Below, one piece after another: positions 1 to 64,000 of a DNA stretch of 64,000 bases (position 1 is its first letter; each line of letters begins with the position of its first letter). The position numbers were made by a program, and so were the translations under genes. The notes under the pieces were generated by a model. It was not told the DNA's origin. It was given only the letters and a program-made list of their open reading frames with translations, and did not search any database. The DNA comes from a bacterium (GTDB taxonomy: Bacteria; SZUA-182; DTGQ01): contig JBFLZW010000006.1 of the NCBI GenBank assembly GCA_040755755.1, forward strand, positions 1 to 64,000, read 5' to 3'.

Positions 1-273
1 CCCAAAGAGGAAGTTTACGGATTAACCTCACAACTGCGACGGGCTGTTGTATCGGTGGCAGCTAATATCGCCGAAGGGTTTAGGAAAAGCAGTAAGGTGG
101 ATAAAAAAAGATTCATGAATACAGCTCAAGGCTCACTTGAAGAATGCCGCTATTATTTGATCCTGTCAAAGGATCTTGGCTATGGGGATACTTCAACCTT
201 GATGGGGCAACTTGAATAAGTCAGTAAACTGCTGGAAGCCTATTGCCGATCCATTCCGACTCCTGGCTCCTGA
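1..273 (+). pseudogene. Four-helix bundle (23S rRNA intervening-sequence/S23-type) protein, 5'-truncated by the window, internal stop
   Basis: Frame 1 reads from the window edge and contains the family hallmark VSVAANIAEGF followed by SLEECRYYL, typical of the about 120-residue four-helix bundle proteins first noted inside 23S rRNA intervening sequences. A TAA at 217-219 interrupts it. The same frame then continues with VSKLLEAY, which matches the usual last helix, to a TGA at 271-273. One G-to-T change (GAA to TAA) would explain the break, so this is probably a recent pseudogene or a slightly shortened protein. The N-terminus lies outside the window. The function of the family is not established. 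The 3' end runs straight into a TGACTCC heptamer array. Confidence 0.7.
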
Positions 274-286
274 CTCCTGACTCCTT
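255..286. repeat. TGACTCC heptamer array
   Basis: About four tandem copies of a heptamer (TGACTCC/TGGCTCC, i.e. GGAGTCA on the other strand). It overlaps the end of the broken four-helix bundle gene. Member of a family found at several other intergenic sites in the window. Confidence 0.8.
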
Positions 287-420
287 TGCCCGAATTGGGC
301 TTTCAGGTTCACCTGGCTAGAACTTATTGGTGCTTGAAAATAAGGTATCCTGAAGCTTCATATTGCCCTCACCCATTAGATCGTGATATAAAAAGCCAAG
401 AGAAAGAAGTCGTCCGGCAC

Positions 421-487
421 CAGTTTTCAGTTTTCAGTTTTTACTGACCACTGACCACTGTATTTACTGACTACCGACCACTGACTA
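421..487. repeat. CAGTTTT and CTGACCA short-unit repeats
   Basis: Three copies of CAGTTTT-like units are followed by several CTGACCACTGACCA-like units. The array ends 11 bp before the start codon of the histidine kinase. The same CTGACCA unit (TGGTCAG on the other strand) recurs at 11.3, 17.3, 43.0, 44.1 and 58.3 kb. Confidence 0.75.
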
Positions 488-498
488 AGGAATCAGGA

Positions 499-3400
499 AT
501 GAGCGCGGCTGTTATTTTGAGTATTTCTACACTACTCCAGCTTGGGGCGGTATTTTTAGCCATCAGACTGATCCGGATTACCGGCAAACGCACATCGTGG
601 ATATTTATCGTTCTGGCTCTTGTATTCATGGAGGTACGCCGGTGTATTCCCTTAATTCAGATGGTATTCAGGAATATTTCCCATCCTCCCGACCCATTGA
701 CTGAGCTGGTGTCCCTGGCCACGTCGGCCTTCATGGTATCCGGCCTGGCCCTGATCGCCCCGCTTTTCCTGTCTATCAAACGCTCCGAGGAGGCTTTGCA
801 GGAAAGCAGAGAGTGGTTTTCGACCACGCTGACCAGCATTGGTGATGCAGTTATCGCCACGGATATTACCGGCCTGATAACCTTTATGAATCCTGTTGCC
901 CAGGCACTGACCGGATGGAAGCAGGAAGATGCGGAAGGGATACCCCTGCAACGGGTTTTCATCATTATCGATGAGCATACCGGTGAGCGCAGGGAAGATC
1001 CTGCCACCAGAGCAATCAGAAAAAATACGGTCACTTCCCTGGAGCACCATACCCTGCTGATAACCAGAGATGGACAGAGGATACCGATTGACGATAGTGC
1101 TGCACCGATTAAAAATAACCAGGGAGATATTATCGGCACGGTTCTCGTTTTCCGTGATGTTACCGAGCGCAAGCGGGCGGAAGAGGAAGTAAGACGTGCT
1201 CATGAAGAGCTGGACCAGATATTCAGCACCGCAGCCGGAGGAATGCGGCTGATTGACAGGGATTTCAATATCATCCGGATTAACGAGACATTTACGGCCA
1301 TAGCTGGTGTAAACAGGAATGAGGTCATAGGGAAAAAATGCTACGAAGTTTTTCATGGTCCTGTCTGCCATACTCCCACCTGCTGTCTGAAAAGGATACT
1401 CTCCGGTGAGAAGCGCATCGAGGAAGATATCGAGAAGGTACGCAACGATGGCAGGAAGATTTTTTGCCTGGTGGTGGCCACTCCCTTTCTGGGACCTGAG
1501 GGCGAAGTGATCGGTATTGTTGAAAATTTCCAGAACATCGATGAGCGAAAACGCACCGAAGAGCTGCTCCAGCGCGCAAAAATGGTTATCGAGAACAGTC
1601 CGACCGTGCTTTTTCGCTGGAGGGCCGAAAAAGGATGGCCGGTCGAGTTTGTTACCGAAAATGTATCCAGGCTTGGCTATCAGCCGAGTGAGCTTCTCGG
1701 AGGAAATATCCTGTATGCCTCAATCGTTCATCCGGAGGACCTTGAGCGGGTCAGGCAGGAAATCAGAAAGCAGTCGGCAGTCGGGAACCGGCATTTTCAG
1801 CAGGAATACCGGATCGTTACCAAAGATGGACAGGTTCGCTGGGTGGATGCCAGGACTTTGGCTGAATATGATCCCGATGGCCGGATATGCTACTATCAGG
1901 GTATTATTATCGATATCACCGAGCGCAGGCAGGCGGAGGAAGCTCTCAAGCTCAAAGAGGAGCAGGAGCGACTGTCAGTCATTCTGGATGGCAATCCGAT
2001 CCCTGCCTTCGTTATCGACCACAACCATAACGTCGTGTTGTGGAACCGGGCCTGCGAGTCCCTGACCGGTACATCCAAAGAAAAAGCCCTCGGACGGCCG
2101 GTGGATTCCGGGATATTCTACCAGGGGCTGGTCAGGCCGGTTCTGGCTGACCTTGTCCTCGATATGGACCCCAAAACCATGATCAGGCTCTACGAAGATA
2201 AACATCTCTCCCAGAATACCGCTATTCCTGAGGCATTCGAAGCCAAAGACCTTCTGATCATCAATGGGATTCCGAGGAATGTCTACTTTCTCGCCGCCCG
2301 CCTGCGGGATTCAAGCGGAAAAGTCATGGGAGCCATTGAAACCATCCAGGACATCACCGAGTGGGAACAACTGCAAAAGCAGTTTCTTCATGCTCAAAAG
2401 ATGGAGGCCATCGGAAGGCTGGCAGGCGGAGTGGCCCACGATTTCAACAACCTCCTGGTTATCATCCGCGGCTACAGCGAGTTCCTGCTGAGCCGCCTCA
2501 AAGAAGGAGCACCCATGTACCGGGAGATCGACATGATCAGAAAGGCGGGAGAGCGGGCTGCATCCCTGACCCGGCAACTGCTGGCTTTCAGCCGAAGGCA
2601 GATGCTTCAGCCAAAGGTGCTGGACCTGAACGCCCTGATCAGCGATATGGAAAAGATGCTGCACCGACTTATTGGCGAGGACATTACCCTGGCAGTGACC
2701 CTTGATCCGAATATCGAGCGGATAAAAGCTGACCCCGGCCAGATCGAGCAGGTCATCATGAACCTGGCTGTAAATGCCAGGGACGCCATGCCGAGGGGAG
2801 GCAGGCTGACCATCAGGACAGGAGATGTAACTCTGAGCAGCGAACCCGGCCATGCCGCTCCTGCGGAAGGGGGCCGCGGCAGATTTGTCTGTTTGTCGGT
2901 GGCTGACACCGGCGTCGGCATTGCCAGAGAGACCGTTGACCATATCTTCGAGCCCTTCTTCAGTACCAAGGAACCGGGCAAAGGCACCGGACTGGGGCTG
3001 TCCACGGTCTACGGCATTGTCAAACAGCATGAGGGATTCATCCAGGTCGAGAGTGAACTGGGGCGGGGATCTACCTTCAGGATATATCTTCCGGTCCTGG
3101 TTATTGCCAAGACAGATGATGAATCTCTCGATGCGGCTTCGCTGCCGGAAGCTCCGGGAAATGGAGAGCGCATCCTGCTGGTTGAGGATGAAACCGAAGT
3201 CCGCGAATTCGCCTCGATTATGCTTCGGGAAAATGGCTATCTTCTCTTTGAGGCTGCAAGTGCCGACGAGGCTGTCAGAATCTTTGACCGGGAAAAGGAG
3301 CACTTCCATTTGCTTTTCAGCGACGTAGCCCTCCCGGATAAAAATGGCCTTGAGCTCGTTGATCAGCTTCTTTCCCGCAAACCCGGCCTCAAAGTCCTTC

Positions 3401-3531
3401 TCTGCAGCGGCTATACCGATGAAAGATCACAATGGTCGGCTATCCGTGAGAGGAATTTCCGGTTCCTCAAGAAACCTTATACCCTCAACGATATGCTGCA
3501 AGCCGTCAGAGACGCTCTCCGGGTGGACTGA
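499..3531 (+). CDS. Multi-PAS hybrid sensor histidine kinase with C-terminal receiver
   Basis: A 1010-residue hybrid two-component sensor. The N-terminus has about three membrane segments (residues 5-25, 33-50, 68-92). Four PAS modules follow at roughly 97-225, 230-355, 357-480 and 490-630. The second carries a Cys-rich stretch (CHTPTCC), which suggests a metal, haem or thiol-sensing variant. The HisKA phospho-acceptor is His647 in VAHDFNNLL, followed by a HATPase domain with the GTGLGLSTVYG lid. The receiver domain (about 893-1010) has its phospho-acceptor at Asp942 and the conserved KKPY lysine. HisKA of the HDFNN type passing phosphate to its own receiver is the normal arrangement for this class. 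No output domain or partner regulator is adjacent, so the signal and target are unknown. Confidence 0.9.
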   Translation: MSAAVILSISTLLQLGAVFLAIRLIRITGKRTSWIFIVLALVFMEVRRCIPLIQMVFRNISHPPDPLTELVSLATSAFMVSGLALIAPLFLSIKRSEEALQESREWFSTTLTSIGDAVIATDITGLITFMNPVAQALTGWKQEDAEGIPLQRVFIIIDEHTGERREDPATRAIRKNTVTSLEHHTLLITRDGQRIPIDDSAAPIKNNQGDIIGTVLVFRDVTERKRAEEEVRRAHEELDQIFSTAAGGMRLIDRDFNIIRINETFTAIAGVNRNEVIGKKCYEVFHGPVCHTPTCCLKRILSGEKRIEEDIEKVRNDGRKIFCLVVATPFLGPEGEVIGIVENFQNIDERKRTEELLQRAKMVIENSPTVLFRWRAEKGWPVEFVTENVSRLGYQPSELLGGNILYASIVHPEDLERVRQEIRKQSAVGNRHFQQEYRIVTKDGQVRWVDARTLAEYDPDGRICYYQGIIIDITERRQAEEALKLKEEQERLSVILDGNPIPAFVIDHNHNVVLWNRACESLTGTSKEKALGRPVDSGIFYQGLVRPVLADLVLDMDPKTMIRLYEDKHLSQNTAIPEAFEAKDLLIINGIPRNVYFLAARLRDSSGKVMGAIETIQDITEWEQLQKQFLHAQKMEAIGRLAGGVAHDFNNLLVIIRGYSEFLLSRLKEGAPMYREIDMIRKAGERAASLTRQLLAFSRRQMLQPKVLDLNALISDMEKMLHRLIGEDITLAVTLDPNIERIKADPGQIEQVIMNLAVNARDAMPRGGRLTIRTGDVTLSSEPGHAAPAEGGRGRFVCLSVADTGVGIARETVDHIFEPFFSTKEPGKGTGLGLSTVYGIVKQHEGFIQVESELGRGSTFRIYLPVLVIAKTDDESLDAASLPEAPGNGERILLVEDETEVREFASIMLRENGYLLFEAASADEAVRIFDREKEHFHLLFSDVALPDKNGLELVDQLLSRKPGLKVLLCSGYTDERSQWSAIRERNFRFLKKPYTLNDMLQAVRDALRVD

Positions 3532-3643
3532 CATCCTGAACTGCTTTTGCTTTTGGAGAGATGCCTGTCATTATGCCTTCTCAACAGCCTGAGCTAGCTT
3601 TATCAAAATCACTACTTGACTCGACTTGGGAAAGTTGTAAGTA

Positions 3644-4651
3644 TCAAGACTTCCCGTATGGGCTATAGCTTTCTCTGTCGTTCAATTGGTACAGCCATAA
3701 ATAATACACGAGTGCCAGGCCCATAATCAAAGCAAAGAGCAGCTTCAGAACATAGGGCAGGTGAGGCTCATGAATCTGGCTGATTGTCCCCTCGATAATT
3801 CCAGCCAGCACGAAGAGGGGGATCAGGCCAAGGATCAATTTGACCGCCACTCCTGCCTCCTTCCCCAGGGTCTGCTTCCATGACGATCTTCCCGGAGCCA
3901 GAAGCCCTCTGGCCAGGATAAGACCGGCCCCACCGGCAATAATGATACAGCTCAGCTCGATCACTCCATGAGGCAGGATCCAGGCCCAGAAAAAGAGAGA
4001 CACGCTGTCCAGGTAGTAGGCAGCGGCCAGGGAACCGAGCATCAGGCCATTGAGAAACAGGACCACTATCGTCCCCAGGCCGAAGGTAATTCCCAGAGCA
4101 AAGGCTACAAAAGATACTTCGATGTTATGGGTGAACAGAAAACTGGAGAAGGCGATACTCTGGTCTGCCTCGAAAGTGTCTTTTCCCTCCTCGATCTCCC
4201 GCACCCGTTGAGCTGGAAGAACTTCCTGGTGCTGTTCGGGGATAAGGTAGACGCCAGCAGCCGGGTCCAGAAGGAGGGTACCGAATCCGAACAGGAATCC
4301 GGTCAGCAGGGTAACCATAGCCAGGGCAATCATCAGCCAGTTTTCCCTGACCAGGCCGGGGAATACCTTCAGGTAAAAGAGAACGACATCATGGAAACGA
4401 AATTGATTGCCCTCGGAAATATGGCCGTAAGCCCTGGCAACCAGACTGTTGAGGTAACGAAGAATTTCATAGTTGGCCGTAATATGGCGGGCCTGGATCA
4501 GGTCGGAGGAGACAGCCCGATACAGGTGGCCAAAACGCCGGGCTTCCTCAATGGTCAAGGATGATATCCCGGACCGGTCAACCTGGCGGAGCACCTGCTC
4601 CAGCTCTTCCCACCTGCTTTTACGCTCCTGGATAAAACGGTTCAGATCCAC
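3644..4651 (-). CDS. SpoIIM-like (DUF95) integral membrane protein
   Basis: 335 residues with a soluble helical N-terminus (1-100) and about five or six membrane segments. It includes the FLFTHNIEVSFVAFALGITFGLGT stretch (longer than a motif, residues about 174-197) and the PHGVIEL motif characteristic of the SpoIIM/DUF95 family. The GTG start (reading VDLNRF as MDLNRF) is immediately adjacent to the TAA of the DUF58 gene, so the two are translationally coupled. It is the last gene of the eight-gene minus-strand operon. In other bacteria SpoIIM-like proteins commonly sit with MoxR, DUF58 and DUF4129/DUF4350 genes. A role with them in envelope assembly is inferred. No sporulation gene is nearby, so the family name should not be read as sporulation. 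Confidence 0.85.
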   Translation of the reverse strand: MDLNRFIQERKSRWEELEQVLRQVDRSGISSLTIEEARRFGHLYRAVSSDLIQARHITANYEILRYLNSLVARAYGHISEGNQFRFHDVVLFYLKVFPGLVRENWLMIALAMVTLLTGFLFGFGTLLLDPAAGVYLIPEQHQEVLPAQRVREIEEGKDTFEADQSIAFSSFLFTHNIEVSFVAFALGITFGLGTIVVLFLNGLMLGSLAAAYYLDSVSLFFWAWILPHGVIELSCIIIAGGAGLILARGLLAPGRSSWKQTLGKEAGVAVKLILGLIPLFVLAGIIEGTISQIHEPHLPYVLKLLFALIMGLALVYYLWLYQLNDRESYSPYGKS

Positions 4652-5965
4652 TTACAGCATTCCCTTTCTCTTGATTTCCAGATACCGGTTGACAATGGCC
4701 GCGGGCAGATCCTCCGGCAGGGCTTCAAGTACCTGAATTCTCTCCCGCTGCAAAGTTTGCAGGAGAATCTTTCGCTCGGTGAGCACCTCGGCGGCAGCCA
4801 GAAGGCAATAGATGTCGGACACATCTTTCGGGTAGTTTTCCTGAAGGGCCACCACCTCCCGGTCGCGAATGGTCACGATCAGGGGCAGGTGCCGGGTGCG
4901 TACAATTCTGATCCCATTGAGCAGCCCCCGGCAGTTTTCCTGATCCAGGAAATCGGTGAAAATGACCAGGAGAGAGCGCCGTTCCCGTTTGAGCAGAAAC
5001 TGGCGGAAAAACTCCCGGTAATCCACAAAGGCGGGCGTGGGAGTAATTCCATTCAGCCGCCTCAGACAGCACCCGAATTGTGCTTTCCCCTTTTTGGCCG
5101 GGAGGAAAACATCCAGGCCGCTGCTGAATGTGGCCATGCCCACCCGGTCATCCTGCCGGATAGCCAGGTGAGCCAGGATAAAGGCTGCCTGAAGGGCATA
5201 ATCGAATTTCGACAGGTCGCCGATGCGAAGAGACATCATCCTTCCGGCATCGAGGCACAGGTAAATGGTCTGGCTGTGCTCGGTTTCATACACCCTGGTG
5301 ATTGGCCGCTGCTTTCGGGCCGTGGCCTTCCAGTCTATTTCCCGGAAAGGATCGTCCGGCAGATACTCCCGCAGCTTCTCGAACTCCCGGCCCTCTCCCT
5401 CCCGGTGAAGGAGATGAACCCCTCTGCTGGTACAAGAGTGGGGAAAGGGGGCCAAAAGCCGCAGCCTTCGAATGTCCTGGAGTACGGGATAGACCGTGAT
5501 CAGGGTCCGGCTCTCTTTTTTCCCCTGATAAAGCGCGAGCCCCAGAGGGCCGGTCAACCGGAAGTGAATGTCTCCGAACTCACAGCTTCCCCTCCGGCCT
5601 GGAGTGACCCGGTAGCGGATCCGCTCCTGACGGAACGGCGGCACGAAAACGAACTGGTCATGAAAGTCGGTTTCGCACCGGTCCGGAAAGTCATCCCGCA
5701 CCTTAAGGTGCAGGGAGCGGGAGCTTCGGTTTTCGATGTGCAGAACCACAGGGTTGGGCTGGCCGAGGGTAAAGGTGGGCGGAAGCTCACGGGAGAGGAC
5801 ATATCCTTTCCGGGTCCTGGCCATAAGGTAATCGATCAGGCCGAACAGGATGATCAGGAAGTCGAAGAGGGCGATTGCCGGGACCAGGGAAGGAGAGAAT
5901 CCGGCAAAGAGAAGCGGAAGAAGGCCGATGCTCAGGAAGATCAAAGTCCTTGGAGTAGGCAGCAT
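4652..5965 (-). CDS. DUF58 domain protein (von Willebrand A-like), MoxR partner
   Basis: 437 residues. Two N-terminal hydrophobic segments (about 8-25 and 28-45) are followed by a beta-rich domain and then the DUF58 core, with the diagnostic DPFREIDWKATARKQ (about residue 204-218) and RVYETEHSQTIYLCLD. The C-terminal half has a vWA-like fold (FTDFLDQEN). DUF58 proteins are encoded next to MoxR AAA ATPases and are thought to be remodelling substrates or adaptors. It starts with ATG 3 nt after the MoxR stop and ends flush against the SpoIIM-like gene, so co-translation is likely. Length is normal for the family. Confidence 0.9.
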   Translation of the reverse strand: MLPTPRTLIFLSIGLLPLLFAGFSPSLVPAIALFDFLIILFGLIDYLMARTRKGYVLSRELPPTFTLGQPNPVVLHIENRSSRSLHLKVRDDFPDRCETDFHDQFVFVPPFRQERIRYRVTPGRRGSCEFGDIHFRLTGPLGLALYQGKKESRTLITVYPVLQDIRRLRLLAPFPHSCTSRGVHLLHREGEGREFEKLREYLPDDPFREIDWKATARKQRPITRVYETEHSQTIYLCLDAGRMMSLRIGDLSKFDYALQAAFILAHLAIRQDDRVGMATFSSGLDVFLPAKKGKAQFGCCLRRLNGITPTPAFVDYREFFRQFLLKRERRSLLVIFTDFLDQENCRGLLNGIRIVRTRHLPLIVTIRDREVVALQENYPKDVSDIYCLLAAAEVLTERKILLQTLQRERIQVLEALPEDLPAAIVNRYLEIKRKGML

Positions 5966-5968
5966 AGC

Positions 5969-6934
5969 TTACCGGGGCACCTCGACGGTCTTTACAATTC
6001 GCTCCAGGACATCTTCCACCGAGGCATCCTCAAGCTCCACCTCCGGTCCGAGCACCAGCCGGTGGCGAAGGACCGGATTGATCATGGCCTGAACATCGTC
6101 CGGGGTGACAAAGCTGCGGCCCGATAAGAGCGCCCTTCCCTTGCTTGCCAGGAGCAGGGCGATCGAGGCCCTTGGCCCTGCACCGAAGAGAAATTCGGGA
6201 CGGTTGCGTGTGGCCCTGACTATGTCCGTGATATAGCGGATCAGGGAATCTTCGATCACGATCCGGGTCAGTGACTCCCTGGCCTGTTCAAAGTCCTGAA
6301 GTTGAAGTCTGGGATTGATCAGGCTCTCCACCTGGTCCGGTCGAAAGCCCTGGTGGTACTTCAGGAGGATGGCCGATTCCGACTCCAGGTCAGGATAATC
6401 GATTTTCACCTTGAAGAAGAACCGGTCAAGCTGGGCTTCGGGAAGCGGGTAGGTTCCCTCGAACTCGATCGGGTTCTGGGTGGCAAAAACCGTAAAAAAA
6501 GGAGAAAGCGGGTATGAAGTGCCGTCAATGGAAACCCGTTTTTCCTCCATCGCCTCCAGAAGCGCGGCCTGAGTTTTGGCCGGAGCCCGGTTGATTTCAT
6601 CGGCCAGGAGAAAATCGGTAAAAATCGGGCCCCGCGAGAAGTGAAACTGACTGGATTTGAGGTCGAAAACATTATTGCCGGTAATGTCCGAGGGCATAAG
6701 GTCGGGGGTAAACTGAATGCGTTTGAAATCGCCGTGAACGATCCGGGCCAGGATCCTGACCATCAGGGTCTTGGCTGTACCGGGAACTCCTTCCAGCAGG
6801 ATATTCCCCCGGCAGAGGAGGCCGATGAGAATCTGATCCACCACTTCCTTTTGTCCGACAATGACTTTCGCCATCTCCTCATCAATGACCTGTCTGAGGC
6901 TGGCTATATGACTGATGCTCTGCTGCTCTTCCAT
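5969..6934 (-). CDS. MoxR family AAA+ ATPase
   Basis: 321 residues from the ATG at 6934, which has AAGGAAG just upstream; a TTG 24 nt earlier is possible but lacks a good site. Walker A is GVPGTAKT (residues 49-56) and Walker B is LLADEINRAP (D112, E113). A sensor-1 FATQNP motif and the C-terminal lid LLLASKGRALL complete the MoxR signature. MoxR ATPases act as chaperones that activate or assemble partner proteins with vWA/DUF58 domains. The 5' end overlaps the end of the DUF4350 gene by 53 bp, and the DUF58 gene begins 3 nt after the stop, as expected for a functional pair. Confidence 0.95.
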   Translation of the reverse strand: MEEQQSISHIASLRQVIDEEMAKVIVGQKEVVDQILIGLLCRGNILLEGVPGTAKTLMVRILARIVHGDFKRIQFTPDLMPSDITGNNVFDLKSSQFHFSRGPIFTDFLLADEINRAPAKTQAALLEAMEEKRVSIDGTSYPLSPFFTVFATQNPIEFEGTYPLPEAQLDRFFFKVKIDYPDLESESAILLKYHQGFRPDQVESLINPRLQLQDFEQARESLTRIVIEDSLIRYITDIVRATRNRPEFLFGAGPRASIALLLASKGRALLSGRSFVTPDDVQAMINPVLRHRLVLGPEVELEDASVEDVLERIVKTVEVPR

Positions 6935-8132
6935 AGACTTCCTTTCTATACATGACAATCTTCTGGGCGAAGCGGACTGCCTCGGCGGCCTGAATCTTCC
7001 TTTTCCCGCTGGTCAATCGTGCCAGGTCCTGCTCAAGCTCTGTCCGCCGCCGCTCCGCATCCGGCCCGGCCCGATGGCCGCCTCTGGCTGAAGATGCAGG
7101 GACCAGGGCTTCGAAGAGCCACTGCATGGTTTCAGGAGAAAGACTCACTCTCTGGTAGATTCTGGCCATGGCCCTGATTGAATCAGAAGATGGCCGCAGG
7201 CAGGAAACCGCCGGTGTGCGCCGCTCTCCCCACACCTTGCGCTGAAGGTATATCCAGCTTACGATTACCAGAAAGAGCTGGACGAGGAAAAACTGGAAAT
7301 GCCGTTTCCACAAATATCCGGGAATGGACAGCTCATGACTGAATCCGTGATGATATTCGTCGAAGTAAAGGTTTTCCGAGCCGTATTCGTACATGAGCCG
7401 GGAGAGGAACAGGAGATTATCCCCGTTTGCCAGATTCTGATTGCCGAAGAACCGGGGATCTCCCAGGACAATCAATTGCCCCTTGCCGTAGCGCATCAGA
7501 AGTATCAGCGGCCCGTTTTGGTCTTCAAACAGAGAAAGAGCGCTTCCCAACCCCGAAAAAAGAGAGGGACTGGACGGATCAAAGTGCAGGTTGAGCCCAT
7601 CGGTGAGCGGATTGGGCCCCTTTCGCCTGAGAAAATTCCTGTCCTGGGGATCGGGAGCAGGCTCCGGATACAATTCCGGGCCGGTGCGAGGGGGAAAAAG
7701 TGCCTCGCCCCTGTCCCTGTGCCTTTTCTCCCACGATAATTCGATCCTGAAGGCATTCAGCAGGTGATGGGGACGATCAGTAGCCAAAACATAGGTGCCT
7801 CCGCGCATGATCCACCTTAGAGTATCATCAATCTCCCGGTGAGAGAAATTTGCAGGAGCAAGGGAAAACAGAAGCCCCGGAGCCAGATCCTGGTTAACGG
7901 GCCGGGTAATCCGCTGGGGTGCATAGTCGGTTTCCTGGCTGAAGAGAAAGAGTGCCTTGCTCCCCTGCGGATCGCTGCGGAAGGTGGAGTAGGGGGAGGA
8001 AAACTGGCTTCGCGAGATCAGGTCAGGGAAAAAGAGGATGGCCAGAATAGCGGGCATAAGAAGAAGAACGAATAATCCCCAGAAAAAATTCTGCCCGCGC
8101 CTGGACCTGAACTCAGACCTGGACTCAGACAT
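6882..8132 (-). CDS. DUF4350 domain membrane protein
   Basis: About 416 residues from the ATG at 8132, chosen because AAAGGAG lies 6 nt upstream and it overlaps the DUF4129 stop by 8 nt; a longer in-frame extension to 8198 is unlikely. One N-terminal membrane segment (FFWGLFVLLLMPAILAILFF) is followed by an extracytoplasmic GATase-like DUF4350 domain. A second membrane segment (about residues 290-305) leads to a cytoplasmic tail. This topology is standard for DUF4350 proteins encoded between DUF4129 and MoxR genes. The biochemical role is not known. The 3' end overlaps the MoxR start, a sign of tight coupling. Confidence 0.8.
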   Translation of the reverse strand: MSESRSEFRSRRGQNFFWGLFVLLLMPAILAILFFPDLISRSQFSSPYSTFRSDPQGSKALFLFSQETDYAPQRITRPVNQDLAPGLLFSLAPANFSHREIDDTLRWIMRGGTYVLATDRPHHLLNAFRIELSWEKRHRDRGEALFPPRTGPELYPEPAPDPQDRNFLRRKGPNPLTDGLNLHFDPSSPSLFSGLGSALSLFEDQNGPLILLMRYGKGQLIVLGDPRFFGNQNLANGDNLLFLSRLMYEYGSENLYFDEYHHGFSHELSIPGYLWKRHFQFFLVQLFLVIVSWIYLQRKVWGERRTPAVSCLRPSSDSIRAMARIYQRVSLSPETMQWLFEALVPASSARGGHRAGPDAERRRTELEQDLARLTSGKRKIQAAEAVRFAQKIVMYRKEVYGRAAEHQSYSQPQTGH

Positions 8133-9057
8133 CGAGGACTCCTTTGATTGCCTTCTGGTATCTCTCGTAGTCATCCGGCGCGAGGGAGCAGCGGCCATAC
8201 CAGACCAGGTCGAACCGGGCGGTCAATTCCTGAAAGAGCGCTCTGGTCTGTTGATCTCCCCGGAAGTGGGCCAGATAATTCCAGTTGGTCCGGCATCGCT
8301 GAAAATCGATGTAATTGAGACGGTGAAAACCCAGAAGGAGGGCCAGATAGAGACCGCGGAAAGCCTCTCTGGTTCTTCCCTGCTTCATCAGAAGGTCCGC
8401 CTGTTCATACCAGTATCCGGGTGAATCTTTGAGGCGGTCCGGCAGGGAGAAGAGATCGTGGCGATCCGGCAGCGTTTCTCCTTCTTCCTGGCCGGAAAAG
8501 AGCGACTGGCCGGATCTGGCCAGAAGGATGAGCATAACAATGGCCAGAGCAGCCATGAGAGTATAGATCGTCCAGGGGCTGAAAAGCCAGGACAGCCCGG
8601 ACCAGGCTGCCGGCATCTTCAGCCGGTTTCTCCTCCAGCCGAAGAGCCTGCCGAGAAAACGGGCAATTGGTTCGAGCAGCCGGAAAATCCGGTTCATCAG
8701 CCGGGATGTCCACCTCATCGGGTCCTTCTTCAGCCGGTTATACTGAAATTCCGGTCTGGCCAGAATGGCCCGGAGAATCTGCCGGTCTCTCTCCATCTTG
8801 GCGGCAGGGAGGGAAGGAGGAACTGCGTCCCTTTGCAGAATCAGGGCCGCTTTCGGGTGGACCCGGATACAATCTGATTTTTCCAGTTGCTCGTGCCGGG
8901 GGAGAGATGCAACTGTATTCCCGGTAACCGGCAGCCAGGGGTGCATGCGCACAGATAACAATTCTCTGCCATAAGGCCGCAGAGATATCGAGCAAAAGAA
9001 GATGAAAAGACCTGCACCGATCAGCAGCAGGACAGGCCACTCTTTCCGTTGTTTCAT
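8125..9057 (-). CDS. DUF4129 domain membrane protein
   Basis: 310 residues from the ATG at 9057 (reading MKQRKEWP), which overlaps the TGA of the preceding gene as TGATG and has GGCGGGAG upstream. One N-terminal membrane segment, a periplasmic helical region with a Tyr-rich N[R]LKKD motif, a second membrane segment (WTIYTLMAALAIVMLILLA) and a C-terminal cytoplasmic DUF4129 domain with REAFRGLYLALLLGFHR and NWNYLAHFRG. DUF4129 is a helical domain almost always found in MoxR/DUF58/DUF4350 operons; its function is unknown. Confidence 0.85.
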   Translation of the reverse strand: MKQRKEWPVLLLIGAGLFIFFCSISLRPYGRELLSVRMHPWLPVTGNTVASLPRHEQLEKSDCIRVHPKAALILQRDAVPPSLPAAKMERDRQILRAILARPEFQYNRLKKDPMRWTSRLMNRIFRLLEPIARFLGRLFGWRRNRLKMPAAWSGLSWLFSPWTIYTLMAALAIVMLILLARSGQSLFSGQEEGETLPDRHDLFSLPDRLKDSPGYWYEQADLLMKQGRTREAFRGLYLALLLGFHRLNYIDFQRCRTNWNYLAHFRGDQQTRALFQELTARFDLVWYGRCSLAPDDYERYQKAIKGVLDV

Positions 9058-9938
9058 CAGCTCCCGCCTTTTATCAGGCAATCGGCCATCTGACGAAGGT
9101 CGTGACCCTCTGCCCGCACTTTGTAATCATGGTATAACAGCCAGCCGCACCCTGCCCGCAGCGGCTCGGTGAGAAGAAAGCTGATGCCCAGGACCAGGAG
9201 AAGATAGACCCGGTTGGATGGGCTGAAAAAAATCTGCCAGTAGCTGACATCAAAATTGAACAGAGAATGGAGGCTGTTGAGCACAAAATACAAGCCGATC
9301 AGGATGTTGGCAGCCATCAATCCGAAGAGCAGAAGGATTGACAGATGAATGCCAAGACAGCGCCGGAAGAATCCCGGAACCCGGTTTCGGACAGACTTGA
9401 GCGCATGCAGGGGAGATATCCCCTCACAGGCGGTCAATGGGAGTGCGGGGAGGAAAGCTCCCCCCAGCAGAAGATAGGGAGTAAAGAGGAGAAAGGAAGA
9501 GAGAATGAAAAAAGAGCCCCAGACTGCGGCCAGAGCCGACAGGGACAGCCCTTTTTTCAAAGCCCCGAACAGCGAGGTTCTTATCAGTACCGGCTGGCCG
9601 TTCAAGGCCCGGTCAATGGTTATTGTCTGGGCCCCCAGAATGAGGGTCCGCCAGAAGAAGAGGACGGTCAGCCACAGCGACCAGCACGAAACCGATTGAA
9701 AAAGGCCCATGCCGGACAGGGGAGAAAATTTCAGGACAGCGAAAGAATAATAAAAGGCGGTGAAAAGCAGGACAAAAGGGAGACTTCCCAGAAGGGTCAA
9801 GGGCCAGATCAGACCCGGAGCCTGCCGGTAGATGCTCATTCCCCGGTCCAGAATATCCGCGATCCGCATTACCCGTGGATGGATACCGCCAGCCGGACCG
9901 GGAAAAACCATCTGTGGAGTAATCAGAGGCGAATCCAT
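9057..9938 (-). CDS. Multi-pass membrane protein of the MoxR operon
   Basis: 293 residues from the ATG at 9938 (reading MDSPLITPQM), which overlaps the end of the upstream small gene by 16 nt. The open frame extends upstream to 10112 but runs antiparallel to no conserved sequence and overlaps the B-box gene entirely. About six membrane segments; the ILDRGMSIYRQAPGLIWP motif at the start resembles membrane proteins annotated as glycerophosphoryl diester phosphodiesterase membrane-domain or DUF7544-like, but I do not claim a family. Position between the B-box/Yip1 genes and DUF4129 implies a shared envelope role. Confidence 0.65.
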   Translation of the reverse strand: MDSPLITPQMVFPGPAGGIHPRVMRIADILDRGMSIYRQAPGLIWPLTLLGSLPFVLLFTAFYYSFAVLKFSPLSGMGLFQSVSCWSLWLTVLFFWRTLILGAQTITIDRALNGQPVLIRTSLFGALKKGLSLSALAAVWGSFFILSSFLLFTPYLLLGGAFLPALPLTACEGISPLHALKSVRNRVPGFFRRCLGIHLSILLLFGLMAANILIGLYFVLNSLHSLFNFDVSYWQIFFSPSNRVYLLLVLGISFLLTEPLRAGCGWLLYHDYKVRAEGHDLRQMADCLIKGGS

Positions 9939-10216
9939 ATATTTCCCAGAAGATACAGGGTTCCCCAGATCAGCAGACCTCCGCCGAGAATCAACAGGAT
10001 ATTGGACAGGGAAAACTGCCGGCTGGAGGACAGACTCTGTATCGGTTGAGTCCGGGAAAGCCCGCACAGGCAGCTTTGACAATAATTGATCCCATCCACC
10101 CTGGTCGAGCATTCACTGCAAATCGGCGTGCGGCACTGAACACAGAGGCCAAAGGCTTTCCGGTGCGGATGCAGGATGCAGTTTGCTGATACCATCGAAT
10201 GGCCGCCGGTCACCAT
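9923..10216 (-). CDS. Small B-box-type zinc-finger membrane protein
   Basis: 97 residues (or 90 if the second ATG at 10195 is used; neither has a strong ribosome site). The N-terminus has the metal-binding pattern CxxHPHRKAFGLCVQCRTPICSEC followed by YCQSC (longer than a motif; key residues are the paired Cys and the His), which resembles bacterial B-box-like fingers. One C-terminal membrane segment (NILLILGGGLLIWGTLYLL) anchors it. The start overlaps the Yip1-gene stop by 7 nt. The same finger type occurs in the upstream Yip1 protein, suggesting two related membrane-tethered zinc fingers working together. Confidence 0.75.
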   Translation of the reverse strand: MVTGGHSMVSANCILHPHRKAFGLCVQCRTPICSECSTRVDGINYCQSCLCGLSRTQPIQSLSSSRQFSLSNILLILGGGLLIWGTLYLLGNIWIRL

Positions 10217-11064
10217 ATGCCCATCTTCACTCCTATTATCCCGATCAGAATTACTGCGGCTATCCCTATGATAAAAGGAAAAAGAACCATGGCCAGAATC
10301 GCCTGCCCCGTAGAGAGCTTGTGCAGCCGCTTCAATCCGCTGAAGGTAATGACCTGGTTTATAATCGCGGCCACCAGGTTGATTATGGGAACCGCTCCCA
10401 GCACATGGGTAGCGCTCCCATAGCCGACGATCCGAAAGGTCTGATCAAAATCACGCTTTTCGAACTGCATCCGGATTCCCAGGTGAACGGATGCAGCACT
10501 CAAAAAAAGGATTATGGGAACAGCCACCAGCAGGACAGTTACCCCGGCAATCAGTCCCAGGACTCCGGTCATGAGTATTGGCAGAGAAGCCATCGGATAC
10601 AGGGGAAAAAGCATTATCCCCAGAACAAGGGTGTGAGCAGATGACAGATAGGCGAAGGTCAGAGCTGAGGTTTTATCCGGAATCCGGGGAAGCTTATCAA
10701 AAAAATCGAAGGGGTGCACGATAATTTCCTTCCAGGTCATCCAGAATCTCCGGTAAAAGAAAATGGATTTATCCTCCCAGGCACAATAGTAGCTGGCTTC
10801 CTCAACTTTTCCGTAGCAGTCCCGGCAATAAGGTTCGTTCTGTCCGGTTGCCGGATCAGTGCGGGTGATCCTGCACGCATCGCAGATAAAGGTGGCGCAG
10901 CGGGTGCAAACGCCGACAGCTTCGGTTTCAGGATGATACCCGCAGGCCGGGCGGATTGCTGGCCAGACTTGCTCGGCAGCGCAGGCGGAGCACAGGCTCC
11001 TGGCAGCCTCCTCGCCGGTCAGGAGAGGCTTCCGGCACTTGCTGCACAACAGATTTTCTTCCAT
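10210..11064 (-). CDS. Yip1-domain membrane protein with N-terminal B-box-type zinc fingers
   Basis: 284 residues. The first 95 contain three Cys-rich clusters (CSKCRKP; CSACAAEQ; CGYHPETEAVGVCTRC with CDAC and CRDC), i.e. a treble-clef-like ribbon plus B-box-type finger. The C-terminal half has five predicted membrane segments with the WKEIIVHPFDFFDKLP entry and later NQVITFSGLKRLHKLSTGQA, typical of Yip1/YIF1-like bacterial proteins. First gene of the eight-gene minus operon; AAGGA lies 10 nt before the ATG. The role of bacterial Yip1 proteins is not established; linkage to MoxR/DUF58 here is the only functional hint. Confidence 0.8.
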   Translation of the reverse strand: MEENLLCSKCRKPLLTGEEAARSLCSACAAEQVWPAIRPACGYHPETEAVGVCTRCATFICDACRITRTDPATGQNEPYCRDCYGKVEEASYYCAWEDKSIFFYRRFWMTWKEIIVHPFDFFDKLPRIPDKTSALTFAYLSSAHTLVLGIMLFPLYPMASLPILMTGVLGLIAGVTVLLVAVPIILFLSAASVHLGIRMQFEKRDFDQTFRIVGYGSATHVLGAVPIINLVAAIINQVITFSGLKRLHKLSTGQAILAMVLFPFIIGIAAVILIGIIGVKMGIW

Positions 11065-11276
11065 GTTGCAGGTTCCTTATGGGGCAGCACCCAATGGGTG
11101 TTGAATGATGACTTCCTGGCTCGGTAACCGACTTCTCGGCAAATATAACTAACCATATCATAAAAAGAGGTTTTTCGTCAAATTAGGAAAATGTGATCAA
11201 AAGGACTGAATCGAACGGCTTGCAGAATCTGAGATGCGAAGGAGAGAGAAAGGAGCTATTAGTTTGGGGTTATCAA

Positions 11277-11320
11277 TTATCTGTTTTTTCACTGACCACT
11301 GGCCACTGTCCCTCACAGAT
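11277..11320. repeat. CTGACCACTGGCCA short repeat
   Basis: Short run of the TGGCCAGTGGTCAG family, ending at the stop codon of the permease gene on the minus strand. The preceding 200 bp (11065-11276) contain no gene I can support. Confidence 0.6.
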
Positions 11321-13148
11321 AGCGCTGCCGGTCTCCCAGGAGGATGATGTCCCGCAGGGCCTGCTCGCCCTTTGCCTTCAACCAGGTTTTTTCAAAATGA
11401 TGGCCCTGGACTATCTGGGCAAGGGATGACAGGGCGCGGAGGTGAAAATTCCGCTCGTCTCTTGTCCCCACCAGGACGAAGATGGCATGGACCTGCGGTG
11501 CTGTGTCCGAAAAGGTCACCCCGTGCCGGGACCGGGCCAGAAGGATATCAAAGGCATGCTCTCCCTCGATAACGATATGGGGTATGGCCAGGCCCGGGCT
11601 TATGGCTGTGCTGCTCTCCCGCTCCCTGTCCAGGAGCAGTTGAGCGATGATCTCCGGACCTACTTTAAGCCTTGCAGACAGGGTTTCAGCAGCCAGGTGA
11701 AGAAATTCCTGAAGACTCATGGCCGTATCCAGATCCAGGACGGGGCTGCTTTCAATGATGTGGTCAAATCTGTCCCTGACGATGTTATCTCGTTCCCGGA
11801 TGATTTCCTTCAGCTCGGATTCCAGAGAGCCGGTGGCGAAATCCCTGGCAGTGATTCGTTCAAGAAGGTGAAGCAGGGCGTATTCTTTGTCCACTCTGAC
11901 TCGGCCGTAAAACCAGTAGGTGAAAAATCCGCTGAGCATAAGGATGACGGTGGTGATCAAAGCCCCTGAGCCCATTTCGAACAGGAGAAAGCCGAGGCCG
12001 ATGAGGCCGATTATCTGCAACCAGGGATATAAGGGTGCCCGAAAGCTTGGCTGGTAGTTCTGTACCCGGCCCTCTCTGATAACGATGATTGACAGATTGG
12101 CCAGGATATACGTAAGGATAAGAATAGCCGAGCCTGCCTCAACGAGGACATCGAGCTTGAGAAAGAGCGTGGCCATGACCAGACTGCCGGTGACCAGAAT
12201 GGAAGGCTGCGGTGTTTGAAACCGGGGACTGATCCTGCCGAAGGGTCCGGGTATCAGACCGTCACGGCTCAGGGCCAGAAGATATCGGGCCGAAGACATG
12301 ATTCCGGCATTGGCAGTGGTGGCACAGGCCAGAATGGCCGCAATATTCAGGGCTGTCCTGCCGAATGAACCCATGATGGCCGCTGCTCCGTCGGAAATGG
12401 GAACCAGGGAACGGCTCAGTTCTCCGGCATCAAGTATGCCTATGGTCACAAAGACCATCAGGGTGTAAAGGGCAGTTACTACCAGGAGAGAGAGAATCAT
12501 TCCCTGGGGAATATCCTGGCCCGGCTTTTTTACCTCTTCAGCCACACTGACCACTTTGAGAAGGCCCCCATACGAAAGAAAGACAAACCCCGTGGCGGGC
12601 AGAATAATGCCAAGACCGTGGGGGGCAAAGGGTGTAAAATGGTGAACCTGGACTGTCGGTAATCCGCGGACTATATAGAGAGCCATGAGAGCCAGCAGGC
12701 CAAAGACCAGCACTGCCTGAAGGCTGCCTGCCTCTTTGACTCCGACAAGATTAACCGCGATAAAGAAAAGGCATAACAGTACCGAAATGATTCGTATGTC
12801 AATCCCGAGGAGCGGGGTCACGAAAATGGCCATTCCAAGCAGAGCAAATGCACTTTTTACGGATAGGGAAAACCAACTGAGCAGACCGGCTATGGTGCCC
12901 GCAGCCGGACCCATACCCCGCGTTACGAAGAAGTAATCCCCTCCTGACTTGGGCATGGCCGTAGCAAGTTCGGCGATGCTGAACATGCCGGTCATGGCCA
13001 GAGCGCCAGCTAATGCAAAGCAGAGGATAGCCGCCGGTCCGGCCCTGGCGTGAACAAGCCCCGGCAGGACAAAAAGCTCGGCACCGATCATCGATCCGGC
13101 GGCAATACTGAAGATATGCGCTAAACCAAGTTCTTTCTTTAATTTCAT
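11313..13148 (-). CDS. APC-superfamily amino acid permease fused to a PTS EIIA-like domain
   Basis: 611 residues. The first 410 carry about twelve membrane segments and the APC signature FSIAAGSMIGAELFVLPG near the N-terminus, so a secondary transporter for amino acids or related cations. A linker (about 410-455) leads to a C-terminal EIIA type-2 domain with the phosphorylatable histidine at His524 in LAIPHIVIE. The fusion suggests that transport is gated by a PTS(Ntr)-like phosphate chain, an inference. Length fits known permease-EIIA fusions. The start follows a weak ribosome site. It stands alone, divergent from the methyltransferase gene. Confidence 0.85.
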   Translation of the reverse strand: MKLKKELGLAHIFSIAAGSMIGAELFVLPGLVHARAGPAAILCFALAGALAMTGMFSIAELATAMPKSGGDYFFVTRGMGPAAGTIAGLLSWFSLSVKSAFALLGMAIFVTPLLGIDIRIISVLLCLFFIAVNLVGVKEAGSLQAVLVFGLLALMALYIVRGLPTVQVHHFTPFAPHGLGIILPATGFVFLSYGGLLKVVSVAEEVKKPGQDIPQGMILSLLVVTALYTLMVFVTIGILDAGELSRSLVPISDGAAAIMGSFGRTALNIAAILACATTANAGIMSSARYLLALSRDGLIPGPFGRISPRFQTPQPSILVTGSLVMATLFLKLDVLVEAGSAILILTYILANLSIIVIREGRVQNYQPSFRAPLYPWLQIIGLIGLGFLLFEMGSGALITTVILMLSGFFTYWFYGRVRVDKEYALLHLLERITARDFATGSLESELKEIIRERDNIVRDRFDHIIESSPVLDLDTAMSLQEFLHLAAETLSARLKVGPEIIAQLLLDRERESSTAISPGLAIPHIVIEGEHAFDILLARSRHGVTFSDTAPQVHAIFVLVGTRDERNFHLRALSSLAQIVQGHHFEKTWLKAKGEQALRDIILLGDRQRYL

Positions 13149-13333
13149 GATGACTTCATGACAGGATCATGACAGGCACTGCACGAGCAGCACAGTGCCC
13201 ATCGTGATGGTTAAGAATAAAATGTCATGGTTAAAAATGAAAAAGCCCCCTTGCCTGAAGACGGAAGCACTTGATATTCCGTCCCCGGCCAGGAGGCTGT
13301 AAAAGTGTACAAGATCGAAAGGAGGCTAACAAC

Positions 13334-13375
13334 ATGTACATTCTAAATATCGTCAGAAGAAATAATTTCCTATGA
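13334..13375 (+). CDS. Possible 13-codon micro-ORF with strong ribosome site
   Basis: ATG at 13334 is preceded by AAAGGAGG (13318-13325) at 8 nt spacing and encodes MYILNIVRRNNFL before TGA. It could be a leader peptide, the start of a lost gene such as a transposase, or chance. No attenuator-like hairpin is obvious between it and the methyltransferase gene 190 bp downstream. Confidence 0.3.
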   Translation: MYILNIVRRNNFL

Positions 13376-13482
13376 TAAAAATTGACTCAAGTTGAAATGT
13401 ATTCTGCCACAAAATTATATCACACTTTTCTTTCCTAGCAAAATAAGTTATGCTTATACTTATGCTAGATATTGGGAAAAAC

Positions 13483-13508
13483 AGGAGTCAGAATTCAGGA
13501 GTCAGAAT
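13483..13508. repeat. GGAGTCA heptamer remnants
   Basis: Two to three diverged heptamers (AGGAGTCAGAATTCAGGAGTC region) just upstream of the methyltransferase ribosome site. Confidence 0.6.
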
Positions 13509-13562
13509 AAAAGCATTTCTCCTGGCCTCTGTCTTCTGAATAAGAGGAGAGGGCAATTTACT

Positions 13563-14198
13563 ATGGACAGGAATGAAATCGAAAATATTTACAAAAGCAA
13601 ATCGCTGGAAGAAATTCCCTGGAACGTGGAGACCCCTCCCGATGCGCTGGTAGAGCTGGTCAGGAGCGGTCAGGTGAAGTCCTCGCGGTGCATCGATCTG
13701 GGCTGTGGTGCTGGCAATTACTCTATCTATATGGCCAGCCAGGGGTTCGAGGTTACGGGAGTCGATCTTTCGCCGACAGCCATCAGCCGTGCCCGCAAGA
13801 ATGCCGAGAAAAAAGGCGTCACCTGCACTTTCCTGGCAGCCGATATCCTCGGAGGACTGCAGGAGGTCGAAGGAACCTTTGATTTTGCCTTTGACTGGGG
13901 AGTGCTGCATCATATATATCCTGAAAAAAGGAACCAATACGTAGCTACGGTGCACAGGATACTGAACCCCGGAGGGAAGTACTTCTCCGTCTGCTTCAGC
14001 GAAAAGGATACAACTTTTGGCGGCGCAGGGAAATACCGGCAAACTTCGCTGGGCACGGTGCTGTACTTTTCCGCCGAAGATGAGCTGAGAGAGCTTTTCA
14101 GCAGGTATTTTAAGGTGCTTGATATTAAGACCAGAGAGATACAGGGTAAGCTCACCCCTCATCTGGTCAATGCTGTATTTATGGAAAAGGTAAGGTAA
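13563..14198 (+). CDS. Class I SAM-dependent methyltransferase
   Basis: 211 residues from the ATG at 13563, which has AAGAGGAGAGGG upstream; the open frame extends 57 codons further up through repeat sequence and is not coding. Rossmann motif I is CIDLGCGAGNYS (residues 43-54), motif II has VTGVDLS, and DWGVLHHI is the post-motif III loop. It resembles the small TehB/thiopurine-type methyltransferases; the substrate cannot be read from the sequence. The acyltransferase gene begins 13 nt downstream, so the two may be cotranscribed and act on the same small molecule or lipid. Confidence 0.8.
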   Translation: MDRNEIENIYKSKSLEEIPWNVETPPDALVELVRSGQVKSSRCIDLGCGAGNYSIYMASQGFEVTGVDLSPTAISRARKNAEKKGVTCTFLAADILGGLQEVEGTFDFAFDWGVLHHIYPEKRNQYVATVHRILNPGGKYFSVCFSEKDTTFGGAGKYRQTSLGTVLYFSAEDELRELFSRYFKVLDIKTREIQGKLTPHLVNAVFMEKVR

Positions 14199-14211
14199 GC
14201 AATCAGCAGCA

Positions 14212-15018
14212 ATGAGGATGAGGTTCATGGAGGATATTACCCGATACGATACCTACGATACCCCTGAAGGGGAACATAAGTTAAGCCTTCCGAGAAAGCT
14301 GCTTCCTGTGGGGGTTACCTTCTATGCACAGGTTGGCCATGCGATTTTTACGGGCTGGCGGGTTGCCCGAAAGGGGGCCTACGACAGCTCCTTCTGGCGT
14401 GTGCAAAGCCGAAGGATTGTTGAAATCATTGAATCGCATGGAGGGATTTTCCATATCAGCGGTCTGGATCATATGCGCAGGGTGGAAGGGCCGGCGGTAT
14501 TTATCAGCAATCACATGAGCACGCTGGAAACCCTTGTTTTACCGTGCCTGATTCTGCCATTTAAAGAGTTTTCCTTTGTGGTTAAGGAAAGCCTGCTGTC
14601 CTATCCCTTTTTTGGTCCTCTCCTGGAAAGCGTGAGGCCTATTACCGTGACCAGGAAAAATCCGCGGGAGGATTTAAAGACCGTGCTCAAGAAAGGAGGA
14701 GAGATGCTGGCCACAGGCCGGTCCGTGCTGCTCTTTCCTCAGAGCACCCGCTACCCTGACGTTGATCCGGAACACTTTAATACCCTGGGAATAAAATTAG
14801 CCAAAAGCGCCGGTGTCCCGGCAATTCCCATTGCCTTGAAAACCGACTTCTGGCAGGTAGGCAAATTGGTGAGCGATCTTGGGCCGATTGGCCGGAAGAC
14901 GCGGGATATTTATTTCAGTTTCGGAGAATCAATAGTCATTCAGGGAAGCGGAAAGGAAGAGCACCAGAAAGTTCTTGACTTCATTCAGGGCTTTCTGGCA
15001 GGGATTCGAGCAGAGTAA
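14212..15018 (+). CDS. PlsC-like lysophospholipid/glycerol-phosphate acyltransferase family protein
   Basis: 268 residues from 14212; the third ATG at 14227 has a better ribosome site (GATGAGG) and may be the true start. The PlsC motifs are recognisable but altered: motif I is NHMSTLE with His101 and Glu106 where the usual catalytic box is H-x4-D, and motif III is FPQSTR in place of FPEGTR. A hydrophobic segment precedes the box. Proteins with these variants are annotated as lysophospholipid acyltransferase family; whether the HX4E form acylates the usual substrate is not clear. Lies 13 nt after the methyltransferase. Confidence 0.75.
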   Translation: MRMRFMEDITRYDTYDTPEGEHKLSLPRKLLPVGVTFYAQVGHAIFTGWRVARKGAYDSSFWRVQSRRIVEIIESHGGIFHISGLDHMRRVEGPAVFISNHMSTLETLVLPCLILPFKEFSFVVKESLLSYPFFGPLLESVRPITVTRKNPREDLKTVLKKGGEMLATGRSVLLFPQSTRYPDVDPEHFNTLGIKLAKSAGVPAIPIALKTDFWQVGKLVSDLGPIGRKTRDIYFSFGESIVIQGSGKEEHQKVLDFIQGFLAGIRAE

Positions 15019-15181
15019 GGCTGCAAAAAAATAAACATGTGTCCGGTTAGAAGCAGTAAATGAGTTGCAAGGATAGCGGCAGATGAGCCATTGGCTAAGA
15101 TGTCCGGGAATTGATCGGCTAATTTAATGTGCTTTTACCAATTATAGAGAGGAGTATTAAGAAGGAGGACAGGAATTTATT

Positions 15182-16558
15182 ATGAAACAGCAAGCGAAGC
15201 CGGAAAGGTCATCGTTAAACGATGCAAATGGAATTACCCGACTTGCCGTTTCCGGCTACAAATCGATAAGTCAAGAGCAATCCATTGATATGAAGCCATT
15301 AACTGTTTTAGCAGGTGCAAATAGCTCGGGTAAGTCCAGCATTATGCAGCCTCTCCTCCTGCTCAAACAGACACTGGAAGCGAGCTACGATCCCGGTGCG
15401 CTTTTGCTTAATGGCCCAAATGTAAGATTCACTTCCGTAGATCAATTATTTTCCCGCACAGGCAATAAGAAAAAACGCGCGGATACCTTTCGAGTGGGAA
15501 TCGAAATAGCGTCTGAGACAACTCTTACCATATCCTTTCATCGACAACCGAAGAAAGGAATTGAAATTCAGCAAATGACCTTTATCAGCGATAGTGAGAA
15601 AACTGCTCTGAGCCCTGGAATGACCCATGACGAAATAATATCAATTATCCCATCTTCAGTTGAAAAGTTACCTAAAATGTTCGCCGGAGAGAAAAAAAAA
15701 GAACCTGGATGGACTGTTGTCCGTGATCGGTGTTTTTTATTACTGGCATTAAAGTTGAAAGACGGGAAGGAAATTCGGATTTCTATTCCAGGTCTTTTAC
15801 AAGGTATAACCAGTCTCTCACCAGGCATGACTGTTGAGCCTTATATCCGTGAGTTGATTCATCTCCCTGGATTAAGGGGGAATCCCGAAAGAACTTACCC
15901 GGTGACTGCTGTAGGTTCCATGTTTCCAGGAACATTCCAGGAATATACGGCCAGCGTTATTGCCCAGTGGCAGGCAGATAACCAGGAAGACAAGATCGAA
16001 GGATTAAGCAAGGATCTTGAACGGCTTGGCCTGACCTGGAAAGTGCATGCAAAGCCGATTAACGAGACACAAGTTGAGATACAGGTAGGGCGATTGACTC
16101 GCGCGGCCAGAGGCGGAGCCGGCGACCTGGTAAACATAGCTGATGTTGGCTTTGGTCTATCACAGACATTGCCCTTGATTGTGGCCATTCATGCTGCCAA
16201 GCCGGGACAGTTGCTATACGTGGAACAGCCGGAAATTCATCTCCACCCAGGTGCCCAGTTTGCCATGGCGCGGGTACTGGCTGATGCTGCCAATCGCGGT
16301 GTCCGGGTGGTTATAGAGACGCACAGCAGTTTGCTGCTCCTGGGTGTTCAAACTATAGTAGCTGAGGGCGCCCTTTCACCGGATAAGTTGAAACTGCACT
16401 GGTTCAAACGTCGGGAAAATGGCGCCACCGAGATTAGAAGTGCTGATCTGGACGAAGCGGGTGCTTTTGGGGACTGGCCTGAAGATTTCGATAAAGTTGC
16501 CCTTGATGCACAAAGCCGCTATCTTAACGCTGCTGAAGCGCGCCTCATGAGGAAATAG
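15182..16558 (+). CDS. ABC/OLD-type AAA ATPase (AAA15/AAA21 group), partner of PIN nuclease
   Basis: 458 residues, good site AAGGAGG. It begins with ITRLAVSGYKSI, the usual opening strand of SMC/RecF/OLD-like ATPases. Walker A is GANSSGKSS (45-53). A signature-like DVGFGLSQTLP occurs near residue 325, Walker B is LLYVEQPEIHLHP (Glu348, Glu351) and the switch histidine is His381 in ETHSS. A helical insertion lies between about 110 and 290, and there is no TOPRIM domain. ATPases of this group drive defence systems such as PARIS, Septu and Gabija, where they sense phage and control an effector. Here the next gene, 4 nt on, is a PIN nuclease, so ATPase plus PIN effector is the likely working unit (inference). 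Confidence 0.85.
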   Translation: MKQQAKPERSSLNDANGITRLAVSGYKSISQEQSIDMKPLTVLAGANSSGKSSIMQPLLLLKQTLEASYDPGALLLNGPNVRFTSVDQLFSRTGNKKKRADTFRVGIEIASETTLTISFHRQPKKGIEIQQMTFISDSEKTALSPGMTHDEIISIIPSSVEKLPKMFAGEKKKEPGWTVVRDRCFLLLALKLKDGKEIRISIPGLLQGITSLSPGMTVEPYIRELIHLPGLRGNPERTYPVTAVGSMFPGTFQEYTASVIAQWQADNQEDKIEGLSKDLERLGLTWKVHAKPINETQVEIQVGRLTRAARGGAGDLVNIADVGFGLSQTLPLIVAIHAAKPGQLLYVEQPEIHLHPGAQFAMARVLADAANRGVRVVIETHSSLLLLGVQTIVAEGALSPDKLKLHWFKRRENGATEIRSADLDEAGAFGDWPEDFDKVALDAQSRYLNAAEARLMRK

Positions 16559-16562
16559 CTTC

Positions 16563-17081
16563 ATGGCTTCGAGACGGCTGGTTATCGATGCTTCGGTTGC
16601 CCGCTCCGCTGGGGGAGATGAGGCGACCAATCTACAATCACAATGTTGCCGGAATTTTCTGCAATCCATACTGGATATTTGTCACCGAATGGTCATGACG
16701 CCGCAGATCATCAGTGAATGGAACAGACACCAATCGAACTTCGCCAGGATGTGGCGAGTCTCAATGATGGCTCGAAGGAAAGTAGATTTCCTCAATGATA
16801 TCCAAAACAGCGAGCTATCCGAAAAAATCAAGCTCGTTGCGGTCAAGGAAAATGATGTTGAGGCTATGCTCAAAGATTTTCACTTGATTGAGGCTGCTCT
16901 GGCTTCTGAAAGAACTATTATTTCCCTTGATGAAATCGTAAAGAAGCTGTTTGCGGCTGCATCCGGCAGCATAGGTGAGCTCAAGAACGTTGTATGGGTA
17001 AATCCTGCCAAGGAGGATGAGCATCCAATCATCTGGCTGCAAGATGGGGCGAAGGCTGAAAAGGATCGTCAACTTGGATAA
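16563..17081 (+). CDS. PIN-domain-like nuclease paired with the ATPase
   Basis: 172 residues. All four PIN acidic positions are visible: Asp9 in LVIDASV, Glu52 in IISEW, Asp105 in KDFHLIEAAL and Asp123 in IISLDE. PIN domains are Mg-dependent RNases or nucleases. GAGGAAA inside the 3' end of the ATPase gene serves as its ribosome site and the spacing is 4 nt, so the two are coupled. It lacks the small antitoxin gene expected of a VapBC pair, and the ATPase sits where an antitoxin would. A role as the toxic effector of a defence-like system is inferred from this context only. Confidence 0.8.
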   Translation: MASRRLVIDASVARSAGGDEATNLQSQCCRNFLQSILDICHRMVMTPQIISEWNRHQSNFARMWRVSMMARRKVDFLNDIQNSELSEKIKLVAVKENDVEAMLKDFHLIEAALASERTIISLDEIVKKLFAAASGSIGELKNVVWVNPAKEDEHPIIWLQDGAKAEKDRQLG

Positions 17082-17204
17082 AAGTTGTGCTCTATGATGA
17101 CTGCAAAGAGAAAAGGTGGATGCTACCATACCATAGATACACGAAGTATCAGCGGGAAAGAAGCGATAGAGTATATATTACGAATGGTCGAATAGTAACT
17201 TTTA

Positions 17205-17321
17205 TTCAGAAGTCAGAAGCCAGGAGTCAGAAGTCAGGAGTCAGGAGCCAGAAGAAAAGAAAGCCTTTATTCTGATCACTGACCACTGATCACTGTCTTT
17301 ACTGACCACCGACCACTGACC
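17205..17321. repeat. Composite GGAGTCA and CTGACCA repeat array
   Basis: 17205-17253 holds about six AAGTCAG/GGAGTCA heptamers and 17271-17321 holds CACTGACCACTGATCA-type units, i.e. both repeat families side by side. It separates the ATPase/PIN pair from the dehydrogenase gene; the rest of 17082-17389 holds nothing I recognise. Confidence 0.8.
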
Positions 17322-17389
17322 GCTTTCTTTTATCATGTCTATAAACGAGCTTTATAACCACATGACTCTTTAATCAAAGGAGCAGCACA

Positions 17390-19045
17390 ATGGATAAGCA
17401 GTATTCAATCAGTCCGGATGGTGAGAAGTTCGCAATTCCTCAGGAAGAGGACTATAAACAGGAGTTTGTACGAATCGAGCAGCTGGTCTGGGCTCAGCGG
17501 GCCATGAACCGGGAGATCGTGGCTGTGGTCGGGCTCGGATTTGTCGGGGCGGTCATGGCGGCTGTGGTAGCCGACACCGCTGATGCCAAAGGCGATCCGG
17601 CAAAATTTGTCATTGGCATGCAGCGGCCGAGTGTCCGAAGCTTCTGGAAGATACCGTTACTCAACCGCGGCATCGCGCCGGTCAAGGCGGAAGATCCGGA
17701 AGTGGAGCCTATGATCAGGCGCTGTGTTCTGGAGAAAAAGAGCCTGGTGGCTACCTATACCTATGAGGTATTGAAGCTGGTCGATGCGGTGGTGGTGGAT
17801 GTGCAGTGCGACTATCTGAAGAACTCTCTCGGCAATGTTCATGATGGCCGTACAGCTATGGAGGCCCTCGAAAAATCCCTGGAGAGCATTGCCGAGCAGA
17901 TTCAGCCCGACACCCTGGTTTTGATCGAGACCACGGTTGCTCCCGGCACCACCGAGCAGGTAGCGTATCCGATTATGAAGAAGGTTTTCCAGCAGCGGGG
18001 CATTCAGTCCGATCCCCTGCTGGCGCACAGTTATGAGCGGGTCATGCCGGGAAAGGAATACGTGGCCAGTATCCGTGACTTCTGGCGGGTATGCAGCGGC
18101 ATTAACGATGAGGCCAGAAAGCGGGTGGTGAAATTCCTCACCGAGGTATTGAATACCAAAAAGTTTCCCCTTACGGTTCTCGACCGCCCCATAGAGTCCG
18201 AGACAGCCAAGATCGTGGAAAACAGCTTCCGGGCCACCATGCTGGCCTTTCTGGATGAGTGGAGCCTGTTCGCCGAGCGGAACGGGGTCGATCTGATCAA
18301 GGTGATCAATGCCATCAAGGTCCGGCCCACACATGACAATATCATCTTTCCCGGCCCCGGCATCGGGGGCTACTGCCTGCCCAAGGACGGAGCCCTTGGC
18401 ATGTGGGCCTATAAGCATATTTTCGGCTGGGAGGATGATATTTTCACCATCACCCCGGCAGCCATCAATATCAATGACACCAGGTCCCTGCACGTAGCCC
18501 AGCTTGTCAGGGATGCCTTGAGGAATATGGACCGCCCGATCGCTGCCGCAGAGATTCTGCTGCTTGGGGCCGCCTACCGGGAGGATGTGGGAGACACCCG
18601 CTACAGCGGATCAGAGCTGGTGGTCCGGCGGCTGACCGAAATGGGTGCTGAAATGCGCGTCCACGATCCCTATGTGCAGCACTGGTGGGAGCTGGAAAAA
18701 CAGGACACCTACCCGACTCCAGGCTACAGCCTGGCCCGGTTCTTCAGAAATCAGGACAAGCTGAAAAATCTTCGGATTACCCAAAACCTGGAAGATGCCT
18801 TGAAGGGAGCCGATGCAGTTATCTTTGCCGTCCGGCATCAGCCCTATCTGCAATTGCAGCCGGAGGAAGTGGTTCGCATGGCTGGCAAGCCGCTGGCCAT
18901 AATCGACTGCTTCGGGGTCCTGAATGACGAGAAGATCGCAAAATACTTCGAACTGGGATGCGAAGTCAAGGGACTTGGCCGGGGCCATGTAAGCCGCATT
19001 AAACGGGCGGTCAAGGAAAGAAAAGCCCGTGAACTGGTGCGGTAG
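17390..19045 (+). CDS. Nucleotide-sugar (UDP-glucose/GDP-mannose type) dehydrogenase
   Basis: 551 residues with AAAGGAG ribosome site. After an unusual 40-residue N-terminal extension comes the NAD-binding Rossmann loop VVGLGFVGAVMA. The central domain has ETTVAPGTTEQ and the catalytic cysteine is Cys329 in GGYCLPKDG (Lys332), matching the GGxCxPKD active site of family members that oxidise a C6 hydroxyl to a carboxylate by two NAD-dependent steps. A C-terminal UDP-binding domain follows. It is about 100 residues longer than UgdA or WecC. No glycosyltransferase genes are adjacent, so the sugar substrate and product polymer are unknown. Confidence 0.85.
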   Translation: MDKQYSISPDGEKFAIPQEEDYKQEFVRIEQLVWAQRAMNREIVAVVGLGFVGAVMAAVVADTADAKGDPAKFVIGMQRPSVRSFWKIPLLNRGIAPVKAEDPEVEPMIRRCVLEKKSLVATYTYEVLKLVDAVVVDVQCDYLKNSLGNVHDGRTAMEALEKSLESIAEQIQPDTLVLIETTVAPGTTEQVAYPIMKKVFQQRGIQSDPLLAHSYERVMPGKEYVASIRDFWRVCSGINDEARKRVVKFLTEVLNTKKFPLTVLDRPIESETAKIVENSFRATMLAFLDEWSLFAERNGVDLIKVINAIKVRPTHDNIIFPGPGIGGYCLPKDGALGMWAYKHIFGWEDDIFTITPAAININDTRSLHVAQLVRDALRNMDRPIAAAEILLLGAAYREDVGDTRYSGSELVVRRLTEMGAEMRVHDPYVQHWWELEKQDTYPTPGYSLARFFRNQDKLKNLRITQNLEDALKGADAVIFAVRHQPYLQLQPEEVVRMAGKPLAIIDCFGVLNDEKIAKYFELGCEVKGLGRGHVSRIKRAVKERKARELVR

Positions 19046-19344
19046 ATTTTTTAAGCTGGCCGATGGTTACCACGCGGTCACCTTTTTCAGCAGGAAGAAT
19101 GGGTATTTTGTGATTTGCTGCACATTACCCAGGCATTATACATGTCGGTAGGCTCTTTGAGAACATCCATGGTTTATCCTCATGACCATGTCTGCCCCTC
19201 TCTCTTTGTGCCTCTTCCGGATCTGCGTCTTGAGACTGTTGCCAGACCCTTAACTCAGTTCAAACGCCAGGGAGTACGGCTTGCCCTGCCTGGCAGGCAT
19301 AGTCGATTCCATCTGCAATGTAACCAACAAAATGGGGTTAACCA

Positions 19345-19365
19345 GAATGGCACTTACACAGGCCG
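19345..19365 (+). mobile_element. Solo, diverged end of the GAATGGCACTTAC inverted-repeat element
   Basis: GAATGGCACTTACACAGG differs from the 18-bp terminal repeat of the intact element at 54862-55135 at three positions. No matching right end is found nearby. Confidence 0.5.
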
Positions 19366-19452
19366 GGCTTCTCCTTATGAGAACAGAAAGGGCACGAAGA
19401 CCACGCAGAGATCAAGCTTTTTAAAGGGTCAGGGTCCAGGGCAGGGTCCCTC

Positions 19453-19484
19453 GTGGCATGGGCAGGATGCCCATGCCACTTTTT
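19453..19484. terminator. Palindrome with T-run (possible terminator)
   Basis: Arms GTGGCATGGGC (19453-19463) and GCCCATGCCAC (19469-19479) with a 5-nt loop, followed by TTTTT. It could end the dehydrogenase transcript about 400 bp upstream, but the same palindrome type is also a common dispersed repeat. Confidence 0.5.
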
Positions 19485-19506
19485 CTCTCTCTAAGTCTGG
19501 CTAACC

Positions 19507-19532
19507 GTCATTCCCGCGTAGGCGGGAATGAC
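19507..19532. repeat. GTCATTCCCGC palindromic repeat
   Basis: Perfect 11-bp arms GTCATTCCCGC and GCGGGAATGAC around GTAG. This REP-like palindrome occurs in many unrelated bacterial genomes. Confidence 0.8.
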
Positions 19533-19603
19533 AAGGAAAGTACTATGTTTTAACTGGCCGTGTATGTAAGAAGTTCTGTACTAAGAGAGGGAAAGGCAGC
19601 GGG

Positions 19604-20188
19604 TTATTCTTCGGTGATATCCTGCGCTTCGTGCCCGCACTGAGCAATGATCTCGTCAAGATCCTGGTCAGTGAGGTCAAACATGTCCGAGGCGATGATA
19701 GCGCCATCGGCGTCGGTTTTGATTTTGGTGATCCCCGGACATTGCTCCTCCAGCATCCGGATGGTGGCTGCCTGTTGATTTACTTTCTTGAGCAGGTATC
19801 GGTTCTTGGCCTCCAGATCAAACCGCTCCAGGGCCTGATGAATGGTAACCATCAGCTCAAGGCTGTTCCACGGCTTGGTCAGAAAGCGGAAGATTTCTCC
19901 TTCATTAATGGCCCTGATAGCTGCCTCCAGACTGGCCTGGCCGGTAAGCATCACCCTGATGGTAAAGGGATGCCTCTCCCTGACCAGTTTCAGGAATTCA
20001 CTGCCATAAAGGCCGGGCATCCGCTCATCGGAAATAACCAGATGGATCTTTTGTCTATCGATAATCTCAAGGCCTTCAATAGCGTTCGGGGCTGTAAAAA
20101 TGACATATTTCTCTTCCGCCAGAGCACGTTTGAGCGACTTCAGGACCATTGGATCATCATCAACCAGGAGGATATTATGATTCTTCAC
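19604..20188 (-). CDS. Receiver-domain response regulator with coiled-coil tail (paralogue of 23776-24387)
   Basis: 194 residues from the GTG at 20188; GAGAGGG lies 6 nt upstream and the paralogue starts at the equivalent residue, so the longer ATG frame (20203) is less likely. The REC domain has the acidic pair Asp11/Asp12, phospho-acceptor Asp54 in VISDERMPG and FLTKPW lysine. After about residue 125 comes FDLEAKNRYLLKKVNQQAAT, a coiled coil, and a short acidic motif LTDQDLDEIIAQ at the end. No DNA-binding or enzymatic output. The gene overlaps the preceding PAS regulator by 14 nt. Confidence 0.85.
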   Translation of the reverse strand: MKNHNILLVDDDPMVLKSLKRALAEEKYVIFTAPNAIEGLEIIDRQKIHLVISDERMPGLYGSEFLKLVRERHPFTIRVMLTGQASLEAAIRAINEGEIFRFLTKPWNSLELMVTIHQALERFDLEAKNRYLLKKVNQQAATIRMLEEQCPGITKIKTDADGAIIASDMFDLTDQDLDEIIAQCGHEAQDITEE

Positions 20189-21044
20189 TGTCAGCCCTCT
20201 CATCGGGGAATAGAACCAGGATCACCCCATCCGATGGTTCTATGGATGCAAATCGTATGGCTACAGCCCGTCCCGTAAAATTTTGAAAAAGGTTTCCCCT
20301 GCATTGCCGCTGTTTCATGTCACCTGTGGTAATATCCCGGATTATCCGCATGATCGGGTCCGGCAACAGATCGATGTCTTTCCTCCTGACCAGGGGTCTT
20401 CCGAGAAGTATCTGGGACTGCCTGTTGGCTACGGTAACGATCCCCTGGCTGTCAAAGGCCATAATCGGAACCGGAAAACAATCGATTATCTGCTGGGATA
20501 GAGACAATATCCGGTTTTGAGCCAGCAGGTCAGCGGTACGGCTGATTACCATTTGCTCCAGCTCTTCATTCAATTCACGCAGTTCCCGGTTCTGTTTGCG
20601 AACTATCTCGGTAAGCTGCCGGTTCTCCTCAAACAGACGGTAATGTTCAATGGCATTGCTCACCATAAGCTTCAGGTGGTCGTCATTCCAGGGCTTGGGA
20701 ATGAATTTGTAGATCTCCCCTTCGTTAATGGCGGCGACAATAGACTTGGTATCGGCAAATCCGGATACGACTATTCTCACGATCTGAGGGTGGCGCTGGC
20801 GAACCTCTCTGAGAAAAGCTACCCCATCCATGCCTGGCATCCGGTAGTCAGCCATTACCAGGTGAACGGATTCTTTTTCCAGGATCGCCAGTCCATCCTG
20901 AGCATTTTCCGCCAGGAATAGCCGGTAATTATCTTCCATGAAAAGCCGCTGCAAAGATCGCAGTACATTCCGCTCGTCATCAACCACCAGGATGGAAGGG
21001 GAGAGAGAATCCTGCTGGTTGAGACTTATCTTACCAATCTCCAT
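20175..21044 (-). CDS. Response regulator with C-terminal PAS domain
   Basis: 289 residues from the ATG at 21044 (GGAGA upstream; a TTG three codons earlier is possible). REC at 15-135 with phospho-acceptor Asp66 in VMADYRMPG and the FIPKPW lysine. A coiled coil of about 45 residues (EENRQLTEIVRKQNRELREL) leads to a PAS domain (VPIMAFDSQGIVTVANRQSQILLGRP). REC-CC-PAS without an effector suggests a scaffold or phospho-relay sensor. It is cotranscribed with the receiver gene that overlaps it. Confidence 0.8.
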   Translation of the reverse strand: MEIGKISLNQQDSLSPSILVVDDERNVLRSLQRLFMEDNYRLFLAENAQDGLAILEKESVHLVMADYRMPGMDGVAFLREVRQRHPQIVRIVVSGFADTKSIVAAINEGEIYKFIPKPWNDDHLKLMVSNAIEHYRLFEENRQLTEIVRKQNRELRELNEELEQMVISRTADLLAQNRILSLSQQIIDCFPVPIMAFDSQGIVTVANRQSQILLGRPLVRRKDIDLLPDPIMRIIRDITTGDMKQRQCRGNLFQNFTGRAVAIRFASIEPSDGVILVLFPDERADSEES

Positions 21045-21205
21045 GATTGCCAATTCTCCGCGTGAAATGGAAGGTCAGCTTATTTTTTAATTCGGTACAA
21101 TTCCTCCATCTCTTCAATCAGAGTGGTCTATCCCGGACAATTCTCGAAGAGAGGATAAATTTGGGCCGATGAAATCAATAGATAAGAGGTTTGCCCTTAA
21201 TAGAG

Positions 21206-22402
21206 ATGGATTTCCTCAAGGAGTCTGACCGGCTCATGATCGATAGAGTGAAGACTACTGATTTGAAAGTTGGAATGTATATTGACCGGATTGAAGCTTC
21301 CTGGTTTAAGCACCCGTTTTTTCTGAATCATTTCGTCATCCGTGCAGAAGCGGAAATTAAAAAGCTTATTGAGTCGAAAATTGAAACGGTCTATGTGGAT
21401 TTTGAAAAATCGACCCATCTGAGCGAGAACCGGAATGGTAAAGCCAGGGTTCCCTTTGGGCAGGAAATCGAGAGGTCCAAGGCTATCTACCAGGAGTCAC
21501 GTCTGGCAATTCAGGAGCTCATGCAGGACACGAAAATGGGAAAAAATATTAACTGTCCGCAACTGTATCAGCTGGTAGGCAATATGACAGACAGCATTTT
21601 CCGTAACTCACAGGCCCTCTTGAGCCTGTCCCGGTTAAAGGATTATGATAAATATCTCTACAGCCACTCCATCAATACCTGTATTTTATGTCTGTCCATC
21701 GCCCGCGAAATCGATATGGACCCTGATGAAGTCATGAGTCTCGGCATAGGCAGCCTGCTGCACGACATAGGGCTCATGAAGATTCCCCAGCATCTTTTAC
21801 AGGAAAGCTATTCCCCCACCGTGCAGGAAGAGAACCTCATTAAAAAACATCCTGATTATAGTGCCGAAATATTGCGGGAAACGGAGGGAATAACTGAAGA
21901 TGTGGTTCTTATGGCCCAAAACCATCACGAGAAATATAACGGCGATGGATATCCTCGCGGCCTGGCTGGAAGGTCCATCGGGACCTTCGGCCTGATAATC
22001 CGGATTGCCGACTTCTATGATCATATAACCAGCAAGTGGCGAAAACATGAGGCGGTCCTTCCCTTCGAAGCCATCAAGATGATTCTGGAGCGGTCCCAGA
22101 CCGACTTTTCCCCTCTGTATGCGGCCAAGTTTGTTCAGTGCCTGGGAATCTATCCGATCGGCACCCTGGTCGAATTGAACACGCATGAGATCGGAATTGT
22201 CATGGAAATTAATCCGCAGGATGTCATGCGGCCCCGGGTGCTTGTCCTGACCGACCCACACTGCCTGCCGTTAAAAGAAAAAATCCTTGTGGATTTGACT
22301 GATCCTGACCAGGACACTCAGCAGAAAGAAATCATTCGTCCCTTGAATCCCCGCCTGCTGGGCATCGATCCGGAAGAATATGTGGCTCATTATCAAGGAT
22401 AA
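21206..22402 (+). CDS. HD-GYP phosphodiesterase with DUF3391-type N-terminus
   Basis: 398 residues from the ATG at 21206. A TTG at 21191 and an ATG at 21236 (AAGGAG 12 nt upstream) are alternatives, and the start is not settled. The N-terminal 120 residues (KVGMYIDRIEASWFKHPF) match DUF3391. The HD-GYP domain follows with LLHDIGL and HHEKYNGDGYPRGLAG, the metal and substrate motifs that hydrolyse cyclic di-GMP (or hybrid cGAMP in some members) to linear product. A C-terminal tail with GTLVELNTHEIGIV is typical. The neighbouring receiver-kinase and receiver genes suggest control by phosphorelay. Confidence 0.9.
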   Translation: MDFLKESDRLMIDRVKTTDLKVGMYIDRIEASWFKHPFFLNHFVIRAEAEIKKLIESKIETVYVDFEKSTHLSENRNGKARVPFGQEIERSKAIYQESRLAIQELMQDTKMGKNINCPQLYQLVGNMTDSIFRNSQALLSLSRLKDYDKYLYSHSINTCILCLSIAREIDMDPDEVMSLGIGSLLHDIGLMKIPQHLLQESYSPTVQEENLIKKHPDYSAEILRETEGITEDVVLMAQNHHEKYNGDGYPRGLAGRSIGTFGLIIRIADFYDHITSKWRKHEAVLPFEAIKMILERSQTDFSPLYAAKFVQCLGIYPIGTLVELNTHEIGIVMEINPQDVMRPRVLVLTDPHCLPLKEKILVDLTDPDQDTQQKEIIRPLNPRLLGIDPEEYVAHYQG

Positions 22403-22426
22403 CGGAAAAAGGAACAGATAATAACT

Positions 22427-23779
22427 ATGGCTAAGATACTCTATATTGAAGATGAGAAAATCCACAGGGATCTAATCAGAAACATTCTGTGCGAACATGA
22501 AATTATTGATGCCTCGGATGGATTTGAGGGGATCGAGAAAGCCCGGCAGGAAAAACCTGATTTAATCCTGATCGATATCAATCTTCCCGGCATAAATGGA
22601 TATGAAACCACGACCAGGATCCGGAATATGGAAGGAATCCGGGCTATCCCCATTGTGGCTGTGACTGCTGACAGTGCTGATGAGAACAGGGAAATATCCC
22701 TGGCTGCCGGATGTGATGGATTTATCAGCAAACTCTCTCGCCTGGAAGAATACCGTCGTAAGGTTCAGTGGTATCTCGAAGGGAAAAAGGACGCTCTTGA
22801 GGATTCCGATAAACTCAATTACCTGAAAAAATACCAGGACCGGCTGGTTACCCATCTGGAAGAAAAAATAGCTGAGCTTGAAAGAGAGAAGAACAACTTA
22901 AAAACTACCCAGAGTCAGCTCCTGCAGCAGGAAAAAATGGCTTCCATCGGCCAGTTGGCAGCGGGCGTTGCTCATGAGATCAATAACCCGATCGGATACA
23001 TCAACAGCAATCTGTGCACCCTGAAAAAATACCTGGCAAAGATCTGCCTGTATAAAAAGCATTGCCAGGAAGTATGGTCGGGCTTGAAAGATATTGACCA
23101 CCCCAAGATAAAGGATGCCTTCCTGGACCTGGAAAACTGTTCCACAGAGCTTAAGTTGCCTTTTATTTTCGAGGATATTGAATCCCTGGTTGACGAATCC
23201 CTTGAAGGAACGGAGCGGGTCCGCAAAATCGTGGCTGACCTGAAGAGCTTTTCCCACCTGGATGAAGCGGAACTGAAGGATGCCGACCTCAACCAGGGAT
23301 TGCAGAGTACCATAAATATTGTCTGGAATGAGCTCAAGTATAAGGCAAATTTGATCAAGGAACTGGGAGAAATCCCTCTGGTCCGCTGCTATCCTCAGCA
23401 AATCAATCAGGTTTTTATGAATTTATTGGTTAATGCCGCCCAGGCGATTGAATCCCAGGGGGAGATCCGGGTCAAGACATCCCTTGAGGAAGGACAGGTT
23501 CTGGTCGAAATCAGTGATACGGGTTGCGGTATTCCGCAGGAAAACCTGTCACGGATCTTTGAGCCGTTTTTCACCACCAAGGAAATCGGCAAAGGAACCG
23601 GGCTGGGGCTGAGTATGGCCTATGATATTATCCGGAAACATAGAGGGGAAATCCAGGTCACGAGCCAAATCGGAAAAGGAACGACTTTCCGGCTCCTTAT
23701 TCCTCTGGATGGTGTGGATGTGCAGCACAAAAATACCCTGATACCGGGAGGAGAGGATAGGATAGGAAAGGAGCTATGA
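22427..23779 (+). CDS. Receiver-histidine kinase hybrid
   Basis: 450 residues. An N-terminal REC (1-120, phospho-acceptor Asp50 in [10 protein letters not shown]) is followed by a coiled coil, HisKA with His183 in VAHEINNP, and a HATPase with [18 protein letters not shown] and [11 protein letters not shown]. It has no membrane segment, so it is a cytosolic kinase whose activity is probably set by phosphorylation of its own receiver. Its stop overlaps the next start as ATGA. Position between the HD-GYP gene and a receiver gene makes it the likely phosphate donor of this island. Confidence 0.9.
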
Positions 23780-24387
23780 AAAGTTATAATATCTTGCTTG
23801 TCGATGATGATGCAGCAATCCTCAAAGCCTTGAAACGGGCTTTACTTGAAGAGGAAAAGGTTAGACAATACAATATATTCACTACGACAAGCCCTTTTGA
23901 AGCTTTCAACATTATCGAAAATTATAAAATACACCTGGTCATCTCGGACGAGAAAATGCCGGAGATGCCAGGGCATGTTTTTTTACGGCGAATTCGCAGC
24001 ATGGCCCCCCAGACTATGAGAATAATGCTGACCGGACAAACGGACCTCAAAGTAGCTATTCAAGCAATCAATGAGGGTGAAATATACCGCTTTTTAACCA
24101 AACCGTGGGATAACTTCGAACTGAGCGTAATAGTTAACCAGGCACTTAACCTGTTTGACCTCGAAGCAAAAAACCGGTATCTCTTAAGAAAGGTAAATCA
24201 ACAGGCTGCGACCCTGTGCGTTCTCGAAAACAGGTACCCCGAAATTTCCAGCGAAAAACCGGATGCTGAGAAGACAGCGGGGGACAGTAACTTCGCCGAG
24301 CTTACTGATGAGGAAATTAACGAGCTCATTGCCCAGTACGAACAGGAAACCAAAGGGTTCCCTCCCGCGGGAGGGAGTTCTGACTAG
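23776..24387 (+). CDS. Receiver-domain response regulator with coiled-coil tail (paralogue of 19604-20188)
   Basis: 203 residues, start overlapping the kinase stop by 4 nt with GAAAGGAG upstream. Phospho-acceptor is Asp58 in VISDEKMPE and FLTKPWDN carries the lysine. The tail FDLEAKNRYLLRKVNQQAAT is almost identical to that of the minus-strand paralogue and ends in LTDEEINELIAQ, the same acidic helix. The two proteins therefore form a subfamily with a conserved C-terminal interaction motif rather than a known output domain. Confidence 0.85.
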   Translation: MKSYNILLVDDDAAILKALKRALLEEEKVRQYNIFTTTSPFEAFNIIENYKIHLVISDEKMPEMPGHVFLRRIRSMAPQTMRIMLTGQTDLKVAIQAINEGEIYRFLTKPWDNFELSVIVNQALNLFDLEAKNRYLLRKVNQQAATLCVLENRYPEISSEKPDAEKTAGDSNFAELTDEEINELIAQYEQETKGFPPAGGSSD

Positions 24388-24398
24388 CCCCCTGCCAT

Positions 24399-24454
24399 AA
24401 CTGATTCTTTCATTTTTCTTTGTGCCTGCCCCTTTGCCCCTCTGAACCTGAGTA
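24399..24454. repeat. CTACTCAGG-type unit 3' of a minus-strand gene
   Basis: Read on the minus strand, it begins at the TAA of the HD-GYP gene as TAACTACTCAGG and continues with purine-rich GGGGCAAAGGGGC units. Similar units occur after the genes ending at 43183 and 51802. Confidence 0.6.
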
Positions 24455-24455
24455 G

Positions 24456-25733
24456 TTACTGTTGATAAACATAAATCAGGTTCTTGATAGCGTTGATCTG
24501 TTTGAGCGAAATGAGGCTGGCTATATTTTCTTCCTGAAGAATAGTATCCTGCTGCATGAAAATAGCACCGTTGTTAGTTTTTACCGGTCTTGACAACTTC
24601 ATACCTGGGGTCAATTTCTCGGCCGGCAGCCATATTTCTCCGCTCTGTGTGACTACACAAGCCTGCATTTCCTGAATAACCAGGCATAAGTAGTCCACGG
24701 TATTTGGATCCAGCAGAGTTCCCCGGTATTTTCTCAAGTAGGTCATGCACTGTTGATTCGATAAGTGTTTTCCCTCAATGGCAGTCTGCTTGAGGCGGTC
24801 GAACTCATCAGCCACCCTGATAATCCTGGCCAGCTTCGGGATTTCCAGTCCCTTGAGGCCGTCGGGGTATCCCTGACCATTATACTGTTCATGGTGGCTT
24901 CGGATAATCAACCCTATGTCCTTCAAGTTTCTGACAGAGCTGATTGCAGACTGGCCATTGACAGGGTGTTGTTTGAAGAGCTCCTGTTCGTTGGTACTCA
25001 TGAGGTAGAAGGGCTTGTGGGGAAGTCCTTTGGGAAGGCTGATCAGGCCGATATCATGAAGCAGGGCTGCTATCTCCAGGTGTTCTAATTCGGTTTTCGT
25101 AAGAAGCATTTTCTGGCCGATCAGCTTGACGGTAACAGCCACTCTCTTACAGTGATCACCTATCAGATTGTCAAAATCAGATATCAGGGCAATACAAACC
25201 CGAATGAATGCCATAAAATTTTGCTTCAATTCCTGGCAAAGATTATCCAGTTCTTCGGTTCTCTTGCGAACCTTCTCTTCAAGCTGGAGGTTAATATTTT
25301 TCAGTTGTTCATTCTGCCGCTGAGTGATCTCCTGTAACCTTTTGTTCTCCTGCATAAGATTGTACTGCGCTAAAGCCTGCCTGACCTTGATTTTCAGGTC
25401 TTCATCAACCCAGGGCTTGGTGATATACAGATATATCTGACCCTGATTAATGGCTGAGATAGCTGCCTGAATATCGCTGCTTCCGGTCAGTAAAATACGC
25501 ATAGTTTCAGGATACTTCTCCCGCACTTTTTCCAGTAACTGTGAACCGGTCATGTGAGGCATCTTTTGATCGGAAATAACAGCACTGACAGCATGAGTCT
25601 GTAATATTTTTAAAGCTCCGTCTCCGCTGTCAGCCGTGTAGATCTGATAATCATCGTCCTGAAAGAGCCTCTGCAGGGACCTGGTGATATTAGGCTCATC
25701 ATCAACGAACAAAAGACTATTCTTGGGAGTCAT
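24456..25733 (-). CDS. Response regulator with HD-GYP output (RpfG-like)
   Basis: 425 residues. REC at 1-120 with phospho-acceptor Asp55 in VISDQKMPH and YITKPW. A long coiled coil (EENKRLQEITQRQNEQLK) follows, then an HD-GYP domain with LLHDIGL and HHEQYNGQGYPDGLKG. A C-terminal domain of about 80 residues ends the protein. This is the RpfG architecture, a phosphorylation-controlled cyclic-di-GMP phosphodiesterase. It is read toward the plus-strand half of the island and completes a two-HD-GYP set. Confidence 0.9.
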   Translation of the reverse strand: MTPKNSLLFVDDEPNITRSLQRLFQDDDYQIYTADSGDGALKILQTHAVSAVISDQKMPHMTGSQLLEKVREKYPETMRILLTGSSDIQAAISAINQGQIYLYITKPWVDEDLKIKVRQALAQYNLMQENKRLQEITQRQNEQLKNINLQLEEKVRKRTEELDNLCQELKQNFMAFIRVCIALISDFDNLIGDHCKRVAVTVKLIGQKMLLTKTELEHLEIAALLHDIGLISLPKGLPHKPFYLMSTNEQELFKQHPVNGQSAISSVRNLKDIGLIIRSHHEQYNGQGYPDGLKGLEIPKLARIIRVADEFDRLKQTAIEGKHLSNQQCMTYLRKYRGTLLDPNTVDYLCLVIQEMQACVVTQSGEIWLPAEKLTPGMKLSRPVKTNNGAIFMQQDTILQEENIASLISLKQINAIKNLIYVYQQ

Positions 25734-25961
25734 ATCGATTGCATCTCTTGCCTGAAAATTACCGGGAACATTTTTACACGAGCCGCTGGGGTGGAAAAAG
25801 CACCACGAGTATAAGGGTTGACGGTTTAAAGTAGTATCTATTATTTCATCGTCACCAATCCACCTACTCTACTGACAGAACTTGTTGCTGTTTGAAAATC
25901 ACGTGTACCTTGAAAATGAGCGCGGCTATTATTTTCAATAACCCGCTCTGAGTGGGCTCAA

Positions 25962-26120
25962 GCCAAAACATCAACCCTGCGCAAGAAGCTCATTAACATT
26001 CCGGCAAGGCTGGTGAACCACTCAGGCAAGATGGTCATGTGTATCATTGACGGATTCCCTGATGTGGAGGTGTTTGCATCTATCCAAGAACAATTGCTAT
26101 GGCGAATGGCACTTACCTAA
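25962..26120 (+). pseudogene. C-terminal remnant of a DDE-type transposase (IS1380/IS4-like)
   Basis: One frame reads KTSTLRKKLINIPARLVNHS and continues through GKMVMCIIDGFPDVEVFASIQEQL before a TAA at 26118-26120. The TLRxKLxxIPxRLVxHSGK pattern is that of the C-terminal end of IS1380/IS4-superfamily transposases. Everything upstream of about 25960 is gone or shifted. The last 17 nt coincide with the GAATGGCACTTAC terminal repeat, whose inward direction points away from the fragment, so the small element seems to have inserted into the remnant. Confidence 0.5.
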
Positions 26121-26165
26121 GACAAGAAGGAGGACACGAAGAGCACGAAGAGAGAGAAAGAGAGG
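26104..26165 (+). mobile_element. Partial GAATGGCACTTAC inverted-repeat element (one end)
   Basis: GAATGGCACTTACCTAAG matches 17 of 18 positions of the terminal repeat at 54862. It is followed by GGACACGAAGAGCACGAAG, comparable with the GGACACAAAACGCAC inside the intact copy. No right end is found. Confidence 0.55.
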
Positions 26166-26350
26166 GACCCTATCCCTTAAATCACCTTGACAGCCAGGAT
26201 AATAGAATATATAATGACCACATGATTTCTTGCATTTTGAATTAAGTTTATGGTTTTACGGTGACTGCTGCACACCTCAAGAGAACCAATCAATTGAACA
26301 AGGCCTAAGAAATTCACAGTGCCCCCGAGCCAGAGAGTAGAAGAAGTATC

Positions 26351-27202
26351 ATGCAAAATAAATTCCCGGACTGGTTGCACAAAAAACCCATCAATGTAGA
26401 GCAGGTCCATACTGTCAAGTCACTGCTGCGGAAACTGAAAGTTCGCACGGTTTGTGAATTGGCCCGCTGCCCGAATACCGGCGAGTGTTTTTCAAAACCC
26501 ACGGCGACCTTTATCATCCTGGGAGACAGGTGTACCCGGGGCTGCAAATTCTGCAACATCCAGAGCCAGGCTCCTGGCCGTCCTGACTTTGAAGAGCCGC
26601 TCAACATAGCTGAAGCCACGCGGGTCCTGGAGCTCAAACATGTAGTCGTTACCTCGGTAACCCGGGATGATCTGGCTGATGGCGGTGCCTATCATTTTGC
26701 AGCCACCTTATATCAGATAAAGAAGCACAACAAGGATGTGACCACCGAGGTACTGATACCGGATTTCATGGGCTCACCCAAGGCCATCCGGACTGTTGTG
26801 GATATGAATCCGGATATCCTGAATCATAATGTGGAAACCGTTCCCCGGCTGTATGAGCAGATTCGTCACAAGGCAAATTATGAGCGTTCCCTGAAGGTGC
26901 TGCGCAGCGCCAAGCGGATGAATGGCAAGCTCAGGACAAAGTCCGGTCTGATGCTTGGTCTTGGCGAGAAGGAAGATGAGATTATCGAAGTCATGAAAGA
27001 TCTGAAAGCGGCGCAGTGCGATATTTTAACTATCGGACAATACCTTCAGCCGAGCAAGGACCACATTTGTGTTCAGGAGTACATTAAACCTGAAGATTTC
27101 GTAAGATATAAAGAGATTGCCCTGGGATTGGGTTTTTCGCACGTTGAGTCTGCACCCTTTGTACGCAGCTCGTATAATGCAGAAGTTGTCTGTCGCAGTT
27201 GA
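26351..27202 (+). CDS. lipA: Lipoyl synthase
   Basis: 283 residues, standard length. The auxiliary cluster ligands are Cys35, Cys40 and Cys46 in CELARCPNTGEC and the radical-SAM ligands are Cys61, Cys65 and Cys68 in CTRGCKFC. It inserts two sulfurs into protein-bound octanoyl groups to make lipoate for 2-oxoacid dehydrogenases and the glycine cleavage system. The conserved GLGEKEDEI and the terminal serine-containing RSSY (VRSSYNAE) are present. No lipB or lplA is adjacent. A hairpin terminator follows at 27218. Confidence 0.95.
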   Translation: MQNKFPDWLHKKPINVEQVHTVKSLLRKLKVRTVCELARCPNTGECFSKPTATFIILGDRCTRGCKFCNIQSQAPGRPDFEEPLNIAEATRVLELKHVVVTSVTRDDLADGGAYHFAATLYQIKKHNKDVTTEVLIPDFMGSPKAIRTVVDMNPDILNHNVETVPRLYEQIRHKANYERSLKVLRSAKRMNGKLRTKSGLMLGLGEKEDEIIEVMKDLKAAQCDILTIGQYLQPSKDHICVQEYIKPEDFVRYKEIALGLGFSHVESAPFVRSSYNAEVVCRS

Positions 27203-27217
27203 CCAAACGACTTTGTG

Positions 27218-27254
27218 AGGGCTCAAGCGGAGAGTATTCCGAAGCCCTTTTTTT
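27218..27254 (+). terminator. Rho-independent terminator after lipA
   Basis: AGGGCT (27218-27223) pairs with AGCCCT (27243-27248), with an inner CGG/CCG pair, and is followed by a run of seven T. Confidence 0.8.
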
Positions 27255-27284
27255 CATCGGAAAACGGAAAAGAGGCGTGATGGC

Positions 27285-28589
27285 ATGGATATCAAGGTGG
27301 GTCTTATCGGACTTGGTACGGTTGGCCGGGGAGTGGTCAATATCCTGATGCAGGATTCGCAGGTTCTAACCGCTCATCTGGGTTTTCCCGTGCAACTGGT
27401 TAAAATTGCTGACATAAACCCGAAGCGGGCTGAAGGACTGAATTTGCCTTCCGGAATGCTGACAACCAGTGCAGAGGAAATTCTTCATGATCCGCAGATT
27501 CAGATTGTCATTGAGTTGATTGGCGGCTATGAGCCGGCCAGGACCTTTCTCCTTCAGGCTTTTTCGCACGGCAAGCATGTTGTGACTGCGAACAAGGCAC
27601 TTTTGGCCAAACATGGAGAGGAGATATTTGAGGCTGCCGCGGCCAGGCAGGTGGATATTGGCTTCGAGGCCAGCGTTGGCGGAGGAATTCCGATCATCAG
27701 GGCTGTCAGGGAGGGCCTGGCGGCTAACCGCATCAAGTCGGTTTATGGCATTATCAACGGAACAGCCAATTATATTCTGACCGAGATGGAAAGACGGGGA
27801 AGCTCCTTTGAGAGCGTTCTCAGTGAGGCTCAGGCTCAGGGCTTTGCCGAGGCTGATCCCACCTTCGATATCAAGGGAATTGATACGGCCCATAAGCTGG
27901 CTATCCTTGCCTCTTTGTGCTTTGGTACCCGCCTCTCTCTCGATACGATATTTATCGAAGGGATTGACCGGATTACCCCCCTTGATTTGCAGTTTGCCAG
28001 GGAACTTGGTTACAAGATCAAGCTTTTGGCTCTGGCTAAAGATGTCAATGGTGAAATTGAGGCCAGGGTCCATCCAACCCTGCTTTCTCAGGATTACCTT
28101 TTGGCTACTGTGGATGGAGTGTTCAATGCCATCTCTGTGGTTGGCGAGCGGGTCGGGTCAACCATGTTCTACGGCATGGGTGCCGGCGAGCAGCCGACAG
28201 CGACCGCCGTGCTCAGCGATGTCATGGAAATTGCCCGAAACATCCGAAAAGGCATTACCCGGCGGATAACTCCAACCTCATTCTCCGAAGAGTATATCCA
28301 AGAGAAAAAAGTGAGAGATATCAATCAGATTGTCTCTGCTTACTACCTTCGATTCTCCGCCCTGGACAAACCAGGAGTCATGTCGAGGATTTCCGGAATA
28401 CTTGGTGAGCATAATATCAGCCTTGCTTCAGTCATTCAGAAGGAGCGGCGGGTTGGAGAGGCGGTTCCGATCGTCATGATGACTCATGAAGCCCTGGAGC
28501 AGAATATCCAGAATGCTCTCGGCGAGATTAACAGCCTCCCCTTTGTTACTGAAAAAGCGAACCTGATCCGGGTAGCGAAGCTTGATTAA
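27285..28589 (+). CDS. hom: Homoserine dehydrogenase with ACT domain
   Basis: 434 residues, the usual length for the monofunctional enzyme. NAD(P)-binding loop GLIGLGTVGRG at 6-16, catalytic-domain motifs TANKALLAKHG and GGGIPIIRA, FDIKGIDTAHKL, and a C-terminal ACT domain from about 355 (YYLRFSALDKPGVMSRISGI). It reduces aspartate semialdehyde to homoserine for threonine and methionine; the ACT domain normally mediates threonine feedback. Followed 17 nt later by nadA and then alaS on the same strand. Confidence 0.95.
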   Translation: MDIKVGLIGLGTVGRGVVNILMQDSQVLTAHLGFPVQLVKIADINPKRAEGLNLPSGMLTTSAEEILHDPQIQIVIELIGGYEPARTFLLQAFSHGKHVVTANKALLAKHGEEIFEAAAARQVDIGFEASVGGGIPIIRAVREGLAANRIKSVYGIINGTANYILTEMERRGSSFESVLSEAQAQGFAEADPTFDIKGIDTAHKLAILASLCFGTRLSLDTIFIEGIDRITPLDLQFARELGYKIKLLALAKDVNGEIEARVHPTLLSQDYLLATVDGVFNAISVVGERVGSTMFYGMGAGEQPTATAVLSDVMEIARNIRKGITRRITPTSFSEEYIQEKKVRDINQIVSAYYLRFSALDKPGVMSRISGILGEHNISLASVIQKERRVGEAVPIVMMTHEALEQNIQNALGEINSLPFVTEKANLIRVAKLD

Positions 28590-28606
28590 CGAGGCGAAAG
28601 AACAAA

Positions 28607-29569
28607 ATGGAACAAGTGGTTATGTCAGCAAAAGAACAAGTGGTTATGTCAGCAAAAATGGAAAACGAATACCTTACCGAGCAAATCACGAGATTGAGAC
28701 AGGAGAAAAAGGCTGTCATTCTGGCTCATAATTATCAGCGGCCGGAATTACTGGACATAGCCGATGTCCAGGGGGATTCCCTGGAGCTGAGCCGGGCAGC
28801 GGCCAAAACCGAAGCCAGGGTCATTGTCTTCTGTGGTGTGCGGTTTATGGCGGAAACAGCTTCGATCCTCTGTCCGGACAAGGTGGTTTTACTGCCGCAG
28901 GCCGATGCCGAATGCCCTCTGGCCAATCATATATCCGTGGACCAGGTGCGCGGCATGCGGGAAAAATACCCGCAGGCTATGGTAGTCTGCTATGTAAACT
29001 CGTCGGCTGAGGTCAAGGCAGCCAGCGATATCTGCTGCACCTCGGCCAATGCCGTCCGGGTGGTGAACTCGCTGAATGGCGCACGGCAGGTGGTGATGCT
29101 TCCGGATAGAAATCTGGCCCGCTATGTGGCCCGGCATACTGATAAACAGATTATTGCCTGGGAAGGGGGATGCCCTGCTCATTGCCAGTTGCAGGCCGAA
29201 GAGGTGCTGAGCATGAAAGTTGCCCATCCGGAAGCCAGGTTCATGGCCCATCCGGAATGTGATCACAAGGTCCTGGAACTGGCCGATTGCGTGACCAGCA
29301 CTTCGGGCATGCTCCGGTATGTGGATCAGTCCGGGGCTCCGGAATTCATTGTCGGTACTGAGGAAGGAATGGTCCATGTGCTGAAGGTGGCCTTTCCTGA
29401 TAAAGTGTTTTATCATTTTCCCCGGCCCATGATCTGCCGGGATATGAAAAAAATTACCCTGGCCTCGGTGTATGAGGCCCTTGTCAGAATGCAGCATGTG
29501 GTCAGCGTTTCTGATGACATTCGAAAACCCGCTCTGGAGTGTATATCCAGAATGATGAAGGTCGGGTGA
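28607..29569 (+). CDS. nadA: Quinolinate synthase
   Basis: 320 residues by the first ATG. Iron-sulfur ligands are Cys103 in ADAECPLAN, Cys189 in EGGCPAH and Cys277 in RPMICRDM. HNYQRPE and GDSLELSR are substrate-binding motifs. The enzyme condenses iminoaspartate with dihydroxyacetone phosphate in NAD synthesis. The N-terminus contains a perfect 24-bp tandem duplication that repeats EQVVMSAK, giving start options at 28607, 28622, 28646 and 28658; homologues usually begin close to the last. nadB and nadC are not adjacent. Confidence 0.92.
   Translation: MEQVVMSAKEQVVMSAKMENEYLTEQITRLRQEKKAVILAHNYQRPELLDIADVQGDSLELSRAAAKTEARVIVFCGVRFMAETASILCPDKVVLLPQADAECPLANHISVDQVRGMREKYPQAMVVCYVNSSAEVKAASDICCTSANAVRVVNSLNGARQVVMLPDRNLARYVARHTDKQIIAWEGGCPAHCQLQAEEVLSMKVAHPEARFMAHPECDHKVLELADCVTSTSGMLRYVDQSGAPEFIVGTEEGMVHVLKVAFPDKVFYHFPRPMICRDMKKITLASVYEALVRMQHVVSVSDDIRKPALECISRMMKVG
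28611..28657 (+). repeat. 24-bp tandem duplication at the nadA start
   Basis: Two head-to-tail copies of a 24-nt unit beginning AACAAGTGGTTATGTCAGCA, each containing an in-frame ATG. The reading frame is preserved. Confidence 0.9.
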
Positions 29570-29585
29570 CGGGAATAAGAATACT

Positions 29586-32252
29586 ATGGAATCAAAAGAG
29601 ATAAGATCAGCTTTTTTACGGTTTTTTGAGGAAAAGGGTCATACGGTCCTGCCCGGCTCTTCGCTGGTGCCGCATGGGGATCCCACCCTGCTGTTTACCA
29701 ATGCCGGAATGGTCCAGTTTAAGGATATTTTCACCGGCAAGGCAGCGCGGGCCTTTCCCAGAGCAGCCACCTGCCAGAAATGCGTGCGGGCCGGAGGAAA
29801 GCACAACGATCTTGAGAACGTCGGCTATACGGCCCGGCATCATACCTTTTTCGAGATGCTGGGTAATTTCTCCTTCGGCGATTACTTCAAGCAGCAGGCT
29901 ATCGAACTGGCGTGGGAGTTTCTGGTCAGCCGGTTGAACCTGCCCAGGGAAAAACTCTGGGTTACCATCTTCCGCGAGGATGATGAAGCCTTTCGGATCT
30001 GGACTGAAACAATCGGCCAGCCGCAAGAGCGAATCGTCCGTCTGGGAGAAAAAGATAATTTCTGGGCTATGGGAGATACCGGCCCCTGCGGTCCCTGCTC
30101 GGAAATCCTGATCGATCAGGGCCCTGAATTCAGTTGCGGCCAGCCCAATTGTGCACCGGGCTGTGACTGTGACCGCTACCTGGAATTGTGGAACTTGGTC
30201 TTTATGCAGTATGAGCGCTCGAAAGAAGGGGTATTATCTCCTCTGCCAAAGCCGAGCATCGATACCGGCATGGGTCTTGAGCGCGTTTCGGCTGTCTTGC
30301 AAAGGAGCCGGTCAAACTATGAGACCGACCTTTTCTGGCCGGTTATCCGGTTCATCGGGGAGCTTTCAGGCCGCGAATATCTGACCGGCTGTTTCGGGGC
30401 CAAGGATAATGTCTCGATCCGGGTAATTGCCGACCATGCCCGCTCCTGCACCTTTTTGATTGCCGACGGGGTCCTCCCCTCGAATGAAGGCCGGGGGTAT
30501 GTCCTGCGGCGGATCATCCGGCGGGCCGCCCGGCATGGCAAGATGCTGGGCATCGAGCGGCCCTTCCTGTTTCAGACCATCGAGCGGGTGGTATCGACCA
30601 TGAAAGATGCGTATCCTGAAATCGAGGACCGGCAGGGGCTGATCGCCTCCGTGGTCAGGCAGGAGGAGGAGCGTTTTTCGCATACCCTGGAGCGGGGTAT
30701 GGCTGTACTCGATGAAATCATAGCCAGAGCACGTCAGCAGGCGGATTCCGGCCAGGCGGAAAAGGCGCGGATCGTGCCGGGTGAGGATATCTTCAGGCTG
30801 TATGATACCTTCGGCTTTCCGGTGGACCTGGCCCAGGATATCCTGAAGGAAAACAGCCTGGAATTCGATCAGGCAGGATTTGAGGCTGCTATGGATCAGC
30901 AGCGGCAGATGGCCCGGCAGGCCTGGGTGCAGGGGGCTGAGAGCAGGGAGCTTTCTCCCGCCCTGGTGCAACTGGGCCGCGAGCTTCCTCCAACCTGGTT
31001 TCTCGGATACACCGATGAGGAATGCCAGGCCAGGGTTCTGGCCATTCTCCGCAATGGTGAGCGGGTCAGCAGGGCGGAGCAGGGGGATGAGGTGGACATT
31101 ATTCTCGATAAAACCACCTTCTACGGAGAAAAGGGCGGACAGGTCGGAGATCAGGGCATCCTGGAAAAAGAGGGGATGCGGGCTGAAGTATTCGACACCC
31201 GGTGGCCGACTCCGTCGCTTGTCATCCACCGGAGCCGGATCAAAAAGGGGCACCTCCAGGAGGGTGACGAGGTTCAGACCAGGATCGACCGGGAGCGGCG
31301 AAAAAGCATTGCCCGCAATCACACGGCCACCCACCTTTTGCAGGCCGCCCTGCGGCAGGTTCTGGGCGACCATGTCAAACAGTCCGGCTCCCTGGTGGAA
31401 CCCGATCGCCTGCGGTTTGACTTTACCCATTTTACCGCTGTCCTTCCGGAGGAACTGGAGAGGGTCGAATCCCTGATCAATGAAAAGGTAGTCGAGAACC
31501 TGGCTGTAAACACTACGGTCATGAACCGGGAGGAAGCGGTCAGGGTGGCCACTGCCTTATTCGGCGAGAAATATGAACAGGAAGTGCGGGTGGTCCGGAC
31601 AGCGGATTTCAGCTCCGAAGTGTGCGGAGGAACCCATACCGGGAGTACGGGGGAAATCGGCCTCTTCAAGATCACCAACGAGTCGAGCATTGCCGCTGGA
31701 GTGCGAAGGATCGAGGCCATAACCGGCTTTGGCGCATACCAGTACGTTCGCCAGATCGAGCAGGAAGTCAGGAGCACGGCCAGACTCCTCAAATCGGATC
31801 TGGCCATCAGCCGCAAGGTCGAACAACTGGTGGCCGTAAGCCGCCAGCAGGAGAAGGAAATCCAGCGGCTGAAGGAAAAACTGTCAGCCAGCATCACCGC
31901 CGCTATCCTGGAATACCGCCGCCAGGTGGACGATATTACGGTCCTGGCCCATCACATCAGGGAGCTTGAGCTGGATGCAGCGGGATTGCGCGATATGGCC
32001 GATCTTCTCAAAGACCGCCTCCGCTCCGGAATTATTGTCCTTGGCAGCACGCAGGACGGCAAGGTGAACCTGGTGGCCGTGGTGACCAATGACCTGAGCA
32101 ACCGGTTCCATGCGGGAAATATTATCAAAAAAATTTCAGCTATCGTCGGAGGCAGTGGGGGAGGCCGTCCCACCATGGCTCAGGCCGGAGGCAACAGACC
32201 GGAGAAATTGGATGAGGCCTTGTTGCAGGTAGCTGAAATTGTTAAAGAATAG
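29586..32252 (+). CDS. alaS: Alanyl-tRNA synthetase
   Basis: 888 residues, full length. Class II core with GDPTLLFTNAGMVQFKD, GYTARHHTFFEMLGNFSFGDYFK (longer than a motif, about residues 82-104) and GMGLERV. The editing domain shows HTATHLL and VCGGTHT, and a C-terminal oligomerisation/DHHA1 domain ends in GGSGGGRP. It starts 16 nt after nadA, so hom-nadA-alaS may form one transcript. Its TAG stop runs directly into a GGAGTCA array. Confidence 0.97.
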   Translation: MESKEIRSAFLRFFEEKGHTVLPGSSLVPHGDPTLLFTNAGMVQFKDIFTGKAARAFPRAATCQKCVRAGGKHNDLENVGYTARHHTFFEMLGNFSFGDYFKQQAIELAWEFLVSRLNLPREKLWVTIFREDDEAFRIWTETIGQPQERIVRLGEKDNFWAMGDTGPCGPCSEILIDQGPEFSCGQPNCAPGCDCDRYLELWNLVFMQYERSKEGVLSPLPKPSIDTGMGLERVSAVLQRSRSNYETDLFWPVIRFIGELSGREYLTGCFGAKDNVSIRVIADHARSCTFLIADGVLPSNEGRGYVLRRIIRRAARHGKMLGIERPFLFQTIERVVSTMKDAYPEIEDRQGLIASVVRQEEERFSHTLERGMAVLDEIIARARQQADSGQAEKARIVPGEDIFRLYDTFGFPVDLAQDILKENSLEFDQAGFEAAMDQQRQMARQAWVQGAESRELSPALVQLGRELPPTWFLGYTDEECQARVLAILRNGERVSRAEQGDEVDIILDKTTFYGEKGGQVGDQGILEKEGMRAEVFDTRWPTPSLVIHRSRIKKGHLQEGDEVQTRIDRERRKSIARNHTATHLLQAALRQVLGDHVKQSGSLVEPDRLRFDFTHFTAVLPEELERVESLINEKVVENLAVNTTVMNREEAVRVATALFGEKYEQEVRVVRTADFSSEVCGGTHTGSTGEIGLFKITNESSIAAGVRRIEAITGFGAYQYVRQIEQEVRSTARLLKSDLAISRKVEQLVAVSRQQEKEIQRLKEKLSASITAAILEYRRQVDDITVLAHHIRELELDAAGLRDMADLLKDRLRSGIIVLGSTQDGKVNLVAVVTNDLSNRFHAGNIIKKISAIVGGSGGGRPTMAQAGGNRPEKLDEALLQVAEIVKE

Positions 32253-32278
32253 GAGTCAGGAGTCAGGAGTCAGGAGAG
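32252..32278. repeat. GGAGTCA heptamer array (3-4 copies)
   Basis: Tandem GGAGTCA units beginning within the alaS stop codon. They are followed by a small hairpin (GGCGGCC at 32285-32291 with GGCCGCC) of the GGGGCGGCC type. Confidence 0.85.
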
Positions 32279-32339
32279 AATAGGGGCGGCCCCCTGTGGC
32301 CGCCTTTGGGAGTCAAACGCTATCTTGAGGGGGAAGATG

Positions 32340-32747
32340 ATGAGCGAAGAGAGTAAGTTCAGTGAGTTTTTCCAGAAGTTATTCGCGGCGGGATATGGAT
32401 TTATCACCTTTTCTGAAGAGAAGGCCAGGAACTTTATCGATGAAATGATCCGCAGGGGTGAGATCAGCCAGAAAGAGGGCGAAGGGCTGATGAAGAATAT
32501 CATGGAAAAAATCCATACCGGCAGCCGGGAGACCGAGCAGAAGGTCAGGGAAATGATCCGCAAGTATTCGAAAACCGCTCCTGCTCAGAAGGCTCCCGAA
32601 GGGGAGGAACTGAGTGCGGCAGCTAAAGCTCAGATCGATGAGCTGCGAATCAGAATTGCCGAACTGGAAAAGAAACTGGCTGAAATGGATACGAGAAAAG
32701 GCGCTCAGGAAACAGGCCAGACAGAGGAGCCAACAGGGCAATCCTGA
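32340..32747 (+). CDS. Small acidic coiled-coil protein (phasin/PhaF-like)
   Basis: 135 residues from the ATG at 32340 (GAGGGGG upstream; the ATG at 32337 is equally possible). The sequence EKARNFIDEMIRRGEISQKEGEGL and the C-terminal coiled coil (LRIRIAELEKKLAEM) match small proteins annotated as phasin-family or PhaF/PhaI-like. It is cytoplasmic, helical, with no catalytic motif. The UbiB-type kinase gene begins 14 nt later, a pairing seen in several bacteria, so it may be a partner of that kinase or a lipid-granule surface protein (inference). Confidence 0.7.
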   Translation: MSEESKFSEFFQKLFAAGYGFITFSEEKARNFIDEMIRRGEISQKEGEGLMKNIMEKIHTGSRETEQKVREMIRKYSKTAPAQKAPEGEELSAAAKAQIDELRIRIAELEKKLAEMDTRKGAQETGQTEEPTGQS

Positions 32748-32761
32748 TTGCTAGTGCAGGT

Positions 32762-34453
32762 ATGCCCCTTTCCGGTCTGAATCAGACATATAAAAATATC
32801 CGCCGGTTCCAGACCATTCTGAATGTCCTTTTCAAGAATGGTTTTGGACATCTGATCGAGCGGCTCAATCTCCAGCACCTCATCACCGCAGGTCAGCGGG
32901 TAATCGGACTCAAGAGATATCCGCCACTCGAAGCGGACAGGATATCCATGCCTATCCGTGCCCGGATGGTGTTTGAAGAGCTTGGGCCTACCTTTATCAA
33001 GCTTGGTCAACTGCTGAGCCTGAGGACCGATCTTATTCCCGAAGAATTCGCCGCTGAATTCCGGAAGCTTCAGGACAGGGTGCCTCCGGTCCCTTTCAGT
33101 GAAATTAAAGAGCAGATCGAGTCGGAGCTGAAAGTTCCGCTGGAGTCGGTCTTCTCGTATGTTGAACCGATCCCCTATGGGTCCGCTTCCATTGCCCAGG
33201 TTCATGAAGCTATCCTGCCTGACGGACGGCAGGTCATGCTCAAGGTGCAGCGGCCCAAGATCACCGAAATAATCGAGACCGACATCAGCATTCTCTTCCA
33301 CCTTGCCTATCTGCTTGACCGGTATGTTCCGGAAAGCAAAGTCTATTCCCCATCGGACATTGTCGATGAATTTTCCCGGTCCATCAAGCGTGAGCTTGAC
33401 TTTACCATCGAGGCCGGTAATACTCAGCGCTTTGCCAATAACTTCGCCAAAGACCGGCATGTAGTGATTCCCAAGGTCTACTGGGAGCTGACTACCAAAA
33501 AAGTTCTGGTTCTGCAGCGGCTCAGTGGCGTACGCATCGACCAGATTGAGACCCTGAAGGCGCGGGGATGGAGCACCTCGAAGATCGCAGTTTTAGGCTC
33601 AAAGATTTTTTTGAAGCAGATTCTGGAATACGGTTTTTTTCATGGCGATCCGCATCCCGGAAATCTCCTGGTAGTGGACGAGGATGTTCTGGCGTTGATC
33701 GATTTTGGAATCGTCGGACGGATGGACAGGGAGCTTAAGGAGAGCTGCTCGATTATCTTTTTCTCCCTGCTGAACAAAGATTATGAAAGACTGGTTCAGG
33801 AGTATATTAAAGTAGGATTTACCTCACCCGATACCAATATCAGGCATTTCCGGCAGGACTTGACCGAACTGCTCGATACCTATCTCGACCGGCCCATGAA
33901 GCTTCTCAATATCGGGGAAATTATCACGCATACCATTGAAATCTCTCTGCGGCATCACATCAAAACCCCGAAGGATATTATCCTCCTGGGCAAAACCCTC
34001 CTGTTTATCGAAAGCATCGGAACCGAGCTTGATCCAAATATCAGCCTGCTGGCCATATCCCGGCCATACGCCCGGAGGCTGATAAGCAGAAGGTTCCACC
34101 CCCGGAGGCTGTTCAACGAGGTCAGAACCAGCCTGCTCGATATCTCCGACCTTATCAGGCCACTCCCCCGGCAACTGCGCACCCTGATCCAAAAACTCAT
34201 CGACGGCAAGCTGGAGATCGAATTCGTGCACCTTGGCCTGGAAAACCTGATCCATGAGATCGACCGCTCCAGCAACCGGATATCCTTCGGGCTGATCATC
34301 TCTTCATTGATCATCGGCTCTTCCATTGTCATGCACACCCAGATCGGCCCGGCAATCCTGGGGTTGCCAGCCATCGGCATTGCAGGCTACCTGTCCGCCG
34401 CAGTCATGGGGATATGGCTGGTGATTTCGATCCTGCGGTCAGGGAAGCTGTAA
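32762..34453 (+). CDS. ABC1/UbiB (AarF) family atypical kinase
   Basis: 563 residues. Conserved KxGQ motif (FIKLGQLLSLRTDLIP), the Ala-rich P-loop PYGSASIAQVH, catalytic-like HGDPHPGNLLV and the metal-binding DFGIVGRM. Two C-terminal membrane segments (about 515-560). UbiB/COQ8 family members bind ATP and support ubiquinone or other isoprenoid-lipid metabolism. No ubi or men gene is adjacent, so the lipid involved is not known. Organisms of this type usually make menaquinone. Confidence 0.9.
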   Translation: MPLSGLNQTYKNIRRFQTILNVLFKNGFGHLIERLNLQHLITAGQRVIGLKRYPPLEADRISMPIRARMVFEELGPTFIKLGQLLSLRTDLIPEEFAAEFRKLQDRVPPVPFSEIKEQIESELKVPLESVFSYVEPIPYGSASIAQVHEAILPDGRQVMLKVQRPKITEIIETDISILFHLAYLLDRYVPESKVYSPSDIVDEFSRSIKRELDFTIEAGNTQRFANNFAKDRHVVIPKVYWELTTKKVLVLQRLSGVRIDQIETLKARGWSTSKIAVLGSKIFLKQILEYGFFHGDPHPGNLLVVDEDVLALIDFGIVGRMDRELKESCSIIFFSLLNKDYERLVQEYIKVGFTSPDTNIRHFRQDLTELLDTYLDRPMKLLNIGEIITHTIEISLRHHIKTPKDIILLGKTLLFIESIGTELDPNISLLAISRPYARRLISRRFHPRRLFNEVRTSLLDISDLIRPLPRQLRTLIQKLIDGKLEIEFVHLGLENLIHEIDRSSNRISFGLIISSLIIGSSIVMHTQIGPAILGLPAIGIAGYLSAAVMGIWLVISILRSGKL

Positions 34454-34556
34454 GGGGGCTGTCTTCTCACCTTCTTGCAATTATTCCCGGAATGCGTTAT
34501 CTTTCAGGATAGAGACTGGAGGGGACGAAGGGCAGGATGGATGGAGAGCGAACCGT

Positions 34557-35351
34557 ATGGAGAGTAGAAGATATGGAAAAAGTGATGAGAGTAATGAGCT
34601 TATTCCGGGAGGAGTTCCTCCCGAAGGAGAAGAGGTTGTATGTGCCGAGTATGACAGTGGATGGAAGGAGGCCATAGAGCAGTATTTTACGGAGTTTTTG
34701 TCCTTTTTCTTCCCGGCTGCTTATGCTGAGGTGGACCTTCGAGGATGCAAACAATCTTGCTCATCGCTATGAGGTGAACCGATGGGGATTCAGACTGCTG
34801 TTTGACTTTCCCCTGGTGAAACTGGTGGATTACCGGGCACGGATCGAAGAGCTTGAGGCCAGCACTAATCCCTTCGGGATCATTGTCCTGGCTCATCTTC
34901 GCAGCCTTGAGACCAGAAAGGATATGATGAGCAGGCTCTCCTTTGAACTGAGTCTGGTCAAGGTGCTCTATGAAAAAGGATACAGCAGGCAGGATATCCT
35001 GAATTTATATCGATTCATCGACTGGCCGATGGTGTTACCGGAAGGGCTTTCCCTTCGGTTTCACGAGCAGATCGAAGCTTATGAGGAGGAAAAGAAGATG
35101 GCCTATGTGACTACCGCCGAAAGAATAGGCAGACAACGGGGAATACAGGAAGGGGTGCAGCAGGGATTGAGGCAGGGGCTGCTTTTGAGGCTGTTGCCCC
35201 GGGGCTGGAGTTAAAGTTTGGGGAGGATGGTTTGCGGCTCTCCGGGCGGATCAACCAGATAGATTCAATCGAGCAGTTGGAGAAGATTAAAGAAGCGATC
35301 AGAACAGCAGCAAACATTCAGGAAATCGAAACCCTGATTGGGCAAGGCTAG
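34557..35351 (+). pseudogene. Eroded Rpn/YhgA-type (PD-(D/E)XK) transposase-like nuclease, core deleted
   Basis: The first piece (34557 to about 34735, frame 3) reads YDSGWKEAIEQYFTEFLSFF, the standard N-terminus of the large Rpn-like family. The second (about 34738-35214, frame 1) reads GFRLLFDFPLVKLVDYR and then RFIDWPMVLPEGL, EEEKKMAYVTTAERIG and GVQQGLRQGL, the usual C-terminal half. The third (35185-35351, frame 3) gives the C-terminal module ending EIETLIGQG. Roughly 80-100 residues between the first two pieces, which hold the PD-(D/E)XK catalytic residues, are missing, and two frameshifts are present. It is almost certainly dead. Rpn proteins are linked to recombination and DNA degradation. 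Confidence 0.8.
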
Positions 35352-36327
35352 TGTAATCTGTGGAGCTGATCAGCGACAAATAGCGGAAGCCATTAAGATT
35401 GCCGCTATCTCTTGAGGCCAATACCTTAGCCCTCAAAAATCTGCTACTATGCATGGTAGTCTCCAAACAAATGAAAACTGGGGTCAGGCATTGAATTATG
35501 AGGTTGGGCGATACATTCACGATTCAAGGCACGAACCCCAGACTTTACGCGGAAAGATGAACCCTTCAGCGCACTAACTAATCTTTAATTACTCCATCTT
35601 CCCAGGCAGGGCCTCGAATGTACCTTAACATTTTCCCAAATAGTCGGGGCATATTGTTTGAGTTCCTTTTATGATATGGTGATCTATCAATAGAAATCGG
35701 AATGCTTCTTGCGTAATTTGATCTACAGGTTAGATCAATTTCAAACTGATTTTTATTTCAACCCCTGAAATTTCAGGGGTTGAGAACCGCCGTGCATAAA
35801 TCATTCCGAACGGTATTGGGCCAGTAATGTAAAAAGCTCAAAAAGATAGCTGCACTAACGTAACTGCATTGACGATCGGATTGGGCCCGCGGGCTTGCGC
35901 CCGCGGGCCCGGCACATCGATGAGAGACAATAATGCACAATTTGACAGGCAGGATGCGGAAGCCCGGTTTGTATTTGCATTTTTGCAATTCATTAGCAAT
36001 AATGCAAGCGATCTCCTTTTTACTTATCAATCTTGAATCGGGATTAATCCGTCATCTTCTTGCCGTATCTTTTTATGCAAAAATGCAAATCGATCGGTTT
36101 TGATACGGCGGGTGAGCTTTTTCGGACACCCATGCAAAATATCGACTGATACCTGGCAACAGATTGATAAATTGGCTCTTCCAGGCAGTACCCCGAAGAA
36201 AATGCAAATTTTCTCTACCCTGATCTTTATCCGGCACCTATCTTGCATGATTTCCCACCAGAAGTCAAGAAGCTTAAGGCACCTGAAGTAAAACTAACCC
36301 AGCAAGTAAAGCGTGAAGGTGAAGAAG
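35352..36327. other. AT-rich intergenic region without a recognised gene
   Basis: 976 bp. A perfect 12-bp-arm palindrome lies at 35883-35910, and TGCAAA/TTTGCA words recur at about 35972, 36077, 36131 and 36201. Two minus-strand open frames (35773-36030, 36027-36248) abut at 36027-36030 and might be one decayed gene, but I recognise nothing in them. Confidence 0.5.
35883..35910. repeat. Perfect GC-rich palindrome
   Basis: GGGCCCGCGGGC and GCCCGCGGGCCC around a TTGC loop. It stands out against an AT-rich background and has no T-run, so a dispersed palindromic repeat is more likely than a terminator. Confidence 0.8.
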
Positions 36328-37677
36328 ATGAGAGTTGAAAGGAAAGCAGTGGCTTATACCCCTCCGAATGAGGAACCCGATGAGGGGACGTTCGAGATAG
36401 TCAAAAAACTCAATGGTCTGATCGAGTTTATCAGCCATCAGATTGTTGGCCGGGAAGAGATCATCCGCCAGTCGTTCTATGCTCTTCTTACGGGAGAGCA
36501 TCAGTTGCTCTTCAGCCGGACCGGTATGGCCAAAAGCCTCCAGGCAAGGCAGATATTCAATTGCTTCGAACAGGTCACGGTTTTTGAAAAGCAGCTTACC
36601 AAAGACACCATGCCCGATAATCTGTTTGGGGCTTACGACATTGTCCAGCTCAAAAGAGGGAAACTGGTTCACAATGTCGATGGCTCCATCGTGCTGGCTG
36701 ATTTCGCCTTCCTGGATGAGGTCTTTGATGCTAATGACATGCTCCTGCGCTCATTGCTTTCTCTTTTGAATGAAAAAAGGTTCATGAATGGGGGCGAGCA
36801 GATTTCTTCACCGCTCAACACCGTTATCGCCACAGCCAATTACGTGCGGGTCACGGAAGTGCTGGAGGCTGTTTTGGACAGGTTTTTGTACAAGAGCTTT
36901 ATTCCGGAGAACAAGAACCTGTATCTCCAGATGCTTATCGACTATGTTTTTCGCGAAAATCATGGCCGGGTAGTCGACCCACAGGTAAAAATCAATCTGG
37001 AGGAGCTCTGTGCTCTGAAGAATATCATTAACAGCCAGCGTATTGAAATTCCGGATTATATCCTTTTTCTGAAAAACTATATTGTAAGAAGATACATCGA
37101 GGAGGTAAGGTCCACAGATCCTGAACGGCCCGATTTCATCATTGGCGACCGAACCAGTGTCAAGATTCAGAACCTGCTGCGTGCCTCGGCAATTCTCGAT
37201 TACCGGACAGCGGTGGAGGAGAAGGATCTTGAGCAGATGTATTACCTGATTTGCATGCTGGGGAAAAACAATGAGAAAGAGCGTCTATCCACAATCGTGG
37301 AAACTGCCCGGAAATACTTTGGAGACGATAAGGAAGTGCTGGAAGACATTCTTCCTATCAGCCGGCTGGTGTGGGAAATGAAAAGGTCCAGAGGAGAAGA
37401 TGATCCCCTGAAATCGGCAAGGATGATCTCGGCAATGGAAGGAATTGAGGATGCGTTGAAGGATAAGGGTAACCGTCGTGGCTTTCGGAAGAAGCTGGCT
37501 GACATGATGCCGAAAAGGGTTATTACCCTGCCTCACAAATCGGAAATGGAAAGAATCGTGAGTATGGTTCGTCAGTATTGTACTACTTTGAAAAATATAG
37601 CTGCGAAAAAGGAAACTATTGAGCTTATCAGTGGATTGGAGGAAGACCTGGATAATTTCCGGCTTAGGCCGCAATAA
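36328..37677 (+). CDS. MoxR/RavA-like AAA+ ATPase with altered P-loop
   Basis: 449 residues from ATG 36328 (a GTG five codons upstream is possible). The N-terminal region matches RavA-like MoxR proteins: QIVGREEIIRQSFYALLTGEH, then the P-loop LLFSRTGMAKS (residues 60-70), where the first glycine of GxxGxAKS is Ser63, and Walker B LADFAFLDEVF (Asp130, Glu131) with NTVIATANY as sensor 1. A C-terminal helical region replaces the LARA domain. RavA normally pairs with the vWA protein ViaA, and no vWA gene is nearby. The P-loop change may weaken nucleotide binding, but Lys69 and Ser70 remain. Confidence 0.8.
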   Translation: MRVERKAVAYTPPNEEPDEGTFEIVKKLNGLIEFISHQIVGREEIIRQSFYALLTGEHQLLFSRTGMAKSLQARQIFNCFEQVTVFEKQLTKDTMPDNLFGAYDIVQLKRGKLVHNVDGSIVLADFAFLDEVFDANDMLLRSLLSLLNEKRFMNGGEQISSPLNTVIATANYVRVTEVLEAVLDRFLYKSFIPENKNLYLQMLIDYVFRENHGRVVDPQVKINLEELCALKNIINSQRIEIPDYILFLKNYIVRRYIEEVRSTDPERPDFIIGDRTSVKIQNLLRASAILDYRTAVEEKDLEQMYYLICMLGKNNEKERLSTIVETARKYFGDDKEVLEDILPISRLVWEMKRSRGEDDPLKSARMISAMEGIEDALKDKGNRRGFRKKLADMMPKRVITLPHKSEMERIVSMVRQYCTTLKNIAAKKETIELISGLEEDLDNFRLRPQ

Positions 37678-37849
37678 GTAAGCGATTGAAGCAGCAAGAG
37701 TTTTTTAGGCCCCAGGCAGAGTTATGGCGACCCCAGCAATTTAAATTTCTCGGCTCGATGAAGCAGGCGGAGAATTTCTCTTCTCATGAGCCGGATAAAA
37801 AAAGCATCAAACCCTCTTCACCCCATACCGGCAAGGCGACATGCCGGGC

Positions 37850-37900
37850 AAGGGCCCCTGGCAGAACAAGCCAGGGGCCCTTCTCTCCCATTTTCGTTTT
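37850..37900 (+). terminator. Rho-independent terminator downstream of the MoxR/RavA-like gene
   Basis: Perfect 13-bp arms AAGGGCCCCTGGC (37850-37862) and GCCAGGGGCCCTT (37870-37882) with a 7-nt loop, followed by a pyrimidine-rich run with TTTTCGTTTTT. It lies 173 bp after the ATPase stop and 27 bp before the rlpA ribosome site. Confidence 0.75.
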
Positions 37901-37926
37901 TCTTTCTTGATTCTTCAAGAGTAAAA

Positions 37927-38622
37927 ATGGTAAAAATAGCCATGCGTATTTTTCCCCCTCTCTTCCGATACAGCTTGATTTTGGCGATCTGTGCCACCTG
38001 TCTGGCCTGTGCCACAAGGCCGCTGCGTCTTCCTCCGCCAGCAGGTCCCCGAAAAGGCCCCGAATTTCCTCTCAACTATACGGAAGAAGGAATCGCTTCC
38101 TGGTATGGTGCTGATTTTCACGGCAGAAGGACCGCCAATGGAGAGATCTATGATATGTACAAGAATACAGCGGCTCACCGATATCTCCCCCTGGGCTGTT
38201 ATACCCAGGTGGTTAATCTGAAGAATCAAAAGTCTCTTGTAGTCAAGATCAATGACCGGGGGCCTTTTGTCAAGGACCGGATCCTTGACCTTTCCTATGG
38301 TGCGGCCTGTGCTCTGGGAATGGCTGAAGATGGCCTCGCACCGGTAAAGATCGAGTTGATTCGGCTGCCAGAGCAGGGAGGGGAGCAGGAAGGTGGTTTC
38401 TTTATCCAGATTGGCGCCTTCAGTTATCAGGCCAATGCTGATCGCTTGCAGCAGCAGCTTTCCGTCCATTATCCAACCCGTCAGGTAGTCTATCAGAGGC
38501 CGGACTCCCCGCCGCTTCACCGGGTCTGGATCGGCCCCTTCGAGCATATTTTCTCAGCCCGCAAAACCTTACAGGAGTTTGAGACCATGGGCTACACCGA
38601 CTCTTTTATCGTAGCCGAGTAA
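37927..38622 (+). CDS. rlpA: RlpA-type septal ring lipoprotein with DPBB and SPOR domains
   Basis: 231 residues from the ATG at 37927; the open frame upstream passes through the terminator and is not coding. A signal sequence (ILAICATCLAC) ends at a lipobox-like Cys28. The double-psi beta-barrel shows ASWYGADFHGRRTANGE, TAAHRYLPLG and INDRGPF, the core of lytic transglycosylase RlpA, which cleaves denuded glycan at the division site. A C-terminal SPOR domain (FFIQIGAFSYQANADRL) targets septal peptidoglycan. All this indicates a Gram-negative envelope. It is a single-gene transcript between a terminator and a repeat array. Confidence 0.92.
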   Translation: MVKIAMRIFPPLFRYSLILAICATCLACATRPLRLPPPAGPRKGPEFPLNYTEEGIASWYGADFHGRRTANGEIYDMYKNTAAHRYLPLGCYTQVVNLKNQKSLVVKINDRGPFVKDRILDLSYGAACALGMAEDGLAPVKIELIRLPEQGGEQEGGFFIQIGAFSYQANADRLQQQLSVHYPTRQVVYQRPDSPPLHRVWIGPFEHIFSARKTLQEFETMGYTDSFIVAE

Positions 38623-38737
38623 AAAGTGTGGATACCTGCCCTTTGCTCTCTCTTGCCAAAGAGGGCTGGAAATGGTATGGTTAATTGTTCGATAATGATG
38701 GTTATACTGTGAACGGGTGAATATTGAACTTTTTGCT

Positions 38738-38820
38738 CAGGAGTCAGAAGCCAGGAGTCAGAAGTCAGGAGCCAGGAGCCAATACCTTCTTCTGAATTCT
38801 GACTCCTGACTCCTGGCTCC
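38738..38820. repeat. Inverted pair of GGAGTCA heptamer arrays
   Basis: Direct units GGAGTCA/GAAGTCA/GGAGCCA (38738-38780) face reverse-complement units TGACTCC/TGGCTCC (38796-38820), so about 25 bp can fold into a hairpin. It sits between rlpA and a small membrane protein gene. Confidence 0.8.
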
Positions 38821-38881
38821 TTTGGAAAAGTTCAGTTCTAAGCCGTTTATAGTATAACTATTCATCAAACAGGGGAAAGAG

Positions 38882-39253
38882 ATGAATTCGGATATCATTT
38901 TTAATTCCTTCGGTTTATTCATCCTGGGTCTGGTACTGCTCTTTGGTTCCTACGATATCCTTCTGCGCCTTATCCATAGCCAGCAGAGAAGAAAGACCGG
39001 GCTGGTTATATCCTGCATCTTCCTGGCAGTCATGGGAGCGGTGTTCCTGATTCTCTCCATTCTCATGCTGGCCAAACTCTATGCAAGCAGCAAATCGCTG
39101 TTCTTTACCGGCGTGGTCATTTTTGTCGCTGTGGCTGGAGGCACGTTTCAACTCATGAAATGGAAGCGCGAGATTGCCCGTGAGGACTGGAACATGCAAA
39201 CCCGTCAGGGCGATGAAACACCCGGGATGAAGGGGCATCCCAAAGAGAGATGA
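38882..39253 (+). CDS. Small integral membrane protein of unknown function
   Basis: 123 residues with three membrane segments (about 9-29, 39-63, 70-90) and a charged C-terminal tail (WKREIAREDW). GGGAAAGAG lies upstream of the ATG. I recognise no domain. The broken small gene and the HEPN gene follow on the same strand, but there is no evidence that they work together. Confidence 0.6.
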   Translation: MNSDIIFNSFGLFILGLVLLFGSYDILLRLIHSQQRRKTGLVISCIFLAVMGAVFLILSILMLAKLYASSKSLFFTGVVIFVAVAGGTFQLMKWKREIAREDWNMQTRQGDETPGMKGHPKER

Positions 39254-39272
39254 TCTAAAGGGAAAGAAAAAT

Positions 39273-39548
39273 ATGAAACCAAATGTACAGGAATACATTT
39301 CAGAAATAGAGCGCCTCTATTCGGAGATAGACAAGTGGATAAAAAAACAAGCCGCTTATCCTTAAAAGAGAAGATATTGAAATTAATGAGGAATTACCAG
39401 GCCATTATAAGGCCCCTCGTCTTTTCCTCCAAGATCAGGAGGGAAAGCAAATTGCAGAGTTACGACCTGGCGGGGAAAAGCTCGTTTAGTAGATGCCGGC
39501 CTTTTTCTGGAACTTCTTTCAGAGGTCTCAGATTATGCAGTCGGATAA
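39273..39548 (+). pseudogene. Frameshifted small protein, partner of the HEPN gene
   Basis: ATG 39273 begins MKPNVQEYISEIERLYSEID and stops early in this frame. Removing one A from the A7 run (39341-39347) opens LILKREDIEINEELPGHYKA and PRLFLQDQEGKQIAELRPGG; adding one A at the A4 run near 39475-39479 then gives LVDAGLFLELLSEVSDYAVG to TAA at 39546-39548. The restored protein is about 91 residues. The two changes are compensating homopolymer indels, so the break may be a sequencing error, true decay or slippage. The last codons overlap the HEPN start, as in a two-gene operon. Confidence 0.6.
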
Positions 39549-40053
39549 TCCCTTGGAGCCTATATGGCAAGCCTATCAAGTGACCAGAGACTGCCTGAAA
39601 GTTGCCCAACGGGCTATCAATAAGCAGCAGCCATCATTTCTCGGGGGAACTCAATGTGTGGGCATTCCTCAACAGGAAGCTACCCAATGGATTGTTATGA
39701 GCCGTGACGAATCCGATGATTGTGTAATCCTTTCTCTTTGGGCAGTATTTGAGCGGATTATCATCGATTACATGCAGAGGAAAGGACAAAAGATACTTGA
39801 TGAATCTCCTAAGGTCTTTTCACAAAAGTTTTATAAACAGCTTCAGAGAGAGGTGGAGTACTGGAAGATAGACGATATCTTAGATCTTTTTAAAGGAACT
39901 ATTGATCCAATTTTAATCGGGCATGCCAAGCAAATCAAAGATCATCGGGACTGGGTAGCACACCGGAACATCAATCGAGGCAAGGTCTTACCTGATTTTG
40001 CTTATAAAATCTTATCGGAAATCCTGAGTCAGATTCAACAGCCCGCAGAGTAA
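39535..40053 (+). CDS. HEPN-domain protein (candidate RNase)
   Basis: 172 residues from the ATG at 39535, which overlaps the partner gene's end by 14 nt. The helical protein contains ESDDCVILSLWAVFERIIIDY and the motif HRDWVAHRN, where Arg138 and His143 form the Rx4H signature of HEPN RNases. HEPN proteins act as toxins in toxin-antitoxin pairs or as effectors in defence. The small upstream gene would be a natural antitoxin or cofactor. No nucleotidyltransferase (MNT) partner is present, so it is not a classic HEPN-MNT pair. Confidence 0.65.
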   Translation: MQSDNPLEPIWQAYQVTRDCLKVAQRAINKQQPSFLGGTQCVGIPQQEATQWIVMSRDESDDCVILSLWAVFERIIIDYMQRKGQKILDESPKVFSQKFYKQLQREVEYWKIDDILDLFKGTIDPILIGHAKQIKDHRDWVAHRNINRGKVLPDFAYKILSEILSQIQQPAE

Positions 40054-40071
40054 CCCAATAAGGACCGGAAG

Positions 40072-40899
40072 GTGAAGGATCATACAACCGTTGAAGTTAC
40101 CAAAATCAGGAAATCCGGGGTCTTTTCAATCCAGGATGAAGTCATTCGGGAAATCCCCCTGACGATCCGGATTAACGGCACCCCGTGCGCGACCCTGATG
40201 CGCACTCCGGGGCGGGAAAGAGAATTAGCCCTTGGTTTTTGCTTTACTGAAGGCATCTTGCCTGATTCATGGCGGGAAGGCGGTCTTCAATGGGAAGATT
40301 GCAATCCGCAGGGCAATACCATCGGCCTGCAGATCGAACATTCCCCCGCGTTCCAGCCTGCCAGGCCCCTGTCTTCTCCTTCCTCCTTGACTGATTCTGC
40401 AGAGATCAGATTCATGGAACCGGAACCTTCTGGGGATGAGACTGAAATAGCCAACCGGATCTCTCCCTCCGTGGGCACAATCGACTGTCAACTGCGAATC
40501 CCGCTGCCGGTTCTGCACAGCATCGAGGGCCAGGCCCGGCAAAAGCAGGCCCTTTTCACCCTTACCGGAGCGACGCATGCAGCCTGTATCTTTGATCATC
40601 AGGGAAATTACCTTTTCTGTTTCGAGGATATGGCCCGGCATAACGCTTTGGATAAAGCCATCGGGCACGCTTTACTTGCCGGGGTGGAGCTTGGCGATAA
40701 AATTTTATTCCTGAGTGGCCGGACTAATTACACCCTGATTTGCAAGGCGGCCCGCTGCCGCATTCCCCTGGTTGCTTCCGTCTCCGCTCCCACCTCACTG
40801 GCAGTGAGTTTAAGCAGAAGGGTCGGGATAACGTTGATCGGATTTTTGCGCTCCGGAGAAATGAATATTTACGCAGGAGCGGAGCGGATCGTTATGTAA
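40072..40899 (+). CDS. fdhD: Formate dehydrogenase accessory sulfurtransferase FdhD
   Basis: 275 residues from a GTG at 40072, 18 nt after the HEPN gene. Family motifs: RTPGRERELALGFCFTEGIL (50-62), TGATHAACIFD (165-175), EDMARHNALDKAIG (185-198), SGRTNYTL and CRIPLVASVSAPTSLAVSL. FdhD carries sulfur from IscS to the molybdopterin cofactor of formate dehydrogenase. The usual flexible CxxC/CGxCG loop is missing; at that position the sequence is SPSVGTIDCQ with a single Cys139. The next gene is a selenoprotein SelD, consistent with a selenocysteine-containing formate dehydrogenase elsewhere in the genome. Confidence 0.9.
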   Translation: MKDHTTVEVTKIRKSGVFSIQDEVIREIPLTIRINGTPCATLMRTPGRERELALGFCFTEGILPDSWREGGLQWEDCNPQGNTIGLQIEHSPAFQPARPLSSPSSLTDSAEIRFMEPEPSGDETEIANRISPSVGTIDCQLRIPLPVLHSIEGQARQKQALFTLTGATHAACIFDHQGNYLFCFEDMARHNALDKAIGHALLAGVELGDKILFLSGRTNYTLICKAARCRIPLVASVSAPTSLAVSLSRRVGITLIGFLRSGEMNIYAGAERIVM

Positions 40900-40905
40900 A
40901 GAAGA

Positions 40906-40932
40906 CAGGAGTCAGGAGTCAGGAGTCAGAAG
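40906..40932. repeat. GGAGTCA heptamer array (3-4 copies)
   Basis: Tandem GGAGTCA units filling most of the 70-bp gap between fdhD and selD. Confidence 0.85.
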
Positions 40933-40969
40933 AGAGACAACCGATAAACCACTGCTGGAGTTAACGGAC

Positions 40970-42028
40970 ATGAGCAGAAAAGACAAAATAAAATTGACCC
41001 ACGGGGTCAAATCCGCTGGCTGAGCTTCCAAACTGGGTCCGGGTGACCTGCAGGCTCTGCTGGCCCGCCTGCCGCAGCAGGCGGAGCATCCGAAGGTGCT
41101 GGCCGGGTTTGGCCATGCGGAGGATGCTGGTGTGTATCAACTCTCCGAGGATCTGGCTTTGATTCAGACTGTTGATTTTTTTACTCCTATTGTGGACGAC
41201 CCGTTCGATTTCGGCCAAATTGCCGCAGCCAATTCTCTGAGCGATGTTTACGCCATGGGCGGCACGCCGATTTCCGCCCTGAATATCGTCGCTTTTCCCA
41301 TTCGCTGTCTGGGAATCGAGGTTCTTGAGCAAATCCTGCAAGGAGGAGCGACGGCTCTGGCCGAAGCCGGAATTCCCTTGATCGGGGGGCACAGTATCGA
41401 GGATGAGGAGGTCAAATACGGCCTGTCCGTGGCCGGGCTTATTCATCCCCAAAAAATCATCCGGAATAATACCCTGAAACCAGGCGACAAACTGGTGCTG
41501 ACCAAGCCCATCGGCACGGGAGTCATAGCCACTGCCCTGAAAGCGGAAATGGCCAATTCCGAGCATGTCCAGGCTATGATCCGGTCCATGAAAAGCCTGA
41601 ACGAACTTCCCGCCCGGATAATGCAGGATTATGAAGTTCATGCCTGTACGGACATTACCGGCTTTGGCCTTCTGGGACACATCCGGGAGATGGTCGATGG
41701 TTCCGGCTGCACCATCCGGATATACAGCCAAAGCATACCCTTTATCGAGGGGGCCCCTGATTATGCCCGGCTGGGCCTCGTTCCTGGCGGGGCATATCGC
41801 AACAGGGAGTTTGTTCAAAATTACCTCACCGGCTACGAATCAATTGCTCAGGAGATTCAGGATCTGCTTGTTGATCCGCAAACCTCCGGCGGCCTTTTGA
41901 TTTCCCTCCCGGCTGCCTCGAGCGGACAATTTCTGGAAGCTCTTCTCAACACTTATCCTCTGCCGTCGGCCATTATCGGTGAGGTCATCGCAGGATCGGA
42001 GCAAATTCAGATCGCCCGGCATCCGTGA
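40970..42028 (+). CDS. selD: Selenide, water dikinase containing selenocysteine (UGA at codon 18)
   Basis: ATG 40970 begins MSRKDKIKLTHGVKSAG, then TGA (41021-41023), then ASKLGPGDL in the same frame, to the stop at 42028, giving 352 residues. This is the SelD active-site loop (GCxxK in E. coli), so the TGA is read as selenocysteine 18 with Lys21 as the catalytic lysine. Without readthrough the gene would start only at 41096 and lose its catalytic end. DVYAMGGTPISALNIVAFP, GGHSIEDEE and ITGFGLLGH are conserved. SelD makes selenophosphate from selenide and ATP, the Se donor for tRNA-Sec. It follows fdhD. selA, selB and tRNA-Sec are not in the window. Confidence 0.93.
41034..41050 (+). promoter_or_regulatory. 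Candidate bacterial SECIS hairpin in selD
   Basis: TGGGTC (41034-41039) and GACCTG (41045-41050) can pair around a CGGGT loop. The loop starts 17 nt after the UGA and has G at its second position, both in the range expected for bacterial SECIS elements bound by SelB. A second, stronger hairpin at 41065-41084 is farther away. Confidence 0.55.
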
Positions 42029-42232
42029 CGTGAATATTGACTTTGAGAGTGAAAAGGAATTAAAATAGCTTCTATTAGAGTAGAGGCGGGAAATAGTAAG
42101 GTCATGGAAAAGATCGAAAATTGCCGATACCTTACTGGAGATGGAGAAGGCTGTATATCTCTGGGAAAATTGATTTTCCCCTCGTTAAGAGAGATCTGTA
42201 ACAGTCCACTTTAATTACGGGAGGTATGAATC

Positions 42233-42535
42233 ATGGCCTTGCTTGATAAGATGGTTGAAGGGTGGGGACCGGGTATTCTGGCAGGCATTGGCCTGGCTTT
42301 GGCTGCGCCTGTTGTCTTGCCGCTGGTGGGAAATATAGTCCGGCCTCTGGCCAAGACGGTAATCAAGGGAGGAGTCATTGTCGGAGACAAGGTTAAGGAG
42401 ATGGCTGCCGAAGTCAGTGAGCAGGTCAGTGACCTGGTAGCCGAAGTCAGGGCTGAGGAAGCAGCAGCCTCGGCCAGATCAGGGCAGGGGAGCAATCCTC
42501 CGTCCACACCTCTTGAGCACCCGGCACAGGGATAG
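42233..42535 (+). CDS. DUF5132-like small membrane protein
   Basis: 100 residues, with GGGAGG before the ATG. One hydrophobic stretch GPGILAGIGLALAAPVVLPLVG (residues 12-33) is followed by RPLAKTVIKGGVIVGDKVKEMAAE and an acidic amphipathic tail, the pattern of DUF5132 proteins. The function of the family is unknown. The gene may be membrane- or granule-associated. It is followed 100 bp later by the DUF6794 gene. Confidence 0.65.
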   Translation: MALLDKMVEGWGPGILAGIGLALAAPVVLPLVGNIVRPLAKTVIKGGVIVGDKVKEMAAEVSEQVSDLVAEVRAEEAAASARSGQGSNPPSTPLEHPAQG

Positions 42536-42637
42536 TCAGGATCATGAAGATTTCCACACCATGGCCAGATGCGATCCTGATGGATGATTGAGGAGGGGAG
42601 TAATAAGGTTTGCGGAAAGCAGGAAGGGAGAATAGAC

Positions 42638-42979
42638 ATGGCTATTCCAAAAAACTTGGACGAATGCTTTAACGAATTAAACAGGATGCTGGGGACCCTG
42701 GTAATTGACGAGATCAGGAATGAAAAAGAAAGCACCGTACGCATGTTTCATTATGGCCTCGGCACCGCGATCAAGAACAATTGGGAATTATGGCGCGCTC
42801 ATTCACCTCTTGCTCAGTATTTTAACCGGCTTGGCATATACCATGCCGATGATATGTCAGACATCATCCTTACTTCCTTTTGGAGGTATCTGAATAATAA
42901 ACCTCTCAATGTGGAAGAGCTTGTCAAGCGGTATCAGAAGTTTTGGCTGAAGTTTGATGAAAAGACAGCATCGAGTTGA
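42638..42979 (+). CDS. DUF6794-like small protein
   Basis: 113 residues from the ATG at 42638 (the longer open frame from 42584 has no ribosome site). MAIPKNLDECFNELNRML, the pattern FHYGLGTAIKNNWELW, and ILTSFWRYLNNKPLNVEE match the DUF6794 family of small cytosolic proteins found in scattered bacteria. Function unknown. It ends 2 nt before a TGGCCAGTGG repeat array, a common position for that array type here. Confidence 0.7.
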   Translation: MAIPKNLDECFNELNRMLGTLVIDEIRNEKESTVRMFHYGLGTAIKNNWELWRAHSPLAQYFNRLGIYHADDMSDIILTSFWRYLNNKPLNVEELVKRYQKFWLKFDEKTASS

Positions 42980-42980
42980 G

Positions 42981-43068
42981 TAGTAAGTGGCCAGTGGCCA
43001 GTGGTCAGTGATCAGTGGCCAGTGGTCAGTAAAGACAACTGCTGGAAAAACAGGAGTCAGTTGTCAGT
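42981..43068. repeat. TGGCCAGTGGTCAG short-repeat array
   Basis: About six units of GTGGCCA/GTGGTCA/GTGATCA, then a GGAGTCA and TTGTCAGTAAA unit. The following 100 bp up to 43139 hold nothing else I can identify. Confidence 0.8.
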
Positions 43069-43138
43069 AAAAAAACTGAAAAACCATAACTTCAAACTGA
43101 TAGATTCTTTTCCTGTCTACAAGTGCTCCAGGACCTTT

Positions 43139-43182
43139 TATCTTCTGTGCCCCGTTGTGCCTTTGCGCCTGAGTAGTTACTT
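43139..43182. repeat. CTACTCAGG-type unit 3' of the SH3 gene
   Basis: Read on the minus strand, 3 nt after the TAG stop, it gives TAACTACTCAGGCGCAAAGG and continues with CACAACGGGGCACAG, the same order as in the units at 24399 and 51740. Confidence 0.65.
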
Positions 43183-44001
43183 CTACTCAAGGATTTGGGA
43201 ACCGCTGGAATTCTGGTAGGCAATTTCATGGCCTGATGAATCGACAATGCTGATTGAAGGAGTGGCATTGGGCGTGCAAGTGACAATCTTGGCTATATTG
43301 CAGGCAATAAGGGTATATTGGTTGGTGAGGACCTGAAGGACCTGGGCCTTGTAATTTTGCGGGAGGAGCTTCCAGATGCTCGAGGCCTTCGTCTCCAGGC
43401 GCATGCCGGAATCGAGCATGGTATAATCCGTGAACAGGGTTTGCCCGAACTGCATCTGGGTCCTTGAATTAATCCGCTCAAGCAGGCCATCAATGAGGCT
43501 TTCCACGGACTCCGATGTACCGGCAGGATATTCCGGCATCGGCTGATTCAGGGGAGGGGGTGTCATTGCCGGTTTCGCTGCCGGAGACTGAGAAGGGGCG
43601 GGGGGAGTCTTTTCCTCCTGCCTGGCCTCTTGAGCCGGTTTTGGCGGATGATTATCAACATACTTCTTTTCTATCCAGCCTGTCTTTTCTCCCGGCATCT
43701 TGAGGCTATACCAGCCCTTTTCTTCTCCGGTCACAGCTATCCGGTCACCTTTTTTACCCTGCTGGAGGATCTGACCGCTTTCCTGGGGAAGAGACCTGAT
43801 TGTAGCCTCATCAGCATTGATGTAGAGATTCCTGACCCTTTTCGGCTTTTCTAGTTTCGAAGCAAGGGCTGGTTTTTTTTCACCGGATTCCGATTGAAAG
43901 GGTGCAGTTTGGTAAAAGAAGGTAACATAGCTGAGAAAAGCAATTACCAGGACAATGATAAACATCACAACCCAGAAAAGCTTATCGGCAAACCTAGACA
44001 T
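43183..44001 (-). CDS. Membrane-anchored bacterial SH3 domain protein
   Basis: 272 residues. One N-terminal membrane segment (FWVVMFIIVLVIAFLSYVTFF) anchors it, followed by a bacterial SH3 domain at about 57-115 (YINADEATIRSLPQESGQIL, KGDRIAVTGEEKGWYSLKM, WIEKKYV). A Pro-rich linker (about 120-165) leads to a C-terminal domain with no recognised family (FGQTLFTDYTMLDSGMRL, Cys pairs near 238 and 246). SH3b domains bind cell-wall peptides, so an envelope role is likely. Divergent from HU with 400 bp between. Confidence 0.75.
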   Translation of the reverse strand: MSRFADKLFWVVMFIIVLVIAFLSYVTFFYQTAPFQSESGEKKPALASKLEKPKRVRNLYINADEATIRSLPQESGQILQQGKKGDRIAVTGEEKGWYSLKMPGEKTGWIEKKYVDNHPPKPAQEARQEEKTPPAPSQSPAAKPAMTPPPLNQPMPEYPAGTSESVESLIDGLLERINSRTQMQFGQTLFTDYTMLDSGMRLETKASSIWKLLPQNYKAQVLQVLTNQYTLIACNIAKIVTCTPNATPSISIVDSSGHEIAYQNSSGSQILE

Positions 44002-44084
44002 ATGATCTCCTTGTTTGGATGATTTCCAGAGTATAAATTTATAATACTACCATAAACGTGTTCCCAAATGAAGGGGAAAATCAA

Positions 44085-44142
44085 TCAGTGGTCAGTGACC
44101 AGTGACCAGTGGTCAGTAAAGAGTGGTCAGGAGCCAGGAGAG
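44085..44142. repeat. CAGTGGTCAGTGACC short-repeat array
   Basis: About five units of CAGTGGTCAGTGACCAGTGA type followed by GGAGCCAGGAG. It lies between the SH3 gene and the HU promoter; the rest of 44002-44330 is AT-rich with no gene. Confidence 0.75.
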
Positions 44143-44334
44143 ACACAACATGGCGGTCTGACTCATGAGAGGTTCGTGACTAGCCGTGAAAGCAGGGAAA
44201 GCCCTTGATTGGCAGTCAATGACCAATAGTTAAATTTATCTATAAAACAGCAGGTTACATGATAATTCCTGAGCGACTGGCAATGCTGGACGGGTAAAGT
44301 GGATGGAAAACAACCCGATGATTGACGAAAAAGC

Positions 44335-44363
44335 TTGACAATACTGATCTCTTGGTATATTTA
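44335..44363 (+). promoter_or_regulatory. Sigma70-type promoter of the HU gene
   Basis: TTGACA (44335-44340), a 17-nt spacer and TATTTA (44358-44363). It lies 45 bp upstream of the HU start. Confidence 0.65.
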
Positions 44364-44407
44364 TACTGAAAAACCGTAACTCAAACAGGAAAGGAGGGAA
44401 TGAGTAG

Positions 44408-44680
44408 GTGAATAAGGCTGATTTGATAGATAAGATGGCTACAGAAGCAAACATTAGTAAAGCAGCCGCGGAAAAGGCACTGGGAGCTCTGACCGATGGG
44501 ATTAAGACTGCCCTGCAGAAAGGAGAGCCCGTTACTTTGATTGGTTTTGGTACTTATTCCGTGACTGAGCGTAAAGCCCGGACCGGCAGAAATCCACAGA
44601 CAGGTGAGGAGTTGCAGATCCCCGCAAAAAAGGCTATTAAATTTAAAGCGGGAAAAGGCTTGAGAGACGCGGTGGAGTAA
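44408..44680 (+). CDS. hup: HU-family DNA-binding protein
   Basis: 90 residues, the exact family length, from a GTG at 44408 with AAAGGAGG upstream. NKADLIDKMA, GFGTYSVTERKARTGRNPQTGE and IPAKKAIKFKAGKGLRDAV are the conserved HU features, including the DNA-intercalating Pro in the beta arm (RNPQTG). A nucleoid-bending histone-like protein. It has its own promoter and a terminator, so it is monocistronic. Confidence 0.95.
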   Translation: MNKADLIDKMATEANISKAAAEKALGALTDGIKTALQKGEPVTLIGFGTYSVTERKARTGRNPQTGEELQIPAKKAIKFKAGKGLRDAVE

Positions 44681-44701
44681 AAAGTTGGAAAGGTAATTCG
44701 A

Positions 44702-44746
44702 GGGGGGTAACAATGAGGGTATGAGTGGGGAGTTACCCCCCTTTTT
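44702..44746 (+). terminator. Rho-independent terminator after HU
   Basis: GGGGGGTAAC (44702-44711) and GTTACCCCCC (44732-44741) with a 20-nt loop, followed by TTTTT. Confidence 0.8.
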
Positions 44747-44807
44747 CTCTGGATTGAGATTAATCAGCGACTGGTAATCCGCAACTTAACCAAAGAGTTA
44801 CGAAGGC

Positions 44808-46307
44808 GTGAATACAGCAGGAAAAAAGCTTTATCAGCTCTCCCTCCATGAAGCGTCCCGAATGCTTCGGGAGAGGGAGATTTCATCCGTCGAGTTGGTA
44901 AACTCGGTTCTCGAACGGATCGAAGAGGTCGATCACCTCTATCGTGGTTATCTAACGGTAGATGCAAAAGGGGCACGGGACCAGGCACGGCAGGCTGACC
45001 GGATGCTGGCCGATTCAGGTGGATGTCCGCTGCTGGCGGGCATCCCGATTGCAGTCAAGGATAATATCTGCACCCGGGGAGTGAGAACGACCTGCGCCTC
45101 AAAGATCCTGAGTAATTTTATCCCTCCTTATGAAGCTACCGTAATCAGAAAGCTTCGGGATCAGGGGGCAGTCATTGTCGGCAAAACGAATCTGGATGAA
45201 TTTGCCATGGGTGCCTCCACGGAAACTTCCCATTTTGGCTGCACCGCAAATCCCTGGGATCTTGCACGGGTTGCGGGCGGCTCAAGCGGCGGGTCCGCAG
45301 CCGCTGTGGCTGCGGATGCAGCCATCTCCTCCCTGGGGTCTGATACCGGCGGATCAATCCGCCAGCCGGCGAGCTTCTGCGGGGTGGTTGGTTTAAAACC
45401 TACCTATGGCCGGGTTTCCCGATTCGGCCTGGTGGCTTACGCTTCCTCCCTTGACCAGATTGGCCCCATTACCAAAGATGTTACCGACAGCGCCATGATG
45501 CTGGAAGTCATCAGCGGGTACGACCCTCATGATTCAACCTCCGTCGATAAACCTGTTCCCGCCTTTCAGAAATCTTTAATCAGTGACATACGGGGAATGA
45601 AAATCGGCCTGCCCGTGGAATATTTCCAGGAGGGACTGGATAAGGAGGTAGAGCAGCGTGTCCGTGATGCTGTCTCTCTCTTGCAGAACCTGGGTGCGGA
45701 GGTTGAAGAGGTGAGGATGCCTCATACCGAATATGCCGTGGCCACCTATTATATTCTGGCTACAGCCGAGGCCAGTGCGAATCTGGCCCGGTATGACGGA
45801 GTCAAATACGGATTTCGGGAAGAAAACTTCTCAAATCTCATTGAATTGTATGAAAATACAAGGCAGGGCGGATTCGGGTCGGAGGTCAAGCGGCGGATCA
45901 TGCTGGGAACCTACGCCTTAAGCTCCGGGTATTATGATGCCTATTACCTGAAGGCCCAGAAAGTCAGGACTCTGATCAAGCAGGATTTTGAAGAGGCGTG
46001 TAAAAAATTCGATTGTCTGGTTACTCCCACCTCACCTGTTCCCGCTTTTGGCATCGGAGAAAAAATCGACGATCCTTTGCAGATGTATTTGCTCGATATC
46101 TATACTATTTCGGCTAATCTGGCCGGTGTTCCCGCTGTTTCAATACCCTGCGGTTTTTCCAGCCAGGGAATGCCCATCGGCCTGCAAATTCTGACCGGTC
46201 ATTTCCAGGAAGAGAAAATACTTCGGGTTGCCTATACTTTCGAGCAAAATACCGACTACCATAAGCAGCGCCCTGACATTCGTCGGATGCCGGGAAATTC
46301 TGAGTGA
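44808..46307 (+). CDS. gatA: Glutamyl-tRNA(Gln)/aspartyl-tRNA(Asn) amidotransferase subunit A
   Basis: 499 residues from a GTG at 44808 with a weak ribosome site. The amidase Ser-cisSer-Lys triad is Lys84 (VKDNI), Ser159 (GGSSGGS) and Ser183 (TGGSIRQP), spaced exactly as in GatA. The subunit releases ammonia from glutamine for transamidation of mischarged tRNA. gatB follows 24 nt later. gatC is not adjacent and must lie elsewhere, as happens in many genomes. Confidence 0.96.
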
Positions 46308-46331
46308 AGGTGCTGTAAGATAAGGAATTCC

Positions 46332-47783
46332 ATGAACTACGAAGCAATTATCGGGCTGGAGGTTCATGCCCAGCTCCTGACCAGATCGAAAATCTTCTGC
46401 ACGTGCAGCACAAGCTTCGGCGGCCTGCCGAATTCGCAGGTCTGCCCGGTTTGCCTGGGTTATCCGGGAGTGCTTCCCGTGCTCAACCGCCGGGTTGTGG
46501 AATATGCGGTCAAGGCTGCTCTGGCCTTGAATTGCCGGATCAATGAGTGGTGCAGGTTCGACCGGAAGAATTATTTCTATCCGGATCTGCCCAAAGCCTA
46601 TCAGATATCCCAGTTTGCCGCCCCTCTGGCTGAACACGGGTTTATCGAGATTATCGGCGAAGGCGACCAGGTCAGGAAGATCGGTATTACCCGCCTCCAT
46701 ATGGAGGAGGATGCCGGGAAACTGGTTCATGCGGAAGAATATGTTTCCACCAATAAAAGTTATGTCGATTTCAACCGGACCGGTGTTCCCCTGATCGAGA
46801 TCGTCAGTGAGCCAGATCTTCGCAGCCCGAAAGAAGCCAGGGAATACCTCCAGAAGCTGCGAAACATCCTCCAGTACCTGGGGGTTTGCGATGGCAATAT
46901 GGAAGAGGGGAGCCTGCGGTGTGATGCCAACGTATCCATCAGACCGCAGGGCTCGGAAAAGCTTGGGACCAAAGCCGAGATAAAAAATTTAAACTCTTTT
47001 CGCTTCCTCCACAAAGCCCTGGAATATGAAATTGAACGACAGACCGCTCTGGCGGAAGCGGGAGAGCCGATTATCCAGGAAACCCGGCTGTGGGATACCG
47101 AACAGAACCGAACCGTTTCCATGCGCAGCAAGGAAGAGGCTCACGATTACCGGTATTTCCCCGAACCGGATCTGGTCCCCCTGCAGGTAACCCCTGAATG
47201 GATCGAGCAGATTCGCTCCAGCCTGCCGGAATTGCCGGAAGCCAAGGTAGAGCGGTTCATCCGGGATTATCAGATTCCGCGGTATGATGCTGAAGTATTG
47301 AGTGCGTCCCAATCCCTGGCGGATTATTACGAGCAGTGTGTGACACTGTTTCCTCATCCCAAGGTGGTCAGCAATTGGGTCATGGGAGATATTCTGCGGG
47401 AGCTGAACAGCCGGAATATCGATATTTCGAATAATCCGGTAGGTCCACAAGCACTGGCTGAGTTGCTGAAAATGATTGAACAGGGTATAATAAGTAATAA
47501 AATAGCAAAATCGCTCTTCGAAGAAATGTTCGATACCGGCAAATCCGCCGAAGTGATTGTCCGCGAAAAAGGGCTTGTCCAAATTTCTGATGAGAATGAA
47601 CTGGAAAAAATCGTTGACCGCATTATGACCGAGAATCCCACGGTTGTTGAAGACTGGAAAAAGGGGAAAAAACAGGCGCTGGGTTTTTTGGTAGGGCAGG
47701 TGATGAAAGCAACTTCCGGTAAAGCGAATCCATCGATGGTCAACGAAATATTACGAAAGAAACTCACTATCGACTTCCGGTAA
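46332..47783 (+). CDS. gatB: Glutamyl-tRNA(Gln)/aspartyl-tRNA(Asn) amidotransferase subunit B
   Basis: 483 residues. [12 protein letters not shown], the Zn-site pair [18 protein letters not shown], and [22 protein letters not shown] and [10 protein letters not shown] are GatB hallmarks. A C-terminal YqeY/tail domain closes with [13 protein letters not shown]. It phosphorylates and transamidates Glu/Asp on the tRNA. Cotranscribed with gatA. The M23 peptidase gene starts 6 nt after its stop. Confidence 0.97.
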
Positions 47784-47789
47784 TTTAGC

Positions 47790-49202
47790 GTGGTATTATA
47801 TCAGCCGTTTCAAAATAGAGATCAAAAAAAACGGGGCAGAAAGAACAGTCTGCGGCTATTCCTTTTTCTTACCCTCTGTATTCTGGCCAGTATCTCTCTG
47901 GCCATGATGTTCTCCTCGTTCCCCTCCAGAATGAATTCTCCAGAGATGGAAGGGGATGAGCAGGATTTATCCTTTGCCCACTCTTTGCCCGGGATGCTGC
48001 CTTCCTCCGTTATCCCGCCGATAGGTCCGCAGGTAGCGGAAGCAAAAATCAAACTCGAAAAGAAACAATTCCGCAAGGTGGATGGCGTTCTGGAAAAAGG
48101 GGATACGCTGTACAGCTCCCTGCTCGATAAAAATATCAAAAAATCCACCATTCATACCATCATCGAGCATCTGCGGCCCATGATGCCTTTCAGTGCGGTC
48201 ATGCCGGGCGATACCTTTATTCTGACCCTCGATACGGAAGAAAACCTCCATCGTTTCGAATACCGCACCGGACCCATCGAGACCTATATTGTCGAGCGGG
48301 GCATGGATGGGAAGTTTGACAGCTTCAGAAAAAAGGTGGAGCTTGAAAAATACTGGGTCGCTCTCTCCGGGCGGATGGAGGATTCGCTTTTTAAATCCGT
48401 TATGGCCATAAGCGGGGATGCTACCCTGGCTACGAAATTTGCCGATATCTTTGCCTGGAAAATCGACTTCCATAATGAGCTCAAAAAGGGCGACAAGTTC
48501 AGACTGGTAGTGGAAAAGTACCTCTTAAAGGGCGAATTCATTCAATATGGCGAGATACTGGCCGCCGAATACAATGGTGCCTGCGGACTGCATCAGGCCA
48601 TTCTCTTCGAGGATGGGTTCGGCAGCAGCGGCTATTACGACTTGAAAGGAGTTTCCCTGCGCAGGGCTTTCCTGCGTGCCCCCCTGCAATTCAACTACAT
48701 CAGTTCAGGATACACCTACCACCGGCTCCACCCCATTCTTGGCTGTATCCGGCCTCACCTGGGGATCGATTACGCAGCACCAGCAGGAACGCCGGTATGG
48801 GCAGTGGCCGATGGAACCATCGTCTCTGCCCGGTATGAGGGAGGCAATGGAAATCAGGTGGTCATCCGGCACATGAACGGGTATCAGACCTACTATAACC
48901 ATCTCTCCGGCTTTGGCAAAGGGATAAAGAGAGGTGCCCGAGTCCGGCAAAAACAGGTGATCGGCTATGTCGGCACAACCGGCCTGTCAACCGGCCCTCA
49001 TCTGGATTACCGGATAAAGCATCACGATGAGAATATCAATCCCCTGAAAGCCGATTTTCCCAATGGTCAGAAGCTGGAGCTGGCCAGTAAGAGAGAATTC
49101 AACAAGCTTGCCTATAACCTGCTGCACTTTATGTATGCCAACCAGAAGGAAAAATGGATCTGCAAGGTCCTGACCCACGACCAGAAAGCCCTGGTAAAAT
49201 AA
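47790..49202 (+). CDS. M23 family metallopeptidase (cell-wall endopeptidase)
   Basis: 470 residues from a GTG directly after gatB. An N-terminal membrane anchor (RLFLFLTLCILASISLAMMF) is followed by an OapA/LysM-like region (LEKGDTLYSSLLDKN) and a C-terminal LytM domain. Zn ligands HLGIDYAAPAGTPV (His and Asp) are present. The final motif is GPHLDYRI, where an Asp replaces the second His of the usual HxH. An Asp ligand is plausible and this variant occurs in other bacteria. It probably cuts peptidoglycan cross-links in the periplasm. Confidence 0.85.
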   Translation: MVLYQPFQNRDQKKRGRKNSLRLFLFLTLCILASISLAMMFSSFPSRMNSPEMEGDEQDLSFAHSLPGMLPSSVIPPIGPQVAEAKIKLEKKQFRKVDGVLEKGDTLYSSLLDKNIKKSTIHTIIEHLRPMMPFSAVMPGDTFILTLDTEENLHRFEYRTGPIETYIVERGMDGKFDSFRKKVELEKYWVALSGRMEDSLFKSVMAISGDATLATKFADIFAWKIDFHNELKKGDKFRLVVEKYLLKGEFIQYGEILAAEYNGACGLHQAILFEDGFGSSGYYDLKGVSLRRAFLRAPLQFNYISSGYTYHRLHPILGCIRPHLGIDYAAPAGTPVWAVADGTIVSARYEGGNGNQVVIRHMNGYQTYYNHLSGFGKGIKRGARVRQKQVIGYVGTTGLSTGPHLDYRIKHHDENINPLKADFPNGQKLELASKREFNKLAYNLLHFMYANQKEKWICKVLTHDQKALVK

Positions 49203-49282
49203 GGGCGACAAAACCAATCATAAAAACACGGGAAAGAGTATTTTCTCTATAGTTAATCCGTTTTATTCCCCAACAGCTACAA

Positions 49283-49702
49283 ATGGCTCAAGACCTGAAC
49301 TATTGGGAGCCGAACGATCCCTATTTCAGTAATCAGTGGCATCTCAAAAATACGAATGATTATGCAGCGGATGTGGACGCCAGCCGGGCGTGGGATCTTA
49401 CCAGAGGTGATCCTAATATCATAGTAGCGGTCATAAACAGTGGAATACAAACGAACCATCCTGACCTTTCCGCCAATATCTGGACCAATCTGAATGAGAT
49501 ACCAGCTAATGGCCTGGATGATGATGGCAATGGATGCGTAGATGATGTACATGGCTGGAATTTCTATAACCGCAATGGTACTACCACATCATATAGTGAT
49601 ACTACAGCAGTTCCAGGCACTACGTACTACTCTTGGGTAAAAGCGAAAAACGAGCGTGTTGAAAGCGACTTTAGCCCTTACAATACAGGCTGGCGCGCTT
49701 AG
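49283..49702 (+). pseudogene. Subtilisin (S8) protease remnant fused to a FN3-like tail
   Basis: 139 codons. The first 90 residues match the N-terminal part of S8 proteases (SNQWHLKNTNDYAADVDASR, AWDLTRGDPNIIVAV, HPDLSANIW, DDDGNGCVDD). The catalytic Asp motif D-[ST]-G is INSGI with Asn52. The frame then jumps to SYSDTTAVPGTTYYSWVKAK, a fibronectin-type repeat, so the His and Ser parts are deleted. There is no signal sequence or ribosome site. A dead, internally deleted gene. Confidence 0.75.
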
Positions 49703-49897
49703 AAGTCCATATTTATCCCGGAGAGAGTATTCAGACCGGCAGGAGCAATATCCAGTCGGAATTTATTGCAGCATTCATCACCGGGCATTGATCATTGCCC
49801 CATAGCAAAAATTCAACCCTTTCCTGGGGAAAAAGGCGGGAGAGGAGGGGTGAAATCACCCCTCCTCCTTGAATGCATATCGGGAGAGAGCACAGGA

Positions 49898-51229
49898 TCA
49901 GGGATGATCGGTAACGATCAATTCCTTCACCGGCTTGCCATCGCTCCATTCTCCCATGAAGCGTTGCTGCGGGGTATTGCCAAGCGCATATTCCCTGTTC
50001 TTTCCATAGAAGGCCGCATCAGTCAGCGCATCAAACAGTTTCCAGGTGCAGTAATAGTCCAGGGCATTGGTACCCATCAGCGGTATAAAGCTACCCATAT
50101 CCAAAGCTGCGGTGGCAGAAGGAGCTGGCAGCAGGATGCCGGACTCGGCCATAATGCTGATCGGGTCAGGCCAAAGGGTTGCCGGGTCTACCGGAGTGTC
50201 GGACTGTAACTGGCTGGCAAGGTTTTCAAAGTATGACCAGAAGATGCCGCCAAAATCCGGAGTAGTGCCCTCAGCGTCCGGCAGCAGGCTGCTAAAATCC
50301 GGCCCCAGGTTATAGTCGTTCAGATATGGTCTTAAGCCGATGGGAACAAGATTTCCATAATCAGGCATTATTCTGCCGGGATCAGGCAGAAAGTCGCCGA
50401 CCAAAGCCAGACATGTCGGGGCAAAGTGGCCTGCACTCAAGCCGGGCAGACCATGATTGTCCGAAACCATGATAATGTAGTCTTTGTTCTCAAGGGGAAT
50501 CTGGGGGGTGCGCCGGAATATCTTCTTGGCATCCCTGTTACCCACGACCAGGTCACGATCACCCACAACCGTGAGCAGGAGGGTTTCGGGAGGAATCAAA
50601 GACAGATCTTCCAGAGGCATGGCCGGGGTAACACCCGGCTGAACGGACATGACCGCTCTGGGGGTGGGTAAGCCCGACCTTTCAGCCAGGGCAGCGATAT
50701 TGACGGTCAACAGGCCTCCGTAGGAATGCCCGACAGTGGCAAATTTGTCAAGGTCAGGTTTGACATGACCCGGGCTTTTGAGCACCTCAAGGGCATCCTG
50801 CACTGCCTTGATACAGTTGGAGGTGTATCTGAAAGATCCGCCAATCATGGACATCAATGACTGATATTTCGGATAAACCACGATATTTCCTCTTTTGACA
50901 ATATGCTCGATCCAGGCACCATATGAGGCGGGATTTGTACCTCCATAGCCGTGGGTAAACACTATCAGAGGGGCGGTGTCTGGCTGCGGTCCGCCAGGTT
51001 CGAAAATATAATACTGCAAGTCGCCGAAACCATGAATCGAGGTACGGACAGACCGGTGGGCATATTGAGCTCCTCCGGGTCCAGTTGATGGTTGTCTGGG
51101 TGGGATTGCTGCCAGCGCATCGGTCATGCTGAGGACAAAAATCATCAGAAGGGAGAAAAGGACAGTTGTTTTCGCGAAGTTCACAAGAGAATGTCTGCAT
51201 CTGCGGATTTCATCATTTCCTGCTGTCAT
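49898..51229 (-). CDS. Secreted alpha/beta hydrolase (chlorophyllase/PET-hydrolase-like fold)
   Basis: 443 residues with an N-terminal hydrophobic signal (TTVLFSLLMIFVLSMTDALA, cleavage likely after AxA at about 41). Oxyanion motif THGYGG (92-97), nucleophile Ser169 in GHSYGG, acid Asp224 or Asp226 in VVGDRD, and His259 in DNHGLPG complete a hydrolase triad. After about residue 280 an unusual Asp/Pro-rich insertion (about 100 residues with repeated PDFG/PDYG-type motifs) precedes a C-terminal segment with WKLFDALTDAAFYG. The substrate is unknown. Confidence 0.75.
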   Translation of the reverse strand: MTAGNDEIRRCRHSLVNFAKTTVLFSLLMIFVLSMTDALAAIPPRQPSTGPGGAQYAHRSVRTSIHGFGDLQYYIFEPGGPQPDTAPLIVFTHGYGGTNPASYGAWIEHIVKRGNIVVYPKYQSLMSMIGGSFRYTSNCIKAVQDALEVLKSPGHVKPDLDKFATVGHSYGGLLTVNIAALAERSGLPTPRAVMSVQPGVTPAMPLEDLSLIPPETLLLTVVGDRDLVVGNRDAKKIFRRTPQIPLENKDYIIMVSDNHGLPGLSAGHFAPTCLALVGDFLPDPGRIMPDYGNLVPIGLRPYLNDYNLGPDFSSLLPDAEGTTPDFGGIFWSYFENLASQLQSDTPVDPATLWPDPISIMAESGILLPAPSATAALDMGSFIPLMGTNALDYYCTWKLFDALTDAAFYGKNREYALGNTPQQRFMGEWSDGKPVKELIVTDHP

Positions 51230-51801
51230 TATCAGTCTCCTCGCTCGTGGAAGCGGAACGGTTAATAGGTTGTAGATACCGAATGAAATTGGTCACTGGA
51301 ACGTCAACTGAACCACGGGCAGCCTGAACCTTATTCTTACCTGAACCCGGTTTTATTGGCCTCTTAATCTGTCGTTAACCCGGAAGTTATCTGAAAAAAA
51401 CCCGAGGCATTAATTTGTGGCAGAGTTTTTCGTATGTTCTCACCCCCTTTAGTATCTTGTGGGATTCGCCGATAAGCTCTTTTTCTGTCTGTAGTGCACA
51501 TGTTGAGCACTATGGATGCTAAAAGGTAGGTGAAAGAGCAATAAATCAGCAGCTATTATTAGTATGAATTACATACCTTCCTTATCGATTGCCGGAATAG
51601 AGAGCTTCGGGTGATATATCATGGCTTATTTTTCTTGACGATAATCAGGCAGGATATTGGTAAAAAATACATCAAAACTCCTCCGGAAAAGCAATCTCCC
51701 CCAGAGATCACAAAGACACAGAGAACAAGATTAGGTATTTCTTTGTCTCTCTGTGCCTTTGTCCCTGAGTAGTTATGATTTCATTGCCTTAGCTTCATGC
51801 T
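51230..51801. other. Intergenic region between two secreted-protein genes
   Basis: 572 bp. I see no gene. A CTACTCAGG-type unit occupies about 51740-51777 next to the stop of the propeller gene, with AAAGACACAGAGA just 5' of it that can pair with TCTCTGTGCCTTTGTC. Confidence 0.6.
51740..51777. repeat. CTACTCAGG-type unit 3' of the propeller gene
   Basis: On the minus strand it reads ATAACTACTCAGGGACAAAG and continues with GCACAGAGAGACAAAG. Third copy of this unit class, again downstream of a minus-strand gene. Confidence 0.65.
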
Positions 51802-53166
51802 TTATTGAAGCTCCCAGACTTCACACCCGACGTCGTTACCCATAATAGATAATGCTCCCAGTAATTTGGGGTCCGGGGCTGCGAAACTCAGGACGGTGGC
51901 CGTACCTGCATACAGGTTTCCTCTGAAAACGCAGAACGACCGGATACCGAAGTTTTTGGGTATATGGATAATTGAGGCAGGTATAATTTCCCCATCGAAG
52001 CCATCGTGGACAAGATTGTAAAAAGTCCCGGCATTACCGGAATCGGAAGCCCAGATTTGTGCTCCGGTTACTTTCGGTAACGTCTTGGGGCCTACATTGA
52101 AAGTACCGATAAACAGCCTGTTTTTAAAGGGGATCATTCGCCAGACATAGGTGTTATTTTTCTCTCCCAGACTGAAAAAGTCGACAACCTTTTCCCAGTG
52201 AGCTCCATCGGCTGTTCTCCAGACAGAGCTATTCGAATTGGCACTTTCTGTCCCAAGGTACAAATGTCCTTTGAATACAGCGGTCGAAGTGACGGCATCG
52301 TTGAGCAGGTTTTCACGATCATGCTGACTGAAGCCCATCCCGTTTCCGTAGGGGTCGTTTTCACCCACAACCTTTTCCCAGTTTTCTCCATCACTGCTTC
52401 GGAATATCTCAAAGGCTCCGGGAGTGGGGCCAATGAGCCCGAACATTTCCATCTCCATGTCTTGAGATTCTTCCGAATAGGTTTCCATGTTTTTCAAACC
52501 GCGAAGGCTTTGGATATTGAGGTCTGCGGTCCAGGTAAAGGCATAGAGCTGGTCATTGAAAACGGCCAGTTCCCCGATCAGGACATTATTGGTGATCAGT
52601 CTGCCAGACATTTCCCTGACCTTGGTGCTTCCAAAGTCCGGATTGGTTCTAACCAGCCTCCAATTAAATCCATCCCTGCTTCGAAAGAGCTGAGCCGTAT
52701 CACTTCCCGTTCCTGCGTAAAGGTAATCTCCGAACCGGGTCATGCAGCGGACGGTGAAATTTTCCCGGTTTCCCAGTCCCGCCCTGGCCACAGTGATCCA
52801 TCTTTTCCCATTCTCCGTCCGCAGGATCATTGCTCCGAGTACATTGAATGCGCAGGCGTATAATGCATTATCTCCATCGGCATACAGGTAGCGTATGCCC
52901 CATGATTGGTCGGCAGGAGACTTATAAACCCGCTCCCAGCTATCCGGCTGTCCGCTGCTGCTCCTCCAGATTTCAGCCCCGGTCAAGCCATTGAGGGTAC
53001 CAACATAGAGCTTTCCCTGGAACACGGTCATGCTCCAGGCGTAATCGTTAGCCGGGTTTCCGAACCCCTTGTCAACGACTTTGCTCCAGGATTCGGCCCT
53101 GGAATAATTGGAGATACAAAGAACCAGTACGATGGCTGCCATGATTGTCCTGATACCCTTTCTCAT
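51802..53166 (-). CDS. Secreted beta-propeller-like protein of unknown function
   Basis: 454 residues with a clear signal peptide (MAAIVLVLCISNYSRAE, cleavage near Ala-Glu). The rest is repeated units of about 50-60 residues with the pattern GxLYVGTxN, IWRSSxG and W-x-V, for example MTVFQGKLYVGTLNG, YLYAGTGSDT and HLYLGTES. This indicates six or seven propeller blades of the sialidase/BNR type. Asp-box-like SxDGxNW occurs (SRDGFNWRLV, SSDGENWEKV). No catalytic residues of sialidases are seen, so a binding role is more likely than hydrolysis. A 280-bp gap with a good promoter for rrf2 lies upstream. Confidence 0.7.
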   Translation of the reverse strand: MRKGIRTIMAAIVLVLCISNYSRAESWSKVVDKGFGNPANDYAWSMTVFQGKLYVGTLNGLTGAEIWRSSSGQPDSWERVYKSPADQSWGIRYLYADGDNALYACAFNVLGAMILRTENGKRWITVARAGLGNRENFTVRCMTRFGDYLYAGTGSDTAQLFRSRDGFNWRLVRTNPDFGSTKVREMSGRLITNNVLIGELAVFNDQLYAFTWTADLNIQSLRGLKNMETYSEESQDMEMEMFGLIGPTPGAFEIFRSSDGENWEKVVGENDPYGNGMGFSQHDRENLLNDAVTSTAVFKGHLYLGTESANSNSSVWRTADGAHWEKVVDFFSLGEKNNTYVWRMIPFKNRLFIGTFNVGPKTLPKVTGAQIWASDSGNAGTFYNLVHDGFDGEIIPASIIHIPKNFGIRSFCVFRGNLYAGTATVLSFAAPDPKLLGALSIMGNDVGCEVWELQ

Positions 53167-53352
53167 ATTATTTTCCCCTATAATAGTATTATTTTTAGAA
53201 ATAATAAGTAAAATACTAATGTATACACTTACCTATTTTATGTTCTTTTCGTACATTCAGGAAATTAATCCTTACGATATTTTAATTATTTTTACGAAAA
53301 TTTGTTGGTTAAATAGAAACTGAGGGTGGGAATTGTCTGACACATTTTACCC

Positions 53353-53381
53353 TTGACATTCTTTAAGAGGCAGTCTATATT
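53353..53381 (+). promoter_or_regulatory. Consensus promoter upstream of the Rrf2 gene
   Basis: TTGACA (53353-53358), exactly 17 nt, TATATT (53376-53381). The AT-rich palindrome-like stretch that follows (TTTATATTGTTTATAAA) could be an autoregulatory Rrf2 operator. Confidence 0.75.
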
Positions 53382-53447
53382 TAAGTTTATATTGTTTATA
53401 AAATTTGTCAACAATAGGCCGCATAAGAGGTGCAAAGGTAAAATTCC

Positions 53448-53882
53448 ATGAAACTTTCAACCAAATGCCGATACGGATTGCGCGCTCTGATCGAGATCGC
53501 CAAAAACTCCGGGAAAGGGCCGGCCAAGCGGAAAGATATTGCCAGCAGTCAGGAGATATCCGACCCTTACCTGGAAAGCATCCTGCTGACCCTCAAACAG
53601 AGCAGAATTATCAACACGACCCGGGGAGCAAAGGGCGGGTATGTGTTGTGCCGTCCTGCCGCACAGATTACGGTGCTGGACGTGGTCAATGCTTTCGAGG
53701 GGCCTCTCACCCTGGTGGATTGCCTCCAGAGTCCGAACATGTGCTCAAAGGTGACCTTCTGTGTAACCAGAACCATATGGCGGGAGCTTCAGGATACCTG
53801 GAGAAGTATCCTGGAAGGGACGACGCTTCAGGACCTTTTGGATAAAGAGCATAAGCAGCAGGCCCTTACTTATGCAATTTGA
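53448..53882 (+). CDS. Rrf2-family transcriptional regulator with three cluster-type cysteines
   Basis: 144 residues. The winged helix begins MKLSTKCRYGLRALIEIAKN, with GAKGGYVLCRP as the wing. Cys92, Cys99 and Cys105 (CLQSPNMC, then FC) match the three [2Fe-2S] cysteines of IscR in position. The genes downstream, cysK and a serine acetyltransferase, suggest control of cysteine synthesis, as CymR does, but CymR lacks these cysteines, so an Fe-S-sensing variant is inferred. Own promoter at 53353. Confidence 0.85.
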   Translation: MKLSTKCRYGLRALIEIAKNSGKGPAKRKDIASSQEISDPYLESILLTLKQSRIINTTRGAKGGYVLCRPAAQITVLDVVNAFEGPLTLVDCLQSPNMCSKVTFCVTRTIWRELQDTWRSILEGTTLQDLLDKEHKQQALTYAI

Positions 53883-53931
53883 GGGCACTCCCTGAGTAAT
53901 TACAGATAAAATGAGGAGGACCGCAAACCAG

Positions 53932-54858
53932 ATGAAAATAGCCGAGCAAATCGCTGACCTGATAGGCAATACGCCGCTTTTGAAGATCCGCTCGTTATCG
54001 GCCAGAACCGGTACCACGATTATCGTCAAGCTTGAGCAGTTTAATCCTCTGTCGAGTGTCAAGGACAGGATCGCTCTGGCCATGATCGAGGCTGCGGAAA
54101 AAAGCGGGCAGCTCAGGCCGGGAGGGCTTATCGTCGAGCCGACAAGCGGGAACACCGGCATCGGGCTTGCCTTTATAGCCGCAAGCAGGGGCTATCGCCT
54201 GATTCTGACCATGCCGGAGACCATGAGCATCGAGCGCCGCAAGCTCCTCAAAGTATTCGGTGCTGAGCTGGTGCTGACTCCGGGCGATCGGGGCATGACA
54301 GGAGCGGTTGAAAAAGCGGAGGAAATCCATCGTGAGCATCCTGGCAGCTTCATGCCGCAGCAGTTTTCCAACCCGGAAAATCCGGCCATTCATCGCCGGA
54401 CCACAGCCGAGGAGATCTGGCGTGATACTGATGGCCGGATCGACATCTTTGTGGCCGGCATCGGAACCGGCGGCACTATTACCGGCTGTGGCCAGGTCTT
54501 TAAGGCGCGGAACCCCGCTATCAGGGTGGTGGCTGTGGAGCCCGAGGAATCGGCTGTGCTCTCGGGAAGAAGTCCGGGCCTGCACAAGATCCAGGGTATC
54601 GGTCCGGGATTTATCCCCCATGTGCTGGATACGGCCATTTACGATGAGATTATCAGGATAAACTCATCGGACGCCGCCGACATGACCCGGCAGTTGGCAA
54701 AAACCGAGGGGCTTCTGGTTGGCATCTCATCCGGTGCGGCGGCCCTGGCAGCCTATCGGGTGGCTGAGCGTCCCGAAAACAGAGGTAAAAACATTGTGGT
54801 TGTCCTGCCGGACAGCGGAGAAAGATATCTTTCGACCTGGATCTTTGAGGAAGCTTAA
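53932..54858 (+). CDS. cysK: Cysteine synthase A (O-acetylserine sulfhydrylase)
   Basis: 308 residues from the ATG at 53932 (the frame is open for seven codons further). PLP lysine Lys44 in [18 protein letters not shown] phosphate loop and [13 protein letters not shown]. It makes cysteine from O-acetylserine and sulfide. It follows the Rrf2 regulator by 49 nt. The stop codon (TAA, 54856-54858) lies within the 10-bp target sequence duplicated by the MITE. Confidence 0.95.
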
Positions 54859-54861
54859 GTA
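54852..54861. repeat. Left target-site duplication of the MITE
   Basis: AGCTTAAGTA, identical to 55136-55145. It contains the cysK stop codon. Confidence 0.85.
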
Positions 54862-55135
54862 GAATGGCACTTACATAAGCCAAGCTTATAATATAGAGAG
54901 GACACAAAACGCACAGGGAAAAACGATCTCCCGCAGAGACGCAGAGGCGCAGAGAACAACCAATCCGGCAAGGCTCTGATGAAAGTCGGGATATCCCGAT
55001 GTGTCAACGGCCTGGAAGCAAGCAAAAAGTAAAAAGGCACAAGGAGGAGCTTATTTTACTTTTACTTTTCAATGATATCCTCTGCGTCTCAGCGTCTCTG
55101 CGGGAGAATTACTAATTCTTATGTAAGTGCCATTC
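54862..55135. mobile_element. 274-bp MITE with perfect 18-bp terminal inverted repeats
   Basis: Left end GAATGGCACTTACATAAG (54862-54879), right end its exact reverse complement CTTATGTAAGTGCCATTC (55118-55135). Both sides are flanked by AGCTTAAGTA (54852-54861 and 55136-55145), a 10-bp target duplication. A 27-nt imperfect inverted repeat (54928-54954 with 55080-55106) built of GCAGAGACGC words lies inside. There is no coding capacity, so it moves with a transposase in trans. A 10-bp duplication would fit an IS4-type transposase. Diverged single ends occur at 19345 and 26104. Confidence 0.85.
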
Positions 55136-55145
55136 AGCTTAAGTA
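55136..55145. repeat. Right target-site duplication of the MITE
   Basis: AGCTTAAGTA, identical to the left copy at 54852-54861. Confidence 0.85.
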
Positions 55146-55242
55146 CGCTGTGCGGTAAATTCGAGGTCTTGATTATGAGACATATCGCATATGTATCATG
55201 TCAAGACCTGACACCTCGCCTGGTTTTGAAGGAGGATACAGT

Positions 55243-56160
55243 ATGAGCCTGGCTGATTGGATGAATACCCAGCTTCCGGATGTTATCTACAGGCTGAAGG
55301 AGAGCATTTTCAGCATCCAGCCTGAAGGAGGTCTGGGTCTGGCAGGCCGGTTCGAAATTTATGAGGTGCTGGACGATCTTCTGGCCGTATTGTTTCCCGG
55401 TTATCACAGCACGGAGAGGATTCCCCCGAAGGAGATGGATTTTTTCCTGAACGATAAGCTCCGCCATGTCTGCTTTAAGCTGGGCAGGCACATCAGGGAG
55501 GCGCTCCATTTCCGCTGCGTTCAGGATAACCGGGAAAGCTGTAATTGTGAGCAGCAGGCTGATGAGGCGCTCATTCACCTCATCGGCTCCCTCCCCAGGA
55601 TTCATGCTCTGCTGCTTGATGATGTCCGGGCTGCCTATGCAGGCGATCCGGCAGCCAAATGCATCGATGAAATCATTGTCAGCTACCCCTGCACCGAGGC
55701 CATTGCCACCTACCGTCTGGCTCATCAGCTCTATGAGCTGGATGTGCCGGTTATTCCGCGCATCATGTCCGAGCGGGCCCACTCACGCACAGGCATTGAC
55801 ATTCATCCTGGAGCCAGAATAGACTCAAGCTTTTTCATTGATCACGGGACCGGCGTGGTTATTGGTGAAACCACCACTATCGGCAAAAATGTCAAAATCT
55901 ACCAGGGAGTCACCCTCGGCGCGCTTTCGCCCTTTGACCGGGAAGGCAATCCCCGCCGTGGCCTCAAGAGGCATCCGGATGTAGAGGATGATGTCATCAT
56001 CTACGCCAATGCCACCATCCTTGGCGGGGAAACCGTCATCGGCCGGGGTGCGGTTATCGGCGGAAACACCTGGGTTACCAGATCGGTGCCAGCCGGTGCC
56101 TATGTCTATAACCGCAGCCGCGAGGAGATTGTCAACAAACAAAGCGGCACCACTCCTTAA
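55243..56160 (+). CDS. cysE: Serine O-acetyltransferase (EpsC/CysE type)
   Basis: 305 residues from the ATG at 55243, which has GAAGGAGG upstream; the frame is open back to 55198. An N-terminal helical domain of about 185 residues is followed by the hexapeptide-repeat left-handed beta-helix with GIDIHPGARIDSSFFIDHGT, GVVIGETTTIGKNVKIYQ and GVTLG, and then PDVEDDVIIYANATILGG. It acetylates serine to supply cysK. The MITE insertion lies in the gap between cysK and this gene and may have changed their transcription. Confidence 0.92.
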   Translation: MSLADWMNTQLPDVIYRLKESIFSIQPEGGLGLAGRFEIYEVLDDLLAVLFPGYHSTERIPPKEMDFFLNDKLRHVCFKLGRHIREALHFRCVQDNRESCNCEQQADEALIHLIGSLPRIHALLLDDVRAAYAGDPAAKCIDEIIVSYPCTEAIATYRLAHQLYELDVPVIPRIMSERAHSRTGIDIHPGARIDSSFFIDHGTGVVIGETTTIGKNVKIYQGVTLGALSPFDREGNPRRGLKRHPDVEDDVIIYANATILGGETVIGRGAVIGGNTWVTRSVPAGAYVYNRSREEIVNKQSGTTP

Positions 56161-56178
56161 TCACTATCACAATAACCT

Positions 56179-56979
56179 TCATGGAGTTTTCCCCTGCGGT
56201 GCAGTTGCCGGATTATTCAGGATCTTTTGCAATTGAGCGCCAATACCATTGAGTTTCTGCTCGAGCGCATTGAATTTCTGATCAATTTTTTCGCTGCTGG
56301 CAGCCAGGTGATTATGGATATGCACGGTGTTTTTCCACCCGGCCTCAATTTCCGCAGAATCGATACTGGCGATGCAGGTCAGGAATATCGACAACGTAGC
56401 CCGGCTGACAATAGCTACGGACTCGACGAAAAGAGCGGCTACACAGGCCGGGGTATTGATGCCCTCTACAGGGATCAGGGCACCGACTTCGCAAAGAATA
56501 GCCGATGCATTCTCCGCTTGTTCCAGGGCTGCGATCGCCAGGATAAAACCGATAAGAACTATGCTGTGTGGTCTTCGCGGCGGAGGACAGATGAATTCAT
56601 AATTCGGAGGGTCAAGAGTCGAGGTCACGGGCTTGTTCTGGACAGCACTTTCTGAGGTGGCGATATCAGCCTTCAGTTTCTCCACGATAGTTGCAAATCG
56701 TTGAACGTCAAATGCCCGGACAACATCGGCAAGCTCTTCCCTGCTGAGTCTATCCAGTCTTTCCTCAAGCTTGCCGATCTGCATCGCATGATCACTGTCT
56801 ATTCCGCACGGGGTATAAGTCTTGAATATGGTGAGAAGATCATGGAGTGCCTTTTGAATGGTCTGGGCATCATCTCGCCTGGTTTGCGGGATTTCGGCCC
56901 TGGCCTGCAAGAGAGACCCCCCGAAACAAATAAACACGGTCAGCATCAAAGAGACAATTTTTCCTTTCCTGCGATACAT
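56179..56979 (-). CDS. Secreted or membrane-associated protein of unknown function
   Basis: 266 residues with a signal peptide (SLMLTVFICFGGSLLQARAE) and helical N-terminal region. The middle holds IVLIGFILAIAALEQAENAS and a Cys-containing hydrophobic region (about 160-210), and the C-terminus is a coiled coil (SEKIDQKFNALEQKLNGIGAQL). I recognise no family. It is convergent with the acetyltransferase gene (18 nt apart). Confidence 0.6.
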   Translation of the reverse strand: MYRRKGKIVSLMLTVFICFGGSLLQARAEIPQTRRDDAQTIQKALHDLLTIFKTYTPCGIDSDHAMQIGKLEERLDRLSREELADVVRAFDVQRFATIVEKLKADIATSESAVQNKPVTSTLDPPNYEFICPPPRRPHSIVLIGFILAIAALEQAENASAILCEVGALIPVEGINTPACVAALFVESVAIVSRATLSIFLTCIASIDSAEIEAGWKNTVHIHNHLAASSEKIDQKFNALEQKLNGIGAQLQKILNNPATAPQGKTP

Positions 56980-57116
56980 AGCATACCCTCCTCAAATTTT
57001 ATTTTACTAAATACTTAAAATCAAAAATTCAGTAATATTGATTTTATATCGTTCATATGGAACTTAATCCCTGACAAAAAAATTTTAAAATTTTACGAGG
57101 GCACTGATTCTCCATC

Positions 57117-57131
57117 TCCCCGCTGGGGAGA
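57117..57131. repeat. Small CTCCCCGCTGGGGAG palindrome
   Basis: CTCCCC and GGGGAG around GCT, embedded in a CTCCATCTCCCC-GGGGAGAGGG stretch that is a widespread dispersed palindrome. The rest of 56980-57263 is AT-rich with no gene. Confidence 0.7.
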
Positions 57132-57263
57132 GGGTTGGCAGGTGAGGGAGGAGAGATATGATTTTTCTCTATAAAATGCCGATAGGGTATGATATATTCA
57201 AGAAGTGGTAATCTCGCTCAAACGTGCAATCATAAGCCAGGAAAGGCAAACAGGAGATGAGGT

Positions 57264-58301
57264 ATGGATACCGAAACGGTTTTTTTCACTCCCTGGGATC
57301 CTTATGTCAATATGCTCAGCAAAGCCCGCAGGCTGTATGAGGCTGCCAATCTCTTCGATGTGGTTGAAAAAGGTGATCTGGTGGCTGTGAAGCTCCACAT
57401 GGGAGAGCTTGGAAATCCCAATTATGTCCGGCCCTTCTTTGTCAAACAGATCATCGACCTGATCAGGGAGCGCGGCGCAAAGCCTTTCCTGACCGATACT
57501 TCCACCTACTATCCGGTAGCGCGCTCCAATGCTTTTGATTATATGGAGACAGCCGTGGCCAATGGCTTCGGTTTTGCTCCTCTGATTATAGCCGACGGCC
57601 TCGATAGTGAAAATGCCGTGTCAGTGCCCTCCCCTGACCCGATCCTCCCGGAGGTTGCAGTGGCCGGGGTCATTCATCAGGTACGTACCATGATTGTGGT
57701 CAGTCATCTTAAGGGCCATCCGCTGACCGGCTACGGGGGTGCGATCAAAAACCTTGGCATGGGGTGTGTCTCCAAAAAGACCAAGCTTGCCCAGCACCGG
57801 GTGGTGGATATCGAGGTGGATGAAGAGCTCTGCCAGGGCTGCGGTACCTGTGTTGAAGCCTGCTGGTTTGGATTGCCCCGGATCGAGAATTATAAAGCCA
57901 GCATGGCTGATAACCCCCAGTGCATGCGCTGCCTTAACTGCAGCACTGCCTGCCCTGCAGGTGCCATAAAGCTCGTGGGCAGGCAGAAGCTTGCCTTTGC
58001 TGTAGCTGCAGCGGCCAGGGCTGTGGTGAGTACATTTGCGGAAAACAAGGTCGCCTATATCAATTTTGCCCATGACATGAGTACCTTCTGTGATTGTGTG
58101 CCTTTTCAGGGAGGATCCGCAGGGCCGGACCTTGGCATATTCGCCGGTCATTCTCCCTTGTCCGTTGATGCAGCCGGATTGAAGCGGATCGATTATCAGC
58201 ATCTCGATCGAATACATAACGCCGATTGCCTGTCCCAGGTCAGCTATATGGCCCGGTTACATCAGCCGGGAAGCCTTGAGCCCCGGGTGGTGGAGGTCTG
58301 A
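57264..58301 (+). CDS. DUF362 protein with ferredoxin domain
   Basis: 345 residues. The N-terminal DUF362 domain (VKLHMGELGNPNYVRP, SHLKGHPLTGYGGAIKNLGMG, about 1-180) is followed by a double [4Fe-4S] ferredoxin module with CQGCGTCVEAC and CMRCLNCSTACP, then a C-terminal extension (about 250-345, with FCDCVPFQGG). DUF362/ferredoxin proteins are widespread in anaerobes and are thought to take part in electron transfer. SD AGGAGATGAGG lies 2 nt upstream. Neighbouring genes give no further clue. Confidence 0.85.
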   Translation: MDTETVFFTPWDPYVNMLSKARRLYEAANLFDVVEKGDLVAVKLHMGELGNPNYVRPFFVKQIIDLIRERGAKPFLTDTSTYYPVARSNAFDYMETAVANGFGFAPLIIADGLDSENAVSVPSPDPILPEVAVAGVIHQVRTMIVVSHLKGHPLTGYGGAIKNLGMGCVSKKTKLAQHRVVDIEVDEELCQGCGTCVEACWFGLPRIENYKASMADNPQCMRCLNCSTACPAGAIKLVGRQKLAFAVAAAARAVVSTFAENKVAYINFAHDMSTFCDCVPFQGGSAGPDLGIFAGHSPLSVDAAGLKRIDYQHLDRIHNADCLSQVSYMARLHQPGSLEPRVVEV

Positions 58302-58333
58302 TCAGCCTGTCACTCAAAAGAAGTTATCAGCCT

Positions 58334-58378
58334 TCAGTTCCTCTCCTGACCACTGGCCCCTGATAACTCACCACTCAG
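58334..58378. repeat. CTGACCACTGGCC short-repeat remnant
   Basis: A few diverged CTGACCACTGGCCCCTGATA units. They lie between the DUF362 gene and the HhH gene, with no gene in between. Confidence 0.6.
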
Positions 58379-58519
58379 CATCTTTCAATTCAGCCTCATC
58401 CCTCTAAACTACCGAATAGTAGAAAAAGCAAGGTCAGCAATGAAGAGACCTGGTATGCTTTTGATATAACGACGATAATCAGGATTGATTGACATATAAT
58501 TAAGAGAGGGAGGAATACA

Positions 58520-58774
58520 ATGCCAAGAGGAGAGCATTCAAAGCAGTCCGAGTCTCAGCAGGGTTCAAGCCAGCAGATTAATCTTAATACCGCGAGCGTG
58601 GAAGAGCTTTCCCATCTTCGGATGGTAGGGAGAAACCGGGCTCAGGATATCATTAACTACCGGAACGAGCATGGTCCATTCAAGAGTTGGGATGATCTCG
58701 ATAATGTTCCCGGCTTTTCAAAAGGTATGATTGAGGATATCAAGAAGAGTGGAGCTACTCTCGGCGGAAAGTAG
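58520..58774 (+). CDS. ComEA-like helix-hairpin-helix protein
   Basis: 84 residues, GGGAGG upstream. After a 20-residue hydrophilic start comes INLNTASVEELSHLRMVGRN and NYRNEHGPFKSWDDLDNVPG with FSKGMIEDIKKSG, two HhH motifs as in the DNA-binding end of ComEA. It lacks the membrane anchor of ComEA, so it is a soluble HhH protein. Its DNA role is inferred from the fold. A long hairpin follows. Confidence 0.85.
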   Translation: MPRGEHSKQSESQQGSSQQINLNTASVEELSHLRMVGRNRAQDIINYRNEHGPFKSWDDLDNVPGFSKGMIEDIKKSGATLGGK

Positions 58775-58810
58775 GAAAGAAGGAGGAAAGTAGGAAAGAA
58801 GGAGGGTATA

Positions 58811-58850
58811 TTATCCCTCCACAGGGGGATGTCCCCTTGTGGAGGGATAA
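58811..58850. repeat. 40-bp near-perfect palindrome
   Basis: TTATCCCTCCACA pairs with TGTGGAGGGATAA and the inner GGGG/CCCC completes an 18-bp stem with a 4-nt loop. No T-run follows. It could still end transcription, but a dispersed repeat is more likely. A tandem AGGAAAGAAGGAGG run lies just upstream (58771-58803). Confidence 0.8.
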
Positions 58851-58994
58851 GGTATTCCCAGAGGTGCTTGTAGCTTTTGGATGGCCGGAACTGTAACACT
58901 ATGGTCTGAACTGCACGATTGAAGACCATGAAACTATTCTATCTAAGAGAGATCGAGATGATCGAGAGAGATAAAGAAAAGAGGGAGGGATCAG

Positions 58995-60161
58995 ATGCAA
59001 CAGGAATTTAAGCCCTTTGAAGAAAAAGGGATCGATATTAACAAGCAGTATAAAAGTTTTGATAATCAGTTGATAAGAAAGCCTTTCGATAAGAAAGATA
59101 CCGATGCCTACACGAAATGCCGGGTCGTCCTCATGAACGGTATCGAGAATGCCTGTAACATCACTCTGCATGAAATGGCCCGTCAGACTACCGACTATAA
59201 TATCAAGAAGGCCCTGGCCATGATCCGAAGAGCCGAGCAGCAGCAGCAGATGGCCATCAATTGGCTGAATCCGGCTGATCAGACCGTATTGGAGACCACC
59301 ATAACCTTTGAGCAGGTGGCTGTGGATCTGACGGCAAACCTGGCCAGGAACGAGTCAAACCTTGAGGCCAAAAAGGTTTATGATTTCGCTCTTCTGGAAG
59401 ATTTCGATCACCTGCTCAGATACAGCTATCTTCTGAAGATGGTGGAGGGTGAAAGCGCTGCGGATCTTCTGCAGGGCAAGACAGACCTCAGGGATGGACG
59501 GCCAACCTGGGATGAACACCGTCATCCCTATGATTCGATGATGCAGCATTATAACAGGACTGACAGTATCAAAACGAAGCTGAATGCCCTGACGATTACT
59601 TCCGCCGAGCAGCAAACCATGTTTTACTACCGGGAGCACGGCAATGCCTACAAGGATAGCATGGCCAGGCAGCTCTTTGCCGAAATTGCCGAGATCGAAG
59701 AGCAGCATGTCAGCCAGTACGAGTGCCTGTTCGATGCTTCCTGGACACCGCTCGAGCGGCTTTGCCTGATGCAGGTCAATGAGGCCTACAATTATTTCAG
59801 TTGCATGCAGACGGAAACCGATGAGCGCATCAGGAAAATCTGGGAGGAGTGCTACTATATGGAACTGGAGCACCTGCGAATAGCCGGGGATTTGCTGAAA
59901 AATTTGGAAGGAAACGACATCCACAGCATTATTCCCTATTCGATTTCACCTCTGGTCGTTTTTGAGCCGAACAAGGAGTACATTAACCAGGTTATTCAGG
60001 AAACGGTTAACTGGCGTCCGTGTGACATGAAGTTTGTCAATAAGGACCAACTGCCGTCAGACTGGCCTTCTTTCGCATATGCGGAACAGGTGCGCGGCAC
60101 CGGCTTCCCGTCGCAGATCATCACCGACAAGGCCAAACGAGAGTGGAAAATGGCAGCCTGA
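58995..60161 (+). CDS. Ferritin-like diiron-type protein
   Basis: 388 residues, AGGGAGGGA upstream. Helical throughout, with possible metal-ligand motifs NGIENACNITLHEM, LEDFDHLLRYS, EIAEIEEQHVSQYE and MELEHLRIAG; ExxH is repeated as in ferritin-like proteins. The duplication of ExxH pairs suggests two ferritin-like halves or a four-helix diiron site plus extra helices. I recognise no specific family. Redox or oxygen-stress handling is possible but not shown. Confidence 0.65.
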   Translation: MQQEFKPFEEKGIDINKQYKSFDNQLIRKPFDKKDTDAYTKCRVVLMNGIENACNITLHEMARQTTDYNIKKALAMIRRAEQQQQMAINWLNPADQTVLETTITFEQVAVDLTANLARNESNLEAKKVYDFALLEDFDHLLRYSYLLKMVEGESAADLLQGKTDLRDGRPTWDEHRHPYDSMMQHYNRTDSIKTKLNALTITSAEQQTMFYYREHGNAYKDSMARQLFAEIAEIEEQHVSQYECLFDASWTPLERLCLMQVNEAYNYFSCMQTETDERIRKIWEECYYMELEHLRIAGDLLKNLEGNDIHSIIPYSISPLVVFEPNKEYINQVIQETVNWRPCDMKFVNKDQLPSDWPSFAYAEQVRGTGFPSQIITDKAKREWKMAA

Positions 60162-60190
60162 TCATCTGGCCTTTTGGTTTTTGAAATCCG

Positions 60191-60226
60191 ATCCCTTCCC
60201 CTTGAACAGGATCAAGGGGAAGGGAT
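60191..60226. terminator. Strong hairpin after the ferritin-like gene
   Basis: Perfect 15-bp arms ATCCCTTCCCCTTGA (60191-60205) and TCAAGGGGAAGGGAT (60212-60226) around a 6-nt loop. There is no T-run, so termination is possible but not certain. Confidence 0.55.
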
Positions 60227-60460
60227 GGTTGGTGTGTGCGCATCCTTTCCGTGAATCTTGCCTTCTCTTTTTACTCGTGTCTCTCTTGTATTCTTTTAAC
60301 ACGGCGTGATATACTTTTCAGGTAGATAGACTGGAGGAGAAGAGGCGGCAACAGGCAAAGGTAACTTTATTACCAGACATTTTCACGGGAATGACATTGA
60401 CCTTTACTCAGTACACCAGCAGAGGAAGTAACCAAACACCAGTATAGGAAAGTATAAAAG

Positions 60461-61354
60461 ATGAGCCAGAATATTTTAGAATGCATTGGATCAACCCCCC
60501 TGATAAAACTATCGAAAGTAACCTCTCATACGGTCTTGGCCAAAGCAGAATTTCTCAATCCCGGCGGAAGTATCAAGGACAGGGTGGCCAAGTACCTGAT
60601 TGAAGAGGCTGAACGGGATGGAACGCTGAAAAAGGATTCCATCATTGTCGAGCCGTCATCAGGAAACACGGGAATTGGAATGGTTTTTGTGGGAGTGCAG
60701 AAAGGGTACCGGGTAATTATCGTCATGCCCGAAAATATGAGCGAGGAACGGAAAAAAATCATCAAGGCTTTCGGCGGAGAGCTGATTCTCACTCCGGCTG
60801 AAGAGAGTATTCAGGGATCGGTGGATAAAGTCAGGGAAATGGCCGCCAATGATCCCCGGATCTATGTTCCCCAGCAATTTGAAAACCCGAGAAACCCCGA
60901 AATCCACTATCGGACGACCGCCCGGGAAATCTGGAATCAGAGCGGAGAAAAGGTCGCCTGCTTTGTGGCCGGAGTGGGGAGCGGGGGGACTCTGGGAGGA
61001 GTAGGCAAATTCCTCAAGGAGAAAGACCCCCAGATCAGGATTATTGCTGTCGAGCCGCGAAACAGCTCTGCTCTGCTGGGGCAGGAGCCGGGCCTTCATC
61101 AGATTCAGGGAATCGGTGACGGTTTTGTCCCCCCGGTGCTGGATGTTTCCCTGATCGACGATGTAGTGACCGTCAGTGATGATGAAGCCATCGAGACTAC
61201 GCGCCGGTTAGCCAGAGAGGAAGGACTTTTGGTCGGCACTTCCTCAGGGGCCAATGTCTGGGCCTCGAACTTTGCCGGAGAGAAGGTCAGCGGCCCCATT
61301 ATTACGATATTGCCCGATCGGGCGGAAAGATACTTCAGCACCAGCCTGATTTGA
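60461..61354 (+). CDS. Second cysteine synthase (OASS/CBS-type PLP enzyme)
   Basis: 297 residues. PLP lysine Lys39 in GGSIKDR, phosphate loop EPSSGNTGIGM, GVGSGGTLGGVG and the C-terminal SSGAN. It differs from the first CysK in the K motif (GGSIKDR versus SSVKDR), so a CysM- or CBS-related specificity is possible. Ribosome site weak. It lies 6 kb from the cysK-cysE cluster, not in an operon with it. Note the MITE-like element 8 nt downstream. Confidence 0.88.
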   Translation: MSQNILECIGSTPLIKLSKVTSHTVLAKAEFLNPGGSIKDRVAKYLIEEAERDGTLKKDSIIVEPSSGNTGIGMVFVGVQKGYRVIIVMPENMSEERKKIIKAFGGELILTPAEESIQGSVDKVREMAANDPRIYVPQQFENPRNPEIHYRTTAREIWNQSGEKVACFVAGVGSGGTLGGVGKFLKEKDPQIRIIAVEPRNSSALLGQEPGLHQIQGIGDGFVPPVLDVSLIDDVVTVSDDEAIETTRRLAREEGLLVGTSSGANVWASNFAGEKVSGPIITILPDRAERYFSTSLI

Positions 61355-61361
61355 TGCTATG

Positions 61362-61719
61362 GGGTCGGACCACGGTAAGTATATGGTATTAAAATAGATA
61401 GTTCCAAAATAGGTACTCAGTTTTGGTCTTAGAAGGTCAATTTTGGGGGCAAAATCACCGTTGTAAGGAATCTGCTGTGGTTCCCGTAGCTCATATCCGA
61501 TATCCATGCAACTGTCTCTCTCACAGTGCGCCCACTGGCTGGAAGATAATGCCTGTTTCCTCTTGGCATCCTTCCCACACACCCTTCCACGCCCCTTTTT
61601 CCCCTGGACTTTTCTTAGGAGGTCAATCTTGGGCTTGAAAATGGCCTTCTAAGCTATGAAAACACCTGTTTTTGGAACATCTATCGTAAATAAAACAATA
61701 TGATGTCTTGGTCCGACCC
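61362..61719. mobile_element. 358-bp MITE-like inverted-repeat element
   Basis: Ends GGGTCGGACCA (61362-61372) and TGGTCCGACCC (61709-61719). The inner parts match as inverted copies with GATAGxTTCCAAAA and then TTAGAAGG, giving roughly 60 nt of imperfect terminal repeat. No coding capacity and no clear target duplication. It is not related to the 54862 element. The remainder of 61355-61807 has no gene. Confidence 0.7.
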
Positions 61720-61807
61720 GTGGAGTAGAGGATCGCCGGTTCGAATACCGAACAGGAAAGGTAGCGAAGCAGGACGTATCGAAAAACCGATCATGAGAGG
61801 ATGAATC

Positions 61808-63952
61808 TTGGCCAAGATGAATGAACCCTTTACCAACCGCCTTATCCACGAAAAAAGCCCATATCTTCTGCAGCATGCTCATAATCCCGTGGACTGGTAT
61901 CCCTGGTCGGATGAAGCCTTTCAGAAGGCCAGGAACGAGGACAAGCCGGTTTTTCTGTCGAGCGGCTATTCCACCTGTCACTGGTGCCATGTGATGGAGA
62001 GAGAATCCTTCTCCGATCCGGAGGTCGCCCGGATCCTCAACGGGCATTTTGTGCCGATCAAGGTCGACCGGGAAGAGCGTCCCGACATCGACAATTTTTA
62101 CCTGAAGGCGGTCATGGCCATAACCGGCAGTGGGGGCTGGCCATTGACCACTTTCCTGACTCCCGACAAGAAGCCTTTTTGGGGCGGCACGTACTACCCC
62201 CCGGAAGACAGGCCGGGAACGCCCGGATTCAAAACCCTTCTTCTGACAATCGCCCATGAATGGGAAAACCAGCGGATACGGCTGCTCACCTCAGCGGAAA
62301 GCGTCATTCATGCCTTTATCGAGCAGCAAAAGGTGGAAAGAGGCAAAGTCGTTCCCCTGGACAGGAAAGAATTCGTCAAGGCCTATCATAATCTTTCCTC
62401 CCATTTCGATGAGCGATTCGGAGGATTCGGCGGTGCACCGAAATTTCCAAGACCCCATCTGTTATCATTCCTGCTGAGATACTGGAAGCGCACTGGTGAA
62501 GAACGGGCCTTGTGGATGGTGGAGCATACCCTCCTGCAGATGGCCAGGGGAGGGATTTACGACCACATCGGAGGAGGTTTCCACCGCTATGCCACCGATG
62601 CCCAGTGGCGAATCCCCCATTTTGAAAAGATGCTGTATGATCAGGCACTTGCTTCCAAAATCTGCCTTGAGGCCTATCAGTCAACCGGACGAAGAGAGCA
62701 TGCGCAAACAGCCAGGGAGATTTTCGAGTATGTGCTTCGTTCTCTGACTGACCCGGAAGGGGGATTTTATTCCGGCCAGGATGCGGACTCTGCCCCGGAC
62801 CCACGTCATCCTGAAGACAAGAAAGAGGGAGCATTTTATCTTTTCAATCATGACGAAATAATGGCTGCCCTGGGCAGGGAGCGGGGAGAAATCGTCAGCT
62901 CGTATTTTGGCCTGAGCCCGCAGGGGGGAGATGGACCCCTTCAGCAAGGCGAAGAATTCATGGGGAAAAACATTCTTTGCATTTCCCGCAGCCTGCCTGA
63001 TATTGCACACCTTTTCAACCGGAGCACCGGAGAGATTGAAGCAATCATCCGGGAATCGAAGGATATGCTCCTGAAAATCCGCTCGAAGCGGCCAAAGCCC
63101 CATCTCGACGACAAGATACTGACTGACTGGAATGGATTGATGATCTCCGCACTGTCTCTGGGATCGCGAGTCCTCGGCGAGCCGCGCTATCAGGAGCGGG
63201 CAGAAAAAGCAGCCCGCTTCATCCTGCACAACCTCATGGACCGGGGCGGAAGACTCTTGCACCGCTATCGCGACCAGGAAGCGGCAATTTCCGGAATGCT
63301 TTCCGATTATGCCTTTTTCATTCAGGGATTGCTCGATCTCTATGAAGCATCCTTCAATCCGGCATACCTCAAGCAGGCCAGGTTCCTTGCCGGGCAGATG
63401 CTCGACCTTTTCTGGGATGAGAAGGCAGAAGGCGGCTTTCTCTTTACCGCCAGGGACCGGGAGCAAATGCCCCTGCCACTGAAAGAAGCCTACGACGGCG
63501 CTATCCCGTCTGGAAATTCTCTGGCTGCCCTGGACCTGATCCGGCTGAGCAGGCTTACGATGGACCGGGCGCTCGAAGAGAAAGCAGCCGCAGTGTTTAA
63601 AACCTTCTCCCAGGAGATATCCCAGGCACCTGATTCATACTGCCAGATGCTGATGGCCTTTGATTTCGCTCAAGGCCCACCCCTGGAGATTGTCCTGGCC
63701 GCACATGGCGATAATAGAGAGCTTGCAGCTATGGTCAATCTTGTGTTCCAAAAGTTCATACCGAATCGAACCATAGCCTTCCGCCCGCCTTCGGGCAGAG
63801 AGCTTGAGGAAACCCTGGACATCATGCCCCACCTGCAAAACCAGCCGCCCCTGGAGGGAAAGACCACGGCCTATGTATGCGAAAAATATACCTGCAAGCC
63901 CCCGGTGCACAGCGCAGCGGAGCTTGGGGAGATGCTCAAAGGGGGGGAGTAG
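61808..63952 (+). CDS. DUF255 thioredoxin-domain protein (YyaL-like)
   Basis: 714 residues from TTG 61808 (GAGAGG 7 nt upstream) or ATG 61817. The N-terminal thioredoxin-like domain begins [17 protein letters not shown] and contains CHWC (Cys57, Cys60) in [35 protein letters not shown] is conserved. The remainder is a six-hairpin glycosidase-like (alpha/alpha toroid) domain with [11 protein letters not shown] and [10 protein letters not shown]. Length and architecture match the SPATA20/YyaL family. Function unknown; the remaining 48 bp to the window end hold no complete feature. Confidence 0.92.
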
Positions 63953-64000
63953 GAAGAGATTGGCCGTGGGGAAGAACAAGCGGGGATTGGGTCCAATCAG

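Follow-up and report, generated by a model that had tools for sequence, protein, structure and literature searches.

A UGA-containing selD gene with a comparatively supported SECIS hairpin, and a second UCA tRNA and SelB in the same genome

Introduction

Selenophosphate synthetases (SelD) that carry a UGA-encoded selenocysteine (Sec) are common, and the arrangement is well known. The window studied here, that is, the whole stretch of 64,000 nucleotides that was analyzed, contains a selD gene crossed by a UGA codon near its start, and the original prediction held that this SelD is itself a selenoprotein. The question raised by the locus is how this UGA is read, in a genome that encodes not only a tRNA-Sec and a SelB but also a second UCA tRNA lying beside a second, divergent SelB.

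The selD Frame Contains a Single, Conserved UGA

The following features, all on the forward strand of the window, are needed to describe the gene.

40072..40899, + strand: fdhD, formate dehydrogenase accessory sulfurtransferase (TIGR00129, 172.8 bits, cut-off 140.9)
40957..40960, + strand: GGAG, a likely ribosome-binding site judging from the sequence, 9 nt before the ATG at 40970
40970..42028, + strand: selD, selenide, water dikinase (selenophosphate synthetase), 352 aa with a predicted Sec at position 18, assigned by its TIGR00476 score
41021..41023, + strand: in-frame UGA, codon 18, very probably read as Sec, with Cys aligned in 3u0o and 2yye
41096..42028, + strand: selD as an ordinary ORF caller would give it (truncated, GTG start, 310 aa)

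Between the ATG at 40970 and a TGA stop whose last base is 42028, the selD frame is open except for a single internal TGA at 41021-41023, which bears out the predicted in-frame UGA at codon 18; the predicted context, KSAG-U-ASKLGPGD, is exact as well. In a family profile search, the product scores 390.8 bits against TIGR00476, for which the cut-off is 125. When it is aligned with two SelDs of solved structure, 3u0o (which we take to be SelD from E. coli) and 2yye, a Cys lies opposite the UGA in both, with the caveat that a crystal structure may carry a Cys replacing a natural Sec. Cys-containing homologues aligning at the UGA, proposed as a check in the original prediction, include these two proteins and also 11 Cys-type SelDs from other loci. 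A Cys-type SelD such as 3u0o belongs to the same family and shares the aligned site, the difference being a Cys codon instead of UGA. As was also foreseen, standard gene calling starts selD at the GTG at 41096 and loses the active-site loop. Since ordinary ORF calling truncates the gene and removes its catalytic loop in this way, this example is of use for correcting how selenoproteins are called in draft genomes.

The UGA is widely conserved. Among 54 SelD places over the cut-off in 97 genomes searched, 49 contain exactly one TGA and five contain none, one of these five (in G091) being a match without the N terminus. The loci of relatives yielded 57 distinct UGA-type SelD sequences with the UGA in the same motif, and the SelD of a genome from the same genus (G001), 84.6% identical to ours, keeps both the UGA and the hairpin that follows it. 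This bears directly on the possibility that the UGA either ends translation or reflects an error of assembly, in which case translation would start at the GTG at 41096 and give a SelD without its N terminus, or the gene would be dead. The 310-aa ORF is indeed open, and the hairpin is weak when taken alone (see below), but recurrence of the UGA in one motif across independent genomes strongly contradicts such a reading. Moreover, similarity to 3u0o and 2yye begins at residue 5 or 7, hence also upstream of the UGA; the Met at 40970 is conserved in G001, G002, and G003; the Sec machinery is present; and a whole-genome search finds only one SelD over the cut-off, namely this gene with one TGA inside. 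We therefore regard a stop or an error as extremely improbable.

As predicted, fdhD lies immediately upstream of selD. It scores 185.3 against a second model, NF001943, which is under the cut-off of 269. The adjacency of the two genes is kept in G001, G002, and G003, while no fdhD was found in the selD locus of G004, which spans about 1.5 kb upstream. The gap between fdhD and selD contains a short CAGGAGTCAGGAGTCA-like run (40906-40928); similar runs occur in the window at 17221, 32252, and 38752 and also on contig C2, making this a dispersed low-complexity repeat of the genome.

The Genome Encodes SelA, SelB, tRNA-Sec, and UGA-Containing Formate Dehydrogenases

The genome (G000) comprises 5.26 Mb in 88 contigs and is 97.6% complete and 3.0% contaminated. 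Both tRNA-Sec and SelB, without which the original prediction would be untenable, were found, together with SelA. Profile searches locate one SelA (563.5 bits) adjoining a SelB (383 bits) on contig C31, and contig C7 encodes a tRNA-Sec with a UCA anticodon, G73, and an encoded CCA. The neighboring fdhD had been noted as consistent with a Sec-containing formate dehydrogenase, and candidates of this type are present: two full-length FdhA genes over the cut-off, whose TGA falls within the motif HCARxUH, and a further two partial, FdhA-like matches under the cut-off, whose TGA falls within HQARxUH. In two FdhA-like genes (L111 and L112, on contigs C60 and C18), the sequence after the UGA, (GGCUCUGG(C/G)AGAGUC), is unlike the hairpins with a GGUCU loop in the full-length FdhA pair.

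The Hairpin after the UGA Is Weak Alone and Supported by Comparison

41034..41050, + strand: putative bacterial SECIS hairpin, 6 bp (two G-U) with the 5-nt loop CGGGU at 41040-41044, proposed from register pairing across UGA-type SelDs

A figure legend in PMC13188914 gives constraints for bacterial SECIS elements, namely, a loop of 3-9 nt, an upper stem of 4-16 bp, a G within the first two loop positions, 16-37 nt from UGA to loop, and a minimum free energy of -7.5 kcal/mol or lower. The selD hairpin (UGGGUC-CGGGU-GACCUG) has a 5-nt loop and 6 bp including two G-U pairs, and its CGGGU loop offers the early G. Sixteen nt separate the UGA from the loop, at the lower edge of the range, so that loop base 41040 is the 17th after the UGA, in agreement with the predicted position. 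On its own, the hairpin misses the energy cut, with -4.3 kcal/mol when folded with 6 bp or -5.4 kcal/mol with 5 bp, and -8.8 kcal/mol is reached only when 36 nt, including a second hairpin, are folded together. Randomization gave the same picture. The 50 nt from the UGA show no stability signal when compared with shuffles (z +1.14; 178 of 200 shuffles were at least as good). Against synonymous resampling, the hairpin is not significant alone (z -0.60 for nt +7 to +33), and longer stretches dilute it (z -0.05 for nt +7 to +51). An Rfam scan of the window returned nothing over gathering scores.

Comparison across relatives proved more informative. A motif search located the UGA/Cys site in all 80 SelD loci assembled, and after 12 duplicates were dropped, 57 UGA-type and 11 Cys-type sequences remained. 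Several loci (L060, L063, L067, L240-L243, L245, and L249), some of which are one gene fetched twice, hold Cys-type SelDs within open frames of 740-765 codons, perhaps domain fusions. Under synonymous resampling, the mean z for nt +7 to +33 was -2.18 in the UGA-type set versus -0.46 in the Cys-type set, with 84% and 18% of sequences, respectively, below -1; for nt +7 to +51, the means were -1.15 and -0.28. The register of the window's hairpin is paired in 82% of cells across the 57 UGA-type SelDs, a value that falls to 27-50% if one arm is displaced by 1-3 positions; at every one of the six stem pairs, at least two standard pair types occur. In the 11 Cys-type SelDs, by contrast, 50% of cells are paired in register and 30-62% when slid, which is not specific.

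Folding energies tell the two sets apart in the same manner. A hairpin of the published geometry at -7.5 kcal/mol or lower was found in 29 of 57 UGA-type SelDs and in none of the 11 Cys-type ones; with -5 kcal/mol as the limit, the counts are 51 of 57 and 1 of 11. The Mann-Whitney p for the energies, 1.5e-6, is indicative only, given that the sequences compared are relatives of one another and that the Cys-type set has just 11 members. This selD is thus not alone in missing the published cut, since 28 of 57 UGA-type SelDs do so under the same scoring. Many UGA-type SelDs, this one included, have the loop of their best early-G hairpin beginning at nt 17-18 after the UGA; in the remainder, it begins mostly at nt 21-30 and in a few at nt 14. 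Hairpins therefore separate UGA-type from Cys-type SelDs, and a weak SECIS can be recognized by comparison even when it misses the published energy cut. The interpretation of the selD hairpin as a probable bacterial SECIS is supported by this comparison and not by the stability of the hairpin itself.

SelD Is Very Probably an Ordinary Selenoprotein

The UGA, its conservation, the presence of SelA, SelB, and tRNA-Sec, and the comparative support for the hairpin all favor the view that SelD is itself a selenoprotein. The gene resembles known Sec-type SelDs in its family score, in having UGA at the position of the aligned Cys, in the hairpin right after the UGA, and in the SelA, SelB, and tRNA-Sec alongside. 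No difference of substance was apparent, the hairpin here being weaker than the published energy cut. We consider it very probable that selD is an ordinary Sec-type selenoprotein gene and that Sec is inserted at the UGA at 41021-41023.

From the known biology of Sec, the tRNA-Sec encoded on C7 would be charged with serine, which SelA (C31) would then convert, and the SelB encoded beside selA would deliver this tRNA while bound to the hairpin at 41034-41050. The resulting selenophosphate synthetase would be full-length, would carry Sec in the N-terminal loop that binds selenium, and would supply selenium both for its own synthesis and for the UGA-containing formate dehydrogenases of the genome.

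A Second UCA tRNA and a Divergent SelB Resemble selC*/selB* Systems

The second pair lies on contig C2 (locus L050), and G001 has a counterpart.

L050 11260-11350, - strand: second UCA tRNA, selC*-type, with U73, 8/4 stems, and a bulged A; the pair spans 79295-81350 of G000 contig C2
L050 9238-11202, - strand: second, divergent SelB (SelB*), on G000 contig C2
L054 7180-9523, contig C90 of G001: selC*/selB*-type pair

The tRNA has U73 and lacks an encoded CCA. Its acceptor stem of 8 bp and its T stem of 4 bp with a bulged A follow a pairing set by hand; left free, the minimum-energy fold gives 7 bp in the acceptor stem and lengthens the T stem, the bulge being retained. The SelB* ORF starts 57 nt past the tRNA on C2 and 330 nt past it on C90 of G001. 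Between these two genomes, the tRNA is identical at 89 of 91 positions while the SelB* proteins are only 74% identical, which indicates that the tRNA is under strong constraint.

The SelB* of C2 shares 38-39% identity with the canonical SelBs of G000, G001, and G002, and a tree of 43 SelBs places the two SelB* proteins together on a long, fully supported branch of their own. The 38% identity and this separate long branch lead us to reject a recent duplication of the resident SelB as the origin of SelB*. Contamination is an unlikely source of the second SelB and tRNA, because the pair recurs, amid similar genes, in G001, which is an independent genome from this genus.

The pair is rare. Among 88 SelB-bearing genomes (193 searched), only G000 and G001 have two SelBs over the cut-off, and in G095, a second SelB match is partial and just under it. 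Under strict filters, a search of 386 genomes with a model of the C2 tRNA gave 121.3 bits in G000 and G001 and 55.9 bits for the next match. Contigs were also scanned for SelB* with two peptide patterns, and among the best 80 of the 420 loci obtained, identity to SelB* is 35-41%. U73 is absent from all UCA tRNAs that ARAGORN reported in these 80 loci, most of which have no UCA tRNA within the stretch examined. Among the loci of the SelB tree, one further U discriminator (L298) and three loci with C before the CCA were seen, the automatic letter being unreliable where the ARAGORN end misses the CCA; the U of L298 is probably an end-shift, because the Rfam match is one base shorter.

Systems with a selC*/selB* tRNA-Cys were reportedly described in Syntrophobacterales and Desulfobacterales by Mukai et al. 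in 2017. Passages of PMC7609411 list as features of selC* tRNA-Cys the U73, the 8/4 stems with a bulged A, a UCA or GCA anticodon, and a second selB downstream, and according to part of a review (PMC9437257), selC*-type tRNAs insert Cys at Sec UGA codons, a role posited for selenium scarcity. So far as these passages describe the published systems (PMC7609411 and PMC9437257), the C2 pair is like them in U73, 8/4 stems with a bulged A, and UCA anticodon, as well as in the placement of selB* after selC* and the coexistence of an ordinary selB. In the same passages, a second CysRS without an anticodon domain is confined to a subgroup of the Desulfobacterales, and none was found in G000: each of five genomes searched has a single CysRS over the cut-off. 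The pair differs from the published systems in its neighbors, which are genes for DUF1573, an Se/S carrier, a double-cubane protein, and YedF. The comparison with published SelB* is one of features. By these features, the C2 tRNA and SelB* fit the published Cys-inserting systems, and the bacterium may thus possess a second, rarer machinery that reads UGA as cysteine.

Cys Insertion by the Second Pair Is a Less Probable Reading of the SelD UGA

The observations that argue against a reading of the UGA as Sec are the hairpin's own energy, which is above the -7.5 kcal/mol cut, the lack of an ordinary tRNA-Sec among the UCA tRNAs found in G001 (see below), and the second UCA tRNA and SelB, whose presence means that residue 18 of SelD could be Cys in part. 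In such a scheme, the UGA would be read partly, or under selenium shortage, as Cys by the selC*-type tRNA and SelB* of C2. SelB* might act in this way since some SelDs, those of the Cys type, naturally have Cys at this site, and a Cys-type SelD from the C2 system would still work and could restart Sec synthesis. The C2 tRNA bears the selC* features described in the passages of PMC7609411, with a selB* downstream, and its near identity in two genomes reflects strong constraint; the placement of Cys at Sec UGA codons, posited for selenium scarcity in the excerpted review (PMC9437257), would suit the scheme.

The evidence from relatives weighs the other way. The SelD hairpin is nearly identical in G002 and G003, each of which has one SelB over the cut-off, so the ordinary SelB accounts for it; binding of the hairpin by SelB* is putative. 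There is also no cysS*, given the single CysRS per genome noted above, and the C2 tRNA might, alternatively, be an additional tRNA-Sec, since the Rfam tRNA-Sec model accepts it with 58.9 bits (gathering score 47); its charging with Cys is likewise putative. G001 is more ambiguous. This genome has a UGA-type SelD, a UGA-type FdhA, and an ordinary SelB beside a SelA-like frame (judged by eye from its likeness to the SelA of G000), and the search for UCA tRNAs found the U73 one alone, no ordinary tRNA-Sec having been detected in this draft (loci L090 and L275). This would favor Cys insertion, but an assembly gap is the simplest reason for the missing tRNA-Sec, because the draft is only 96% complete. 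On balance, partial or shortage-dependent reading of the UGA as Cys seems rather unlikely to us.

Insertion of Sec at codon 18 remains our preferred reading. A broader proposal, which we put forward as speculative and likewise doubtful, is that the genus reads this codon both as Sec, by SelB and tRNA-Sec, and as Cys, by SelB* and selC*, with the C2 locus acting as a selenium-status switch; the idea of a switch comes from the setting of selC*-selB* among genes for YedF, an Se/S carrier, and a Cys-form DUF1573. Among the papers listed in a literature search that covered few subscription papers, titles and abstract openings showed no study of a SelD read by both systems. If dual reading were true, the Cys form would solve a circularity, since a Sec-type SelD is needed to make Sec, and cells could restart selenium use after starvation. 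The more interesting point is that one genus combines a SelD of the UGA type with a selC*/selB*-type pair, since this makes replacement of Sec by Cys under selenium shortage testable on the protein where it would be most consequential.

Gene Neighborhood of selB*

No SelB*-specific target was found on L050 or L054: a list of TGA-interrupted frames at these C2 and C90 loci, judged by eye, contains none that is convincing, and the neighboring DUF1573 gene has Cys codons at its CGC motif. The latter gene is over the cut-off for PF07610 and scores 98.3 bits against the OS_HP2 seleno-family (NF041425), for which the cut-off is 100. DUF1573 carries a UGC selenoprotein motif according to a passage of PMC9312934, and the C2 gene has CGC there. 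After selB* on the - strand (L050 5216-9251) come the genes for DUF1573 with its CGC motif, an Se/S carrier, a double-cubane reductase and activase, and YedF. The order after selB* in G001 is DUF1573 and yedF, followed by a gene of the cysteine-desulfurase family. On the other strand, some 600 bases from the selC* tRNA, lies a fluoride riboswitch (RF01734, 47.6 bits, L050 11958-12029, + strand).
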